In this document: in pieces, positions 1 through 64,000 of the stretch
How positions within the stretch are numbered: the stretch's first letter is position 1
Layout of the letters: each line of letters opens with the position of its first letter
Origin: Fimbriimonas sp.
Lineage (GTDB): Bacteria; Armatimonadota; Fimbriimonadia; Fimbriimonadales; Fimbriimonadaceae
Direction: 5' to 3'
DNA length: 64,000 nt
Assembly: GCA_029866005.1 (NCBI GenBank)
Contig: JARXAE010000006.1
Coordinates: forward strand, 21,340-85,339
Translations under genes and position numbers: made by a program
The notes under the pieces: model-generated
Told to the model about the DNA's origin: nothing
Databases searched by the model: none
The model's input: the letters and a program-made list of their open reading frames with translations, nothing else

Positions 1-595
1 AGGTTCCCATTGGCTGGGGTGCGTCTTGGCTCTGCGAGTAGTCAAAGGAGCGCAGGCGGTAAGTGTCCCAATTCGAGAGCTTGAGGAGATCTCCGAGGAT
101 GCCCTTTATCGTAGGGAGTCCTCGAACCGAATGTTGAGTCTCGCCATTTGCTCCCTCGAAGCGAACAGAGAGACATCCATAAGATTCGCCTTTGCTTCTC
201 AGGGTTTCGACGGCGTTTCCGAGGAGATCTGGGGTGACTCGAGTGTCCGGATTCAATGTCAAAACGTATTCACCCGTGCTGGCGGCGATGCCGATGTTAT
301 TGCCTCTTGCGTAGCCGTGATTGACCGATTCCATCAGGGTTTTGAATTCGGAGAACTCGGATCGAGCTAGAGCCGCTGAGCCGTCCAATGAGGCATTGTC
401 GACGATGATCACCTCAAAAGGGCCGGGAAATGGGTGTTCCCGAATGGATTGCAGGCAATCGCGAAGCAGTGCAGCCGTATTCCAGTTCACAATGATGATG
501 CTGAGGGTCACGGCGTACACGAGTTTACCGTCAGATATTTCCCTGTTATTTTTACGGGGCAGGAACCCCTCAAATGCCAATTCTGGTATTCTCAT
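1..595 (-). CDS. Glycosyltransferase family 2, C-terminal part runs off window start
   Basis: Not in the ORF track because it is open at the edge. The minus-strand frame from ATG at 595 reads MRIPELAFEG...VTLSIIIVNWNTAALLRDCLQSIREHPFPGPFEVIIVDNASLDGSAALARSEF...NHGYARGNNIGIAASTGEYVLTLNPDTRV, a classic GT2 core. Confidence 0.9.
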   Translation of the reverse strand, partial: MRIPELAFEGFLPRKNNREISDGKLVYAVTLSIIIVNWNTAALLRDCLQSIREHPFPGPFEVIIVDNASLDGSAALARSEFSEFKTLMESVNHGYARGNNIGIAASTGEYVLTLNPDTRVTPDLLGNAVETLRSKGESYGCLSVRFEGANGETQHSVRGLPTIKGILGDLLKLSNWDTYRLRSFDYSQSQDAPQPMGT

Positions 596-637
596 CTAGT
601 TGCGGTCTAGGTCGCATACCTACGGAGGAGAGGAAGC

Positions 638-1966
638 ATGACAACACGCATACTCGCAATCGCCCTTTCGGTACTGGTCTGTATGACTGGTTTTGCAGGA
701 CCGAAGCAAAAGGCAAGGAAGCAATCAAAATCAAAGACTAGCTTATCGCGGTCTCACAAATCGAGCAAAGGATCTGCAAAATCCTCTCGAACCTCCAGCA
801 AGAAAACGAAGCGAGTAGCTTCTGCCAGCTCTTCGAAAAAATCCTCTCAATCGCAAGTTTCGCGAACAAAGCGCTCCGGCGTCACCGCCTCTAACGGACC
901 TGCCCCGCTCGGACGAGGCACCATGTCTGGAAAGAATGTAGTCGTCCGAAGCAGTCCTTCATCAAATTCGAGCGCGGTTACCAAGGTGACTGGAGGAAAC
1001 GTCGCCGTTCTCGCCAAGTCAAGTGACTGGTACAAAGTGCGATTCCAGTACGGTTCTATCGGTTGGGTTCGAAGCGAATTCCTCGTCCTTCCAGATTCTT
1101 CTGTAGCTCGCAAACCTGCATCCGCACAATCAGCATCTGTCCAATCACCCGCTGCTCAACGCGATGGCAAAGTTGTTACGATTTCAAATGTGAATGAACC
1201 CAAGACCGAAGTCTCGGTTCCGGGGGCACAGTACACCTACATTCGCGCACAGAACACCAACGTTCGGCGCGGCCCGTCCGAGTCGAACTCAGTCGCCGTT
1301 AAAGTCAGCGGCGGAAGAGCTGAGATCCTCGACAAGTGGGGCAACTGGTACAAGTTGAAGTTTCAGTATGGAACCGTTGGATGGGTTCGAGCTGATCTCA
1401 CTACAAATGATCCCAAGGCGAAGATCGAAGGAACCAACACGTATGTTGCTTCCATTCCATCTTCCGAAAAGGTTGAAAACGTTTTGGCCTCAGCGAACAA
1501 GATGCGAGGAACTCGCTACAACTATGGGTCGGCATCTCGTTCCGCTACTGACTGTTCTGGATTCACCCTTCAAGTGTTTCGGGCGAATGGTATCTCACTG
1601 CCGAGAACCGCTCGTGAGCAGGTTTCCAGGGGTGTGCCAGTCAGCCGAGGAAATCTTCAGGCCGGCGATTTGGTGTTCTTCAACACCCGTGGCTATGTTA
1701 GCCATGTTGGAATTTACACGGGTAACAACAAGTTTATCCATGCTTCAAGTGGAGCAGGTCGAGTCATCGAGAGTTCGCTCTCGGGTTACTACGCAGCGCG
1801 CTACATCACTGGACGTCGAGTGATTAAGGGCGGTAGCAAGAAGATCGACCTTCCGAAGGTTGATGTGATTGAGAAAGAGCGACCGGTAGACGCTCCGGCT
1901 CCCGGTGACGACGGCGAGTATAAGATCGATCTCGCTTCCGGTGGCGCGGCCTCCGGTGGAAACTAA
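638..1966 (+). CDS. Secreted NlpC/P60 endopeptidase with two SH3b domains and a Lys/Ser-rich N-terminal linker
   Basis: Signal peptide, two SH3b repeats (VVRSSPSSNSSAVTKV...GWVRSEF; NVRRGPSESNSVAVKV...GWVRADL), then NlpC/P60 core RYNYGSASRSATDCSGF...GDLVFFNTRGYVSHVGIYTGNNKFIHASS. Confidence 0.92.
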   Translation: MTTRILAIALSVLVCMTGFAGPKQKARKQSKSKTSLSRSHKSSKGSAKSSRTSSKKTKRVASASSSKKSSQSQVSRTKRSGVTASNGPAPLGRGTMSGKNVVVRSSPSSNSSAVTKVTGGNVAVLAKSSDWYKVRFQYGSIGWVRSEFLVLPDSSVARKPASAQSASVQSPAAQRDGKVVTISNVNEPKTEVSVPGAQYTYIRAQNTNVRRGPSESNSVAVKVSGGRAEILDKWGNWYKLKFQYGTVGWVRADLTTNDPKAKIEGTNTYVASIPSSEKVENVLASANKMRGTRYNYGSASRSATDCSGFTLQVFRANGISLPRTAREQVSRGVPVSRGNLQAGDLVFFNTRGYVSHVGIYTGNNKFIHASSGAGRVIESSLSGYYAARYITGRRVIKGGSKKIDLPKVDVIEKERPVDAPAPGDDGEYKIDLASGGAASGGN

Positions 1967-1981
1967 GCCTCGTAAACCTTG

Positions 1982-2012
1982 AGATTATGGCGGGATACCT
2001 GCCATAATCTTT
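1982..2012 (+). terminator. Perfect 10-bp inverted repeat downstream of the NlpC/P60 gene; possible terminator
   Basis: AGATTATGGC-GGGATACCT-GCCATAATCT followed by TT. Confidence 0.6.
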
Positions 2013-2020
2013 AACTGTCT

Positions 2021-2096
2021 GCTCCGGTCGTCTAGCGGTTAGGACATCGCCCTTTCACGGCGAAGGTCGCGGGTTCGAATCCCGTCCGGAGTACCA
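2021..2096 (+). tRNA. tRNA-Glu (anticodon TTC), CCA encoded
   Basis: GCTCCGG acceptor pairs with CCGGAGT; CCCTTTCACGG anticodon arm; GGTTCGAATCC T-loop; ends ACCA. Confidence 0.95.
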
Positions 2097-2231
2097 CTTT
2101 TTGAGAAATCTGAGTGCACTTAGGGCTCAGCGAGCACGGAGGGGAGTTATAGTCCTTCTAAATGGACAGTCGCGGTAAGTAGTGCTAGTCCGTACCTTTC
2201 CGCTCGAGCTTTTGGTTACTACTCGGTCGGG

Positions 2232-2945
2232 TTACCACGGCATGTCATCGCCATTCCAGCGATGCAAGGTTACTTCGACGTTGACACTGTCGTCGAGAAA
2301 GTGGGCAAGCGCTTTTGCAGCTGCTTCTTCGGGCTCCAGAAGCGCTTCCAGATTCTTCTCGCCAGACATGTAGGTTCGCATCCAACCTGGATCATACAAG
2401 CGGAACGAATAGCCCTTGGGGACCAGATCGTTGGACAGGTTCTTGACTGCCATGTTTAGGGCAGCCTTGGACATGCAGTATCCGAACCAACCGGTGCGCA
2501 GGCTCGCCCCGATGCTGCCTGCCTCCGAGGAAACAAAGCACATTCGCTTCAGTTCGCCGTTGCTTAACAACGGCAAGAACGCCCGAGTCAGACGCAGAGC
2601 TCCGATGGCGTTCACATTGATCTCATCCATCATTGAATTGAAGTCCAACGAAGCTGAGATTCTCTCAACATGGTGGGACCTGTGGATCGCAGCATTCGAG
2701 ATCAGCAGGTCGATGTGACTCACTCGTTTGGCCAACTCCCGCGCCGCCTCTGATACAGATTCGTCCGAGCTGACATCCAGCGGAACGAGGTGAAGCGTGT
2801 TCTGAAATCTGGCCGCCAATTTGTCAAGTTCCGGCCAATCCAAGTGGCGGCCTGCAACGACGACCCAGCCCGCCTCGAGTAGCGCTTGGCTTAGTGCTAA
2901 CCCAAGTCCACGATCAGCCCCGGTCACCAACGCAACTCTACTCAT
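2232..2945 (-). CDS. Short-chain dehydrogenase/reductase
   Basis: VALVTGADRGLGLALS nucleotide-binding motif, SNAAIHR, YCMSKAALN (YxxxK). Confidence 0.9.
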   Translation of the reverse strand: MSRVALVTGADRGLGLALSQALLEAGWVVVAGRHLDWPELDKLAARFQNTLHLVPLDVSSDESVSEAARELAKRVSHIDLLISNAAIHRSHHVERISASLDFNSMMDEINVNAIGALRLTRAFLPLLSNGELKRMCFVSSEAGSIGASLRTGWFGYCMSKAALNMAVKNLSNDLVPKGYSFRLYDPGWMRTYMSGEKNLEALLEPEEAAAKALAHFLDDSVNVEVTLHRWNGDDMPW

Positions 2946-3591
2946 GGGTCACCCAGTACAGGGCATTGTGGAGAAGCTTTTGGAATGACAGATCTGCCCA
3001 GACTGAGGCTCCATGGCCAGGGGTCAAAGCGCAAATGCGCCCTTCACCAATTTCTCTCGTCCATGCTGCTGGCTGACTTCCATGTACGGAGTTAGATGTC
3101 AGGAATACATCGATGCTTTCGTCAACTTCGACGAAGTAGTGTTCGTCGTGCACTCTAAACGCGCCAACCCCAGCCGACAGGGCATGGGCGGATGAGATAA
3201 GGTCGACTTCACAAGATTCTGGATGATGTTGAAATGCGCCGCCAGTCAGCTCCCGGATTGCGGATGCTGACTGGTACCCGACGGTCCCTGCATGAATCAC
3301 CAACAGTCCTCCCCCAGAAGCCACAAACCTGGCGATTAGCTCCGCCTGGGTCTGATCAGCCCAAGGAGAAGAATCCTCTGCCGACTTAACATTCAGCTTC
3401 GCTAGGACGACCGCAACAAAAGTCTCCTCGCCTGCCAACCGCGAGGCGTTGTCGGCCTGGTGAAACTGAAACTTGGTCTTGCCAGCTAGCTCCAACCCCA
3501 ACATCACCTCGTGTGCAGCGTGATATTGGTCACCACAGATCACGAGCACATGTTGGGGAGGGGATTGCACCTTAGATCTCGGTTCCGGCAT
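2938..3591 (-). CDS. ThuA-like domain protein
   Basis: VLVICGDQYHAAHEV, GGGLLVIHAGTVGY, DEHYFVEVDE, WTREIGEGRICALTPGHGASVW typical of ThuA-like folds. Confidence 0.82.
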   Translation of the reverse strand: MPEPRSKVQSPPQHVLVICGDQYHAAHEVMLGLELAGKTKFQFHQADNASRLAGEETFVAVVLAKLNVKSAEDSSPWADQTQAELIARFVASGGGLLVIHAGTVGYQSASAIRELTGGAFQHHPESCEVDLISSAHALSAGVGAFRVHDEHYFVEVDESIDVFLTSNSVHGSQPAAWTREIGEGRICALTPGHGASVWADLSFQKLLHNALYWVTHE

Positions 3592-4276
3592 AGTCCTGAG
3601 CTCGGAACAATTTTCCAGAGGTTCCGTCTTCGATCAGAGCAGGGACGAGTGCTCCCGGAAGCACTGATTCCACCGAATTGGGCGCGTTGGGGCCGCCCAG
3701 ATCTGTTCGCAACCAGCCCGGATCAAGCAGGTTCATGAGAACACCGGTGCCTTCGAGTTTTCCTACGGAGTCGAGAACGAACTTGTCGACGGCTGCTTTC
3801 GAAACAGCGTATGCGATGAGTTCAGGCTGATCGGCGATGCCGGAAGTTACGTTGATGATCCGACCCCAACCTCGGTCCACCATGCCGGGGATGAACGCAT
3901 GACAGATTTTCATCAGCGCAGTGACATTGACCTCGAAGCTAACCCGAAGATCCTCCGACGGCACATTGAGCCAATCGCTGCAATACTGCGTCATGATTGC
4001 AGCGTTGTTGTAGACGATATCGATGTTCGGTCCTGTCGACAGTTCTGCCACCATCTTGCTGACTTGCTCGGAATTCCCAAGGTCTGCCGCGATTTGCCGA
4101 GTTTGAACTCCATGAGATTCCAACTCTTTCGCCAACTCAGATGTGTGCGAGATATCTCGACTGTGAAGAACGACGTTACAGCCGTGTTTGGCCAGCCCTA
4201 GGCATACCTGCTTACCGATGCCCCGACTTGCTCCCGTGACGAGTGCCCATTTTCCTTTAATGTTTGCTTTGTTCAT
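3572..4276 (-). CDS. Short-chain dehydrogenase/reductase
   Basis: WALVTGASRGIGKQVC, NNAAIM, YAVSKAAVDKF. Confidence 0.9.
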   Translation of the reverse strand: MNKANIKGKWALVTGASRGIGKQVCLGLAKHGCNVVLHSRDISHTSELAKELESHGVQTRQIAADLGNSEQVSKMVAELSTGPNIDIVYNNAAIMTQYCSDWLNVPSEDLRVSFEVNVTALMKICHAFIPGMVDRGWGRIINVTSGIADQPELIAYAVSKAAVDKFVLDSVGKLEGTGVLMNLLDPGWLRTDLGGPNAPNSVESVLPGALVPALIEDGTSGKLFRAQDYAGTEI

Positions 4277-4309
4277 GATTTCACTTTGTGCTTTAAACTG
4301 ATTGTCTAT

Positions 4310-6457
4310 TTACTTTGTCGTGGCTTTACGCTTCGCCAGTGCTTCTTTGACGTACTTGCCCCAATACGAAGTGGGCGTGTAGTCCCAGCCCGTGATGATG
4401 CATGGGTTGGCACTGGGGTGGAAACTCCAGGCGGTCCAGTTCAGCTTGTGCTTCTCCATATAAGCCATGACCGTGGGCGCCCATTCTTCCGTATAAACAT
4501 TTTCATGCGGTGGGTCGCCTTCTTTCCAAGGCTTTGTGCCAACCTCGCCTACCAGCACAGGATGCTTTGCAATCACTGGCGTAACATTCGCGTCCCAATC
4601 CTTTTTCCAGGGGTAAATGTGCGTGGCGTACACGATTCCGTTGCCGGACTGGTCACTGAGACCGAAGCCGCCGAGAACACCGCGGAGGTCGTAAGCCCAA
4701 TCTAAGCCTCCCACCACAACAACGTTTTTCGCTCCGGTTGATCTAACTGTATCCAGAAGGGTCTGCATTCCCGGGGAACTATACGTCACTCCCTTGCCCT
4801 GGTCCTCCACCTGACCACCATTCTTCCAGACATCCCAAGACACGCTGTGCGGCTCGTTGTAGAGGTCGAACAGAACTGCAGGATGGTTCGCGTAACGCTT
4901 CGCAAAGTCCTTCCAAAAAGCGACACTGTTTGAGTCTGGCATCTTGTGCTGACCGACGTTTTGGCCCCACTGGCCGGCGTCGGACCAGTGGAGATCAAGC
5001 AACACATAGCAGTTCTTTTCTGCAACCTTCTTCACAATGCTATCGACAATCTTTCGGTACGATTCGCCACGATCTGCGGACTGTTTGCCCTTCTCGTAAC
5101 CGAACCAGAGGTCTTGGGTAAGTGGGATGCGAATGATGTTCGAGTTCCACTTGTCTATAGCGACGTCGATCGACTCCATGACGTGTTCGCCGACCGGGCT
5201 CCAATCCAGACTTGGCACGTTTACACCTTGAAGGCGTACAACGTTTCCACTCGCATCCCTCAACTGGTTGCCCACAACCCGAAGTCCTGCTGAAGCTGTC
5301 CCTCGATTCTCGAAAGCGATATCGTCAATCAGAAAGCTCCCGCTGACTTTGCCGCTGGGGTTAATGCCCAGATCGAGCTGGCTCACAATCTTGGGATCAA
5401 AACCCTCTGGCTGAGCTAGATCAGCGAGGGGGATCGCAACTTCGTGCCACTGGCCATCTCGGTAGGTCGGACAATAGAGGGCGACTCGGGCTTTGGACGT
5501 GTGATGTTCTGGAGTGTCAAGGACGTCGCCGTTGCAAAGAAGTTGCGCGTCTAGATCACCGGTGCTTCCTTCCGCTTTAATCCAGAACGTCAGGTGCGTC
5601 ATCGACCTAATGTCTGTGCCAACGTTTGTACCTTTCTTCCAATCGAACCAGTGAAAGCCACAGCCGATCCATACGTTCTCGTCGTTGAACTTGAACTCAA
5701 GGGCTGTATCGCCGCTGTGCGCTTCGCCAGTCTTCGGCGCGTAGCTTGAAGTTGGCGGATTAGCCCAAGCACCGAAGTTCTTGGCCGTCTCGCCGTCCCA
5801 AACAACGACTCTGGTCGGCTGTGCGGGCTTTGTCGCAACTGCCACCGGAGGCTTTTTTGCGATAACGGTCGATTTTGGACCAGCTAACAGAGAGACGTTG
5901 GAGAACCAATAGGTAGCTCCTGGCTGAGTTGCAAGGTTGGTGAAAGTCATCCGGGCGTTCGTGTCGTCCCAAGGTCCTGCGAAAGAAAAGGTCTTCTTTT
6001 CCCACTTTGTGCTCACGTTCACCTCGGTTGCCGCACCGTGGTGCTCCCACGGCTCGTGATTCTGCATGCAGTTCACGGTAATGACTGTCGGTCGGTCTGC
6101 TTTTGCCCAATAGGAGAGGGTGTACTTTCGCCCCTTTTCGATCTTCAATCCGCCTTGGTGAAGCTGAACTTGCCATGACTGCTCCCCTTTGTTTTGGATA
6201 TTGACTTTGAGGGCGGCCTGACCGCCCGGTCCCTCTTTCGTCACCCCCATCGTTCCCTTAGCACTTCCCGCCTGCTCAAGAACCCATGGCGTTGTTCCTT
6301 TGGAATAGTTGCCATTCGTCAGCAACTCAGTTTGCTGCTGCGAAACGCGGCTCGTAGGGGTTGCTGGACGTTTTTGCAAAGCCGAGCTGATGGCAGTGGT
6401 CGCAATCCCCAGGATGACCAGGGAGGTGATGCAAGCGATAGACTTGATGTTCTTCAT
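4310..6457 (-). CDS. Secreted glycoside hydrolase family 5 (cellulase-like) with N-terminal carbohydrate-binding modules
   Basis: Signal peptide; CBM_4_9-like NGNYSKGTTPWVLEQAGSAKG; GH5 catalytic LFDLYNEPHS and HPVLVGEVGTKPW. Confidence 0.9.
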   Translation of the reverse strand: MKNIKSIACITSLVILGIATTAISSALQKRPATPTSRVSQQQTELLTNGNYSKGTTPWVLEQAGSAKGTMGVTKEGPGGQAALKVNIQNKGEQSWQVQLHQGGLKIEKGRKYTLSYWAKADRPTVITVNCMQNHEPWEHHGAATEVNVSTKWEKKTFSFAGPWDDTNARMTFTNLATQPGATYWFSNVSLLAGPKSTVIAKKPPVAVATKPAQPTRVVVWDGETAKNFGAWANPPTSSYAPKTGEAHSGDTALEFKFNDENVWIGCGFHWFDWKKGTNVGTDIRSMTHLTFWIKAEGSTGDLDAQLLCNGDVLDTPEHHTSKARVALYCPTYRDGQWHEVAIPLADLAQPEGFDPKIVSQLDLGINPSGKVSGSFLIDDIAFENRGTASAGLRVVGNQLRDASGNVVRLQGVNVPSLDWSPVGEHVMESIDVAIDKWNSNIIRIPLTQDLWFGYEKGKQSADRGESYRKIVDSIVKKVAEKNCYVLLDLHWSDAGQWGQNVGQHKMPDSNSVAFWKDFAKRYANHPAVLFDLYNEPHSVSWDVWKNGGQVEDQGKGVTYSSPGMQTLLDTVRSTGAKNVVVVGGLDWAYDLRGVLGGFGLSDQSGNGIVYATHIYPWKKDWDANVTPVIAKHPVLVGEVGTKPWKEGDPPHENVYTEEWAPTVMAYMEKHKLNWTAWSFHPSANPCIITGWDYTPTSYWGKYVKEALAKRKATTK

Positions 6458-7494
6458 GAGATAGAGTCCGTGAGATTTAGTTGACTCCGTGGCGGAGCGC
6501 TCGAGGAGCGGACGATGAGTTTGGGAGTAACAATGATTGACTGAGGTGCCGGATCGGGGTAGGTGCCCTGAATTCGCGCGACGAGGAGGCTGACGAATGC
6601 CGAAGTTAGAGGTGAAATGTGCGTTCCCACTGTTGTCAGCTGAGGGGAGAGATAGGTCGCAAGATCAAGATTGTCGAATCCGACTACCGTCATGTCATCC
6701 GGAATCGACAATCCTTCCTTCTCAAGTTGTCGATAGACGACGGCGGCCAGAGAATCTTGATACGCAAAGATCGCGGTTGGGGGCTCAGGTAGCTTCAGAA
6801 GATCAGTCACGCCAGTCCTGACACCCTCTTCGCTGGCTACCTCGATCACCATCTCGGGAAGAAGAGGAGTACCCCGCTCAGTCAGAGCCCCAGTAAATCC
6901 AACCATTCGATCCAGAGCCCCTCGGTGAGGAGCCTTTCCCAGCACCGCAATACGGGTATGACCCAAGTCTGAGAGGTGATGGGCCAGCTCACGCCCTCCG
7001 ACAGCATCATCGCCAGCGACTAGATCAAGGTGTTCAGCATCCTGAACCCAGCCCATAATCACCACCGGTGTTCCGGCGGCGGCGACAGAGTTGACCTGAT
7101 TTCGAGCAACCAGTCCGCGCTCTCCAGTTACAAGCAGAATTCCGTCTGCCCTATTCCCTGAGAGCGATGCAATACATGCGCTTTCTGACTCTTGATCCGC
7201 GGCGCTCAAGTGGAGCTGCAGGCTATATCCGGCGAGCCTCGCATGGTCAGCTACCTGTTGAATCAGTTCGGGGTAGAACGGGTTCGAAACCTCAGGAACG
7301 ACGAGACCAATCGTTTTTGTTGTTCTACTTTTGAGGTTCCGTGCGACTTGATTAACTTGGTAGCCAGATTCGCGTGCCAAATTTTGGATGCGTTCTTTGG
7401 TTTGCGGGTTAACCAGTGGGCTATCAGCGAGCGCGCGAGAAACAGTCGAGTGCGAGACACCCGCCTGAACTGCTAGATCTTCGAGCGTGATCAC
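6454..7494 (-). CDS. LacI-family transcriptional regulator (GTG start)
   Basis: MITLEDLAVQAGVSHSTVSRALADSPLVNPQTKERI helix-turn-helix; KTIGLVVPEVSNPFYPELIQ periplasmic-binding-like domain; 4-bp overlap with the GH5 gene. Confidence 0.95.
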   Translation of the reverse strand: MITLEDLAVQAGVSHSTVSRALADSPLVNPQTKERIQNLARESGYQVNQVARNLKSRTTKTIGLVVPEVSNPFYPELIQQVADHARLAGYSLQLHLSAADQESESACIASLSGNRADGILLVTGERGLVARNQVNSVAAAGTPVVIMGWVQDAEHLDLVAGDDAVGGRELAHHLSDLGHTRIAVLGKAPHRGALDRMVGFTGALTERGTPLLPEMVIEVASEEGVRTGVTDLLKLPEPPTAIFAYQDSLAAVVYRQLEKEGLSIPDDMTVVGFDNLDLATYLSPQLTTVGTHISPLTSAFVSLLVARIQGTYPDPAPQSIIVTPKLIVRSSSAPPRSQLNLTDSIS

Positions 7495-7522
7495 CAGTTG
7501 TTCACCTTTCTCGGATCAGCTT

Positions 7523-7570
7523 TGCACACGATTGCAGAAATACTACCTCGGATAGTTGCAATCGTGTGCA
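7523..7570. promoter_or_regulatory. Pair of LacI-type operators in inverted arrangement upstream of the LacI/GH5 operon
   Basis: TGCACACGATTGCA (7523-7536) and its exact reverse complement TGCAATCGTGTGCA (7557-7570); each arm has a central CG and TGCA ends, one mismatch from TGnAAnCGnTTnCA. Confidence 0.75.
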
Positions 7571-7675
7571 GTCGCTAGCAAAGTTTACCCAAACCCCAGT
7601 TCTTAGAGGCTAAGCAGCCAGTACGACATCTACGGATCAGTCCGATAATCGCAGTTTCGTTCAATTGGATCAGGT

Positions 7676-7768
7676 TCAGACGATAACCACTACGTCCAGT
7701 TTCCGCGGACCGTGGACGCCCTCAACTCTTACGAGTTCGATGTCGCTGGTCGCAAAGCCTACCGAGCT
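7676..7768 (-). pseudogene. Probable C-terminal remnant of a LUD-domain (LutC/YkgG-like) protein
   Basis: Minus-strand frame reads SSVGFATSDIELVRVEGVHGPRKLDVVVIV*, resembling the LUD tail (GPSxTADIE...GVHGPxxLHVxLV). The rest of the domain is absent and a dienelactone hydrolase CDS ends immediately upstream. Confidence 0.5.
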
Positions 7769-7769
7769 T

Positions 7770-8636
7770 CTACAGAGCCTTCTGATACAGTGCGAGAAGC
7801 CTTGCCCAAGCCTTTTCGGCAAGCGGCTCGTTATAGACTGCCGAGTCGGGAGGGCACCAGCCATGAGCAGCGCCGGCGTAGACTTCGACTTCAGCGGTCA
7901 TTCCAGCCTTCTCAAAAGTCTCCTTCAAGATCGTCTTGTGAGTCGGAGCGCGGGCGTCGTCGTTTTCGGCGATGGCGACCAGATAGTGGGCTTTAGTCGT
8001 GAGGGCAATAAGGTGCGGGCTGGTCGGTTTGTCACTCACCAATCCGCCTCCGTGGAAGCTGGCAACCGCCCCGATACGGTCCGAAACTGCCGCAGCGGTT
8101 CGGAAGGCGATGGAGCCGCCCATGCAGTACCCCTGGGTTCCGATGCGGTGCTTCTTCGAGACGCTCGGCTGGGCATCAAGCCAACTAACAAAGGCCTTTG
8201 AGTCCGTTGCGGCTGTCGTTTCGTTGAGAGCACTGGCGAGTGGACGAAGCTCGGCAATCGGAACTGTCGTACCACCAACCATATCGGCTGCTTTCTTTGA
8301 CCGGTAGAACGGGTTCACGACCAATACCGCATAACCGGACTCCGCGAGCCGTTTGCCCATCTTCTTGAACGCCGGGCGAAGCCCAAAGATATCGGGCCAA
8401 ATGATGATGGCGGGTGCAGTTCCCTTGGACGGATGGACGAAATAGCAGTCAGCCACCCCGTCTGGGGTCGTGATCGTGATTTCGGATTCGGTGACTTCGG
8501 CGGCATTCACAACCGAGGGAAGCATCAGCGCAACTCCGGCCCCTATCATCATCCCGAACTGTCGGCGGGTAACTTGCCCCCGCTGCTCAAACTCCTGACG
8601 ATCCTTTTCAAACTGGTCTTGTTCGCACATATTCAA
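7770..8636 (-). CDS. Dienelactone hydrolase family protein with Tat-type signal
   Basis: TRRQFGMMIGAGVALM Tat motif; PAIIIWPDIFGLRPAFKKMGKRLAESGYAVLVVNPFYR; GTQGYCMGGSIAF nucleophile elbow; GAAHGWC. Confidence 0.88.
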   Translation of the reverse strand: MNMCEQDQFEKDRQEFEQRGQVTRRQFGMMIGAGVALMLPSVVNAAEVTESEITITTPDGVADCYFVHPSKGTAPAIIIWPDIFGLRPAFKKMGKRLAESGYAVLVVNPFYRSKKAADMVGGTTVPIAELRPLASALNETTAATDSKAFVSWLDAQPSVSKKHRIGTQGYCMGGSIAFRTAAAVSDRIGAVASFHGGGLVSDKPTSPHLIALTTKAHYLVAIAENDDARAPTHKTILKETFEKAGMTAEVEVYAGAAHGWCPPDSAVYNEPLAEKAWARLLALYQKAL

Positions 8637-8824
8637 ACTTTAACAGATAAACGGCGAGTAGTAAGTTTCATTCCGTGCGAACGGAGCAGATTCTTGATCA
8701 AATCCTCGGCTTTGCTCTGCTCTGGCTTTGATCCGACCTCAGGACTCGAATCTGAACGTGACGTGCGCAAGCACACTCCGATTCTGCCTGTCCGGCGCCG
8801 TGAGGGAATACAATTGAGAATCAA

Positions 8825-10429
8825 ATGATGTCACTTGCCGCTACTTGGATGCTCATCGTCAATTTGCCCCATCAGGCAACCCAGGGAGGCGAAACATCTG
8901 GAGGTGTTCTCAAGCTAGAGCAGGCGGCCTATGATGTGAGTTCGTACGATGTTTCGATCAAGGTCGATCCGGCGAAAAAACAGATATTAGGGACAACAGT
9001 GATGGATGCCAAAGTGGTCATCCCGACCGGGACCGTGGTGCTTGATCTGGATAGTCGATTCGCGGTTTCTTCGATCAGCGATGGCAAGAGTGCTTTGCGC
9101 TATGACCGACTTACGGACGGAATTCGGGTGTACTTTCCAAGCTCAAAGCAGCCCGGTGAGTCGATTCGGATCGTGACGACTTACAGCGGTTCGCCACTTG
9201 TGGCTCGGAATGCGCCGTGGGATGGGGGGATTGTTTGGTCCAAAACACCAAGCGGAGCAGATTGGGTCTCGGTCGCTCTGCAAGGGGCCGGAGCAGACTT
9301 GCTTTTCCCCTGCAAGGATCATCCATCCGATCGGCCAGATAACGCAAAGATGCACTTGACGGTCCCGAATCCGCTGATTGCAGTTGGACCTGGGGTTTTG
9401 GAGAAGACCCAGCCAAATGCTGACAAAACAACGACGTTCCACTGGAACATGAAGCTACCGATCAACAATTACTCTCTCGTGTTCAATGCCGCTCCTTACG
9501 AGCTGGTAAAGGATTCGATCAAGTCGGTTGGTGGGGAAACGATCCCGATTCACTTTTACGTCTTGCCCGAGAACAAGGATAAGGCTCCGAAGCTGATTGC
9601 AGAGCAAAAGAAGTATTTGACGTTCATGGAGAAGTATTGCGGGCCGTTTCCGTTCAGGGCAGTAAAGTGCGGAATTGTCGAGACGACTCACTTGGGCATG
9701 GAACACTCCACTGCGGTTGGGTACGGCAACAAGTATCGTTTTGCACCAGATGGCTATGATTGGCTTCTGCTACACGAGTTTGGGCACGAGTGGTGGGCGA
9801 ACCTGGTCTCGAACGCCGACTGGCGCGACATGTGGATTCATGAAGGATTCCAGAGCTTCATGGACACCTTTTACATCGAACAGATTCGCGGAAAAGCGGC
9901 CTACTTTGCCGCGATGAAAGCGCGTCGACGGAACGTTAGAAATACGGCTCCGGTCGCACCAAGGGAAGAGACCTCTAGCGAGGCGTATGGCGGTGACATC
10001 TATGACAAGGGTGCTCTAATCCTGAGCTCGCTCAGGTACTTAGTTGGCGAAGCCGCATTCCTCCGGTCTATACGCCGCATGGCGTATCCTACGCCGGAGT
10101 CTGAAAAGTGGTCGGACGGTCGGGCGTTGCGACTGGTGACGACGGATGATTTCTTGACGATTGCTTCCGCTGAAGCGAAGCAAGATCTGAAGTGGTTCTT
10201 CGAGGTTTATGTCCGGGAAGCGAAACTTCCGGAACTGAAATCTGAGGTTACGGATGGTGTTCTCAAACTGACCTGGATCGCACCTAAGAGCTTGCCCTTC
10301 TCAATGCCAGTTGACGTGGTTGTGAACGGCAAGACGGTTCGAGTCCAGATGACCGGGGGGACAGGAACCGTCGAACTCGGAGGACTTGAATATGTCATTG
10401 ATCCGAACGGTTGGGTACTGAGGCAGTAG
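8825..10429 (+). CDS. M1-family (gluzincin) aminopeptidase
   Basis: LGMEHSTAVGYG and LLHEFGHEWWANLVSNADWRDMWIHEGF (HExxHx18E). Confidence 0.93.
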   Translation: MMSLAATWMLIVNLPHQATQGGETSGGVLKLEQAAYDVSSYDVSIKVDPAKKQILGTTVMDAKVVIPTGTVVLDLDSRFAVSSISDGKSALRYDRLTDGIRVYFPSSKQPGESIRIVTTYSGSPLVARNAPWDGGIVWSKTPSGADWVSVALQGAGADLLFPCKDHPSDRPDNAKMHLTVPNPLIAVGPGVLEKTQPNADKTTTFHWNMKLPINNYSLVFNAAPYELVKDSIKSVGGETIPIHFYVLPENKDKAPKLIAEQKKYLTFMEKYCGPFPFRAVKCGIVETTHLGMEHSTAVGYGNKYRFAPDGYDWLLLHEFGHEWWANLVSNADWRDMWIHEGFQSFMDTFYIEQIRGKAAYFAAMKARRRNVRNTAPVAPREETSSEAYGGDIYDKGALILSSLRYLVGEAAFLRSIRRMAYPTPESEKWSDGRALRLVTTDDFLTIASAEAKQDLKWFFEVYVREAKLPELKSEVTDGVLKLTWIAPKSLPFSMPVDVVVNGKTVRVQMTGGTGTVELGGLEYVIDPNGWVLRQ

Positions 10430-10457
10430 GCTCGCCGCTCAGCGGTAAGATGAGCGA

Positions 10458-11132
10458 ATGCTGTCTTTCGTCACTGCACTAGCCATCGCTGGTCCAACCG
10501 AGATCAATCTTGAAGGGTGGAAAATCATGCTGGAATCAGGCGTTCTTGCAGACAAGGATTGGCCTGAGGCAAAGGCGGAGTTGACCCGCCAACTGCAGAA
10601 TATCAAGCGGGTGGTTGATGACAAACCCCTGAAGCACCTGCAAAAGGTCGCCATTTGGGTGAACTCAGACAGCAAGGTTACTCAGTGCATGGCGTACCAT
10701 CCGGATCGAGGTTGGCTCACAAATAACGGAGCCAATCCAGACATGGCGAAATCCGTTGAGCTTGGAAGCTGCAAGCGATTTGTAGACTGGACGTACATTC
10801 AACCCTGGATGGTCTTGCACGAGCTCGCCCACGCCTATCATCATCAGTTCCTTGAAAAGGGCTTTGAGAATCCAGCGGTTCTGAGTGCATTTAAGAAGTC
10901 AATGGAGACGAAAAGGTACGACTCGGTTTTGCACTGGGACGGTCGAACCACGAAGCATTACGCCACGACGAACCAGATGGAGTATTTCGCAGAAATCACC
11001 GAGAGCTACTTTGGCACCAACGATTTCTTCCCCTTCATTCGAGCCGAACTTCGTAACTTCGATCCTGAGGCGGTTGTGTTAATGAAACAGATTTGGGGTG
11101 CGCCGGAGAAGCGCGTGAGGAACGCTCTTTAG
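10458..11132 (+). CDS. Putative secreted zincin metallopeptidase (lethal-factor C-terminal-like)
   Basis: Short signal peptide; MVLHELAHAYHHQFL (HExxH) and downstream NQMEYFAEITESYFG putative Glu ligand. Confidence 0.7.
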   Translation: MLSFVTALAIAGPTEINLEGWKIMLESGVLADKDWPEAKAELTRQLQNIKRVVDDKPLKHLQKVAIWVNSDSKVTQCMAYHPDRGWLTNNGANPDMAKSVELGSCKRFVDWTYIQPWMVLHELAHAYHHQFLEKGFENPAVLSAFKKSMETKRYDSVLHWDGRTTKHYATTNQMEYFAEITESYFGTNDFFPFIRAELRNFDPEAVVLMKQIWGAPEKRVRNAL

Positions 11133-11319
11133 GCCAAGCAGGTTCGGACAACCGAATCGAGGAGACTCAATGTCCCTGCACCGTTTGACCTGTGGCCCAC
11201 CGGTTTATGGTGGATTCGGTGGAGTCCTGGTGCAGCAATTGTTGTGAGAAAACGTAGTTTTCCGAGGAAGCTTCCCAACTCTTTAAACAGCTTTATCTCC
11301 ACCGACTTGAGGGGTAGGA

Positions 11320-13098
11320 TTGGACATGATCGCGAGTTTGATGGTACTGGCGGCGGTTGACTACGCCGGAAGTCGGGACATCCAATGGCCCGAGTTTGGC
11401 GGAGATTTGGCAGGCACGGGTTTCTCGCAGGCACGACAGATCAATACCTCGAACGTGCACAAGCTGAAGCAGGCATGGGTTTATCACACTGGCGATCAAC
11501 AGGGTAACACGCCGATTCAGTGCACGCCACTAGTTGTCGATGGAACGATGTATCTAGTTACCGCAGGTCATCGGGTTGTGGCCCTGGATCCGGCGACCGG
11601 CAAGCCCAACTGGGCTTTTGACTCCAAGATCGACAGCTCGCGGAGTGGGCACACTCGTAGTAGCCGGGGAGTAGCGTTTGCCCGGTTTGGTTGGGGAAGC
11701 GGAGTCCAGAGAAGAATTTTTTACGGCACACCAGATGGCAGAATCCTCAGTATCGATGCCACTAAGGGAACTTTGGATCCCGAATTCAAGACTGTCGATC
11801 TTCGCCATGAACTTGGTACAAAAGGTTATGTGGGAATCTCATCGGCTCCGACCGTCTACGGCGACCTAGTTTTCGTTGGTATCGCCAGCGATGAGGGAAG
11901 GGGTGCGGCACCAGGTCATATCATCGCGTTTTCGGCCAGAACCGGTAAGCGAAAGTGGAGCTTTGAAGTGCTCTCGAAGGATCAACTTGAACGTGGAATT
12001 GGCGCGGCAGGAGCTTGGAATGGGTACGTCGTGGATCAGAAACATGGAGTTCTGTTTGCAACAACTGGCTCGGCGGCGCCAGATTTTGATGGTCGTGACC
12101 GACCCGGCGATAATCTGTTTGCGAATTGTGTTCTCGCCCTCGACGCTCGAACTGGGAAAAAGCTTTGGCATTATCAAACCGTTCATCATGATCTTTGGGA
12201 TCACGATAATGCCTCACGCCCCCTACTCTGTCAAATCAAGCGGGATGGAAAACTGGTTGAAGTCGTTGCAGTTCTGACCAAAACTGGATTCTGTTTTGTC
12301 CTAGATCGCAAAACTGGCAAGCCCGTGTTTGGAGTGAAGGAGGTTCCAGTTCCGCCCTCGAAGCTACCTGGTGAAATGGCATCCAAGACTCAGCCTGAAC
12401 CGATCTTGCCACCTGCATTGGCGCCTACTCTGTTCGATCTGAGTCAAGTGACGAGTATATCAGCCGCGAGCCGAGATTCGGTATTGAAGCTGCTCCGCGG
12501 GTTGTCCTACGGTGAGAAATATCTCCCGCCGACATCCGAGGGAACGGTTGTGTCGCCCGGCTATTGGGGTGGATCACCTTGGTCAGGGGGCTCTTTCGAC
12601 CCTCGAACAAACACGCTTTTTGCGAACACAAACAACCTTCCGGGGATCATGTCTAACCCTGCAAACTACCGCATGCTGGTGGATCATGAAGGGTATCCCG
12701 GTTCAAAGCCGCCGTGGGGAATGCTTACTGCGATAGATCTGAACTCGGGCAAGTTTCGCTGGCAAAAGCCCCTTGGTGAGTATAAAGAGCTAACCCTTCG
12801 GAAAATTCCGCAAACTGGAACACCAAACCTAGGTGGAACCCTCACGACCGCTGGGAATTTAGTCTTCGTGGGAGCTACTTGCGACCAGATGTTAAGGGCT
12901 TTTGACTCTCGGACTGGCAAGGTTCTTCTTCAACACCCTCTACCGGCTTCAGCATTCGCCGCGCCGATGACTTATGAGATCAACGGTCACCAGTACATTG
13001 TCGTTGCGGCGAGCGGGGGTGGTTTTGGCAAGCAGTTCGGGTTTGACCGCGGGCCAGTGAGTGACTCGTTTGTCTGTCTGTCTTTACCAAAAAGCTAG
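11320..13098 (+). CDS. PQQ-dependent dehydrogenase-like beta-propeller protein
   Basis: WPEFGGDLAGTGFSQARQINTSNVHKLKQAWVYHTGD; VALDPATGKPNWAFD; TGKKLWHYQTVHHDLWDHDNASRPLL; typical quinoprotein repeats. Confidence 0.9.
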   Translation: MDMIASLMVLAAVDYAGSRDIQWPEFGGDLAGTGFSQARQINTSNVHKLKQAWVYHTGDQQGNTPIQCTPLVVDGTMYLVTAGHRVVALDPATGKPNWAFDSKIDSSRSGHTRSSRGVAFARFGWGSGVQRRIFYGTPDGRILSIDATKGTLDPEFKTVDLRHELGTKGYVGISSAPTVYGDLVFVGIASDEGRGAAPGHIIAFSARTGKRKWSFEVLSKDQLERGIGAAGAWNGYVVDQKHGVLFATTGSAAPDFDGRDRPGDNLFANCVLALDARTGKKLWHYQTVHHDLWDHDNASRPLLCQIKRDGKLVEVVAVLTKTGFCFVLDRKTGKPVFGVKEVPVPPSKLPGEMASKTQPEPILPPALAPTLFDLSQVTSISAASRDSVLKLLRGLSYGEKYLPPTSEGTVVSPGYWGGSPWSGGSFDPRTNTLFANTNNLPGIMSNPANYRMLVDHEGYPGSKPPWGMLTAIDLNSGKFRWQKPLGEYKELTLRKIPQTGTPNLGGTLTTAGNLVFVGATCDQMLRAFDSRTGKVLLQHPLPASAFAAPMTYEINGHQYIVVAASGGGFGKQFGFDRGPVSDSFVCLSLPKS

Positions 13099-13113
13099 CG
13101 AACGATAGGTGCG

Positions 13114-13577
13114 CTAGTATCGGTTCAGTATCCAGATTGAGAAGTTCAGGACGGATGCAAAGGACACCCACAGCAGATATGGAAGTAGTAGCCAGCCTGA
13201 AGTTCGGTCAACTCGATAGAACACGATAAGCATCGTCAGAATGGAAAGCCATAGAAAGACAATTTCTATCAAAGCGAAATCGGGTCGTCGCTGACCAAAG
13301 AAGAGCCATGACCAGCCAATGTTCAGTGCAAGCTGAACGGCAAAAATGATAGCCGGGACGCCCCAAAAGTGACCAGTTTGCCAGACCCTCCAAGCAGAAA
13401 CCGCGATCAGGATGTATAACACAGTCCAAACCGGGCCGAAGAGGGCGGCAGGTGGATTCCAAGCTGGCTTTATCAATTCGGGGAACCAAGTCTTGACTGA
13501 GGAACTGGTGAAAAGCCCTCCGATGCCCCTGCAAGAAAGCTCGTTCCGAGGAAGAGGGCAAGGCTGACCAGTTTCAT
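13114..13577 (-). CDS. tspO: TspO/MBR family protein, apparently frameshifted near the N-terminus (C-terminal ORF 13114..13476)
   Basis: IKPAWNPPAALFGPVWTVLYILIAVSAWRVW...LALNIGWSWLFFGQRRPDFALIEI. The N-terminal MKLVSLALFLGTSFLAGASEG from ATG 13577 lies in another frame. Confidence 0.75.
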
Positions 13578-14038
13578 ACGGCTCGTCCTAAACTACCCAT
13601 TCCAATAGAGATCGCGAGTATCCAGTAGACCAGATAAAGAGCGCGGCGAGACAAAACGTGCTCGAAGCCAGGGGTGAACCGCTTTGGGACAACCTTAAAG
13701 TCGACCCAATAGGCAAGGGTAGAAATACAGAAGGCGATGGCGAATGTACCGAAGGGGCTAGATGGCGTAACCTTCAACGCCTGCAGAGTCAACTCGGCGA
13801 CAACGCTCCACCCAACCATTGCGAAAACATTGAGCACGAACCCAACCGCCGCAAAAGTGAGATTGAGTCGATTGGTGAGATACGCTCGCTCCCCAAAAGC
13901 AATGTGACTGATCGCCTGGACAGGGGCCAAGAGATGCTTGCCCGTTAGACCGGCGAGGCAGACGACGGCAAGCATCGTGGCCGTTGTAGACCAGACCGCC
14001 AATATTAAGATGTTACTGATGAGTGGAGAGCTATTCAT
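13574..14038 (-). CDS. Uncharacterised multi-pass membrane protein
   Basis: Four hydrophobic segments; ATGA overlap with the tspO start. Confidence 0.75.
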   Translation of the reverse strand: MNSSPLISNILILAVWSTTATMLAVVCLAGLTGKHLLAPVQAISHIAFGERAYLTNRLNLTFAAVGFVLNVFAMVGWSVVAELTLQALKVTPSSPFGTFAIAFCISTLAYWVDFKVVPKRFTPGFEHVLSRRALYLVYWILAISIGMGSLGRAV

Positions 14039-14052
14039 GACACTTCAAACCG

Positions 14053-14532
14053 CTATTTCGTTCGATGTGAGTTAAGCATCCAAAGGAGTTTCTCGTACTC
14101 GGTGGCAATTGCCACGAGGATATCGTTCGTTACCGGTTCTTCGGTGACGCCTTCGGTCGTCCGTTCGATTCCCATTCGAATGCCTTTGATGGAGCCGCTG
14201 AACGACTCGCAGAGGCCAGTCAGGGCCGCTTCAGCGTCTAACTCGGCGGAGGGGAAAGGTTTCAGGCGTTCCTCTACCGAGAATCGTTTCGATGGTGCGT
14301 CGACTGATGCACCGAGTTGGCGGATCCGCTCGGCGATGATATCGCCGGATTCGTTGACGACTGCCGCTACTTCGTCGAGAAATCGATGGACCACAAGGAA
14401 GTTGGCGTCACGAAGGTTCCAGTGGGCAGTTTTGACGTGATTGTAAAGCTCAAGCTGATCCAGAAGGATCGGGTCGAGGATGGAGACCAAAGCGTCGGTG
14501 AGTTCTTTCTCTATCGGGATTGTCCGAAGCAT
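14053..14532 (-). CDS. dps: Dps-family DNA-binding ferritin-like protein
   Basis: LLDQLELYNHVKTAHWNLRDANFLVVHRFLDEVAAVVNESGDIIAERIRQLGASVDA. Likely start MLRTIPIEK at 14532. Confidence 0.9.
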   Translation of the reverse strand: MLRTIPIEKELTDALVSILDPILLDQLELYNHVKTAHWNLRDANFLVVHRFLDEVAAVVNESGDIIAERIRQLGASVDAPSKRFSVEERLKPFPSAELDAEAALTGLCESFSGSIKGIRMGIERTTEGVTEEPVTNDILVAIATEYEKLLWMLNSHRTK

Positions 14533-14536
14533 CGTA

Positions 14537-14941
14537 TTAGTCCTTTTTGGTTGCATTTTTGATCGCGTCAGTGACCCTTTGGACTCCTTCGGACACCGCA
14601 TCTGCAGCGTCTTCCGCTACACCCTTGGCGTGTCCCTTCATTTGCTGAATCTTGCCTTCGGTTTGTTCTGCGGCACCTTCCGCTTCGAGCTTCGCATTGT
14701 GGGTTGCTTCTCCCAGCGCTTGTTTGGCAACTCCAATAACTTCTTTGGACTTGCCTTTAACTTTGTCGCGTGCGCCGGCACCTACCATGTCGTCAAGAGC
14801 GTCGTTTGCTGTGTCGTTGTTCACATACTCAGCTACTCTGCCTGACTTCATTCGTTCGGTGATGGGTATAGAATGGAGGAAACTCATACACCGATGTGTC
14901 CGTGGCGACTCCAAACTCTCGGACGCGTGGCTCATGAGCAC
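14537..14941 (-). CDS. CsbD-like stress protein
   Basis: KVKGKSKEVIGVAKQALGEATHNAKLEAEGAAEQTEGKIQQMKG; real start probably an internal Met. Confidence 0.8.
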   Translation of the reverse strand: MLMSHASESLESPRTHRCMSFLHSIPITERMKSGRVAEYVNNDTANDALDDMVGAGARDKVKGKSKEVIGVAKQALGEATHNAKLEAEGAAEQTEGKIQQMKGHAKGVAEDAADAVSEGVQRVTDAIKNATKKD

Positions 14942-14950
14942 CTAAATCCG

Positions 14951-15574
14951 TCAGTCGTTAAGTCCATTTCCGGCAATGATCTGCTCAATTGACTTTGCTA
15001 TGCGAGCTTCGCGAGTTTTGGCTTGCTTGGGCTGAGAGAAGTGGAGGAGATAACCACGTTGGCGACCGGGAGTGAGAGCACGGAACGCTTCGCGGAGCTC
15101 GGGCATTTCCTCGAATTTGTCGGCGAGTTCTTGAGGGATGGGACGTTCTTCAATCTTGATTTTCTCGACTTGCTGCCCCGATCTTTCAATTTCTATCGCT
15201 TCTCGAAGATAAGCCTTGATGACGTCAGCAAGAAGTTTGATTTGAGCAACACTTCGGAGTCGAACGATCCGACCCGATTGGGAATTCTCCCCCGGGAGTT
15301 CGAGGATATGTTCGGGGTCGCTCAGCAACGCACCTTTGAAAAAACTCACCGTGCAGCAGTCTCGAAATGCCCCCATCACCGCGATGTTCTTACCGTTGTC
15401 CGTGTAGCAAGGATGGGCCCATTTCAGCTCTTCGGTGAGTCCTGACGAAAGAATGAGTGATCTGAGGAGAGTGAGCTCTTCTCGCCAAATTTGGGTTGAG
15501 CAATCGGGAGTTTGGAACCTGCTACACCGACCACACCCCTCAGAGAAATACTCGTTGACCGAATCTATCTTCAT
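14951..15574 (-). CDS. YdeI/OmpD-associated (DUF1801-type) protein
   Basis: WREELTLLRSLILSSGLTEELKWAHPCYTDNGKNIAVMGAFRDCCTVSFFKGALL; C-terminal LTPGRQRGYLLHFSQPKQAKTREARIAKSI. SD AGGAG before ATG 15574. Confidence 0.88.
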   Translation of the reverse strand: MKIDSVNEYFSEGCGRCSRFQTPDCSTQIWREELTLLRSLILSSGLTEELKWAHPCYTDNGKNIAVMGAFRDCCTVSFFKGALLSDPEHILELPGENSQSGRIVRLRSVAQIKLLADVIKAYLREAIEIERSGQQVEKIKIEERPIPQELADKFEEMPELREAFRALTPGRQRGYLLHFSQPKQAKTREARIAKSIEQIIAGNGLND

Positions 15575-15787
15575 CACTTCTCCTGCGCTTTGATCATGTT
15601 TGGTTTGCTGTTCACTTCTTACCCCAGAGTGTGCCTTGAGATAAGGCAAGGGGCATTCCAAGAAAGTTCACTAAAATCTCTCAACGTGGGTCAAAAGACC
15701 CGAACGGAAGTTAAGATCAGGGTGATATCTCACAAAGTGGTGTAGATTTCTAACATTACGCCATTTGGTGTATAGATTTGGAGGCAT

Positions 15788-17107
15788 ATGAAAATTGGAA
15801 TGAAGGCTTTAAGCCTCGTTTGTGGCGTTTTGGTTCTGTCGGTTGTGGTTGTCGGGCAACGTCCGGTCGCACCCGCACTGAATAGTAATCCGGGAGCGAA
15901 GTATACGGCCTACGTCAACTTCACGGGATTCAACTTTAATGGCAACTGGGGAGGTACCGGTAGAGCACCTGGCAATGTACCGGCATACACGCTGGACGCC
16001 GATGCAACCTCGTTCAGCACAGCTGAGATCAACAATATCAAAGAGACGTGGGCTCGAATAAGTCAAAAATATATCGGCTTCAACATCAACGTGACCACCG
16101 TTGATCCCGCTCCAGCTGGACTGACCGATGCGCAGCGACAGACCTGGTATGACAACACGCCATTCCTTACGCACGCGATGATCGGGGGAACCTATGACTG
16201 GTACGGCGCGGCTGGGGGCGTTTCATACGTCGGAGTGGCTGCCGCCGCGACTCTCTCAGGCGGGATGAGGACAAACTGGACCTTCCCTGTGAACGGTTCA
16301 GGGACCTCCCCAAGCGGATGCACCGCCGCCTGCGCCCATGAAATCGGTCACCACCTTGGGCTTGGCCACCAAAGGGACGAGAGTAACGGAGCCGCTTACA
16401 GCACCAATGGTGGCGCATCTGGAAACGGAAGCTATGCTCCTCTGATGGGGACGACCTACAATTCTCAACGAGGAACGTGGAGGCAAGGTGGTACCACAGG
16501 GACCTGGACAAATGCGAACGACGTCGCCGTCCTCCAAGCTAACCCAGGCATGGGGCCCCTGCTCGATAGTGGCTGGGGACATACGCGCGAGACGGCTTCG
16601 ATCATGCCGGTCAACAACGATGGCACGATTAATACCGCACTTTCGAAGGGTTGGATTATGCCCAAGGCATCCACCGGCTATAGTGCGGTTGGCGAATCCA
16701 GCTACACAACGGATTGGTTCAAATTCGGATCCCTTGGCGGTAATGTGAGCCTGACCGCCCATGACGGAACCTCGTTCCTTCAAAACGGAGTTGCGGATCC
16801 TGGCGCGACCATGCGCTCTGTCCTGAGAATCTTTAGCTCAACCGGCGCACTCGTCGGTACCGCAATTGAAGACGCCACGACACTCAAGCGGACTTGGTCC
16901 GGGAACCTCGCCTTCGGCGAGTACTACGCACAAGTTGCGAGCTACGGCAACTACACATCTGCAAGAGAACCGAACGCTCACTACTTCAATATGGGTGGCT
17001 ACTTCCTCTCGGGAAGCGGTCTTGCTCCGGTACCCGAGCCAGCTACCCTGATTGGGCTCGCGGCTGGACTTGGTGCCCTCGCGCGACGACGACGTAGCAA
17101 GAAGTAA
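15788..17107 (+). CDS. PEP-CTERM-tagged secreted metzincin-like metalloprotease
   Basis: Signal peptide; CAHEIGHHLGLGHQ (HExxHxxGxxH) with downstream SYAPLMG Met-turn-like; C-terminal PVPEPATLIGLAAGLGALARRRRSKK. Confidence 0.9.
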   Translation: MKIGMKALSLVCGVLVLSVVVVGQRPVAPALNSNPGAKYTAYVNFTGFNFNGNWGGTGRAPGNVPAYTLDADATSFSTAEINNIKETWARISQKYIGFNINVTTVDPAPAGLTDAQRQTWYDNTPFLTHAMIGGTYDWYGAAGGVSYVGVAAAATLSGGMRTNWTFPVNGSGTSPSGCTAACAHEIGHHLGLGHQRDESNGAAYSTNGGASGNGSYAPLMGTTYNSQRGTWRQGGTTGTWTNANDVAVLQANPGMGPLLDSGWGHTRETASIMPVNNDGTINTALSKGWIMPKASTGYSAVGESSYTTDWFKFGSLGGNVSLTAHDGTSFLQNGVADPGATMRSVLRIFSSTGALVGTAIEDATTLKRTWSGNLAFGEYYAQVASYGNYTSAREPNAHYFNMGGYFLSGSGLAPVPEPATLIGLAAGLGALARRRRSKK

Positions 17108-17128
17108 AACGTCCCACTCCCTTTCACA

Positions 17129-17157
17129 TCCCCTTGGTACCATTGTTACAAGGGGAT
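17129..17157 (+). terminator. Stem-loop after the PEP-CTERM gene; its 3' arm contains a Shine-Dalgarno-like sequence
   Basis: CCCCTTG...CAAGGGG, followed by ATTTGTTTTG. Confidence 0.5.
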
Positions 17158-17162
17158 TTGTT

Positions 17163-17729
17163 TTGCGTCTTGATGGAAATTGGGAGGGGTTTTACGCCTA
17201 TGATGACTTGCGGCAAAGCGAGAGCTTGGACATACACTCGGATGAGTATCGACAGGTCAAGGTAACGGCTAGTTTTGAGCAATCCCTTGACGTGCTCACG
17301 GGTCAGATGCGAGACATCAAGCCTGAAACCCAGTCAACCTCGTTCAAGGAGCACCTTTTTCAACATCGAAAAGTTTACGGCTTAAAGAATTTTCTAGCGT
17401 GGCAGAAGGTGCTTTTCTTTCGACCGACTATGGAAATAGAACATGCAAACCCTGCGGAAGCATCATGCAATGGGCACGTTCGTGGGGACGAGGTCTTTTT
17501 TGTGAAAACCTATGCTGGGCTAGCGTCTTACCGATTTGTCGAAAATAGCGTGCGACTAAGCGAAGCTGCAGAGCCGATGCAACCGGTCACCTATCGAGGC
17601 TTAATCTCTGAAGGTGGATCTGTGATTCAAGGTAGGTGGTCCATCGCTCAGCACTACTCTCCAGAGGGAACGGCTATTCCTAGCTTGGAGGGCTCGTTCG
17701 AGCTTCGCCGTAGTCCACCGATCTGCTAA
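17163..17729 (+). CDS. Hypothetical protein (likely TTG start)
   Basis: ORF 17052..17729; AAGGGG sits about 6 nt before TTG at 17163; LRLDGNWEGFYAYDDLRQSES. Confidence 0.6.
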   Translation: MRLDGNWEGFYAYDDLRQSESLDIHSDEYRQVKVTASFEQSLDVLTGQMRDIKPETQSTSFKEHLFQHRKVYGLKNFLAWQKVLFFRPTMEIEHANPAEASCNGHVRGDEVFFVKTYAGLASYRFVENSVRLSEAAEPMQPVTYRGLISEGGSVIQGRWSIAQHYSPEGTAIPSLEGSFELRRSPPIC

Positions 17730-17738
17730 AACTTCAGA

Positions 17739-18197
17739 ATGCAAAAGCTCACTCCATTTATCTGGCTCCAAGGGACGGCTGAGGATGCGTGCAAGTTTTA
17801 CACTTCGCTGATCGAAGGCTCGTCGTACGAAATCGTGATGCCTGGTCCAGAGGGAGCTCCACTAATGCTCACCCTCAAAGTCCAAGCGCTGTCGATCAAC
17901 TTTTTGAACCTTCCGTCAGAGTTCGTCTTGACGCCCGCGTTTTCGTTCCAACTGGACTGCGAGGATCAGGACGAGGTAGATCGGATTTGGGAGGCGATGC
18001 GCGATGGTGGAACTACAATGGCTTGTGGCTGGATCACCGACAAATATGGGTTGACCTGGCAAGTCATCCCGCGACGCTTTATGGAGTTGCTGACTATAGG
18101 AACCCCATCGCAGGTCGGCGCAGTGATGGAAGCCATGCAGCAGATGATTAAGTTGGAAGTTGCGCCCCTCGAAGCGGCTTTTGAAGCGGCAAAGTGA
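17739..18197 (+). CDS. VOC superfamily / PhnB-like protein
   Basis: MQKLTPFIWLQGTAEDACKFYTSLIEGS...LSINFLNLPSEF...CGWITDKYGLTWQVIP. Confidence 0.9.
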   Translation: MQKLTPFIWLQGTAEDACKFYTSLIEGSSYEIVMPGPEGAPLMLTLKVQALSINFLNLPSEFVLTPAFSFQLDCEDQDEVDRIWEAMRDGGTTMACGWITDKYGLTWQVIPRRFMELLTIGTPSQVGAVMEAMQQMIKLEVAPLEAAFEAAK

Positions 18198-18355
18198 GAT
18201 TTGCGCATTAAGTGTTGCGAGCCTGGTTATCAAGGCTGGCGACAAGACGATGATTACAATCAGTAATTGATCGAAGTAGCTGTAGTCAATTCTTGGCACA
18301 CCGGCTGGGTTTGTGGTGGACGACGCGAGGCGACGTTACTAGACTATTCTCAGGT

Positions 18356-19765
18356 ATGAAATTCCCAGAGATTATTCAGGGCGGCATGGGTGTCGCGGTG
18401 TCGTCGTGGAGACTCGCGAACGCGGTCTCGCGAGAAGGGCAATTGGGAGTGGTCAGCGGGACAGCACTCGACACGGTTCTGGCGCGACGGTTACAGCTCG
18501 GTGACTTCGAAGGCGACCTTGCCGAGGCGATGGCGCATTTCCCAGATCAGGCGATGGCAGATCGGGTTTGGGATCGATACTTTGTGCGCGGCGGGAAGGC
18601 GAGTGGAAGTGCATTTAAGTCAAAGCCCATCTGGACTTTGAATCCTTCGCGGGCTTTGATGGAACTGACAATTGTTGGTTCATTTGTGGAAGTTTGGCTG
18701 GCTAAGCGAGGTCACTCGAATCCGGTCGGCATCAACCTGCTCGAAAAGATTCAGCTTCCCACGCTGGCAACCCTCTACGGTGCGATGTTAGCGGAGGTAG
18801 ACGTTGTGCTGATGGGAGCAGGAATTCCGCGCAACATTCCGCCACTGCTAGACTATCTGGTCGCCGGAAAAGGTTGTCGCTTGCCAATCGATGTTGTTGG
18901 TGGTGAGCCAGCGATCATGGAGTTTGAGCCCGGGGAGTACGCAGGTCCATGCCCATCTCGGCCCTTATTCTTCGCCATTGTGGCTTCGGCTTCATTGGCT
19001 CAGGTGATGGCGAAGAAGTGCTCGCCTCCTGCAGACGGATTCATCGTCGAGGGCTGGAAAGCAGGTGGACACAATGCGCCACCCAGAGGGGCGATGCAGC
19101 TGAGTGAGACCGGTGAGTCAGTTTACGGTGAGCGAGACGAGGTGGATTTTGCAAAATTTAGAGAGCTCGGGCTTCCGTTCTGGTTGGCCGGCTCATGCGG
19201 AACAGCCGAAGGCCTGCAAGCAGCGAAGCTACTCGGAGCGCAAGGAATTCAGGTGGGAACTGCGTTTGCCTTCAGTAATGAGTCTGGCATTTCCGTTCAA
19301 GTAAAGACTCAAGTGATTCGGGCGAGCATCGAAGAAACAACTTCAGTGTTCACCGATCCGAAGGCATCCCCAACAGGTTTCCCATTCAAGGTCTTGAATA
19401 TGCCCGGAACTGCTTCAGAACCCGCCGTGATCCAGGCTCGGGAGAGAATCTGTGACCTCGGTTATCTTCGGGAAGCATATCGGCAGCCGAACGGTCAAAT
19501 TGGCTTCCGGTGTGCTGCCGAGCCTGTTGAGGACTATGTTCGCAAAGGCGGCGACGCGGAGAACTGCGAGGGTCGGAAGTGCGTTTGCAACGGTCTGTTA
19601 GGAACGGTAGGTTTGGCTCAAGTTAGACACGGAGTCGAGGAACCGTCGCTCGTAACGGCGGGAGATGACGTTCGTGGAGTGAGTCGGTTCCTGCGACCCG
19701 GGGAAATTAGCTATTCGGCGAAAGACGTGCTTGAGTCGCTTTGTGGTTCACGAGTCCTTCTCTAA
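18356..19765 (+). CDS. Nitronate monooxygenase-family FMN protein
   Basis: MKFPEIIQGGMGVAVSSWRLANAVSREGQLGVVSG; FIVEGWKAGGHN; LGAQGIQVGTAFAF. Confidence 0.85.
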   Translation: MKFPEIIQGGMGVAVSSWRLANAVSREGQLGVVSGTALDTVLARRLQLGDFEGDLAEAMAHFPDQAMADRVWDRYFVRGGKASGSAFKSKPIWTLNPSRALMELTIVGSFVEVWLAKRGHSNPVGINLLEKIQLPTLATLYGAMLAEVDVVLMGAGIPRNIPPLLDYLVAGKGCRLPIDVVGGEPAIMEFEPGEYAGPCPSRPLFFAIVASASLAQVMAKKCSPPADGFIVEGWKAGGHNAPPRGAMQLSETGESVYGERDEVDFAKFRELGLPFWLAGSCGTAEGLQAAKLLGAQGIQVGTAFAFSNESGISVQVKTQVIRASIEETTSVFTDPKASPTGFPFKVLNMPGTASEPAVIQARERICDLGYLREAYRQPNGQIGFRCAAEPVEDYVRKGGDAENCEGRKCVCNGLLGTVGLAQVRHGVEEPSLVTAGDDVRGVSRFLRPGEISYSAKDVLESLCGSRVLL

Positions 19766-19776
19766 TAGGATTCAAC

Positions 19777-20403
19777 TCAAAGATTGGACTTAGTCCGGGC
19801 GTACTCTTCGCGCTCCTGTTGCTCAAGCAGAGCCTCAAGTCGCTTATCTGGAACAAGCCAGATGAGGGCGACGATGAAGTAGCAGGCGACTGAGATTGGT
19901 GTGTAAATCCATGCCATTGGAAGCGCAATGAAGTAGATGAGTAGCGAAGCTTTCTCCTTCCGACCGTCTCCAATTGCCTGAGCAAGAATCCCACACTCTT
20001 TCTCATACCGAATGATCATTTTTTCAAGCACGGTGAAGGCAATCGCCGAAAGGAACAGCACGAGCCCGAAAACAAATGTTGGTAGGGCAGCAAACGAAGT
20101 TTGTCCCATCCAAGAATTACAGAAGGGAACTAATGAGAGCCAGAAGAGAAGGTGAAGATTGGCCCACATCACCGTCCCGTTTACAAACTTTGTGGTTTGA
20201 AGCAAATGGTGATGGTTGTTCCAATAAATGCCCAACATCGCAAAGCACAGAACGTAGCTGATGAAGATTGACTTGAGGGGGAGCAATTCGGCCAGGGTTT
20301 GGCCTTGCGGGACCTTGAACTCCAGGACCATGATCGTGATAATGATCGCGATCACGCCGTCGCTGAACGCCTCCAGCCGATTGGTTGTCATCCGACTTAG
20401 CAT
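19777..20403 (-). CDS. TMEM175-family (DUF1211) membrane protein, putative K+ channel
   Basis: TNRLEAFSDGVIAIIITIMVLEFKVP and IYWNNHHHLLQ. Confidence 0.9.
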   Translation of the reverse strand: MLSRMTTNRLEAFSDGVIAIIITIMVLEFKVPQGQTLAELLPLKSIFISYVLCFAMLGIYWNNHHHLLQTTKFVNGTVMWANLHLLFWLSLVPFCNSWMGQTSFAALPTFVFGLVLFLSAIAFTVLEKMIIRYEKECGILAQAIGDGRKEKASLLIYFIALPMAWIYTPISVACYFIVALIWLVPDKRLEALLEQQEREEYARTKSNL

Positions 20404-20510
20404 AGCCGTTTGATGCCGACGTTTTGCATCTGCGTTTAGGCAAATTTTTGCTTCAGATCCTAGGCCATCTGCGAGAACAATCGAAAGGTGTCGAGAGGGG
20501 ACATGACGAG

Positions 20511-21950
20511 CTAAACACCCCGTTGCACTGGCATTCCAGCTCGACTGCCCAAAAGCTTCGCCTCGCGAACCGTATGGACCCCATTGACGAATACCTCACG
20601 GACTCCCGTGCTAAGGGCTTTGGAATCGGTTGGGGTTGCATGGTCGGCGATGGCTCTCGGGTCGAACACAACGATGTCTGCGATGTAGTTCTTCCTAATA
20701 ATTCCTCGATTCTTCAGTGCAAAAGTCTGAGCAGGGAAGGACGTCATCTTCCGGATTGCCTCTTGGAGGCTTAGAACTTTGAGCTCTCGAACGTAGCGTC
20801 CTAGAATGCGCGGGAAGGAGCCAGCACCCCGCGGGTGGCTGCCACCGATGCTCCCGTCTGAGCAAAACATGATCCGTGGGTGTTTGATGAACTGAATCAG
20901 GTCTCGCTCTTGCATCGCGGTGACGACGACGCTTTGCCGACCTTCTTCATTAGTCGTTCGCAAAATCTCTTGAATGATCTTGATCGGACTTCTTCCCGTT
21001 TCTTGCCCAATTTCAGTCAGGGTTTTGCCCACCCAGGCAGGGTTTGGGGTGTAGGTACTTAACCGAACGTTCTGGGGTCCGCCAACATCGTCGAGTCCCT
21101 TGACCCAAATCTCGTCGTTCTCCCACTCTCTGCTAGGAGAGAGGGCGGCGATGGTGGATTGCCAGTATGTGTAGGGGTAAACGTCAGCCGTCAGTTTTTC
21201 CTTTTCGATCAACTTCAGAACCTCGGCGGTCTTGTTCCAAACCGCTTTGCTACCGAGCTTGATGTGGCTGATTTGGGCATGGAGAGCACCTTCTCTTCCG
21301 ATCTTAACTAGTTCTTGAAAGGCGTCCATCGCCTTGTCTGCTTCATCGCGAACATGAGAAATGTAGATTCCCTTGTGAGCAACCTGGGCGAGCTGGACAA
21401 GCTCCTTAGTGTCACTGTAATACCCAGGATCGTACTCAAGGCCACTGCTCAGCCCCAGTGATCCAGCCTTCATGTCTGCAGCAAGCAGATTGCGCATCTT
21501 GCTTATCTCGGTCAGACTGGCAACCCGCTTGTAGTCGTTGCCCATCACCGAAGCACGAAGTCCGCCGTGACCGCTGAAGAGTGCGAAGTTAATCGCGGGT
21601 TTGATTCGCTTGATGTCCTGGAACTCAGCCGCGACTGGTTGCGACCACCCTCCATCTTGTCCACCCACGGCAGTGGTGATCCCTTGCATTAATTGGCTGA
21701 TCGCCGTTGGATCACCCTTGATTCCACCGAGAGCGTGGCTGTGGGCATCAATGAAACCCGGCGCGACGACGAGGCCTTTTGCGTTGACAACAGTCTCGCC
21801 TTGCAAACGCATTAAGGAGCCAATTGCAACAATTTGCGAACCTTTAATTCGTACGTCCGCCAGTCGCGGCTTTGAACCTGAGCCATCCACGAGCATCCCG
21901 CCCGAAATGAGAATCGTGGAGGGAGCAATAAGAAGCATTGCCGCGATCAT
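20511..21950 (-). CDS. D-aminoacylase / N-acyl-D-amino-acid deacylase-type amidohydrolase
   Basis: VVAPGFIDAHSHALGG; GLSSGLEYDPGYYSDTKELVQLAQ; MFCSDGSIGGSHPRGAGSFPRILGRYVRE. Confidence 0.92.
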   Translation of the reverse strand: MIAAMLLIAPSTILISGGMLVDGSGSKPRLADVRIKGSQIVAIGSLMRLQGETVVNAKGLVVAPGFIDAHSHALGGIKGDPTAISQLMQGITTAVGGQDGGWSQPVAAEFQDIKRIKPAINFALFSGHGGLRASVMGNDYKRVASLTEISKMRNLLAADMKAGSLGLSSGLEYDPGYYSDTKELVQLAQVAHKGIYISHVRDEADKAMDAFQELVKIGREGALHAQISHIKLGSKAVWNKTAEVLKLIEKEKLTADVYPYTYWQSTIAALSPSREWENDEIWVKGLDDVGGPQNVRLSTYTPNPAWVGKTLTEIGQETGRSPIKIIQEILRTTNEEGRQSVVVTAMQERDLIQFIKHPRIMFCSDGSIGGSHPRGAGSFPRILGRYVRELKVLSLQEAIRKMTSFPAQTFALKNRGIIRKNYIADIVVFDPRAIADHATPTDSKALSTGVREVFVNGVHTVREAKLLGSRAGMPVQRGV

Positions 21951-21964
21951 GCGGCTAGCATACT

Positions 21965-22516
21965 TTAGCTTCGATCGACGATCGCTTCTAGGTCGGAGCT
22001 TCCGCCGCCTTGCTTGCGAAGAGCTTCGCGAAGAGTGCCTCTTAGCTCTTCCGACAACGGAGTCGGGTTGAAGTTAGGGACGCCGACGATTCGCTGGGCA
22101 TACTCAACCATCATTGAGCGAATCTTTGTTTGGTCGGCTAGGTAAGCATCAAGTTTGCCCCGCACACGCCACAGAATTCCCACTGAGGCGACACAAATTC
22201 CAACAGAAACATACTCCCAGATGAGAAGAGCAGCTTTAACTTTTTGTGGCACGAGTGGAGTTGCCGCAACGATCGTAAAGATGATCGCAAGGCAAGCCGT
22301 AATGAAAACAAGATTTCGAAAGACCCCAAGTCTCCCTCGTCGCTCAATTTGCTCGGCTCCAATACGGAGAACGGCGCTCAACGCGCGCATATTAGGATCG
22401 TTACTCAGCTTTTTGTAAGCTGATTCGATCTCGGAGATTGTCATGATTTTGGACGCCATTGTGCCTCGTAAGGATGATACCGACTCATTCATAGCAAATC
22501 CTGAACCAAAAGTCAA
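21965..22516 (-). CDS. Uncharacterised protein with two predicted TM segments
   Basis: LVFITACLAIIFTIVAATPLV and EYVSVGICVASVGILWRV. Confidence 0.7.
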   Translation of the reverse strand: MTFGSGFAMNESVSSLRGTMASKIMTISEIESAYKKLSNDPNMRALSAVLRIGAEQIERRGRLGVFRNLVFITACLAIIFTIVAATPLVPQKVKAALLIWEYVSVGICVASVGILWRVRGKLDAYLADQTKIRSMMVEYAQRIVGVPNFNPTPLSEELRGTLREALRKQGGGSSDLEAIVDRS

Positions 22517-23121
22517 GCGGACCAGTCATTTCTCATCGACAAAGCGTCTTTCATCATCCGCATATATGCTTGATTGTTGATGGTGTACGCCCCGAGCGAT
22601 TCGAGGTGAGGGTTCATGATTTGCGCATCAAAGAGTACGAAGCCTCTAGCTCTGCAAGTTTCGATCATGTGAAACAGTGCGACTTTCGACGCATCGGTGA
22701 CTCGGTGGAACATCGATTCGGCAAAGAATGCGCCACCTAGGGCAATGCCATAGGTGCCTCCCACAAGCTCATCTCCAAGCCAGACCTCACAAGAATGTCC
22801 CCATCCTTGTTGGTGTGCCTCACCGTAGACTCGGACGAAGTCCTCAGTGATCCAGTTGTCATCTGGACGCCGACACGCCCACATGACGTCCTCAAAGGCT
22901 CGATCAAACGTGATCTTAAAGCGATGCGAACTCAGAGTCTTTCGAAGCGACCGAGAGACCCGAATCCCTTCGATCGGAAACAGGCAACGCTCGTAGGGCT
23001 GAAACCACTCGACCTCGTTGGCTTCTTCGTCGACGGTCATCGGAAACCAGCCCTCAGCATAGGCCTCCCGCAGCATTTCAACCCGGAGATCCTTGCCGTT
23101 CATACCTTTTTGGGGTGGCAA
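22513..23121 (-). CDS. aat: Leucyl/phenylalanyl-tRNA--protein transferase
   Basis: LREAYAEGWFPM, WFQPYERCLFPIEG, WGHSCEVWLGDELVGGTYGIALGGAFFAESMFHR. Confidence 0.92.
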   Translation of the reverse strand: MPPQKGMNGKDLRVEMLREAYAEGWFPMTVDEEANEVEWFQPYERCLFPIEGIRVSRSLRKTLSSHRFKITFDRAFEDVMWACRRPDDNWITEDFVRVYGEAHQQGWGHSCEVWLGDELVGGTYGIALGGAFFAESMFHRVTDASKVALFHMIETCRARGFVLFDAQIMNPHLESLGAYTINNQAYMRMMKDALSMRNDWSA

Positions 23122-24296
23122 GCACAGATTGCGGGAAGGGCGACGGCCACGGCGATGCAGACCAGTGCCGCGAAGATGTACGGTGCCGCATGCCAGACAT
23201 CGAACAGCGCGCCGCCAATGATCGGCCCGATGATAAAACCGAAGGTTCGTGCCGCTTGAAGATTGCCAAAAAGTTCGCCTTGGGCATCGTCAGGAACAGC
23301 GTTTGAGGTCAGGGCGCTTAGTGTTGGACTTACGACTCCTGCTCCGACTGCATAAAACGTCGACGCCAAAAGGAGCCAAACCATTCCAGGGGCTATGCCG
23401 ATCAAGGGGGTGACAAACGGGTTGATGACGAGCCCCACACCCTGAAGGACATAGCCAATCCTCAGAAGCGTCGTGTCGCAAAACTTTCTTCCCAGCCACT
23501 GCAAAAAGAATGCAGAAACGAGAACTCCAAGAAGACCCTCATAACTAAAAATGATGCCGAATTCGCGCTCACCATAGCCGAGGGTGTCCCGAATCAGGCG
23601 TCCAAATGTGCCTTCGAGCGTGGCGAGCGCAAAGCTTGCCGCGACAGCGATCCAGAAGAACGGCTTGATCGAAGGATACTTCTGAAAGAAGCTAAGGTCG
23701 ATCCATTTGAGCTTCTGATGCTCCTTCGGTGCTGGCTTGATTTCGCTCACGAAGGCGAGGACGAGGAGTCCGCCTAGCGCAGAAATTCCGGCACCGACCA
23801 CACCGATCCAGTGGTTCCCGAAGTAGTGAGCGCTAAACCCACCGATTGCTGGCCCCAGGATTGAGCCTGCGGAAATGGCAGCACCGAGCCGTCCGAGGAC
23901 AACTTTGCGTTGGGCTTCGTCGGTACTGGCTACGATCATCGACTGACCAACGGCTATGTTCGCTGATCCAAATCCCGCCATGATGCGGCTGAGGAACAGT
24001 AGAGGAATGGATTCAGCCAGCCCATAGAGCAGCATCGCCAGCGCGCTGAGCCATTGGCAGGCGACAAAAATCTTCTTCCCACCAGCTCGGTCCGCAAACC
24101 GTCCCCACTGCGGAGAGGCGATCAACTGGATGATGAAGGTGCTCTGTAGCAGAAGGCCGATGATTGGGCCCTTGAGGGGGGTGCTACCGAGGAGAGTATC
24201 TGCGCGAAGCTGAATGTTCGGGATCAACATGGTAAATCCCACCATGTCGAAAAAGATCGCAAGGAGCAAAGCCGCCTCTTGCAATCTAGGTTTCAT
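23100..24296 (-). CDS. MFS transporter (TetA-like)
   Basis: 12-TM pattern; SPQWGRFADRAGGKKIF; SRIMAGFGSANIAVGQSMI. Confidence 0.88.
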   Translation of the reverse strand: MKPRLQEAALLLAIFFDMVGFTMLIPNIQLRADTLLGSTPLKGPIIGLLLQSTFIIQLIASPQWGRFADRAGGKKIFVACQWLSALAMLLYGLAESIPLLFLSRIMAGFGSANIAVGQSMIVASTDEAQRKVVLGRLGAAISAGSILGPAIGGFSAHYFGNHWIGVVGAGISALGGLLVLAFVSEIKPAPKEHQKLKWIDLSFFQKYPSIKPFFWIAVAASFALATLEGTFGRLIRDTLGYGEREFGIIFSYEGLLGVLVSAFFLQWLGRKFCDTTLLRIGYVLQGVGLVINPFVTPLIGIAPGMVWLLLASTFYAVGAGVVSPTLSALTSNAVPDDAQGELFGNLQAARTFGFIIGPIIGGALFDVWHAAPYIFAALVCIAVAVALPAICACHPKKV

Positions 24297-24353
24297 ACAT
24301 CCAGTGTATCAGTAACCATCCAGTAGCTGAACCGACAACCCGATCCGCTCGTT

Positions 24354-25193
24354 GTGCCTTGTGAGATGAGGTGGACTGGAATGCGATCTGAACTGCGTGT
24401 AGTTATCGCGTCGGTAGTCTTGGTCGGAGTTCCGTACTTGTTGGTCTTTACGTTTGTGAAGCCGTCATTTTTTAGGGGCACACGTGAAGCCCCTGTTTAC
24501 AACGAATACGAACCACCTGACCTGGTGCTTAGACGTGAGCTGAAACCGTACACTGCTGAGTCCTTAATCCCTGAGATTCGAAAGTTGCCATCGACGACTC
24601 TACTTGAGAAGTTCGACCGAGAAGAACTTCTAGCCGATGCAAATCATCTGGCAGGACATTCTCGAAAGGCTGGCGAAGGCTATGAATCACTCCTTGAACT
24701 AGCTGGACCCCGATTCTCCAGCTCAGCAATTGACGACGGGAAGCTGGCGACAAAAAGCTACTGGAACTATCATCTCGCGAAAGACGAGGCTGGAATGACT
24801 AGAATTCTTGATTGGTCCAAGCGCTATGGGATAAGGTTTTCGAACCACGACAACATTGGTGGCAGCCTAGCTGGATACAGCTACCGCGCGAGGTTTTTTA
24901 CGCTTGGTGGAAGACATGCTGGACGTGATATGGACGCCTTGGACTTCTACTACTCACAAGCTCTCAAGGAATCGGGCGGCTCAGACTCAATCCGATGCGA
25001 GTACGTGTACCGACTTGATCGGAACCACCGACCAAAGATGGCAAGGCTGGTTGCCTCGAAGTGCGGGCGTCCAGCAAGTCCCAAGCTGCAAACTATCTAC
25101 GATTGGGTTGTGGTGCCATTGAAGAGCAACAAATCGGCACTTCCCACTAAGCAAGAGCTAGATGACGAAAAGGAAGAGGCACTGAAGCGCTAA
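24354..25193 (+). CDS. Hypothetical protein with N-terminal TM anchor
   Basis: Uninterrupted 279 aa ORF; VVIASVVLVGVPYLLVFTFV. Confidence 0.6.
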   Translation: MPCEMRWTGMRSELRVVIASVVLVGVPYLLVFTFVKPSFFRGTREAPVYNEYEPPDLVLRRELKPYTAESLIPEIRKLPSTTLLEKFDREELLADANHLAGHSRKAGEGYESLLELAGPRFSSSAIDDGKLATKSYWNYHLAKDEAGMTRILDWSKRYGIRFSNHDNIGGSLAGYSYRARFFTLGGRHAGRDMDALDFYYSQALKESGGSDSIRCEYVYRLDRNHRPKMARLVASKCGRPASPKLQTIYDWVVVPLKSNKSALPTKQELDDEKEEALKR

Positions 25194-25200
25194 GACCCTG

Positions 25201-25821
25201 TCACATCGTCCCATAGAGTCGGTCGCCAAAATCTCCCAGCCCAGGCACGATGTACTTCTTCTCGTTGAGCCTCTCGTCAACGGAAGCAGTGTAGATATCA
25301 ACATCCGGATGCTCACCTTGTAGAAAAGCGATCCCTTCCGGAGCGGAGATGACGCAGACCATCGTGACCTTTTGGGCCCCGTTGGACTTCAGCTCAGTAA
25401 TCGCCTTAGCCGCCGAGCCGCCGGTGGCGAGCATGGGGTCGAGAGCAAGGCAAAAGCGGCCCTCTAGCCGAGGAAGTTTCAGGTAGTATCGCCGAGCTTC
25501 AGCGGTGTCCTCGTTACGCTCTAAGCCGACGTAGCCCACGGCCACATCGGGGAAAAGTTCGAGTACGGGCTCAAGCATCGAGAGTCCCGCGCGGAGGATC
25601 GGGACCGCAGCGAGACCTTCGTCAAGGTAATTGACCGTCGTCTCCTGGATGGGGGTCGTCACCGTTTCCTGCTTTTGAACCAAGGAGCGAGTGGCCTCAA
25701 GCACGAGTAGGGTCGTCAGATGCCGCGATATCCGCCGAAACCGTTCTGGCTGGGTTCCAACATCGCGGAGTTGCGCCAAGTAGTGCTGGGCGAGAGGGTG
25801 ATCAACGACGTGGAGGGACAT
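25201..25821 (-). CDS. upp: Uracil phosphoribosyltransferase
   Basis: DHPLAQHYLAQLRD; VPILRAGLSMLEPVLELFPDVAVGYVGLERNE; LALDPMLATGGSAAKAI. Confidence 0.96.
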   Translation of the reverse strand: MSLHVVDHPLAQHYLAQLRDVGTQPERFRRISRHLTTLLVLEATRSLVQKQETVTTPIQETTVNYLDEGLAAVPILRAGLSMLEPVLELFPDVAVGYVGLERNEDTAEARRYYLKLPRLEGRFCLALDPMLATGGSAAKAITELKSNGAQKVTMVCVISAPEGIAFLQGEHPDVDIYTASVDERLNEKKYIVPGLGDFGDRLYGTM

Positions 25822-25895
25822 GCTCTCAGTTTACAGAGAACAGATGCCAGACAACAGCCCATTAGTCTTGTAAACACCGTGTTAAAAGAGGCAAA

Positions 25896-27293
25896 ATGAA
25901 TCGCCCTCTTATGCCCAACGCCACGACGACCGGACTGATTCTTGCTGCGGGAAAGGGCACCCGGATGAAGTCGGATTTGCCGAAGTGCCTGCACCGAGTG
26001 TGCGGAGTGCCCATGGTGAAGCTGGTGGCAGACAATATGATCGCCGCCGGGGTCGACGAAGTCATTATTGTGGTTGGTCATGGGGGAGAGTCCCTGATTT
26101 CAGAGCTTGGAGACAGCTACAAGTACGCATGGCAGCACGAGCAACTTGGCACAGGACACGCTGTCCAGTGTGCGCTCGCCGAGCTTGGCGACGTCGAGGG
26201 AACGGTTGTCATCGCCTGCGGTGATACACCGCTGATCTCTACGGAGTACTTCAAACAGTTTTTAGATGCTCATTCGGGAGTTTGCACCTTATCAGTGGCT
26301 CACTTGGCGGATGCATCAGGTTACGGTCGGGTTGTCGTTGAAGGAGACAAAGCCACCAGAATCGTTGAACAAAAGGATGCCTCGGCGGATGAGAAACAGA
26401 TTCGGCACGCCAATGCAGGAATGTATTGCGTTGATGGAGCGGCTCTTCGGGAGGCACTGAAAACTCTCAAGTCGGACAATGCCCAAGGCGAATACTACTT
26501 AACAGATATCGTCAGCTACTTCTCCGAGTCTGGACGGGCGGTCACGGCGTTCGTCAGCGATGATCCCGCGATCTTGCTCGGCGTCAACGACCGGGTTCAA
26601 CTGGCCGAGGCAAACGCGATTCTTCGTAAGCAGATCAACGAGAGACACATGAGGGCGGGTGTAACAATCGTTGACCCTTCATCAACTTATATTGGTCCTG
26701 ATGTGAAAATTGGTCAAGATTCTATCATCGAGCCAAACACTTATCTGGAAGGCTCTACGCGCATCGGAAAAGGAAGCCGAATCGGGCCTAACTGCAAGTT
26801 CACTGACATCGAAGTTGGCGACGACTGCTACATCTTCCTCTCCCACGGATACGAGGCCAAAATCGGAAATGGTTGCCGCATCGGACCGTTTGCGAACGTT
26901 CGGCCAAAGACGGTGCTGGAAGACGGAGTTCGCCTCGGCAACTTCGTCGAAGTCAACCGATCCCACCTTCACGAAGGAGTAAAGGTCAACCATCTCACCT
27001 ACATTGGTGATAGCGAGATTGGCGAAGAAACCAATATTGGCGCAGGCACGATCACCTGCAATTTCGACGGCTACAAGAAGAGCCGAACAATGATCGGAAA
27101 AAACGTTTTTGTGGGTTCAAACTCAACGCTTGTCGCACCGGTAACCATCGGGGACGGGGCGCTTACTGCGGCAGGATCAGTCATCACTGACGAGATTCCG
27201 GCAGGTGGAGCAGGGTTTGGACGAGCTCGTCAGGTAACCAAGGATGGGTGGGCTGAACGGCGTCGGCAACAACACGAAAACAAATCAGAATGA
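25896..27293 (+). CDS. glmU: Bifunctional UDP-GlcNAc pyrophosphorylase/GlcN-1-P acetyltransferase
   Basis: LILAAGKGTRMKSDLPKCLHRVCGVPM; left-handed beta-helix hexapeptides; ITCNFDGYKKSRTMIG. Confidence 0.96.
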   Translation: MNRPLMPNATTTGLILAAGKGTRMKSDLPKCLHRVCGVPMVKLVADNMIAAGVDEVIIVVGHGGESLISELGDSYKYAWQHEQLGTGHAVQCALAELGDVEGTVVIACGDTPLISTEYFKQFLDAHSGVCTLSVAHLADASGYGRVVVEGDKATRIVEQKDASADEKQIRHANAGMYCVDGAALREALKTLKSDNAQGEYYLTDIVSYFSESGRAVTAFVSDDPAILLGVNDRVQLAEANAILRKQINERHMRAGVTIVDPSSTYIGPDVKIGQDSIIEPNTYLEGSTRIGKGSRIGPNCKFTDIEVGDDCYIFLSHGYEAKIGNGCRIGPFANVRPKTVLEDGVRLGNFVEVNRSHLHEGVKVNHLTYIGDSEIGEETNIGAGTITCNFDGYKKSRTMIGKNVFVGSNSTLVAPVTIGDGALTAAGSVITDEIPAGGAGFGRARQVTKDGWAERRRQQHENKSE

Positions 27294-28255
27294 ACGATCT
27301 CAACAACGGAATCAAGCTGTTTGCCGGTAACGCGAACCCCTCATTGGCCACCAAGGTTGCCGCAGAGCTAGGCGCTCCGCTTGGCAAGCTCAAGGCATCC
27401 AAGTTCGCCGACGGTGAAATTCGGATCATGATCGAGGAGTCCGCTCGGGGCTCGGACGTGTTCATTCTCCAACCAACTTGCGCTCCGGCGAACGATAACT
27501 TGATGGAGCTGTTTATCCTTTTGGATGCTTTCCGAAGAGCGTCGGCAAAACGGATTACTGTCGTGATGCCCTATTATGGCTACGCTCGTCAGGACAAAAA
27601 GGTCAAGCCTCGCGAGCCAATCACAGCGCGACTCGTCGCCGACTTTATCCAGATGGCAGGTGCTTCGCGAGTCGTGACCCTTGATCTCCATGCGGACCAG
27701 ATTCAAGGATTCTTCAACATCCCAGTTGATCACCTCTACGGTGGACCGATTCTGGGCCAGTACTTCGTTGATAAAGGCTTGGCAAACCAAGATGACGTCT
27801 GCGTCGTCGCCCCTGACGTCGGCGGTGTAGGACGAGCCAAGAAGCTCGCCGACATGCTCAAATGTCCGTTCATTGTTATTGCTAAGCGTCGCCCCGCTCC
27901 GAACCAGGTTGAGGTCGTTGAAATCGTCGGCGACTTCAAAGGCAAGCGTTGCGTCATGATCGACGATATGATCGATACTGGCGGCTCGATTGTTTCCGGT
28001 GCTCAGGCTCTGATGGATCGAGGCGCAAAGGAAGTCATCGCCTGTTGCAGTCACGCAATACTTTCTGACCCGGCCACAGCCCGGCTACAGGATAGTTGCA
28101 TCTCCGAAATTGTGGTCCTGGATACCGTCAATCTTCCAGAAGAAAAGCTCTTCCCTAAGCTGACCGTGCTATCCGCAGCTCCTCTGATCGCAGCGGCAAT
28201 CAAGCGAATCAACCAAAACACCTCGATCAGCGAGCTGTTTGGGCAGTGGGGCTAG
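27290..28255 (+). CDS. prs: Ribose-phosphate pyrophosphokinase
   Basis: KLFAGNANPSLATKVAAELG; VVMPYYGYARQDKKVKPREPITARLVAD; VMIDDMIDTGGSIV. Confidence 0.97.
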   Translation: MNDLNNGIKLFAGNANPSLATKVAAELGAPLGKLKASKFADGEIRIMIEESARGSDVFILQPTCAPANDNLMELFILLDAFRRASAKRITVVMPYYGYARQDKKVKPREPITARLVADFIQMAGASRVVTLDLHADQIQGFFNIPVDHLYGGPILGQYFVDKGLANQDDVCVVAPDVGGVGRAKKLADMLKCPFIVIAKRRPAPNQVEVVEIVGDFKGKRCVMIDDMIDTGGSIVSGAQALMDRGAKEVIACCSHAILSDPATARLQDSCISEIVVLDTVNLPEEKLFPKLTVLSAAPLIAAAIKRINQNTSISELFGQWG

Positions 28256-28259
28256 GCCG

Positions 28260-29876
28260 ATGAAGCTGCGGATGTGGCTTTACGACATCGCGCGGGAGCA
28301 ATGTCCGACGCCGACGTACATGCGGCATCTTTGCAAGCTCTCACTTGACTCTGGTTACAACGCCCTTGGGCTTTATCTTGAGCATCGATTTGCTTACCCC
28401 TCCGTGCCATGGGTGGCGGGCTTAGGAGCGTTAACTCCCGAGCTTGTGAAATCTCTACAAAAGGAATACAAAGAGCTCCAGATTGTGCCGTTTATTAACT
28501 TGCTTGGGCACTTTGAGGGTTTCCTGTACGCCTCAGGCGGAGAGCAGTTTGCGTGTGAGAGGTTCTCAGGGATGTCGGGAGATCCGGTTAATCCAAGATT
28601 CATTTCCCTGTGCGAGTCGATCGTGGATGATGCAATTTCGATCTTTGATTCAGAGCTAATTCATATTGGTGGGGATGAAACAGCGCAACTTGGGCGCGGG
28701 GCTTCCCAGGCTTTTGTGGATGCCCAGGAAGCAGACGGGAAAGCCGTCTTGTATGGCAAACATTTCGCCCCGTTGGCTCAGCGGGTGGTGGATGCCGGCT
28801 GCCTTCCAGGAGTTTGGGGGGATATGTTCTTCGAACACCCCGACGCCTTGGAGATGATGCCAAAGCAGACGATGATCTTCGATTGGCAGTACTTCAAGTC
28901 CCCGGAGTACACCTCCACGCTGTTTCGAGAGAAAGGGTTTCGGACCGTTTTCTGCCCAGCTGTCCACACCTACAACGCTGCCTGGTGCCATTTGCCTCAG
29001 ACCGAGCGAAACGTTACCGAGCACGCCGAAGCCGCCGAGCGACTTGGCGTCGAAGGAGTCTGTGTGACCACCTGGGAACTCGGCCTGATGGGGAACTACA
29101 ACACGATTCTCCCAGTTATCGAAGGCTGCGGAGCAATTCTGAATTCAGCCAGCGCGGAGGTTGGGCGTGGATTTCCGTTGGAAAGTGGCGCTCGGGACGA
29201 CGACATTGCGGTCTACAAGACAGCAGTTCCTTCTGAGGAAGGAGCCGCGAACGGTCAGGCGCTTCTGCGGAGCTACTTGAAACACTCTGAAACTCAGGAA
29301 GAATGGGCCCGGCTAATGGGGGTGGAGTTGCAAGAATGCGGAGATTGGTTCTCATTCGGAGGGATTCGGAGCGGGATTAAGTGCCGGCTCCTCCTCTACT
29401 CAAACCCATTCCTCCTCTGGCTCCGCGATCGCGAGGGTTTGCTCGGACCCGGCGGAGACAAGGCATGGGAAATTGCCGAACGCGCAACGGCATTCGCCCT
29501 TGACTCCGACCAGCGTGGTGTTAGCCAATTCGTGAAGAAGTCAGTTGAATTCGTTCGGCAGGTTGAGAGAGCCGCTAACGCCTATGGTGCCGAGAAGCCA
29601 GGTGAGGCCATGAACCACCTCGCCCCATGCCGTCAAATCTTTGAAGACCTCGAAAAGATCGCCGTCGCGGCGAACATCAACTCTTGCGGCTCGCTAGCAG
29701 ACATTTATAGGTGCCAAAAAGCGCGTCGCCATGTCGAGGAAGTCATCATGCGAATCAAACAGTATGGCGGGGGCTCGCTAGGCTATCTTCCATCTTTCGA
29801 GACGCTCGTTCATCCAAAGTTCGTGCCGCATGATCAGGCTAATTGGTGGCTGATTAACAAGTGGGCTAGCGAGTAG
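28260..29876 (+). CDS. Glycoside hydrolase family 20-like protein (beta-hexosaminidase-type)
   Basis: SELIHIGGDETAQLGRG (GH20 GGDE); TIM-barrel-like order; starts 5 nt after prs. Confidence 0.8.
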   Translation: MKLRMWLYDIAREQCPTPTYMRHLCKLSLDSGYNALGLYLEHRFAYPSVPWVAGLGALTPELVKSLQKEYKELQIVPFINLLGHFEGFLYASGGEQFACERFSGMSGDPVNPRFISLCESIVDDAISIFDSELIHIGGDETAQLGRGASQAFVDAQEADGKAVLYGKHFAPLAQRVVDAGCLPGVWGDMFFEHPDALEMMPKQTMIFDWQYFKSPEYTSTLFREKGFRTVFCPAVHTYNAAWCHLPQTERNVTEHAEAAERLGVEGVCVTTWELGLMGNYNTILPVIEGCGAILNSASAEVGRGFPLESGARDDDIAVYKTAVPSEEGAANGQALLRSYLKHSETQEEWARLMGVELQECGDWFSFGGIRSGIKCRLLLYSNPFLLWLRDREGLLGPGGDKAWEIAERATAFALDSDQRGVSQFVKKSVEFVRQVERAANAYGAEKPGEAMNHLAPCRQIFEDLEKIAVAANINSCGSLADIYRCQKARRHVEEVIMRIKQYGGGSLGYLPSFETLVHPKFVPHDQANWWLINKWASE

Positions 29877-29885
29877 AATCCCGGG

Positions 29886-31550
29886 ATGGGTTTTGATGCG
29901 GGGATTTCTCGAAAGCACTTTCTTTCTGGCTCGTTATTGGCACTAAGTGCGCCATTGGCAACAATTGCTAGCCAAGGCGGAAAGGTCACGATTGAGGATA
30001 TCAAAGCCGCCGAAAAGCTAGCCGGGATCACTCTTACAGAGGAGCAACGCAAAGGGGTCTTAGGCGCATTCTCGCCGGGGCATGACGCTCTCCAGAAATT
30101 GCGCGCAAAGGGTCTCACCAACGATGTTTCGCCCGCCTTCAACTTTGTGCCACAAGGGAAGAAGCCCCGAGCGGGATACAAAACCGACGTACGTGTCACC
30201 CCGCCCAAGAACTTCACAAAGCCCGCGAAAGAAGAAGATATTGCCTTTCTCACTCTCGCAGAGCTTGGTTTTCTCATCAAGTCCAAGCAACTCTCACCCA
30301 TTGAACTGACTGAAATCTATCTCAAGCGGCTCAAAGAGTTTGGGCCAAAGCTGTTTTGTGTGATCACCTTGACGGAGGACCTTGCCCGCTTCCAGGCGAA
30401 GGTCGCCCATGAAGAGATTCACAAAGGGAAGTACCGAGGACCCTTGCACGGAATTCCGTACGGAATTAAGGACCTCTTTGCGGTCAAAGACTACGTCACA
30501 ACATGGGGAGCTGAGCCGTTCCGTGAGCAGTCGCTTTCCTACAACTCAACCGTCTTCGAAAAGCTGACGGCGGCGGGCGCGATTTGCGTTGCGAAGACTT
30601 CAGTTGGCGCCCTGGCCTACGGTGATCGCTGGTTTGGTGGTCTGACGCTCAATCCCTGGAATCCGAAACAAGGCTCGAGCGGGTCTTCGGCAGGCTCTGC
30701 GAGCGGAGTGGCGGCCGGACTGTTTGCGTTCGGCATCGGCACCGAGACGCTGGGATCGATCATCTCGCCCTCCCAAAGATGCCGTGTCACTGGGCTCCGG
30801 CCGACGTTCGGAAGAACCAGCCGCTTTGGGGCGATGGCGCTCTCTTGGACGATGGACAAAGTGGGCCCGCTTTGCCGATGCGCTGAAGACTGCGCACTTA
30901 TCCTGGCTGCGATTCACGGGTCTGATGGCAAGGACCTCATGGCCGTCGACTATCCGTTTACCTATCGTTCTTCGGTCGATTTAAGCAAGCTCAAGATCGG
31001 AGTCATGGCCAGCCAGGGGTTCGATGAGGATGATGTTGCCAAGGAGATTGGACCAGTCGGTCCGCTCCTCCAAGGCTTAGGAGCAAAACTGACAGGCTTG
31101 AAATTCTCTCCTCCCTTAGATGGTTCGGATGAAGTTCTTTCGATTGAAGCCGCTGCTGCCTTTGATGAAATCACCCGAGATGGTCGGGTAGATACGATGA
31201 AAGGCTCCCTCTGGCCGCCAATCTTCCGAGCAGCAGAGCTGCATTCGGGCGTGGACTATATCCAGGCCATGCGTGCCCGCTCGCTCGTCATGAAAAAGTT
31301 TGAAGAAGAACTGGCGGACTTCGATGTCGTCGTGATTCCAGAGAGGGCGGGGGATGTCTTGGTCACGACCAACCTTACAGGCCATCCGCAAGTTTTCATT
31401 CCGATGGGTGTCAACGATCAAGGAAGACCAATCGGGGTCTCGTTGATTGGTCGGCTTTATGGCGAAGGAGTGATTCTCTCGGTAGCAAACATGATTCAGC
31501 GAGCGACTTCGGTTTACCGAACTCGACCTGACTTGTCAAAGCTTTCCTAG
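29886..31550 (+). CDS. Secreted amidase-signature protein
   Basis: RGPLHGIPYGIKDLFAVKDYVTTWGAEPF; WNPKQGSSGSSAGSASGVAAGL; Tat/Sec-like N-terminus SRKHFLSGSLLAL. Confidence 0.92.
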   Translation: MGFDAGISRKHFLSGSLLALSAPLATIASQGGKVTIEDIKAAEKLAGITLTEEQRKGVLGAFSPGHDALQKLRAKGLTNDVSPAFNFVPQGKKPRAGYKTDVRVTPPKNFTKPAKEEDIAFLTLAELGFLIKSKQLSPIELTEIYLKRLKEFGPKLFCVITLTEDLARFQAKVAHEEIHKGKYRGPLHGIPYGIKDLFAVKDYVTTWGAEPFREQSLSYNSTVFEKLTAAGAICVAKTSVGALAYGDRWFGGLTLNPWNPKQGSSGSSAGSASGVAAGLFAFGIGTETLGSIISPSQRCRVTGLRPTFGRTSRFGAMALSWTMDKVGPLCRCAEDCALILAAIHGSDGKDLMAVDYPFTYRSSVDLSKLKIGVMASQGFDEDDVAKEIGPVGPLLQGLGAKLTGLKFSPPLDGSDEVLSIEAAAAFDEITRDGRVDTMKGSLWPPIFRAAELHSGVDYIQAMRARSLVMKKFEEELADFDVVVIPERAGDVLVTTNLTGHPQVFIPMGVNDQGRPIGVSLIGRLYGEGVILSVANMIQRATSVYRTRPDLSKLS

Positions 31551-31560
31551 ATCGATGAGT

Positions 31561-31588
31561 GAGCTCAAGCGGTTGCCGCTTTGAGCTC
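31561..31588. terminator. Stem-loop between convergent amidase and trpA, overlapping the trpA 3' end
   Basis: GAGCTCAAGCGG-TTG-CCGCTTTGAGCTC (one-base bulge). Confidence 0.55.
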
Positions 31589-32350
31589 GCTGATTAATGC
31601 CGAGACTTTCGCTTCGCCTTCCTCGGTGCCCCAGTGCTCGTGGAGACACTTCACCAAGGCGGAGCCGACCACCGCTCCATCTGCCACTGAACAGACCATC
31701 CGAACATGCTCCGGCTTCGAAATCCCGAACCCAACGCAGACCGGTTTAGAAGTTAATGCCCGAACCCGGGCAACAAGGTCTTTCACCTCCGGCGGAACCG
31801 CACTTTCGGCTCCCGTGACTCCGGTTCGAGAAACCGCATACACAAACCCGGTCGAGCGCCGGGCAACTTCTTCGATGCGAGCCGAGGTCGATGTCGGAGC
31901 GCAGAGATAAATGGTTTCCATTCCTGCGGCAGAAGAAGCGGCATCCCATTCGTCCGCCTCATCTGGAATGAGGTCGCTAATGATCGTTCCAGTACAACCT
32001 GCTTCCCTTGATTGCTTTGCATACTCTGCGAGACCCGCGCGAAGCACAGGATTGTAGTAGCCCATCGTAATCAGAGGGATCGAAGCTTTGCACTCAGCAA
32101 TCGCTGCAAGAATCTTGCTGACCGTGGCCCCGTTTTCGAGCGCTCGTTGTGACGAAAACTGAATGGTGGGTCCCTCTCCAAAAGGATCCGAAAAGGGAAT
32201 ACCGATTTCGATCGCATCCGCTCCGGATTCTTCAAGAAGGGCTACAATCCGCGGCAAATCAGCCAATGGCTGGTCTCCAGCCGTGAAGAAACACACGAGC
32301 GCCTTCTCTCCTCGGCTTGCGAGTTCGGAGAACTTATCGGTCAGGGTCAT
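31565..32350 (-). CDS. trpA: Tryptophan synthase alpha chain
   Basis: ALVCFFTAGDQPLADLPRIVALLEESGADAIEIGIPFSDPFGEGPTIQ; VCVGFGISKPEHV. Confidence 0.97.
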   Translation of the reverse strand: MTLTDKFSELASRGEKALVCFFTAGDQPLADLPRIVALLEESGADAIEIGIPFSDPFGEGPTIQFSSQRALENGATVSKILAAIAECKASIPLITMGYYNPVLRAGLAEYAKQSREAGCTGTIISDLIPDEADEWDAASSAAGMETIYLCAPTSTSARIEEVARRSTGFVYAVSRTGVTGAESAVPPEVKDLVARVRALTSKPVCVGFGISKPEHVRMVCSVADGAVVGSALVKCLHEHWGTEEGEAKVSALISELKAATA

Positions 32351-33072
32351 TTCTTGGCCTTGGGAACGAAGGGCTTTCCGGCAAGTGCCTTGAGCTTGTC
32401 AAGATGAACTTGCTTGACCACAGTTTTGACCTTGGCGTCCGACGCACTGACAATTTTCTGGACTTCGGGCTGTCGCTTCCTCATCGCCGTATTGATGTCA
32501 GCCTGGACCTTTTTGTTCAAAGCCTCGGCTTCGGCCTTAGTTTTCGGCTTGGCAGTCTTCTCGTACTTCTTACGAATGACCTCGCCAACTTCGCCCTTGA
32601 TCTTAGCGATCTTTTGGTCCGAGGCAATAATGGTCGTGCGAATCAGGTTGTAATCCTTGTCTGTCAGTCCGATCTTTGTCGCGACGTTCTTATCTAGAAT
32701 CGCTCTAGGTCCTGCCGCTTGAATCGTGATTTCGCGGAGTCGCTTGAGTTGACCATCCGAAATTCCGCCTAAAACTGAGTCCCTCATTTTAACGTACTGA
32801 GCGTATGTGAACTTCTGAAATGCCATGTCTGGCTGTTTCTTTGCTTTCTGATACTCCGCAATTTTGGCGTTATTGGCTGAGTTGAACTTGTCGGCGAACC
32901 CGTTGAGGTTCTTTCGCTGACCCTCCGTAATTCCAAGCTCATCCTGAATCGCCCGATCGCGCATGATCTCAACATTCGCTACCTTCAGGTCGAACTCGTC
33001 TCTAGCAAGTGCGGCGGTGGCGATCGCACAAAGCGAGACTGTCGAGACGAGACGAACCATTTTCACACTCAT
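32347..33072 (-). CDS. Secreted hypothetical protein (alpha-helical, Spy-like repeats)
   Basis: Signal peptide; IQDELGITEGQRKNLNGFADKFN-type helices; overlaps trpA start by 4 bp. Confidence 0.7.
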   Translation of the reverse strand: MSVKMVRLVSTVSLCAIATAALARDEFDLKVANVEIMRDRAIQDELGITEGQRKNLNGFADKFNSANNAKIAEYQKAKKQPDMAFQKFTYAQYVKMRDSVLGGISDGQLKRLREITIQAAGPRAILDKNVATKIGLTDKDYNLIRTTIIASDQKIAKIKGEVGEVIRKKYEKTAKPKTKAEAEALNKKVQADINTAMRKRQPEVQKIVSASDAKVKTVVKQVHLDKLKALAGKPFVPKAKK

Positions 33073-33099
33073 AATTTACCCAGTATGGGTTAAACGTGA

Positions 33100-36000
33100 T
33101 CAGACCGATCCCGGTTCCCCGTGGCTGCGAAGGTCAACCGATTCGCGCCCAAAGAGCTTGCGCAATTCGGCGCAGAGCATGTCACTCGGCTTCACCATCA
33201 TTCCTAAAGGGATCGGAAGGTAATCGCTTTCAGGGAGCATTTGGATGAAGACCTCGTGGTCACCCGGGTGATCTTCAATCAGGCGCCTGAAAACACTCAG
33301 GTCATTTTTGGTTGAACGGGCAATCTTGATGTACAAACCAGCTTGGTCCACCAAGTTTTGGAGATCAATATCGAGTGAGCCCTCTAAGGGTTTGGCTTCA
33401 AACAGGCGTATTTCGCTTGTTTTCTCGCCCTGCCGTTCGTTGACGACGACTTCTCCAGTAATCGTGACGACTTGGTCCTTGGTAAGGGCAGATGCGAACT
33501 TCTCGAGGGTCCCCGCAAAGACGATGCAACGGGCGACGCCGGTGAAGTCCTCAAGGGTCATCGACAGCATCTTGTTTCCGCTCTTGGTCAGGATTGTGCG
33601 GGTGCTCGCGATGACTCCCGCAAGTTTGACTTTGCTCCCTTCTTCGGCTTCCTCAATGCTGGCGCAGGTGTTTGTCGCAGCCTTTTGCAGCACCCGTTCA
33701 AGCCCTCGGAGTGGGTGATCTGACACGTAGATCCCCAGAACTTCCTTTTCGAAGGCGAGTTTCTCGGAGCGTCCGTAAGGGTCTGTGTCCGGAATCACTG
33801 GATAGTTGGTTGCGGTGACATCCTCAGCTTCGCCGAGGAACAGCGAATCTTGACCCGCCGCTTTGGACTTCGCCAGGTTGTCAGCAAAAACCATCGCGCC
33901 ATCGGCGTGCTCGATGAGCTTGGCGCGGTTGGAATCGATGCTGTCAAGCGAGCCGGACTTGATGAGTGAGTCCAAGGCGGTCTTGTTCATCCCGTTAGGA
34001 CGCACGCGCTCACAGAATTCGAAGAGGTGGGAGTAAGGACCGTTTTCGGTGCGATCTTTAATAATGGCCTCAACGATGCCGTCTCCTACGCCCTTGATGG
34101 CGCCCAGACCAAATCGAATCACGGCTCGATTCTTGACCTTTTCGATGCTAAAGTCGGCATCCGACGCATTGACATCCGGGGGTAGCACCGTGATTTTCAT
34201 GCGGCGGCACTCTTCGATGAATGCCGTCACGCGATCTTCTTTTGTTCGGTACACCGCCAGCAGCGCCGCCATGTACTCGACAGGATAGTTCGCCTTTAAA
34301 AACGCAGTTTGGTGCGAAAGAATCGCGTAGCAGACAGCGTGTGCCTTGTTGAACGCGTAGCCCGCAAAGGGAAGCAAAAGCTCCCAGACTTTATTCGCAT
34401 CCTCATCTCGAATCTCGTTCTTTCGGGTGCCTTCAAGGAACTCAACCTGCATCCGCTGCATCTCTTTGAGGTCTTTCTTTCCCATTGCTCGGCGCAGAAT
34501 GTCGGCTTTACCGAGGCTGAATCCGGCGAGGGCTTGAACGAGTTTGAGAACCTGATCCTGATAGACAATGATGCCGTACGTCTCGCGCAGAATCGGTTCC
34601 ATGCGCTCGTCGAGGTAGGTGGGCTTTGCCCGTCCAAACTTGTAGTCGATAAACTTTGGAATCTCGCCCATCGGCCCCGGCCGGTAGAGTGCGACCATAG
34701 CCGCAAGCTCACGCACGGAAGCGGGTTTGAGCTGGGTGACCCACCGGGTCATTCCACCGCCCTCAAGCTGGAACACCCCGGTCGTCTCACCCCGTGCTAG
34801 CATGTCCCATGTCTTCTGGTCTGCCTCGTCGGCGTTGCGAGGATCAACCTCAATGCCCTGGCTCTGCCGAATCAGTGCCACGCATTTGGCAAGAACCGTG
34901 AGGTTCGAGAGGCCGAGGAAGTCCATTTTGAGAAGGCCTATTTTCTCAAGAATTCCCATCTCGTACGCGGTGATCGCCTGGCCGTCGTTGCCCTTATAGA
35001 GGGGAACATAATCGACAAGCGGGTCACGGGAGATGACAATTCCGGCGGCGTGGACGCCGCTGTTCCTAGCCATGCCTTCTACCGATTTTGCGGTGTCGAA
35101 CAGACTCTGAATTCGTGGGTCAGCCTTGATGGTCTCGCGGAACTCCGTGACTTCTTTGTACGCCTTGTCCAGCGTCATTCCTGGAACACCTGGGATCAGC
35201 TTCGTGATCTTGTCGGTCTCTTGATTGGTGTAGCCGAGGACTCGTCCACAGTCTTTGATCGCGGCCTTTGCCGCCATCGTACCGAAGGTGACGATCTGGG
35301 CGACATGGTCTTCGCCAAACCGCTCGGTGACCCACTTGATGATCTCATCCCGCCGTGCATCCTCGAAGTCCATGTCGATATCCGGCATGGAGATTCGCTC
35401 AGGGTTGAGGAATCGCTCAAATGTTAAATCGTAATCGACGGCGTCGACGTCGGTGATTCCGAGAGCGTAGCCAACAAGCGAACCCGCTGCTGATCCCCTC
35501 ACTCCGAAGAAGATGCCCCGATCTCGTGACTCCTGCGCGAATTCCCGGACGAGAAGCATGTAGTCGGCAAAGCCCGTCTGCTCAATGATTCCGAGTTCAA
35601 AGTTTAAACGCTCAAGCTTTGACTCTGGATTTCGGGCACGCTTTAGGAGGCCCTCTTCGCAGAGTTGACGGAGGTAGGAAGTGCTATCGAGGCCGCCAGG
35701 AATATTCGGCTGAGGCATCGGCGCCCGGCTCTTATCAAGCTCGACGTTGCACATCTCCATCACCCGGAGCGTATTTTCGATCGCCTCCGGGTGCTCAGGA
35801 AAGAGAGCGGCCATCTCTTCCTGAGTCTTGATAAAGAACTCATCGGTCTCAAACTTCATTCGGTTCGTGTTCGCAACCAGTTCGCCGGTTTGGACGCAAA
35901 GAAGAACATCATGTGCCTTGGAGTCGCCCTTGCAAAGGTAGTGGGCGTCATTGGTGGCAATGGTCTGGAGCTTTAGCTCGCGAGCGATTTTGCACAGCGG

Positions 36001-36567
36001 CTCGAAGATGTCATGCTGCTCTTTGAGGCCATGGTCTTGAAGCTCGATGAAGAAGTTCTCTTGCCCAAACATTTCGGCGTACATTCCCGCGATGTACTGG
36101 GCTTGGTCATATTCGCCTTTCATCAGAGCCTGACATACTTCGGAACCCAAACAAGCTGAGGTGGCAATAACGCCCTTGCTGTGTGCCCGGAGCACGTCAT
36201 GATCCACTCGAGGCTTGCCATAAAACCCTTTAAGGGCCGCAATCGAAGACAGCTTACAGAGGTTTCGGTAGCCCTCCAAATCCTTCGCTAAGAGCAGTAA
36301 GTGGAAGTTCTCGCGATCGGCGCGGCCGTCCTTCTTATCCATCCCGCGCGGGGCGACGTAGGCTTCGACGCCAAGGATCGGCTTGATCCCCTTCTTCTTA
36401 GCCTCCATGTAAAACTCCATCACCCCAAACATGACTCCATGGTCGGAGATCGCCATGCCAGGCATGCCAAGTTCCACTGCACGGTTGATCAGATCCGGAA
36501 TGCGGTTGGCGCCATCGAGCAACGAATACTCGGTGTGGTTATGGAGGTGGACGAAGTTTTGGGGCAT
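33100..36567 (-). CDS. dnaE: DNA polymerase III subunit alpha
   Basis: PHP motif HLHNHTEYSLLDG; FFGVRGSAAGSLVGYALGITDVD; PERISMPDIDMDFED; FNKAHAVCYAILSHQTAFLKANYP. Confidence 0.98.
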   Translation of the reverse strand: MPQNFVHLHNHTEYSLLDGANRIPDLINRAVELGMPGMAISDHGVMFGVMEFYMEAKKKGIKPILGVEAYVAPRGMDKKDGRADRENFHLLLLAKDLEGYRNLCKLSSIAALKGFYGKPRVDHDVLRAHSKGVIATSACLGSEVCQALMKGEYDQAQYIAGMYAEMFGQENFFIELQDHGLKEQHDIFEPLCKIARELKLQTIATNDAHYLCKGDSKAHDVLLCVQTGELVANTNRMKFETDEFFIKTQEEMAALFPEHPEAIENTLRVMEMCNVELDKSRAPMPQPNIPGGLDSTSYLRQLCEEGLLKRARNPESKLERLNFELGIIEQTGFADYMLLVREFAQESRDRGIFFGVRGSAAGSLVGYALGITDVDAVDYDLTFERFLNPERISMPDIDMDFEDARRDEIIKWVTERFGEDHVAQIVTFGTMAAKAAIKDCGRVLGYTNQETDKITKLIPGVPGMTLDKAYKEVTEFRETIKADPRIQSLFDTAKSVEGMARNSGVHAAGIVISRDPLVDYVPLYKGNDGQAITAYEMGILEKIGLLKMDFLGLSNLTVLAKCVALIRQSQGIEVDPRNADEADQKTWDMLARGETTGVFQLEGGGMTRWVTQLKPASVRELAAMVALYRPGPMGEIPKFIDYKFGRAKPTYLDERMEPILRETYGIIVYQDQVLKLVQALAGFSLGKADILRRAMGKKDLKEMQRMQVEFLEGTRKNEIRDEDANKVWELLLPFAGYAFNKAHAVCYAILSHQTAFLKANYPVEYMAALLAVYRTKEDRVTAFIEECRRMKITVLPPDVNASDADFSIEKVKNRAVIRFGLGAIKGVGDGIVEAIIKDRTENGPYSHLFEFCERVRPNGMNKTALDSLIKSGSLDSIDSNRAKLIEHADGAMVFADNLAKSKAAGQDSLFLGEAEDVTATNYPVIPDTDPYGRSEKLAFEKEVLGIYVSDHPLRGLERVLQKAATNTCASIEEAEEGSKVKLAGVIASTRTILTKSGNKMLSMTLEDFTGVARCIVFAGTLEKFASALTKDQVVTITGEVVVNERQGEKTSEIRLFEAKPLEGSLDIDLQNLVDQAGLYIKIARSTKNDLSVFRRLIEDHPGDHEVFIQMLPESDYLPIPLGMMVKPSDMLCAELRKLFGRESVDLRSHGEPGSV

Positions 36568-36644
36568 TCGGGCTTAGTTAAGGACGACTGGCGGTGCTCG
36601 ATTGTGGCTGGTTTTTGGAGGTGTTTCGCGCTAGGTTCGGGTGT

Positions 36645-37916
36645 TCAGACCTCTAGCTTTTTGCCCCTTGTCTCAGGCGCGAAGCTCAACCCTACCAATC
36701 CAATCACATAGATCATCGCAACCAGTCCGATGGTTGGTCCTACCCCCTCAGCCTTGGCGTTTGCCCCAATCCAAACTTGTAACGGAGCGATCAATATCCT
36801 TGCGCTATTGTAAGCGATTCCACTTCCCGTCGCCCGGAACTGGGTGCTGAACAGCTCGGGGAAATAAAGACCGAATCCGGCGGTCACCCCGAGAGCAAAG
36901 AAGCTGGTGAGAGGTGGGAGGATGAAGAGGAGCGGAAGAGACACCGCTTGAGTGGCAGTGAGATACAACATCAGACCGCTGGCGATAAAGAAGCCCGCGA
37001 ATAATGGTCGCCTGCCGTAGCGGTCAGTGAGAGGCGGGAAGACGAGCACTCCGGCGAGCGTGCCGAGGTGAAGCACAATCATTGTGAGATTCTTGTAGTA
37101 GGCGACCGTCGCATCTGTTGCCCCAGGGAGCGCGTCTTTGACAAGATTTGGAAGCCAGAAGGGAAGGATTCCACCGCCCGCGATTCCAACGACTCCGATA
37201 AGGACCGCGGCGAGGAGTCGGAGATTATAGGGCCGGGTGGTTAGGAGTTGGATCAGGGGAGCAAGGAAGCCAGTAGTTCCTTCCTTGGGTTCCTTTGCAG
37301 AAGGCAGCTGAGCGACTTGTTCGGATGAAGGAGCTGAGCCCTCCAATCGAAACCGCGCCACAAAACACAGAACCGCTGGCAAAATCCCTGCGACATAAAC
37401 CCATCTCCAATTGGCGAAACCAGCACCAATCGAAACAAAAACCCCAATGATTGAGCCAAATGCAGCGGCCGTTTGCAAGAACGCCGCCGCGCGGGCGCGG
37501 AATTGATTCGGCACCGTCTCGGCGATCAGCGCTGCCCCAGCCGCCCACTCGCCTCCGATGCCAAGACCCGTCAGGAATCGAGCACCAAGAACCTGCGAGG
37601 GAGTCTGACAGAGTGAAGTCAGTCCGGTAAACAGACAGTAAATGAAAACGGTCAGCAGTAGCGTCCGACCGCGACCCCAGCGGTCGGCGATGATGCCAAA
37701 GATGAGCCCACCGAGGGCCCACCCAATAATCATCCCACCATGGATGCGACCTTCCCACTCGGTGCCGATGCGGGCATACTCTGCTGCTCCTAGCATCTCC
37801 TTCATCATCGCCTGTTTGGTGAGACCGAAGAAGGATGCTTCCATGACATCAAACACCCAGCCGAGCCAGGCGATGATGAGAACGAACCGTTGGTGCTTGG
37901 TGAGCTCCCTAAACAT
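36645..37916 (-). CDS. MFS transporter (sugar/aromatic acid type)
   Basis: GWALGGLIFGIIADRWGRGRTLLLTVFIY; GARFLTGLGIGGEWAAGAALIAE; PPLTDRYGRRPLF. Confidence 0.93.
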   Translation of the reverse strand: MFRELTKHQRFVLIIAWLGWVFDVMEASFFGLTKQAMMKEMLGAAEYARIGTEWEGRIHGGMIIGWALGGLIFGIIADRWGRGRTLLLTVFIYCLFTGLTSLCQTPSQVLGARFLTGLGIGGEWAAGAALIAETVPNQFRARAAAFLQTAAAFGSIIGVFVSIGAGFANWRWVYVAGILPAVLCFVARFRLEGSAPSSEQVAQLPSAKEPKEGTTGFLAPLIQLLTTRPYNLRLLAAVLIGVVGIAGGGILPFWLPNLVKDALPGATDATVAYYKNLTMIVLHLGTLAGVLVFPPLTDRYGRRPLFAGFFIASGLMLYLTATQAVSLPLLFILPPLTSFFALGVTAGFGLYFPELFSTQFRATGSGIAYNSARILIAPLQVWIGANAKAEGVGPTIGLVAMIYVIGLVGLSFAPETRGKKLEV

Positions 37917-37921
37917 GGGTA

Positions 37922-38671
37922 TCAGGCATCGAGTCCGACCATCTTACGCAATTTATCCAGATCTTGCTTGCCCATCAGTCGGCATTCACCGGGCGAGAGG
38001 CCTTTGAGAACGAAAGGGCCGATGCGGATTCGCGTGAGTTTGACAACATCGTGACCGATTGCCTCGCACATCAGGCGAACCTGTCGCTTGCGCCCTTCCT
38101 TAATCGTCATACGGAACGAGGTGGTCTCTTTTCGATCATCAACGAACCCGAATTCGACATGAGCCGGCTGAGTCTTGCCGCCCTCAATAAAGATTCCCTT
38201 TCGGAGCTTATCGATGTCTTTCTCCTGGGGATACCCTTTTACGACCACCTGATACTCTTTTTCGAGTCCGTACCGAGGGTGTGTGACACGCAGCGCAAGT
38301 TCACCGTCGTTGGTGACGATCAGCAGACCGTCGGTGTCCTTGTCAAGCCTTCCGACGGGCTTGAGCTGAACCCCGTAGTCTGGTAAATATCGTTTGATCG
38401 TCGGGCGATTCTGCGGGTCAAAAAGTGTCGTAACGACGCCGACCGGCTTGTGAAAGAGCAAGGTGTACAGTTTGGCTTCCTTGATGGTGATTCCATCAAC
38501 TTTCACCACGTCGTCAGGGCCGACCTTTCGTCCGAGTTCGACAACGACTTCGTTGTTCACTTCAACTCTGGCTTCCGAAATCAGCTTCTCGGCGGCTCTG
38601 CGAGAGCAGAGTCCCGAGTGGGCGATGCGCACATGCAGTCGTTCAAGTTCAGGCGCTTCGCGTTTGGGCAT
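37922..38671 (-). CDS. Ribosomal large-subunit pseudouridine synthase, RluB/RsuA family
   Basis: S4 domain RLHVRIAHSGLCSRRAAEKLI; KPVGVVTT; LKPVGRLDKDTDGLLIVTNDG. Confidence 0.93.
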   Translation of the reverse strand: MPKREAPELERLHVRIAHSGLCSRRAAEKLISEARVEVNNEVVVELGRKVGPDDVVKVDGITIKEAKLYTLLFHKPVGVVTTLFDPQNRPTIKRYLPDYGVQLKPVGRLDKDTDGLLIVTNDGELALRVTHPRYGLEKEYQVVVKGYPQEKDIDKLRKGIFIEGGKTQPAHVEFGFVDDRKETTSFRMTIKEGRKRQVRLMCEAIGHDVVKLTRIRIGPFVLKGLSPGECRLMGKQDLDKLRKMVGLDA

Positions 38672-38691
38672 TCCCGACAGTTTACTTGGGA

Positions 38692-39513
38692 TCAACCAAA
38701 ACGGCCGGAGATGTAGTCTTCGGTCTCTTTCTTTTGGGGATAAAGGAAGATGTTTTGGGTTGTGTTGACCTCGACCAGCCGCCCAAGCATGAAGAAGGCA
38801 GTGAAGTCGCTTGCCCGCTGGGCCTGTTGCATGTTATGCGTGACCATCACGATGGTGTACTTCTCTTTCAGTTCAAAGATGAGGTCTTCAATTCGGGAAG
38901 TAGCAATAGGGTCAAGAGCCGAGCAGGGCTCGTCCATCAAAATAATCTTGGGGTCAACGGCGAGAGTTCGCGCGATGCAGAGTCGCTGTTGCTGACCACC
39001 GGAGAGTTCAAGCGCAGACTTCTTCAGCTTGTCCTTGACATCATCCCAAAGAGCCGCTTGCTTGAGGCAGGTCTCAACAATCCCTTCCAGTTCGGATTTA
39101 CTCCGCTTGCCGTAGAGCTTTGGTCCGTAAGTGATGTTATCGAAAATCGACATCGGGAACGGATTGGGCTTTTGGAAGACCATTCCCACCTGTTTGCGCA
39201 AAGCGACGGGGTCAACTTGCTTCTCGTAAATGTCGAAACCGTCGATCGTGACCTTGCCCGTTAGCTTTGTCCCATCGATGAGATCGTTCATCCGATTAAG
39301 ACAGCGAAGAAAAGTTGATTTTCCGCATCCAGAAGGGCCAATAAACGCGGTTACCTTCTTCTCCGGGATTGTGACATTGATGTCCTTCAGCGCATGGAAC
39401 GAGCCGTAGTGAAAATCGACACCCTCGGCGACGATCTTCGGGGAGGTTTGGATTGGATTGGTGGCGCTCATGGTGCGTCGCAGGCTCGATCTACGTTCGA
39501 TTACAGATGCCAC
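38692..39513 (-). CDS. pstB: Phosphate ABC transporter ATP-binding protein
   Basis: [90 protein letters not shown]. Confidence 0.97.
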
Positions 39514-39573
39514 ATCATTATGAAACCAAATGTTTGTTAGATGCTTGTTAAGGCGATGGTTTTGATTAGGTTG

Positions 39574-40665
39574 TTAGCCAAGTGCCCTTTGCCGCAGCGC
39601 ATGGTCGGCCAGTACGAGAGCAACCATCGCATCGACCATCGGCACGGCGCGGGGCAGCACGCACGGGTCGTGGCGACCTCGACCCGTGAGGGTTGTGTCC
39701 TGGTGTTGATTATCGACGGTAGGTTGCTCGCGCAGAACCGTTGCAGTCGGCTTAAAAGCCGAGCGGATCAGGATCGGCATCCCATTGCTAATCCCGCCCT
39801 GGATTCCGCCAGAATGGTTGGTTCTTGTGGCCACATCCGGGATTTCGGTATCGTTGGCAACACTGTAGTAATGATCGTTAGCTTCAAGCCCGGTCAGGTG
39901 CGTCATTCCGAATCCTCCCCCAAACTCGATGCCTTTACAAGCTGGCAAAGAAAGAATCGCCTTGCCGAGGTCCGCTTCCAGCTTATCAAAGACTGGCTCA
40001 CCCCACCCAGCAGGGACACCTTTGGCAACGGTAAAAATCGTTCCGCCGATCGAGTTTCCTTCTTTACGGATTTTCTCGATCAGCTCGATCATCTGATTTG
40101 CTGCGGCAAGGTCAGGGCATCGGACGATGTTTGATTCAACGTCCTCGATCGTAACGCTCAGCGGATCTATCTCGGTCGAAATCGAGTGAACACGCTCCAC
40201 GAAGCTGATCACTTCGACCCCAAGGGACGCCAGAAGCATTTTGGCGACCGCCCCTGCTGCGACTCGGCCGATCGTCTCCCGAGCCGAGGAACGCCCGCCA
40301 CCCTGCCAAGCTCTTATTCCGAACTTCTGATCATAAGCAAAGTCGGCGTGAGAAGGTCGGTACTTGTCCTTCATCTCGTTGTAGTCGTTGCTTCGCTGAT
40401 CTTCGTTCATCACCAGCAGTGAGATGGGAGTACCGAGGCTGAGACCGTCCTCATTGACTCCGCTTAGAATTCGAACGGTATCCGATTCTTTGCGCTGGGT
40501 CGTAATTTTGCTCTGACCCGGTCGTCGTCGGTCTAGTTCTGCCTGAATGGCTTCCAGGCTGATCGGAAGTCGCGGCGGGCAACCATCGATAACCACACCA
40601 ACTCCGCCGCCATGAGACTCACCCCATGTTGTGATGCGAAAAAGGGAGCCGAACGAGCTTGCCAT
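39574..40665 (-). CDS. aroC: Chorismate synthase
   Basis: [66 protein letters not shown]. Confidence 0.97.
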
Positions 40666-40810
40666 CAGATTCAGTTTAGCTTACGATGTGATCATGAGAA
40701 CTTCTGCTAAGTTCCGAATGAATTCAACCAGATTCATTGAAGAAGCAAAGGAAAGCGGAAACGGCGTCGCGCACCCCAAATGGGCTGTGCCATAATATAA
40801 CTTCTCGCAA

Positions 40811-40887
40811 GGTGCCGTGCCCAAGTGGCCTAAGGGGTCGGTCTGCAAAACCGATATTCAGCGGTTCGAATCCGCTCGGCACCTCCA
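40811..40887 (+). tRNA. tRNA-Cys (anticodon GCA), CCA encoded
   Basis: GGTGCCG...CGGCACCTCCA; anticodon loop in GGTCTGCAAAACC; GGTTCGAATCC T-loop. Confidence 0.95.
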
Positions 40888-40969
40888 CTTTGAGCTCGAC
40901 GTCGGAAGTAACTTCCAACCGAGTTTTCCACACCCGCGTCTCTGATCAGCCGCCATCCGTCTTAACATC

Positions 40970-41716
40970 GTGGCAAACCGCGCTCTTGCCGAGAATCCTA
41001 ACCTGAACACCCTGGGAGTGGTCGCTCCGCCCCCGATTCTTGTCCAAACTCCTGCGTTCGAGGGGACCCTTGCAACCCTCTTTCGTTGTGTGAGAGAACA
41101 CAAAGTTGATCTTCTCGAAGTGCCAATGGAGCCGATCTGTGAGGCCTACCTGTTCTACTTAATGGAGAGCGCGGAGACAAACTTGGACGAAGCAGCGGCG
41201 GCGCTCACCGTCTTGGCCTACCTGCTGGAGAAAAAGGCCTGGCAACTCCTGCCGGTTCACGAAGAGGATGAGCCAGAAATGGACGAAGCGACTGCGTTGC
41301 CGGACCCAACAACATACGAGTACGCCGATGTCATCCAGCGACTTCTCGAAGGGCACGAGCAGCGAGCAAAGCTCTTTTTTCGAACCGCAACCCCGCAGCT
41401 AGATCCTTATGAGATCCCGTACGACATCGGAGATGTCACCGCCGGGGACCTCGCAAAGGCGTTCGAGCGATTGCTGAAGAAAGCAAACCCCGAGCCAGTG
41501 GAACTGCTTTCGAAGCCCCGCAAGTCGATTCAAGAGCAGATGAAGTTCGTCCTTCTTGCTCTCAAACCGAATTATCAACGAATCGACCAGCTGTTTGTCG
41601 GCGAGTACACCCGTACCGATGCCGTCTACTGGTTTCTTGCCCTGCTCGAACTCATCCGGCTCGGTGCGGCAACGGTTAAACTAGATGGGGAAGAGGTGCT
41701 GTTCGCTAAGAAATGA
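40970..41716 (+). CDS. scpA: Segregation and condensation protein A (GTG start)
   Basis: FEGTLATLFRCVREHKVDLLEVPM; AAAALTVLAYLLEKKAWQLLP; VYWFLALLELIRLGAATV. Confidence 0.9.
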   Translation: MANRALAENPNLNTLGVVAPPPILVQTPAFEGTLATLFRCVREHKVDLLEVPMEPICEAYLFYLMESAETNLDEAAAALTVLAYLLEKKAWQLLPVHEEDEPEMDEATALPDPTTYEYADVIQRLLEGHEQRAKLFFRTATPQLDPYEIPYDIGDVTAGDLAKAFERLLKKANPEPVELLSKPRKSIQEQMKFVLLALKPNYQRIDQLFVGEYTRTDAVYWFLALLELIRLGAATVKLDGEEVLFAKK

Positions 41717-42264
41717 ATCTCGTTGACCAACTCGAAGCCCTCATTTTCGTGACCGAAGCGCCCGTCCGGATTGCAGACCTGGTGCGCGTCCTCGGAGTTC
41801 CGGAAGGTACCGTCGAGCAGGGAATGGAGTTGCTAATAGAGAGGCACCAAGAGCAAGGTGCGCTCAAACTGGTGAAGCTTGCGGGCGGTTACCAATTTGC
41901 CACCAAGCCAGAATACGCCGAATTGGTTGCAAACTACCTTCAACCCCAGAGAGCGAAGATGAGCCGCTCGGTCATGGAAGTTCTTGCGGTTGTCGCTTAC
42001 CGGCAGCCCGTGACCGTTGCCGATATCGAAACTGTCAGGGGAGTTCAGAGCGACTATGGGGTGCGAGTTCTTGCGGAAAGGAATCTCATTTGCGAAGTTG
42101 GACGTCTTGATAAACCTGGGCGCCCCGTTTTGTGGGGCACAACGGCGCAGTTTTTGCATCAGTTCAATCTGCCCGATAAGGAGAGCTTGCCGAAATTGGA
42201 ACTAGCCGGACTGCCGCCGACCGCACATGACGAAACCCCACTCTTGGTAGGTGAGGAATCATGA
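41713..42264 (+). CDS. scpB: Segregation and condensation protein B
   Basis: LVDQLEALIFVTEAPVRIADLVRVLG; LSRSVMEVLAVVAYRQPVTVADIETVRGV-type core. Confidence 0.94.
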   Translation: MNLVDQLEALIFVTEAPVRIADLVRVLGVPEGTVEQGMELLIERHQEQGALKLVKLAGGYQFATKPEYAELVANYLQPQRAKMSRSVMEVLAVVAYRQPVTVADIETVRGVQSDYGVRVLAERNLICEVGRLDKPGRPVLWGTTAQFLHQFNLPDKESLPKLELAGLPPTAHDETPLLVGEES

Positions 42265-43460
42265 CGTTTGCTGCGACGGCTATCGCGATGGCCATGAACA
42301 CGCCCGGGTTCTTCGAAGCCCCGCACCCGTTACGACTGACAACCTGCTACGGCGGCGCGATCATCGAGGACAAAACCGGAAAGCTCCTGTGGGGACGCGA
42401 CCCTAATACGCCCCGCTATCCCGCAAGTACAACCAAGATTCTCACAACATTGCTCTTGTTGGAAAAGTGCGACCCAGAGGACGTGGTGGTCGCTCCCCCT
42501 GAAATTCAGAAGATCGGCGAGGCGAGCATGCACTTGCAACCCGGTGAGGGCGTTAAGGTGAAGAACATGGCGTACGCGTTGATGCTCCGCTCAGCAAATG
42601 ATGGTTGCTACGCGGTCGCCAAGCACATCTCCGGTTCGGCGACCGCATTTGCCAACCTTATGAACACTCGTGCCGCCGAGATCGGGTGCAAAAATACCAA
42701 CTTCGTGACCCCAAACGGGTTGCACAGTCCGACTCACGCAACAACGCCGCTCGACCTGTGTCTGATTGCTCGGGAGGCGATGCAAAGGGAAGATTTCCGA
42801 GAGATCGCGCGGACGAAAGTCAAGGTGATTGAGCGAAGCAAAAACTTCGGCGATCGCCGAATGCAAAGCAAAAACAAGTTTCTCTGGTCCGACCCAACGG
42901 CGGATGGTATCAAAACGGGGTTTACGAACCCCGCAGGGCATACGTATGTTGGGAGTGCGACTCGCGATGGAATGCGAGTCATTGACTCACTGATGTACGC
43001 ACCAAAGTGGAAAGATGACCACAAACAGATGCTGGACTGGGCCTTCTCGGAGTACGAGGTGAAGGTGGTAATGCCCAAAGGCGCCGTTCCAAAAGAAATG
43101 GTTGCCAACGCCGGGTTGCAGTGTCCGGTCGAACTCAGGGAAACCGCATACGCCTGTGTCCACCGCTCGGGCGATTTGGTTGAGAGTTCGATCGAAGTCA
43201 GTCAAGGCCAAAGACCGTTCAAGACTGGCGACCGAGTCGGATCGCTGGTCATTCGAGACAAGGATAAGTTCGTTCAAAACTTGCCGCTGCATGCGACTTC
43301 CGATGAGCCAGCTCTCAGTATCGTCTCTAACTCTGTCCGAAAATTCGGCACCACCTCGGCGTTGTTCGGCCTCGGTGGACTATCACTCGTTGGAATTGTC
43401 GTTGGCGCTGCACTTTTGCGTGGTCGAAAGTTGGCTCAATCCGAGCCAACTTCGTTCTAG
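42261..43460 (+). CDS. D-alanyl-D-alanine carboxypeptidase (S11, DacF-like)
   Basis: PRYPASTTKILTTLLLLE (SxxK), LRSANDGCYAVAKHISG (SxN), ADGIKTGFTNPAGHTYVGS (KTG). Confidence 0.95.
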   Translation: MTFAATAIAMAMNTPGFFEAPHPLRLTTCYGGAIIEDKTGKLLWGRDPNTPRYPASTTKILTTLLLLEKCDPEDVVVAPPEIQKIGEASMHLQPGEGVKVKNMAYALMLRSANDGCYAVAKHISGSATAFANLMNTRAAEIGCKNTNFVTPNGLHSPTHATTPLDLCLIAREAMQREDFREIARTKVKVIERSKNFGDRRMQSKNKFLWSDPTADGIKTGFTNPAGHTYVGSATRDGMRVIDSLMYAPKWKDDHKQMLDWAFSEYEVKVVMPKGAVPKEMVANAGLQCPVELRETAYACVHRSGDLVESSIEVSQGQRPFKTGDRVGSLVIRDKDKFVQNLPLHATSDEPALSIVSNSVRKFGTTSALFGLGGLSLVGIVVGAALLRGRKLAQSEPTSF

Positions 43461-43462
43461 CC

Positions 43463-44767
43463 TTAACGTCTTTGCCTGCCGCCACCATTCACTGAGTATC
43501 CGACGACTAAGAGCGCCATCTCGTCAGTTGTCTCTTCGCCCCAAGTAATCGGCCTTGGTGGGTCGTTGGGGTTATTGGGATTTTCGGTTGAGTTATCGTA
43601 AACCGCATTCACCACAAGCTTCGATCCTCGCTTAACTTCAAGCGGCTGCTTAAGAGTGTAGACAAGCTGCCAGTTGAAGTCCCAGCTGTCAACCCAGACC
43701 AAAGGAATCTTGTTGCCTTGAGGAGTCTCAACGTGTGCCTTCATCGACTTTCCGAGCAAGTGCATGTGGGGCATGACGGTGTAGATCGTCGCATCTGCAG
43801 GGAGAGGAGTGGACCAATTGACCGCATGTGACTTCGCTCCTGGGGGAATTCGGAACATCGGATTTGCCGCCCAGAAGATTTCTTGCGTGCGCTCAATCTT
43901 TTCCTTAGCGTAATAGAGCGCAACCTTGGTTTGATCCCTCTCGGGCTTTCCTGATTTGTGATAGTGAATTTGTAGGACGATCTTGGTTCCTGGGGATACC
44001 TTGAATGCGACACCCGGCTCGGTCTCTTGAACCATGACGCCGGGAGCCCATCCACCAAGTGCACCGGAGGGGATCAGACCGATTCCGCCGCCGCTCGAAC
44101 TATATCCATCTTGGTCGTCCGGACTGTTCTTCTCCAACTGAACAGATCGTCCAGAAGCATCAAGGAACCCAATCACGTGGTGAACGACCGCCTTGTTGCC
44201 TGGTCGTACATCCATTGCCTTGATGTACACGTCCTCTGTGTTTCCTAAATCAAAAACAAAATTTCGGTAAACATCTGGTCCCTCTGACTCAAGTTCAAAC
44301 GGCTTGTTTAGCTGCAAAACCTTATCAGGTGTTCCGTGTGACCACTCAGTCTTTGGAAAGACGGGAGTCGGCGGTTCTTTCTTTGCGTCTCCGCGAGCGG
44401 CATTTTGGATCGACCACTTTTTGAGGATCGCAATCTCCTGTGCTGAGAGCCGATTCTCGCCCTTAAAATCGCCATACCCCTCGACGGCCTTCCAAGGAGG
44501 CATTCGCTTCGCGTCTGCTGCGCTAGCGATCATTGTGTGCTGCTTCTTGGCGGCATCGAAGCCGACCAGTGAGAAAGGAGCAACGTCTCCTGGGCGGTGA
44601 CAACTGATACAGTGCTTGTTGATGATTGGTGCCACATGTTCGGCATAGGTCACCTTTTCGGGGGTTTCAACCTTCACAGTGGTCGCTTTTGGGCCAGTTT
44701 GCAAACTCAGCAACCCCGCAAAGCCGAGTGCCGCACACATTATCGCCGTCTTTATCATGTTAGACAT
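43463..44767 (-). CDS. Secreted c-type heme plus PHM-like copper monooxygenase-fold protein
   Basis: HCISCHRPGDVAPFSL heme motif; VVHHVIGF, LQIHYHKSG and MPHMHLLGKSM resemble Cu(II) ascorbate-dependent monooxygenase His ligands. Confidence 0.8.
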   Translation of the reverse strand: MSNMIKTAIMCAALGFAGLLSLQTGPKATTVKVETPEKVTYAEHVAPIINKHCISCHRPGDVAPFSLVGFDAAKKQHTMIASAADAKRMPPWKAVEGYGDFKGENRLSAQEIAILKKWSIQNAARGDAKKEPPTPVFPKTEWSHGTPDKVLQLNKPFELESEGPDVYRNFVFDLGNTEDVYIKAMDVRPGNKAVVHHVIGFLDASGRSVQLEKNSPDDQDGYSSSGGGIGLIPSGALGGWAPGVMVQETEPGVAFKVSPGTKIVLQIHYHKSGKPERDQTKVALYYAKEKIERTQEIFWAANPMFRIPPGAKSHAVNWSTPLPADATIYTVMPHMHLLGKSMKAHVETPQGNKIPLVWVDSWDFNWQLVYTLKQPLEVKRGSKLVVNAVYDNSTENPNNPNDPPRPITWGEETTDEMALLVVGYSVNGGGRQRR

Positions 44768-44811
44768 AACGTTGAATCATGTCAAAAGGTTTTCGGGTTA
44801 GACTACTTTTA

Positions 44812-45543
44812 ATGAAAACTGCGTTAGTGACCGGAAGTTCGAGAGGAATCGGGGCGGAAATTGCTCGTAGGCTCGTTAAGGATGGTTTTCAAGTCGTTTT
44901 GCATTACACCAAAGCCAAGGCAGAGGTAGAGGCATTGCGAAAGGAGCTGGGGTCGGCATGTGTCGGTGTTGTCAAAGCTGATCTGATGTCGAGCAAAGAG
45001 ACGGAGCGGCTCTGGTTTGAAGCTACCTCACATGCACAGATTTCGGCACTTGTCAATAACGCCGGCGTCTACGAGCAGATTCCATTTTGGTCTGCGGAGA
45101 GCTTCGATCTAAATCGCAAGAAGATGTTTCGGATCAACTTCGAGGCACCGTGCGAACTCATGCGATTGGCAATCGCGGAGTTTGAACTCCACGATGGAGG
45201 GAAAATACTTAATGTAGCCAGCCGCGTCGGATTTCGAGGCGAAGCCGGGGCTTCTATGTATGCTGCCTCGAAGGCCGCGCTGATCAACGTCACCAGGTCC
45301 TTAGCCGTCGAGTATGCAAGCTCCCCGGTACAGATTTTTGGGATTGCACCTGGTTGGGTTGATACCTCGATGGCGAGAGAAGGAATGGAGGACCGCCTCC
45401 CTCAAATTCTCGAGACGATTCCTGCTGGTCGGATGGCTACTCCGACTGACTGCGCAAACACCGCAAGTTTCTTACTTTCAGAAGGAGCCGAGTACTTGTC
45501 TGGCTCCGTGATTGACATCAACGGAGCCAGCTACTTCCACTAA
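44812..45543 (+). CDS. Short-chain dehydrogenase/reductase
   Basis: MKTALVTGSSRGIGAEIARR; VNNAGVYEQ; YAASKAALINVTRSLAVEYA. Confidence 0.93.
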   Translation: MKTALVTGSSRGIGAEIARRLVKDGFQVVLHYTKAKAEVEALRKELGSACVGVVKADLMSSKETERLWFEATSHAQISALVNNAGVYEQIPFWSAESFDLNRKKMFRINFEAPCELMRLAIAEFELHDGGKILNVASRVGFRGEAGASMYAASKAALINVTRSLAVEYASSPVQIFGIAPGWVDTSMAREGMEDRLPQILETIPAGRMATPTDCANTASFLLSEGAEYLSGSVIDINGASYFH

Positions 45544-45548
45544 CCTAG

Positions 45549-46313
45549 TTACTTGACGTCTAGGACTTCCACTTCTATGGTCATGAACTGGTTGCCTTGA
45601 ACACCAATGAACTGCACTGTACCTGGCGGGAATGTGATCGTCCGTTTTCCACCCTTTTTGAGGCCGATGAGAGCGTCTGAAAATCCGTTGACCAGACTCT
45701 TGACCGGTGTCAACGGAATCGTATCCCGTTTGTCGAAGACTTTGCCGTTCAAATAGGTTCCGGTGTATTTGAGAACCACTTTACTATTCTCACTAATTGC
45801 CATACCTTGACCAGGAGCGGTGGTTTTGGCAGTGATCTGAGGGACTGCCCCTTGCTTCATGACCTTCAAAATCTTGATGTCGAACTTAAGATCTGCTTTT
45901 GGTGGAATCTTTTCCCCAGATCCCGCGTCTCCATAAGCCTTCGAATACGGAATCGTCAGGCGACGAACCATACCTTCTTTGGTTCCGACTAGCCCTTCGT
46001 CCCAACCCTTGATGACACTTCCAGCTCCAATGACCACTGAGAAGGGGTCCCTCCCCTCAACGGGTTTGAAGGAAGAATCCATGTTGCCATCAAACTCGGT
46101 CCCGTTCATCAAAGTGCCACGATAGAGGACGAAAACGCTGTCGCCATTCGCAGCGGCAACCCCGGTCCCCGGCTGGATATCTTCTGATTTCAGTTCAGTT
46201 ACCCCACCCGTTTTGGCACCGCCCTGAGCGGGGGCTGCAGATGAATCATTAGCTGGCTTGTTACACCCAATCACGGCGAGACTCAGAAGAATGGCAAACG
46301 CATGTCGAGACAT
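45549..46313 (-). CDS. Lipoprotein with two FKBP-type PPIase domains
   Basis: Lipobox LSLAVIGC; VFVLYRGTLMNGTEFDGN...GWDEGLVGTKEGMVRRLTIP and VVLKYTGTYLNGKVFDKRD. Confidence 0.9.
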   Translation of the reverse strand: MSRHAFAILLSLAVIGCNKPANDSSAAPAQGGAKTGGVTELKSEDIQPGTGVAAANGDSVFVLYRGTLMNGTEFDGNMDSSFKPVEGRDPFSVVIGAGSVIKGWDEGLVGTKEGMVRRLTIPYSKAYGDAGSGEKIPPKADLKFDIKILKVMKQGAVPQITAKTTAPGQGMAISENSKVVLKYTGTYLNGKVFDKRDTIPLTPVKSLVNGFSDALIGLKKGGKRTITFPPGTVQFIGVQGNQFMTIEVEVLDVK

Positions 46314-46386
46314 ATCCTTAGAAATTACCCAAATAGGGTGCCATTTGCTCCCAGAAAGTGAAGACCTGGCACAGTAAACTGAAGTC

Positions 46387-46866
46387 GTGGCTAAAGCCAA
46401 GACCAAAAAAGAGGCAACCGGACCAAAAACGATCCAGAACCGGAAGGCTCGATATGACTACCATATCCTCGGCGAGTTCGAGGCGGGGATGGTATTGGTC
46501 GGCAGCGAAGTAAAGAGCCTTTTTTCGGGCAAAGGGAACCTAACTGACGGCTATTGCAGGGTCGTCAACGATGAAATGTGGCTGATGAACGTGGATATCG
46601 AGCCTTACGACAAGGCGACATACTTCTCGCACGAGCGGCGTCGCGACCGAAAACTGCTTCTGCACCGAAAAGAAATTATTCAGATCGAGAGGAAGAGCAT
46701 GGAGAAGGGATTTTCCATTGTGCCTCTTGAGATTTACTTTAAGCATGGCAAAGCAAAGGTGAAAATCGCGATGGTCCGCGGTAAGGCGGATTACGATAAG
46801 CGCGAGACGATCGCCAAGCGCGATACAAAACGAGAGATAGACCGAGCCATTCACGGACGCGATTAG
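46387..46866 (+). CDS. smpB: SsrA-binding protein (GTG start)
   Basis: IQNRKARYDYHILGEFEAGMVLVGSEVKSLFSGKGNLTDGYCRV; KRETIAKRDTKREIDRAI. Confidence 0.97.
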   Translation: MAKAKTKKEATGPKTIQNRKARYDYHILGEFEAGMVLVGSEVKSLFSGKGNLTDGYCRVVNDEMWLMNVDIEPYDKATYFSHERRRDRKLLLHRKEIIQIERKSMEKGFSIVPLEIYFKHGKAKVKIAMVRGKADYDKRETIAKRDTKREIDRAIHGRD

Positions 46867-46922
46867 TCAAAAAAAGACAAAAAGCACTCATAAATAGTCT
46901 CGGGGATACCGATAAGTAAGGC

Positions 46923-47543
46923 GTGCCGAACCCTGGAATCACCAAGCATTTATCGCCGGATACCCCGGTGATCGTTGCATTTATGATTGACGGCCGCCCC
47001 ATGGCGGTCAATGGTCTCTGCGTCGGCGAGCAACCGCTCAAGATTTTTACGAAGGATCCGCGAACCCAGGATATCCGCTATCCTCAGTCCGTCGTGCTCG
47101 TTTGGCATCGAGAAGAATCTGTTCTCAAAGGCGAAGCTGATGCCGTGAGCGTTGAGCCACACAAAGCAGGATTCCTACTCACAATTGATCGCACTCACGT
47201 CGCCGAAGTGGACCGCCGAGTTTATGCTCGCTACCCCGTTGAGGTAGCAGTTAGCATCCGATCAGTCTGCGATATGAAGGAGTCTCACGTCATTGCCCTA
47301 AGTCAGGGTGTGACTAAAGATATCAGCCTCGGTGGTGCATGGGTCGATGTCCAGCCAGTCGTGGCGATGGGTTCTATTGTCGAGTTTCACATCAAGGTTG
47401 ATGGGGAAGAGATGTCAGCCCTGGCGATGGTTGCTCACGACAACCCGAATCGTGGTGGAAATGGCCTGGAGTTCATCGACTTCTATGGCGATTCGAGAGA
47501 TAAGTTCCTCAAGTTCCTTGAGCGCGCCAGCAAGGCCGCCTAA
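46923..47543 (+). CDS. PilZ-domain (putative c-di-GMP-binding) protein
   Basis: DRRVYARYPVEVAVSI (RxxxR) and TKDISLGGAWVDV ((D/N)xSxxG). Confidence 0.85.
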   Translation: MPNPGITKHLSPDTPVIVAFMIDGRPMAVNGLCVGEQPLKIFTKDPRTQDIRYPQSVVLVWHREESVLKGEADAVSVEPHKAGFLLTIDRTHVAEVDRRVYARYPVEVAVSIRSVCDMKESHVIALSQGVTKDISLGGAWVDVQPVVAMGSIVEFHIKVDGEEMSALAMVAHDNPNRGGNGLEFIDFYGDSRDKFLKFLERASKAA

Positions 47544-48379
47544 GACAGGAAGCCCTCGAAAACATACTCAGCAGGTCCCGTCATCCGGACGTTGCCGCTT
47601 TCCTCATACTCAAGGTGAAGGTCGCCACCTGGGAGATGGTTGAGCACCATGCGATCAGTGAGACCCAACGTCACCGTCGCTCCTATGCACGCGCAGGCCC
47701 CTGTCCCACAGGCTAGCGTGATGCCAGCTCCACGTTCCCAAGTTCGCTGTTTGATCTCAGTACGACTCAATACTTGGACGAAATGAACGTTTGTTCGCTG
47801 GGGAAAGAGGGGGTGATGCTCCAACTGGGGTCCGACTTCTTCAAGCGGAACCGCATCTACGTTTTCAGAGATGATCACGATATGGGGGTTTCCCATACTG
47901 ACGTGTACGGCATGAAATCCATCGTTCAAGTCGATCAGAGCACAACCTAGTGGGAAGGTAGCTTTTCCCATGTCGATAGTTATTGGGGCCGCGGCAACAG
48001 CAACGATGTTCGTTTCTGACTCTAGGGATTCGGCACAGTGGTTAGAACAGCCAGTGGTCGTTACAGTTAATTCTCCAGCTCCGGTCAGAACCGAAAAAGT
48101 GCCGTTTGCATACCCGCGATCAACCGCAAGCCGCGCAAAGCATCGAAGCCCATTGCCGCACATCTCGCTCAGAGAGCCGTCGGGATTTAGCATGGCCATC
48201 TCTAGCTTGTCTTCCTTCCGTAGAACAAAGATCAAGCCGTCAGCTCCAACTCCAAACTTGCGATCGCAAACGGACCGCGCCAATGCGGGAAGACCGGACA
48301 GCGAAACAGAGTCCCGCAGGGTGTCAACCACGACAAAGTCGTTGCCGATACCCTGCATTTTTGTGAAAGGAATTTTCAC
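47540..48379 (-). CDS. dapF: Diaminopimelate epimerase
   Basis: [51 protein letters not shown]. Confidence 0.97.
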
Positions 48380-48651
48380 TCGGAATCTGGTTGCGAATTG
48401 TGGTGGTGGTCGTCGTGCTCGCCGGGGGCACGATAAGTACCGACTGTCTTCGCCGGAACGATGGACGCCACTGCGTGCTTGTAAACAAGCTGTGTGGGCT
48501 TTCCTTGAGAATCGAGAAGAATCGTGAATGCGTCGAAGCCGCGAACATTGCCGCGGAGCTGGACGCTATTGGTGAGATAGACCGTAACACTGACCCCTTC
48601 CTTTCGGACTTGGTTCAGAAACATATCTTGTAGGTTGATTGCCTTACCCAT
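48376..48651 (-). CDS. hfq: RNA chaperone Hfq
   Basis: [63 protein letters not shown], with Sm1/Sm2 and YKHA. Confidence 0.95.
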
Positions 48652-48662
48652 TTAATTATCCT

Positions 48663-49538
48663 TTAATGCATACTCTGAATCCATGCTTGGGTTGCGCCCA
48701 GCGCATCGATTCTGTTGCTAAAGACCTCTAAGTCAGGCTCGGATCGTAGCCAAGTTCGTTGCCGTTTGGCGTAGTTCCTCGTCTCCGCTTCGATGGTCTC
48801 AACCATTTCTTCCTCGGTGATGTCGCCGTAGAGGAAATCGACAATTGCCGTATATCCAATCGCGCGAAACCCGGGGTTTCCTGGTCGGTAGCCGAGGTTA
48901 AGGAGCTCCTTAACTTCATTTACCCAGCCATTTTGCAACATAAGAGACGTTCGTTGCTGGATGTTTAGTTCAGTGTTTGTGACTTCTGGAACAATTGCGA
49001 CCTTTTTCTTACTGAACGGCGGGATAGAAAACCGTATCTTTTTCTTGGGGGCTAGGCATCGCTCCAGGGCCCTGGTGACTCTGATCCGGTTCTTCAGATC
49101 GGTGGTAGCAGCCATTTCTGGGAACTGGGTCTGCAGCTGCAAAACCAACTCATCTTCTGGTCTCTCATTCAACTCGCGTCTTAGCTCTGGAGAAGGGGCA
49201 GGGGAGAGGTCCTGATACTCCTCAATCAGCGCACGGATATACAGCCCGGTTCCACCACACAAGATGACGTTAACATTGTTATTAAAGTGCTCTTGCAGTC
49301 GAGCCGCAGCAAGAAGTACATATTCGCCGACTCCAAACTCCTCATCAGGGTTTTTTAGGTTCAGAAGCTCGTAACGAGTGGTGTCAGTTGGCTTCGCAGT
49401 TCCGATGTCCATTCCTCGGTACATTTGAAAGGCGTCGCCGTTGATGATCGTTGCGTTGAATTTATCTGCGAGTTCCTCGGCAAGAGATGATTTTCCGGAC
49501 GCGGTAGGACCAAGGATTGTGAGAAGGAAAGGGCTGAT
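48663..49538 (-). CDS. miaA: tRNA dimethylallyltransferase; P-loop N-terminus lacks a canonical start codon (ORF-track start is 49424)
   Basis: MYRGMDIGTAKPTDTTRYELLNL... downstream; upstream in frame PFLLTILGPTASGKSSLAEELADKFNATIINGDAFQ. Only non-canonical starts follow the TAA at 49548-49550. Confidence 0.9.
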   Translation of the reverse strand: MSPFLLTILGPTASGKSSLAEELADKFNATIINGDAFQMYRGMDIGTAKPTDTTRYELLNLKNPDEEFGVGEYVLLAAARLQEHFNNNVNVILCGGTGLYIRALIEEYQDLSPAPSPELRRELNERPEDELVLQLQTQFPEMAATTDLKNRIRVTRALERCLAPKKKIRFSIPPFSKKKVAIVPEVTNTELNIQQRTSLMLQNGWVNEVKELLNLGYRPGNPGFRAIGYTAIVDFLYGDITEEEMVETIEAETRNYAKRQRTWLRSEPDLEVFSNRIDALGATQAWIQSMH

Positions 49539-49547
49539 GAACTCAGT

Positions 49548-50939
49548 TTACTTTCTATTCAGTTCTAGCCACAGCTCGGAAGTCCATTCAGCCAAACGAT
49601 CTATGGACTGTCGCTCTTCACCGACGTACTCAAAGTCAATCGTATCGTTGAATGGACTAATCCACTTCTCTAACGGTAGTGCTCTCGCTCCAAGGTTCGC
49701 GCCGAGGATGCTACCGACAGTTGCGCCATTACAGTCGGTATCCAGTCCACACATCACTGCTCGGGTGATTCCCAACTCAAAGTCGCCCTCGCTGAGGAAA
49801 ACTGCCCCAACGCACACCGCCGCATTGTTGATTGAGTGAACACCGTTGTAATGGCCTGTCTTTTCAGCAATGAAATCAAGAAGGCTGTCGAACGTAGGCT
49901 TGGAGGCGCAGAACTCCCGGACCTGAAGGGCAACTAATGCAAGCCTTGATTGAGTCGGGATGAGGTCTAAAGCGCGTCTGAATGACTCCTCCAAAGAGTA
50001 GCGAAATGCACCAGCGATCCATCCAGCAAAGAAGATCTCACTGTACTCTCCGTTCCGCTCGTGGGTGAGTTTGGCGTCTTGTTGGGCGACAAGGGCCGCC
50101 TGATAAGGATCTCCGGCGAACGAGTAAGCCCAACCGTCGGCTCGTATCGCCGCTCCGATCCACTCTCGGTACGGATTCCGCCATTGCCGCATAGCCAAGA
50201 GTTGATCCTCGCTAGCATCTTCATGGAGCCAACCCTGTGGTTTTCCAAAGGCATAGGAGTTAGAGATCGCAGCTTGCTCAGCAGTAAATGTGTGGTTGGG
50301 TAGCCAGTGAGATGCCCAGTACTTGAAGACGTCCTTGCTGGTTGGCCATGAGTAGCTAATGACGCCTGGTTTGGATGTATCTACCCGGCATGCTTGAATG
50401 CGGAGACCCGCAAGAGTGTAACGCAAGTCGTCATCGCTTTGGGCATATCGAATGTTTCCTTTGGTGGAGGGAGGGAAGCGGCAAGGATGACCGGCAAAGC
50501 GCACCATCTCCGCATCGCACAACTGCACATAGTCCCGAAGTGGCCACTGATTCGTCGCCTCAAGAAATGCTCGCAGTGACTTTGGGCGAGCAAAGAACTC
50601 GTGGCACTCGACTGGCTTGCCGAGGATGCACCCCGCTATCCTTCCGTACCATGCACCTCGGATTTGGTCGTCAAGCTCCTCTCGGGTTGGTGTCCACGGC
50701 TGCCAATCATCAGCTGGCTTCGGGATCTCCCAGATGAGCGGCTCATTGGTGGAAAGAGATTGCGGCTCTGGGAGAGCTTCAAGCTCGCTTTCAATCTCGT
50801 GGAGCTCCGAAAAGTCGGCAACGCGGATGCGAGCGAGAAAGTCACTAAGCGCTGGGAATCCTTGCTCGGCTTTGAGCTGAACTTCATCAAGCAAAAGCGT
50901 TCGCAAGTGCTCTGCTGCATACTGCCGACCAAGAGACAT
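49548..50939 (-). CDS. ADP-ribosylglycohydrolase family protein
   Basis: DQIRGAWYGRIAGCILGKPVE; HYNGVHSINNAAVCVGAVFLSEGDFELGITRAVMCGLDTDCNGATVGSILGA. Confidence 0.92.
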   Translation of the reverse strand: MSLGRQYAAEHLRTLLLDEVQLKAEQGFPALSDFLARIRVADFSELHEIESELEALPEPQSLSTNEPLIWEIPKPADDWQPWTPTREELDDQIRGAWYGRIAGCILGKPVECHEFFARPKSLRAFLEATNQWPLRDYVQLCDAEMVRFAGHPCRFPPSTKGNIRYAQSDDDLRYTLAGLRIQACRVDTSKPGVISYSWPTSKDVFKYWASHWLPNHTFTAEQAAISNSYAFGKPQGWLHEDASEDQLLAMRQWRNPYREWIGAAIRADGWAYSFAGDPYQAALVAQQDAKLTHERNGEYSEIFFAGWIAGAFRYSLEESFRRALDLIPTQSRLALVALQVREFCASKPTFDSLLDFIAEKTGHYNGVHSINNAAVCVGAVFLSEGDFELGITRAVMCGLDTDCNGATVGSILGANLGARALPLEKWISPFNDTIDFEYVGEERQSIDRLAEWTSELWLELNRK

Positions 50940-50956
50940 GTCGGCAGGTTACCAAA

Positions 50957-50980
50957 CTGCCTCTCCCAAAGGAGAGGCAG
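50957..50980 (-). terminator. Perfect 10-bp hairpin between infB and the ADP-ribosylglycohydrolase gene
   Basis: CTGCCTCTCC-CAAA-GGAGAGGCAG. Confidence 0.6.
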
Positions 50981-50988
50981 TGAATGGT

Positions 50989-52905
50989 TTATGCGTTGAT
51001 CTGAACCATTTCGTACGCTTCGACTCGGTCGCCTTCTTGGAAGTCTTCCCAGTTGGTGAAGGTGATACCGCACTCTTGGCCCATCGTCATTTCGCGAACG
51101 TCGTCCTTGAAGTGCTTGAGGGTCGCAACTTCGCCCTCATGGATGAGATCCTTGCCTCGGTAAATGCGAACCTTGGCGTTGCGGGTGATTTTTCCTTCGG
51201 TGATATAGGAACCAGCGACAATGCCTTTCTTAGAGAATTGCAGTCGCATTCGAATCTCGGCTTCGCCAAGCTCTTGCTCCTCGAACTTCGGAGCGAGCAT
51301 TCCCTTAACCGCCGCCTCAATATCCTCGATCAATTCATAAATGATCGAATAGGTTCGAATTTCAACCTTTCGCTTCTCAGCTTCCTTTCGAGATTCCCCA
51401 TCCGGTTTTGCGTTGAAGCCAACGACGATCGAGTCGGAAGCAGCTGCGAGGTCGATGTCCGCCTTTGTGATCTGACCGACGCCACTGAGGATGATCTTGG
51501 TCTCGACTTCGTCGTTCTTGACCTTCTCCAGCATGCCCTTAACTGCCTCAACCGAACCATGCACGTCGGCTTTGATGATGAGGTTAAGGTTCTTGATCCC
51601 ATCGTCCTGCATCCTGCTTCGCAGGTCACGCAGGGTCATTCCGCGTCCACCATTGGTGAACTCTTTCGCACGTGCCTTTGAAACTCGACTTTCGGCTTCC
51701 ACGCGGGCGGTTCGCTCGTCTGCAAAGAACTCAATCTTGTCTCCGGCCGCCGGCACCTCACTGAGCCCAAGAATCTCCACCGGAGCGGACGGACCAGCAA
51801 AGTCCATCTTCTGGCCACGGAAGTCGGTCATCGCCTTGATGCGACCAAAGGTCTGGCCAACCACAAGGTTATCTCCATTCTTCAGCGTTCCTTCTTCGAT
51901 GAGAAGGGTCGCAACCGGACCACGGCCCTTTTCGAGCTTCGCTTCGACGACGGTGCCTTTCAGCTCTCCGCGAGGGTCGGCCTTGAGGTCCATGATATCC
52001 GCTTGAAGAATGATCAGTTCCAGTAGCTCCGGAACGCCAGCACCGGTAAGAGCCGAGACGTTAGCGGTGATGGTCTGACCACCAAAGGCTTCAGGAATGA
52101 CGTTGTACTCGGTGAGCTGTTGTAGAACCCGATCTGGGTTTGCGCCGGGCTTGTCGCACTTGTTAACGGCAACGATCATTGGGACGTTGGCCGCCTGGAT
52201 GTGCTGAATGGCCTCTTGCGTCTGGGGCATGATTCCGTCGTCAGCCGCAACTACGAGGATCGCGATGTCGGTGACCTGGGCTCCGCGAGCTCGCATCTGA
52301 GTAAAAGCAGCGTGACCAGGGGTATCGAGGAAGGTGATGAGCCCCTCGTCAAGAAGAACCTGGTATGCACCGATGTGCTGAGTAATACCCCCCGCTTCCT
52401 TAGCGGCAACGTTTGCCTTGCGGATGTAATCAAGAAGGGAAGTCTTGCCATGGTCAACGTGGCCCATGATAGTGACGACAGGTGGTCGCTTGACGGCTCC
52501 GCCGACCTTGATTGCCGCCCTTGGGTCGACCTTCGGCTTCGGCTTTGGACCTTCGGCAAGCGTCAGCTCAAATCCATATGAGGTTACGATTCGCCCGGCT
52601 TCCTCTTCGGTGAGCGGGTTGGCAATCGCCTTCATGATCTTGAACTTCGAAATCAAGCTCTTCTGAATCTCTGCCTGGGGAACGCCAAGTGCGTTCGCGA
52701 TGTCGCGGGGAGTGCAGTTGGGCTTGAGGGTGATGACCTTGGAATCCATATGCTCGAGGCAGGACTCCTTAACCATTTCGAGCGTGTCCTTGTCACCCTC
52801 GAACGAGGCACCGTCGTGGTCTAGCCCCAGGTCGTTGAGGACGGTATAGACCTGACCGGGTCGAATTTCGAACTCGGTCGCGATGTCGGCGATGGTGTGA
52901 CTCAT
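50989..52905 (-). CDS. infB: Translation initiation factor IF-2
   Basis: [73 protein letters not shown]. Start [12 protein letters not shown] at 52905 overlaps the ylxR stop. Confidence 0.98.
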
Positions 52906-53171
52906 TGGCTTAACTCCAGTTTGCATGCTATTTCTTGTTTGATGGTTGCCAGCGATGTGGCAGAGACGGCGGAACGAAGGGCTTTCGTAAGCCGTCCGGG
53001 TTTCAATGCCCCTTCGAGGCAAATTGTTGAGGGGCAGAAGTAGGCACTTCGCCCACTTCCGCCCCATATTTGAAGATCTCCAGTTGTGCTGACGCCGAGC
53101 CTAATCAGGCTGGCTTGATCGCGTTTAATTCGACATGAAACGCATGTTCTGGTGACCGTGTGGCTTAACAT
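52902..53171 (-). CDS. ylxR: YlxR-family RNA-binding protein
   Basis: RTCVSCRIKRDQASLIRL; GRSAYFCPSTICLEGALK; between nusA and infB. Confidence 0.85.
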   Translation of the reverse strand: MLSHTVTRTCVSCRIKRDQASLIRLGVSTTGDLQIWGGSGRSAYFCPSTICLEGALKPGRLTKALRSAVSATSLATIKQEIACKLELSQ

Positions 53172-53185
53172 TCTGTGCCATCACC

Positions 53186-54250
53186 TCACGCCTTTCCCCG
53201 TTCTGCGGCGGCCTGAGCCTCGCTACGGATGTCGATGGTCCAGCCGGTGAGCCGGGCCGCAAGTCGGACGTTTTGTCCTCCCTTACCAATGGCGAGTGAA
53301 AGCTGCATTTCGGGAACGATGACGTAGGCGTGCTTCTCCATGTCTCCACGCTCGTTCTGCTTCTCGGTGAGCTTTATTGCGTTGACCTTAGCAGGCGAGA
53401 GAGCTTCGATGATGAACTCCTTCGGATCTTCCTTGTAGGGAACAACATCGATCTTCTCGTCGTTCAGCTCGTCGACGATTGCCTGGACTCGCGCGCCGCG
53501 TGGTCCAATGCAGGCGCCAATCGGATCAACTCGCTCGTCTTCGCTGAAGACTGCGACCTTGGATCGCTGTCCTGGCTCTCGGCTAATGGCTTTGATCTGA
53601 ACGATTCCGCTTGCGATCTCCGGGACCTCAAGTTCAAAAAGTTTTCGAAGTAGGTTCGGGTGAGTTCGGCTCACGATGACCTTCAGGCGGCGCTGGCTGT
53701 CGTCCACCTTGTAAACGTAAACCTTCATTCGGCTGTTCGGCGCGTATCGCTCGGTAGGAACCTGCTCTCGGCGGGGAAGTTCAGCTTCAACTCGGTTGAC
53801 CTGAATGTAAACGTTTTGGTCGTCCCGTCTGCTAATGGTGCCGCTAACGATGTCTCCCATCTTTTCGGCGAAAACGTCGTGAATGCGGCGAGTTTCGGCT
53901 TCTCGAAGTTTTTGAGAAAGAACTTGCTTGGCTGTCTGAGCCGCGATTCGCCCAAAGCGGTTCGGATCGACTTCCATCGGGACGAAGTCCCCGACTTCGG
54001 CCTCTGGGTTGCGCTTAATGGCTTCGGTGAGGCTCATTTGGAAGCTCGGCTCTTCAACCACCGCGACAACTTCCTTTTCCACTTGAGCCGTCCAGCCCTT
54101 CGAAGTGTCAAGCTTAACATTGACCTCGCCTCGAGCTCCGACATACTTCTTATAGGCCGCACCCAGCGCTTCTTCTAGCTCAACGACGAGGTCTTCCACT
54201 GGAATGTCCCTCTCCTGTGCGATTTGATTTAGCTGCTGCATGATGTCCAT
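53186..54250 (-). CDS. nusA: Transcription termination/antitermination factor NusA
   Basis: VEDLVVELEEALGAAYKKYVG; DPIGACIGPRGARVQAIVDELNDEKIDVV; LSLAIGKGGQNVRLAARLTGW. Confidence 0.97.
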   Translation of the reverse strand: MDIMQQLNQIAQERDIPVEDLVVELEEALGAAYKKYVGARGEVNVKLDTSKGWTAQVEKEVVAVVEEPSFQMSLTEAIKRNPEAEVGDFVPMEVDPNRFGRIAAQTAKQVLSQKLREAETRRIHDVFAEKMGDIVSGTISRRDDQNVYIQVNRVEAELPRREQVPTERYAPNSRMKVYVYKVDDSQRRLKVIVSRTHPNLLRKLFELEVPEIASGIVQIKAISREPGQRSKVAVFSEDERVDPIGACIGPRGARVQAIVDELNDEKIDVVPYKEDPKEFIIEALSPAKVNAIKLTEKQNERGDMEKHAYVIVPEMQLSLAIGKGGQNVRLAARLTGWTIDIRSEAQAAAERGKA

Positions 54251-54288
54251 AATCTGCTTGTTCTCCTTTTTTTAAGACTCCGATTAAC

Positions 54289-54318
54289 AAAAAAGGCGGC
54301 ATAGAGCCACCCCTTTTT
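54289..54318 (-). terminator. Rho-independent terminator in the nusA 5' leader
   Basis: Minus strand: AAAAAGG-GGTGGC-TCTAT-GCCGCC-TTTTTT (6-bp GC stem, U6), about 40 nt before the nusA ATG. Confidence 0.75.
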
Positions 54319-54367
54319 CGGTGCCCAAAATTTTGTCTCTCTATTGTATCACAACGCACAACCCCCC

Positions 54368-55147
54368 ATGAACGCTCCCACCATCTCAGATTTCACCGGA
54401 AAAGCGGCCCTCATCACCGGTGCGGGGAGCGGCATCGGGCTCGCCACCGCCCAGCTTTTGCTCTCACGTGGGGCTACGATTGGCGTCATTGACATGTCGA
54501 TGGATCGCCTGCAAAAAGCTTTCCCAGAAGACTCAGTTTTGAAGCTGAGTACAGACGTTTCCGACACCGAGGATGCGGCAAGGGCGGTTTCAGAGTTTGT
54601 CGTACAAGTTGGCAGACTTGACTCGCTTGTTCTTTCGGCAGGAATCAACGGGCCGATGGGAAAAGTCGATATGATTCATCCTGACGAGATTCGGCGGCTT
54701 TTCGAAGTCAATCTGATCGGAGTCTACAACTACATCATTCCGGCGCTTCCACACCTGGAAGCCAATTATGGATCGATTACATTAGTCGGATCGATCAACG
54801 GCTCGCGCCAGTTTTCATGGACGGGGTCTTCACCATATGTCGCCTCCAAAGGCGCGGTTATGGCCCTTGGTCGCAGTCTTGCGGTTGAACTTGGTCCACG
54901 GGGAGTTCGGGTGAATACGGTATGCCCCGGATCGATCAAAACAAACATCCTCGAGTCCACCACCTGGCGGGGAGGCTGGCCCGTCGGACGTCCTCGGCAT
55001 TACCCAGAGGGTGACAGTCCGCTTACCGGAAAGGTACCTGGCGAGGCTCAAGATGTCGCCGAAGCGATCGCGTTCTTGGCATCGGATGCGGCGAAGCACG
55101 TGACGGGAACCGAGCTTTTCATCGATGGTGGCCAGTCCCTGGCATAA
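54368..55147 (+). CDS. Short-chain dehydrogenase/reductase
   Basis: FTGKAALITGAGSGIGLATAQLL; SPYVASKGAVMALGRSLAVELGPRGVRVNTVCPGSI. Confidence 0.94.
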   Translation: MNAPTISDFTGKAALITGAGSGIGLATAQLLLSRGATIGVIDMSMDRLQKAFPEDSVLKLSTDVSDTEDAARAVSEFVVQVGRLDSLVLSAGINGPMGKVDMIHPDEIRRLFEVNLIGVYNYIIPALPHLEANYGSITLVGSINGSRQFSWTGSSPYVASKGAVMALGRSLAVELGPRGVRVNTVCPGSIKTNILESTTWRGGWPVGRPRHYPEGDSPLTGKVPGEAQDVAEAIAFLASDAAKHVTGTELFIDGGQSLA

Positions 55148-55199
55148 ATACGGGCATACTGAGCAGGTCGAGATTGCTGGCCAATAATCACAGCAGGGG

Positions 55200-55228
55200 T
55201 TGACTTAACATGAGGCGTCTGTTATACT
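55200..55228 (+). promoter_or_regulatory. Sigma70-type promoter for the tRNA-Asp/tRNA-Phe unit
   Basis: TTGACT (55200-55205), 17-bp spacer, TATACT (55223-55228), 12 bp before the tRNA. Confidence 0.7.
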
Positions 55229-55240
55229 TTCCTTTCGTTC

Positions 55241-55316
<76 letters not shown>

Positions 55317-55329
55317 ACGTACAATAAGT

Positions 55330-55405
55330 GCCGCGGTAGCTCAGTTGGTAGAGCAAAGGATTGAAAATCCTTGGGTCACCGGTTCGAGTCCGGTTTGCGG
55401 CACCA
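55330..55405 (+). tRNA. tRNA-Phe (anticodon GAA), CCA encoded
   Basis: GCCGCGGTAGCTCAGTTGGTAGAGCAAAGGATTGAAAATCCTTGGGTCACCGGTTCGAGTCCGGTTTGCGGCACCA. Confidence 0.97.
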
Positions 55406-56367
55406 TTCTCTTTCTTTTGCTAGGAAGTTCCGCAAGTGCTCAGACCGCCATTGCGGCTCAGTCTCGAGATGTCATTGTTCTTTCGTTTAGCTCCGAAGGC
55501 CAGCTCTCAGGTCGCTTCCGGGTCAGCGAGTCGGGCTCTATCCATGTCCCCGGTTTGGGCACGGTCAATGTAATTACCCGAAACTCCAACCAAATCCAAA
55601 CTACAGTTTTGACCGCAATGCGAGAGCGTCTCGGAAAGATTGACAACGTGACGATTCTGATCACGGCAGACAAGCATTCCGGTATCTCTGTTGGAGGATC
55701 GGTTGCAAAACCAACCATATTGCGCCGAGCAACCGGAGTGACCGTTGCTGATTTAGCCGCGACGGTTCCTTTGCTCGAATTTGCCGATGCGGCGAAAACT
55801 CAGATCACAGACGTTCGAGGTTGGGGTGCTTCTGCAAAGTATTCCGTGCAACCGGGTGATCGAATTACGATTCCGGTGAAGGTTAGTTTAGGATCGCTGA
55901 ATGTTGTCGGCGGAGTTCTGCGCTCGGGTGCGATCAACCTAAGGGACGGCATGACTTTAAATGAGGCTATTTCAGGTGTCGGGGGAGTCTCAAGCAAAGG
56001 GGATTCCAAACGAGTCTTCATCCTGCGCGACATTACTCTCGGCCCCTTTGATCTGGCTAAGGACGGTTCAGTCCCCGTGCGGTCAGGTGACACCATTCGA
56101 GTTGACCTCAAGGCTTCCGTGCCCCTTGTTACGGTGACCGGACTGGTGAAAGAACCGAAAAATCTTGAGTGGACGGATCAGCTAACGCTTTTCCGAGCGA
56201 TCGAAGAAGTGAAAGGACTGCTGGATAAGCGCGTTACGATCCGGGTTTATTCAGTCGTTAATCGGACGAAGAAGCGACTACAGTTCAAGTACGCAGATAT
56301 CGAAAGTGGCAAGCAAAAGGACTTTGCTTTGGAACCAGGTGACGTGGTGGAAGTGTCAGCAAAGTGA
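55405..56367 (+). CDS. Polysaccharide export / SLBB-domain protein; 5' end abuts tRNA-Phe and the true start is unclear
   Basis: ILFLLLGSSASAQ signal-like segment then VIVLSFSSEGQLSGRFRVSESGSIHVPGLGTVNV and LNVVGGVLRSGAINLRDGMTLNEAISGVGG. The ORF-track start at 55210 reads through both tRNAs and is spurious. Confidence 0.75.
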   Translation: MLFLLLGSSASAQTAIAAQSRDVIVLSFSSEGQLSGRFRVSESGSIHVPGLGTVNVITRNSNQIQTTVLTAMRERLGKIDNVTILITADKHSGISVGGSVAKPTILRRATGVTVADLAATVPLLEFADAAKTQITDVRGWGASAKYSVQPGDRITIPVKVSLGSLNVVGGVLRSGAINLRDGMTLNEAISGVGGVSSKGDSKRVFILRDITLGPFDLAKDGSVPVRSGDTIRVDLKASVPLVTVTGLVKEPKNLEWTDQLTLFRAIEEVKGLLDKRVTIRVYSVVNRTKKRLQFKYADIESGKQKDFALEPGDVVEVSAK

Positions 56368-57095
56368 GGGTAAAGTGGGATCGCACCAAGGGTCGCCCAG
56401 AACCGATTCGGCTTCTCAATCTGATTGAGGAGCAAGAAAACGGAGAGCCGCTTCTTGATTTGCGCGAAGTGTGTCCGAAAGTTCAAGTCTTGCGCGATAC
56501 CGCCATTCCCTATCTCAGGGAGACAGTTTGCGAGATGCTGAAAAAAGCATCCAATAGCCTGCCAGAAGGCTATTTTCTTGGAGTGATTGACGCTTGGCGC
56601 CCATTTGAACGACAGCAAAGAATCTACGATTTCATCTGGAAATGTGGCAAAGAAGCATTCCCAGAACGGGACGACACTGCACTTAGGCGAACCGTTTGCC
56701 GATGGGTTGCACCTACCAACCAGAAGGCGCCACCCGGGCACTGTACCGGAGCGGCTGTCGATGTTTTTCTTGTGAATGCGGAAGGAGAGGAGTTTGATGT
56801 GCACTCCCCATTCGGCCGCTTTGGTGCGGCGCCGACCTACTCCCTCAACCTCACCGAAGAAGCCACCAAGAATCGTACAATCCTGGTCGAAGCCATGCTT
56901 GGCGCGGGATTCAGCAACTGCCGAGACGAATGGTGGCACTACAGTTGGGGTGATGCGGGCTGGGCCGTTAGGATGCAAGAAAAAACATGTTCATATGGTT
57001 TAGCCCAGATGGACCCGGCGAGCTACGCCGAGTCCGAGGAGCTTCACAGAGCCAGCTTTAAAGACCGTCCGAACCCTTTTTTGGATCCTTCTTAG
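56364..57095 (+). CDS. D-Ala-D-Ala dipeptidase-like (M15D, VanX/DdpX-type)
   Basis: GVIDAWRPFERQQRIYDF; GHCTGAAVDVFLVN; FSNCRDEWWHYSWGD. Confidence 0.9.
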   Translation: MRVKWDRTKGRPEPIRLLNLIEEQENGEPLLDLREVCPKVQVLRDTAIPYLRETVCEMLKKASNSLPEGYFLGVIDAWRPFERQQRIYDFIWKCGKEAFPERDDTALRRTVCRWVAPTNQKAPPGHCTGAAVDVFLVNAEGEEFDVHSPFGRFGAAPTYSLNLTEEATKNRTILVEAMLGAGFSNCRDEWWHYSWGDAGWAVRMQEKTCSYGLAQMDPASYAESEELHRASFKDRPNPFLDPS

Positions 57096-59430
57096 GAGCT
57101 TTCGGAAGGATGAACGACGGCATGAAAAGACCGTTCGGAGTCACCGCTTGAGGCGAGAACAAAACTGCATCAAGCGCGATGTCGGTAGACGAAACCCCCG
57201 TCAGCTCGGCTCGAAACTCGGACTTCGTCGATGGCAATCGGGTTGTGCCGATGTTGTACCAACCAAATCCTGATCCGTATTGATTCACTGGCTCCCCTTG
57301 GATCCGCATAACTTGTCCGCCGAGACGAAACTGAATCCGAGCCCGATCTGATGGGTTTGGGATACGTGCTGCAATCCACACTTCGAGCGACGCCGCAGAC
57401 CGCTGTGAGACGCTTAACGAGGCGTGGATTCGGCCTGTTTGCTCCCCAAACGGGGTTCTGACCGCAAGATAGGATCCGTTACTGCAACCGGCATCCGCAA
57501 CCGACTCGCTAAATGTGTTGTCAGTCGATCGCTCCCACTCCAACCAGTTGTAGCCAACTCCAACTGTCGCAAGGTCTCGGTGGACCTTCTGAGCCGACTG
57601 GAGAGCCTTGTAGGGGCTGGTCTTGGCCAGCTCAGGGTAGTTTCTGAATTCGTAGACCTCGGTCGTGATGTCCCGATGCTCCGACTCAGCCCATGCAAGG
57701 AGTTGGGTCACATCTCGATCCATCCGAACCAATTCGACTTCTGGCACGGGAGGTTCAACTGATCCCGAAACGACAATTGGAACGGAATCCAACGTCATCA
57801 TAATGCCAGTCTTGGTTGGCGTCACCTCGGGAACCGTGTTGTTAACACCTCGAATCAAAGCGGACTTAGCTTCGGGGAATCGGTATTCGAGGCGGATCGG
57901 AGCACGTTCACTCCACATTACGAACGAGGTTCCTGCACCGTTGTTGATCGCGTAGCATCGGATCTCAGGACCTAGGTCAATTCTATTTCCGTCTGCTGGC
58001 GAGGGCAAGGACCAATAGTTTCCAGCAATCTTTCGCGGCGAAGCAGGATTGAGCGCATTCTGTGGAAAGAAGAATCCCATCGGTCTGCTGTCTGCCACCA
58101 TCGGTTTGGCTGACTTGATCAAGGAAAGCTGTTCAGGCGTTGTCGCCCGGACGAACAATCCTCGGACACCTAAACCTCCGAGTTCCTCAAACACCGAGTT
58201 TTGAAGGTTCTCAGGGGTCGCTGCGACGTCTGTCACGATCAGCGGAGCCGGTCTTTTGGTCCTTAGAGATGACGATAAAACTCCGGAGAGGCTTTGAAGA
58301 ATGCTGGATGGGTTCAACTTGCCGAGTTTCACGGTCAGTCCAGAGAGCTCTGAATCTGGCGACTCGAAGAACCACGACCAGCCTGACCACTCCTGAAGAA
58401 TCGGTGCCCCTGACTCCTTGCGCAGGGATCGCATGATCCGGTGAACTCGTCTCGCCCGAGCGGTCGAAATGCACTCCGCCAGATCACGCCAATAAGAAGA
58501 CTTTCTCTGCTCGACCAGAATCGTAGAGTCCTTCGCAGGATTAAGCATCAAACTTACGCCTCGGGTGCCGTTCCAAAGCGGTACAAGCTTCGCGGCAAAG
58601 ATGAATGCATTTCGATCCGAGTTGCCCGTCTCGACGATTTCGCCTCGTTCGTTGATCTTGCCGCTGAAATCCGAGTCGATTCCGCGAAGCTGCCACGCTT
58701 TGACCAACGTTGCCAAATTTCTGTACTTTTGCTCAAGATACTCAGCAAACTCGCGCTGAAACATGGGGTTTGTCGGCACAAATCCGTTGTCCCTCGCCGC
58801 CAAATATGGAGTGGAACCCAGCGGATTGATGATCCCTCGCAGCCCCGGTTGCGAACCCATGGCGCGAATTTGTCGCAACACGGTATCTCTGCGCTCATCG
58901 AGTCGCTCCCAAAGGTCTTCAACCTCCATCGTGTCACCCTGCGGATAAATGAGAGCCACCTGATCCGAATCCCTCGCCGCCTTCAAGTCGGCTCGTAAAA
59001 CTCCATTGACCACCGGATAACTCCGTTGGCTGATGACCGAGGCGTCGCGGGTTAGGGCAACCACTACATAAGCTCGTGTTGCACCCGGAACCGCAACTGT
59101 GATTGACTGAGGACCGCGGATGCCGTTCACTCTGTAAGACTGCGGTTGCACGGTGAAGCCCGTTGCGCCCGGCATTGAAGTATTTGAGGTAATAAAAAAT
59201 CGTCGCCCTGCCACTTCATCTGCGACTGCTTTCCATGATCCGGTGCCGGGAACTTCGATGTTGAAATCTTGGATGCCGGCGGCTTTGGCCGTCGCTATGA
59301 GCTCCGGATCGAACGAGCACTGAAGCCCAACCGGCAGGTAATCCGCACCATCCCACTGGTACTGCAGGTTCGGACCGACCGTCCACGCCGGGGCGGTTGC
59401 CATCTGGAAAGCCAAAGCCAGCGAGAACAT
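57058..59430 (-). CDS. Large secreted protein, possible glycosidase-like (GH42-reminiscent) fold
   Basis: Signal peptide; VPTNPMFQREFAEYLEQKYRNLATLVKAWQL resembles GH42 segments; C-terminal CBM-like beta region. Confidence 0.6.
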   Translation of the reverse strand: MFSLALAFQMATAPAWTVGPNLQYQWDGADYLPVGLQCSFDPELIATAKAAGIQDFNIEVPGTGSWKAVADEVAGRRFFITSNTSMPGATGFTVQPQSYRVNGIRGPQSITVAVPGATRAYVVVALTRDASVISQRSYPVVNGVLRADLKAARDSDQVALIYPQGDTMEVEDLWERLDERRDTVLRQIRAMGSQPGLRGIINPLGSTPYLAARDNGFVPTNPMFQREFAEYLEQKYRNLATLVKAWQLRGIDSDFSGKINERGEIVETGNSDRNAFIFAAKLVPLWNGTRGVSLMLNPAKDSTILVEQRKSSYWRDLAECISTARARRVHRIMRSLRKESGAPILQEWSGWSWFFESPDSELSGLTVKLGKLNPSSILQSLSGVLSSSLRTKRPAPLIVTDVAATPENLQNSVFEELGGLGVRGLFVRATTPEQLSLIKSAKPMVADSRPMGFFFPQNALNPASPRKIAGNYWSLPSPADGNRIDLGPEIRCYAINNGAGTSFVMWSERAPIRLEYRFPEAKSALIRGVNNTVPEVTPTKTGIMMTLDSVPIVVSGSVEPPVPEVELVRMDRDVTQLLAWAESEHRDITTEVYEFRNYPELAKTSPYKALQSAQKVHRDLATVGVGYNWLEWERSTDNTFSESVADAGCSNGSYLAVRTPFGEQTGRIHASLSVSQRSAASLEVWIAARIPNPSDRARIQFRLGGQVMRIQGEPVNQYGSGFGWYNIGTTRLPSTKSEFRAELTGVSSTDIALDAVLFSPQAVTPNGLFMPSFILPKAPKKDPKKGSDGL

Positions 59431-59468
59431 GATTTGATTGTACAGCAGGGCTGGGTACCATCAACCCT

Positions 59469-61448
59469 GTGAAAGTTGCTGATCCTGCGCTCACCGAGAA
59501 GTGTATCAATACGATTCGGGGGCTCTCCATTGATGGCGTGCAAAAAGCCAATTCCGGTCACCCAGGTCTTCCGATGGGAGCCGCGCCGATGGCATTTACG
59601 CTGTGGGATCGGTATCTTAAGCATAGCCCGAAACATCCAAAGTGGTTCGACCGCGACCGATTCATTCTGTCCGCAGGCCACGGATCGATGCTGATCTACT
59701 CACTTTTACACCTGACAGGCTACGATTTGTCGATTGAGGATCTCAAGCAGTTTCGCCAACCTCATAGCCGAACCCCTGGGCACCCAGAGAACACCTTGAC
59801 CCCTGGCGTCGAAATGGCAACTGGACCGCTTGGGCAAGGATTTGCGCACGGCATTGGAATGGCGATTGCGGAAGCTCACTTAGCTGCAAAATACAATCGC
59901 CCTGGTCATGAGATCATCAACCACTACACTTACGCAATCGTCTCCGACGGCGATCTCATGGAGGGAATCTCCAGTGAGGCCGGTTCAATGGCTGGACACC
60001 TTGGCCTTGGGAAGCTGATTTACCTCTATGACGACAACATGATCTCGATCGATGGGTCGACAAAGCTGGCGTTTACTGAAGATGTCGAACATCGTTTTCA
60101 GGCGTTTGGTTGGCACGTGGTCGAGGTGGATGGTCATGATGCCGATTCGGTAGCTGAAGGAATCGAAGAAGCCCGCCGAGTTGACGATCGACCATCACTA
60201 ATCATGGTCAAGACGACCATCGGATTCGGCTCTCCCAACAAAGCGGGTACTGCAAAGGCCCACGGTTCACCTCTCGGGCCAGATGAAGTGAAGCTGACGA
60301 AGGAAGCGCTCGGCATACCTCTAGAGCCGGACTTCTTTGTCCCATCCGACGTCGCCCTTGCCATGGATGCTTCCGCCAGTGGGGAAGTAAGGGTCGCCGA
60401 TTGGGATGCAAGGTTCCTTGCTTATGCGGCTGAATACCCCGCTGAGGCCGCTGAGCTCCAGCTCATCATTGATGGCAATCTTCCAGGGGGTTGGGAAGAC
60501 GTTCTACCGTCGTTCTCCGATCCAATGGCAACCCGCAAAAATGGCGAAGCCGTACTTGCTGCATTAGGAAAAGTGGTCCCATCTCTCTTGGGCGGCTCGG
60601 CAGATCTTGCCGAGTCCACATTTACCCACATCCACGGTGAGACCACTTTCCAGAAGAACAACCGAACCGGTCGAAACTTCTGCTTTGGAGTGCGAGAGCA
60701 CGCGATGGCTGCCGCCTGTAACGGCATGCAGCTTCACGGTCTCAAAGCAGTAGCCAGTTCGTTTGTGCAGTTCACTGATTACTGCCGCCCCTCAATTCGA
60801 CTTGCAGCCCTGATGGAGTGTCCATCGCTGTTCGTCTTCACTCACGATTCAATCGGTCTCGGGGAAGATGGCCCGACTCACCAGCCTGTCGAGCATCTCG
60901 CTGCAATGCGCGCGATTCCTAACCTCAACACCTTCCGTCCGGCGGACGGAAATGAAACCTCAGCAGGCTACAAGGTCGCACTAGAAAGCCAGCAAACGCC
61001 GACCCTTCTTATCCTCTCTCGCCAGAACTTGCCGGTGGTCACACCGAGTGACGTCAAGAACCATCCAGCCGAAAAGGGGGCATACGTCTTGTCGGAAGCA
61101 AGTGAAGAAGCCAAACTGATCCTCATCGGCACCGGGAGCGAAGTGCAGCTTTGCCTCGGAGCGCAAAAGGAACTTGAAGCTCAAGGTGTACCGACCCGAG
61201 TGGTCAGCATGCCTAGCCACTTCCTGTTCGAGAAGCAGGATTCAAGTTACAAGCAACAAGTCCTTCCGAAAGGAGTCAAGACGGTGAGTGTCGAGGCCGG
61301 AACTTCCTTTGGCTGGGCAAAGTACTCACACGCGCAGGTTTCGATCGATACGTTTGGCGTGAGCGGCCCAGCCCCGGCGTTGTTTGAGGAGTTTGGATTC
61401 ACAGTTCCGAACGTTGTCAAGGTCGCACAGGAGCTATTCAATGCGTAA
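59469..61448 (+). CDS. tkt: Transketolase (GTG start)
   Basis: [81 protein letters not shown]. Confidence 0.98.
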
Positions 61449-63621
61449 GTCACTTTGGGTACTAGGATTGGCGTTTGGAGGGTTTGCGCTCGGCAAAGAC
61501 CTGCCACAGACTGAGATTTCGCTTCAGCGACTTTACCAATATCCGTTGATCAACGGAAGATCGCCATCCGCGCCAGCGATGTCACCCGACGGCTCCAAGA
61601 TCGTTTTCGGTTGGAACCAAACTGGTGTTCGGAAGCTCGATCTGTACGTCGTTGACTTTCCAAACGGGAAGCCCAAGATGATTGTGGAAGCCGCGAAGAT
61701 CGTTGAGCTCCCGCGCCAGGATGATATCCGCACCGAGCAGGAGAAGACTGAGTCTGTCTTGTACGATGGTGGAATCAGTGGGGCCCAGTGGGCTCCGGAT
61801 AGCGGGGAGCTGATGTTCTCTTACAAAGGCCGAACTTGGCTATGCGAGCCAGATGGGTCCAAGCTTAGACCCCTCGTTGACGGATCAAGCAGCATCGGTG
61901 GACCTCAGTACACAGAGGACGGCAAGTCCCTCGCCTACTCAAACGGAACCAACGTCTTTCGAATGGATCGAAAGACAGGATTCACCAAGCAGCTCACCTA
62001 CCTTAGCAAGCCGCGCACCAGCATTGAGCAGTTCGAGTTCTCCCTGACCGGCAAACACCTCGGCGTAGTTTGGGGTGACAGCACCAAAATGGGAAGCCAT
62101 CAAATGATGGACTTCTCGAAGGACCGCGCGACGGTGGTTCCGATCACCCGAATGTGGAACGGCGATACACCGGTTGATAACCAAATCGGAGTTGTTTCGG
62201 CGGATGGAGGGGTCATCAAATTCGTTAAGGACTTCCCGCGATACATGTGGCTGAAAGGCTTTACCTGGTCGCCCGATGGTACCAAACTCGCTGTTGCTTG
62301 GATCAGCGATGACTTCATGAAGTACACCATCTCGGTCATCGATCCAGAGACGGCAGAAAAGAAGGACATCTACAAAGAAGAAGCTCCTGCCAACACGATC
62401 AACGATTGGCGCGACATTGCTTGGACGAAGGACTCAAAGCAGATTCTCTTTGGAACCGACATTCGTGACGGAAAGCTCACCAACCGCGCGCTGTACAAGA
62501 TGAATCCGGACGGAACCGACGTCAAACCGGTCTACTTCGAGCTTCACGATCTAGGTAACTGGATGCGCCCCAAGCACTCAGATCGCCTTATTCTGGTCAC
62601 CGCCTCAAAGAGCCCGTTGACCACCGAGATCGTGATCCAGGAAGCAGACGGCAAGCGCAAGGAGCACATCGTGATTCCCAATGGACAGTCCACGCAAAAG
62701 GCATTCAATTGGGCAGAACTCCCCTTTGTGAGTGAGGACGGAAAGAAAATTGCCACGATGGCTTCGGCTCGCAACCTCAATAACGAACTGTATGCCGTCG
62801 AACCGGTCCAGAAAAGGATCACCGTTTCGCAACAGCCTGAGTTTAAAAAGATCCAGTGGGCTGACACCAAAGAAGTTACATTCCCGACAAGTGACGGTCG
62901 AACCATCCACGGCGTGATGTTCACCCGGCCTGGTCTCGATCTGACCAAGAAGCACCCAGCAGTTCTCAGCAACATCTACGCCGATAGCGCCAAGAGCGGT
63001 TGGGGCGGCTGGATGGAGAACTACATGGCAATGAACCTCGATTTCGTGGTTCTGTGCGTCGATTTCCGCTCCAGCTGGGGCTACGATGGCGACTTCAACG
63101 GCGGTTACTACAAGAAGATGGGAATCATCGACGTTGACGAAGCCGTTGACGCAAAGAAATTCCTCGTTTCAACCGGGTATGTCAAGCCAGACCGAGTCGG
63201 AATCTGGGGTTGGAGCTATGGTGGGTTTCTCACCTGCATGACTCTGCTCACCAAACCTGACGAGTTCCACGCCGGAGTTGCTGTTGCGTCCGTAACTGAC
63301 TGGAAGAGCTACAACGAGTGGTATACACGCCGCCGACTTGGTCTCGTGAAGGATGACAAAGACAAGATCTTTGAGAAGACTTCACCGGTCTATAACGCAC
63401 AAAACGGACTGAAGGACAACCTCCTTCTGGTGCACGGAATGCTGGACGACAACGTCCTCTACCAAGACACGGCTCGACTGCAACAGAAACTGATCGAAGC
63501 TGGTTCGCACTTCGATCTGATGACCTATCCTCGCGACGATCACTCGATCAGCAAAGACACTTCGCGGCCGCACGTGATGTCAACCGTAGTGAAGTATCTG
63601 TGGGAGAAGCTCAGCGACTAG
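61441..63621 (+). CDS. Secreted S9 prolyl oligopeptidase-family peptidase
   Basis: Start [14 protein letters not shown] overlaps tkt by 8 nt; [14 protein letters not shown] (GxSxGG), [19 protein letters not shown]. Confidence 0.93.
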
Positions 63622-63631
63622 CTGAGATCTC

Positions 63632-63662
63632 GGAGTTTGGGGTTCGAGTAACTCCAAACTCC
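63632..63662. terminator. Stem-loop between convergent S9 peptidase and SIS-domain genes
   Basis: GGAGTTTGGGGTT-CGAG-TAACTCCAAACTCC. Confidence 0.65.
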
Positions 63663-63668
63663 ATTCAA

Positions 63669-64000
63669 CTACAGGGTCTCGGTCACCTTGTTCAAGTGCC
63701 GAGCCGCATCAGGATTGAGTCCACGGGACCTTGCAACATGAAGGGCAAGCCATTGCCCAAAGACGATGTCCCATATGGGAGCGACCGGTGCCGGCACATC
63801 CGGCGCATCGACTTCGATGATCTCACATCCCTGATCACGAAGTCCCGGCATCGACCCAAAGTAACTTAGGGCGACCGAGCCGTGTCCGGCAAGCGCCTTC
63901 GGGCCGTGTTCAAAGTCTGCCGCCGAGTACGCCTTACATGGCACCAATGCACATTCCATTAGCTTCAAAGCCGTTTCTAGGGCAGTGCAGAACCCATAGC
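63669..64000 (-). CDS. SIS-domain protein (GlmS C-terminal-like/sugar isomerase), partial at window end
   Basis: Frame open at the edge: YGFCTALETALKLMECALVPCKAYSAADFEHGPKALAGHGSVAL resembles the GlmS isomerase ALEIALKLKE...EAxxxxDFxHGP motif. Confidence 0.85.
   Translation of the reverse strand, partial: YGFCTALETALKLMECALVPCKAYSAADFEHGPKALAGHGSVALSYFGSMPGLRDQGCEIIEVDAPDVPAPVAPIWDIVFGQWLALHVARSRGLNPDAARHLNKVTETL

Follow-up and report, generated by a model that had tools for sequence, protein, structure and literature searches.

Rare start codons of the AUN class have been proven in other bacteria (PMC13009471, PMC9410913). In Escherichia coli, the AUU start of infC leads to autoregulation of IF3 (PMC9410913), and pcnB is described, in reports that cite Binns and Masters 2002, as held low by its weak AUU start (PMC13009471, PMC1780047). 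In Staphylococcus aureus, reporters for cvfC1 (AUU) and ccpN (AUA) gave about 10% of the AUG value, rising for ccpN to as much as 30% in rich medium (PMC13009471). A search for a non-AUG start of miaA returned no relevant report in the searchable literature. The conserved AUC start proposed here for miaA is new in that literature, while conserved rare starts are already known for infC, pcnB, cvfC1, and ccpN.

We analyzed a 64,000-nt stretch of Fimbriimonas sp. DNA (“the window”), in which miaA, encoding tRNA dimethylallyltransferase, follows an ADP-ribosylglycohydrolase-family gene on the minus strand (Table 1). Across the junction the minus strand reads AAT AGA AAG TAA ACT GAG TTC ATC AGC CCT TTC CTT CTC ACA ATC CTT GGT CCT ACC GCG TCC GGA AAA. 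The miaA frame spans 294 codons from stop to stop (48663-49547). As the first-pass annotation had stated, it opens in phase directly behind the TAA that ends the upstream gene (49550-49548), and its P-loop lies ahead of any in-frame ATG, GTG, or TTG. This P-loop, GPTASGKS, occupies codons 13-20. The sequence likewise bears out that the earliest of these in frame is the ATG at 49424, which is codon 42. A standard ORF caller consequently produces a 253-residue protein without the P-loop. In the window genome there is no canonical start in any frame from 11 nt before the ACT codon to 34 nt past its first base. The only near-cognate AUN codons between the stop and the P-loop are the ATC at codon 4 and the ATC at codon 11, two codons ahead of the P-loop.

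The frame scored 180.4 bits against TIGR00174 (cut-off 148.65), with residues 10-272 covering positions 3-279 of the 288-position profile. This is a near-full-length match to a curated family, and Pfam IPPT (PF01715) was matched at 189 bits. In the alignment to the best solved MiaA structure, the AUC-started protein is covered from residue 2 onward, and the N-terminal P-loop is intact provided that translation begins ahead of codons 13-20. A search of the source genome for a second miaA found none, and the frame at 48663-49547 is the sole copy. The most likely explanation, which we hold with a probability of roughly 0.88, is that miaA is an intact gene and would be translated from the AUC at 49538-49536 into a 291-residue MiaA.

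Table 1. Features of the miaA locus and of two further genes with a proposed AUC start (positions refer to the window, except where a contig of the window genome, G000, is given).
Feature	Position	Strand	Evidence
Proposed AUC start codon of miaA	49536..49538	-	Invariant in three species; preceding codons differ
miaA (tRNA dimethylallyltransferase), 291 codons + stop if AUC-started	48663..49538	-	TIGR00174, IPPT, solved MiaA structures
P-loop GPTASGKS	49488..49511	-	Translation; alignment to solved MiaA structures
First in-frame canonical start, ATG codon 42, past the P-loop	49422..49424	-	Preceding codons protein-constrained
AGTAAACTG, containing the TAA of the upstream gene, 5 nt ahead of the ATC	49544..49552	-	Junction alignment; invariant in three species
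ADP-ribosylglycohydrolase-family gene, upstream of miaA	49548..50939	-	PF03747, 116 bits
hfq, downstream neighbor of miaA, ATG start	48376..48651	-	NF001602/TIGR02383
infC	G000:C15:88332-88817	+	L063; relatives L064, L061
MFS transporter (PF07690)	G000:C20:318545-319777	-	L204; relatives L205, L206, L207, L209

To compare starts, we gathered 31 miaA loci from 20 genomes of the genus and from other relatives. The two nearest relatives (L002 and L003) come from separate genome assemblies, and their MiaA proteins share 87% and 81% identity, respectively, with that of the window genome. The first reads TAA ACT GTT TCC ATC AAG CCC TTC and the second TAA ACT GAA CCA ATC AGC CCG TTC. The junction therefore follows one pattern in all three species (TAA ACT Gxx xxx ATC). 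The spacing from TAA to ATC is constant, and no canonical start precedes the P-loop; in none of them does an ATG, GTG, or TTG occur between the upstream stop and the constrained coding sequence. The short motif AGTAAACTG is invariant within an otherwise variable junction, and it is kept even in one species (G001) in which its TAA no longer ends the upstream gene.

Two of the first three codons after the TAA show amino acid replacements among the three species, and codon 4 is ATC in all of them. Of codons 5-20, 3 are invariant, 12 differ synonymously, and 1 carries a replacement; for codons 5-41 the corresponding numbers are 5, 23, and 9. Because codons 1-3 vary in amino acid and codons 5-20 change mostly synonymously, protein constraint thus appears to set in at or just after the ATC at codon 4, a near-cognate codon conserved at the conservation boundary. 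Invariance of the ATC is by itself weak evidence, since ATC is the commonest isoleucine codon of miaA (13 of 19) and four other conserved isoleucine positions are also ATC in all three species. Judged from these alignments, its position at the boundary of constraint is the stronger argument.

Orthologues with a canonical start at this position had been named beforehand as evidence against this reading, and the miaA loci were compared on that point. The two nearest have the ATC described above. Those more distant loci for which starts were listed (around 55% identity or lower) offer a canonical start, with an ATG near that position; in the closest of these, the ATG lies one codon farther from the P-loop than the ATC. 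As an example, the N-terminus of a more distant member of the genus is M-SAPFLIAVMGPT, as compared to I-SPFLLTILGPT in the window genome. A family-wide search of 85 genomes yielded no additional MiaA above 55% identity. The AUC state of miaA thus appears to belong to one small clade, and the three species, forming one clade, would represent one evolutionary event.

Among the 31 loci, the ADP-ribosylglycohydrolase gene precedes miaA only in the three AUC species, so that the altered start codon and the new upstream neighbor occur together. Downstream, hfq and then dapF follow miaA in nearly all relatives. The distance from the glycohydrolase stop to the AUC is 9 nt, and it is 15 nt in G001, where the upstream frame ends AAT TGA AAG TAA and the TGA comes two codons earlier. 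We also observed that the glycohydrolase gene evolves much faster than its neighbors (62% identity to G018, versus 87% for MiaA). Elsewhere in the window, the longest ATG-started frame of infB (encoding IF-2; 50989-53067, minus strand) has an N-terminal extension, and the real infB start probably lies near 52908.

We then carried out a blind scan in which 820 kb of the window genome (2.81 Mb in total) were compared with 1.72 Mb of G018. In only three of the 502 orthologue pairs did both genomes show clear coding sequence upstream of the earliest canonical start. These were infC, miaA, and a gene encoding an MFS transporter, and all three have a conserved ATC at the conservation boundary. The other entries on the scan list were short and offered too few synonymous changes for a judgment. 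A relaxed scan gave no further case among the candidates examined, which had canonical starts at unaligned positions or looked spurious. As both nearest relatives share the miaA pattern and only 3/502 pairs show a pattern of this kind, comparison of the genomes indicates that chance alone does not account for it.

In the same three species as the AUC miaA, infC begins ATC GCA GGA TTT without a canonical start, and its ATC sits behind the Shine-Dalgarno sequence GAGGTGA. Other members of the genus start infC with ATA and, in one case, ATT. The ATC of the MFS gene is kept in five species (the window genome, G018, G002, G010, and G003), none of which has a canonical start ahead of the conserved N-terminus, and the codon before the ATC varies (TCG, CAA, CCC, CCT, or GTC); a sixth species has a different N-terminus. 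Because infC and the MFS gene of the same genome share the feature, they lend support to the AUC start of miaA. The ATC at 49538 was also the option favored by the first-pass annotation, and its conservation in two relatives and the likeness to infC and the MFS gene speak for it. In the window genome, its coordinates place the MFS gene some 58 nt downstream of the preceding frame, which suggests that close coupling is not required for AUC starts in this lineage.

Two other options had been named at the outset, readthrough of the TAA and a sequence error. Readthrough would yield a glycohydrolase-MiaA fusion, and both the in-phase arrangement of the two frames in all three species and the constant spacing from TAA to ATC are in keeping with it. 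We consider it very unlikely, however, as the upstream frame of G001 ends TGA AAG TAA, so that a fusion would require reading through two stops, and as the three codons from the TAA to the ATC vary in amino acid and do not look protein-coding. Moreover, other relatives encode MiaA as a protein of its own, behind unrelated genes. Instead of one leaky stop with constraint on both sides, we thus found a double stop in G001 and unconstrained codons 1-3. Loss of a canonical start through a sequencing or assembly error could be imagined in a draft genome of 38 contigs, but the arrangement recurs, again lacking a canonical start, in two relatives whose genomes were assembled independently. The same error made three times is implausible, and we regard this explanation as scarcely credible.

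It is also unlikely that miaA starts elsewhere, whether at an out-of-frame canonical codon followed by a frameshift, at the other near-cognate codon (ATC codon 11), or at the ATG at 49424, which would leave a protein without a P-loop or a decayed gene. All three species retain the ATG at 49424, which in two of them is the earliest canonical start, and the ATC at codon 11 is likewise invariant. On the other hand, the lack of a canonical start in any frame close upstream in the window genome leaves the frameshift route without a nearby start. The protein constraint on codons 5-41 and the structures of solved MiaA relatives argue against the later codons, since initiation at codon 11 would remove the first strand, and initiation at codon 42 the P-loop as well; those relatives have both elements. 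The ATG at codon 42 is accordingly an unlikely start as judged from the sequence, and decay does not fit the only miaA in the genome.

If translation does start at the AUC of codon 4, the ordinary initiator tRNA, with its CAU anticodon, would pair at codon positions one and two and be mismatched at position three. The product would begin formyl-Met-Ser-Pro-Phe-Leu-Leu-Thr-Ile-Leu-Gly-Pro-Thr-Ala-Ser-Gly-Lys, and the expected N-terminal peptide would be (M)SPFLLTILGPTASGK. In a pattern search, the initiator anticodon arm GGGCTCATAACCC, with a CAU anticodon, was present once each in G000 and G018. There is no indication of a special initiator tRNA carrying a GAU anticodon, the CAU type alone having been found in these two genomes. 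The same search gave one extra match each, GGGCTGATAACCC, in G001 and G008.

No Shine-Dalgarno pairing was seen at miaA (-2.2, +0.7, and -0.4 kcal/mol, as compared to -7.2 kcal/mol at infC); a strong Shine-Dalgarno sequence, common in known rare-start cases though no strict requirement, is thus absent here. In a rough comparison using mechanically taken starts from 820 kb, start regions paired with the 3' end of the 16S rRNA at a median of -3.0 kcal/mol, equal to random positions, which suggests that the source genome makes little use of Shine-Dalgarno sequences. Accessibility of the RNA at the miaA start was unremarkable and no shared hairpin was found. A CTGA/TCAG pairing around the ATC was considered and rejected, as it is possible in two species and absent in the third. 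Given that miaA has no Shine-Dalgarno sequence, ribosomes finishing the ADP-ribosylglycohydrolase gene probably aid initiation at the AUC, a candidate case of translational coupling.

AUC, AUU, and AUA are third-position mismatches that are rejected by IF3. The weak AUC start may keep the level of MiaA low. Since codons of this kind are rejected by IF3, the amount of MiaA may also follow that of IF3. It could be speculated that AUC is a regular, rare fourth start codon in this lineage (probably the genus Fimbriimonas), and that infC, miaA, and the MFS gene form a set united by IF3 discrimination whose members all rise when IF3 falls; we put this forward tentatively and think it rather less probable than its opposite.

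Gene callers limited to ATG, GTG, and TTG would strip the catalytic P-loop from MiaA or label the gene as broken. Through blind comparison, three comparatively supported AUC starts have come to light in a lineage that is not among the usual model bacteria, and this set within a single lineage is the part that may interest specialists. It makes testable the idea that a tRNA-modifying enzyme is tuned via the fidelity of start codon choice.

Compared to the systems described previously, miaA resembles infC with its AUU, AUA, and AUC starts in that an AUN codon replaces ATG, GTG, or TTG, and infC itself has AUC in the same clade. In contrast to miaA, which has no Shine-Dalgarno sequence, infC of this clade has the strong GAGGTGA. 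Unlike the product of infC, MiaA is not an initiation factor, and direct feedback would therefore not be expected. As far as it is described in the reports cited above, pcnB is like miaA in having an AUN start outside translation initiation; its codon is AUU rather than AUC, and its expression has been measured, whereas the miaA start is proposed here from sequence comparison. The S. aureus genes cvfC1 and ccpN are like miaA in that conserved non-canonical starts occur in single genes, and they differ in having extended Shine-Dalgarno pairing, which miaA lacks; its proposed start codon instead follows another gene at a distance of 9 nt.
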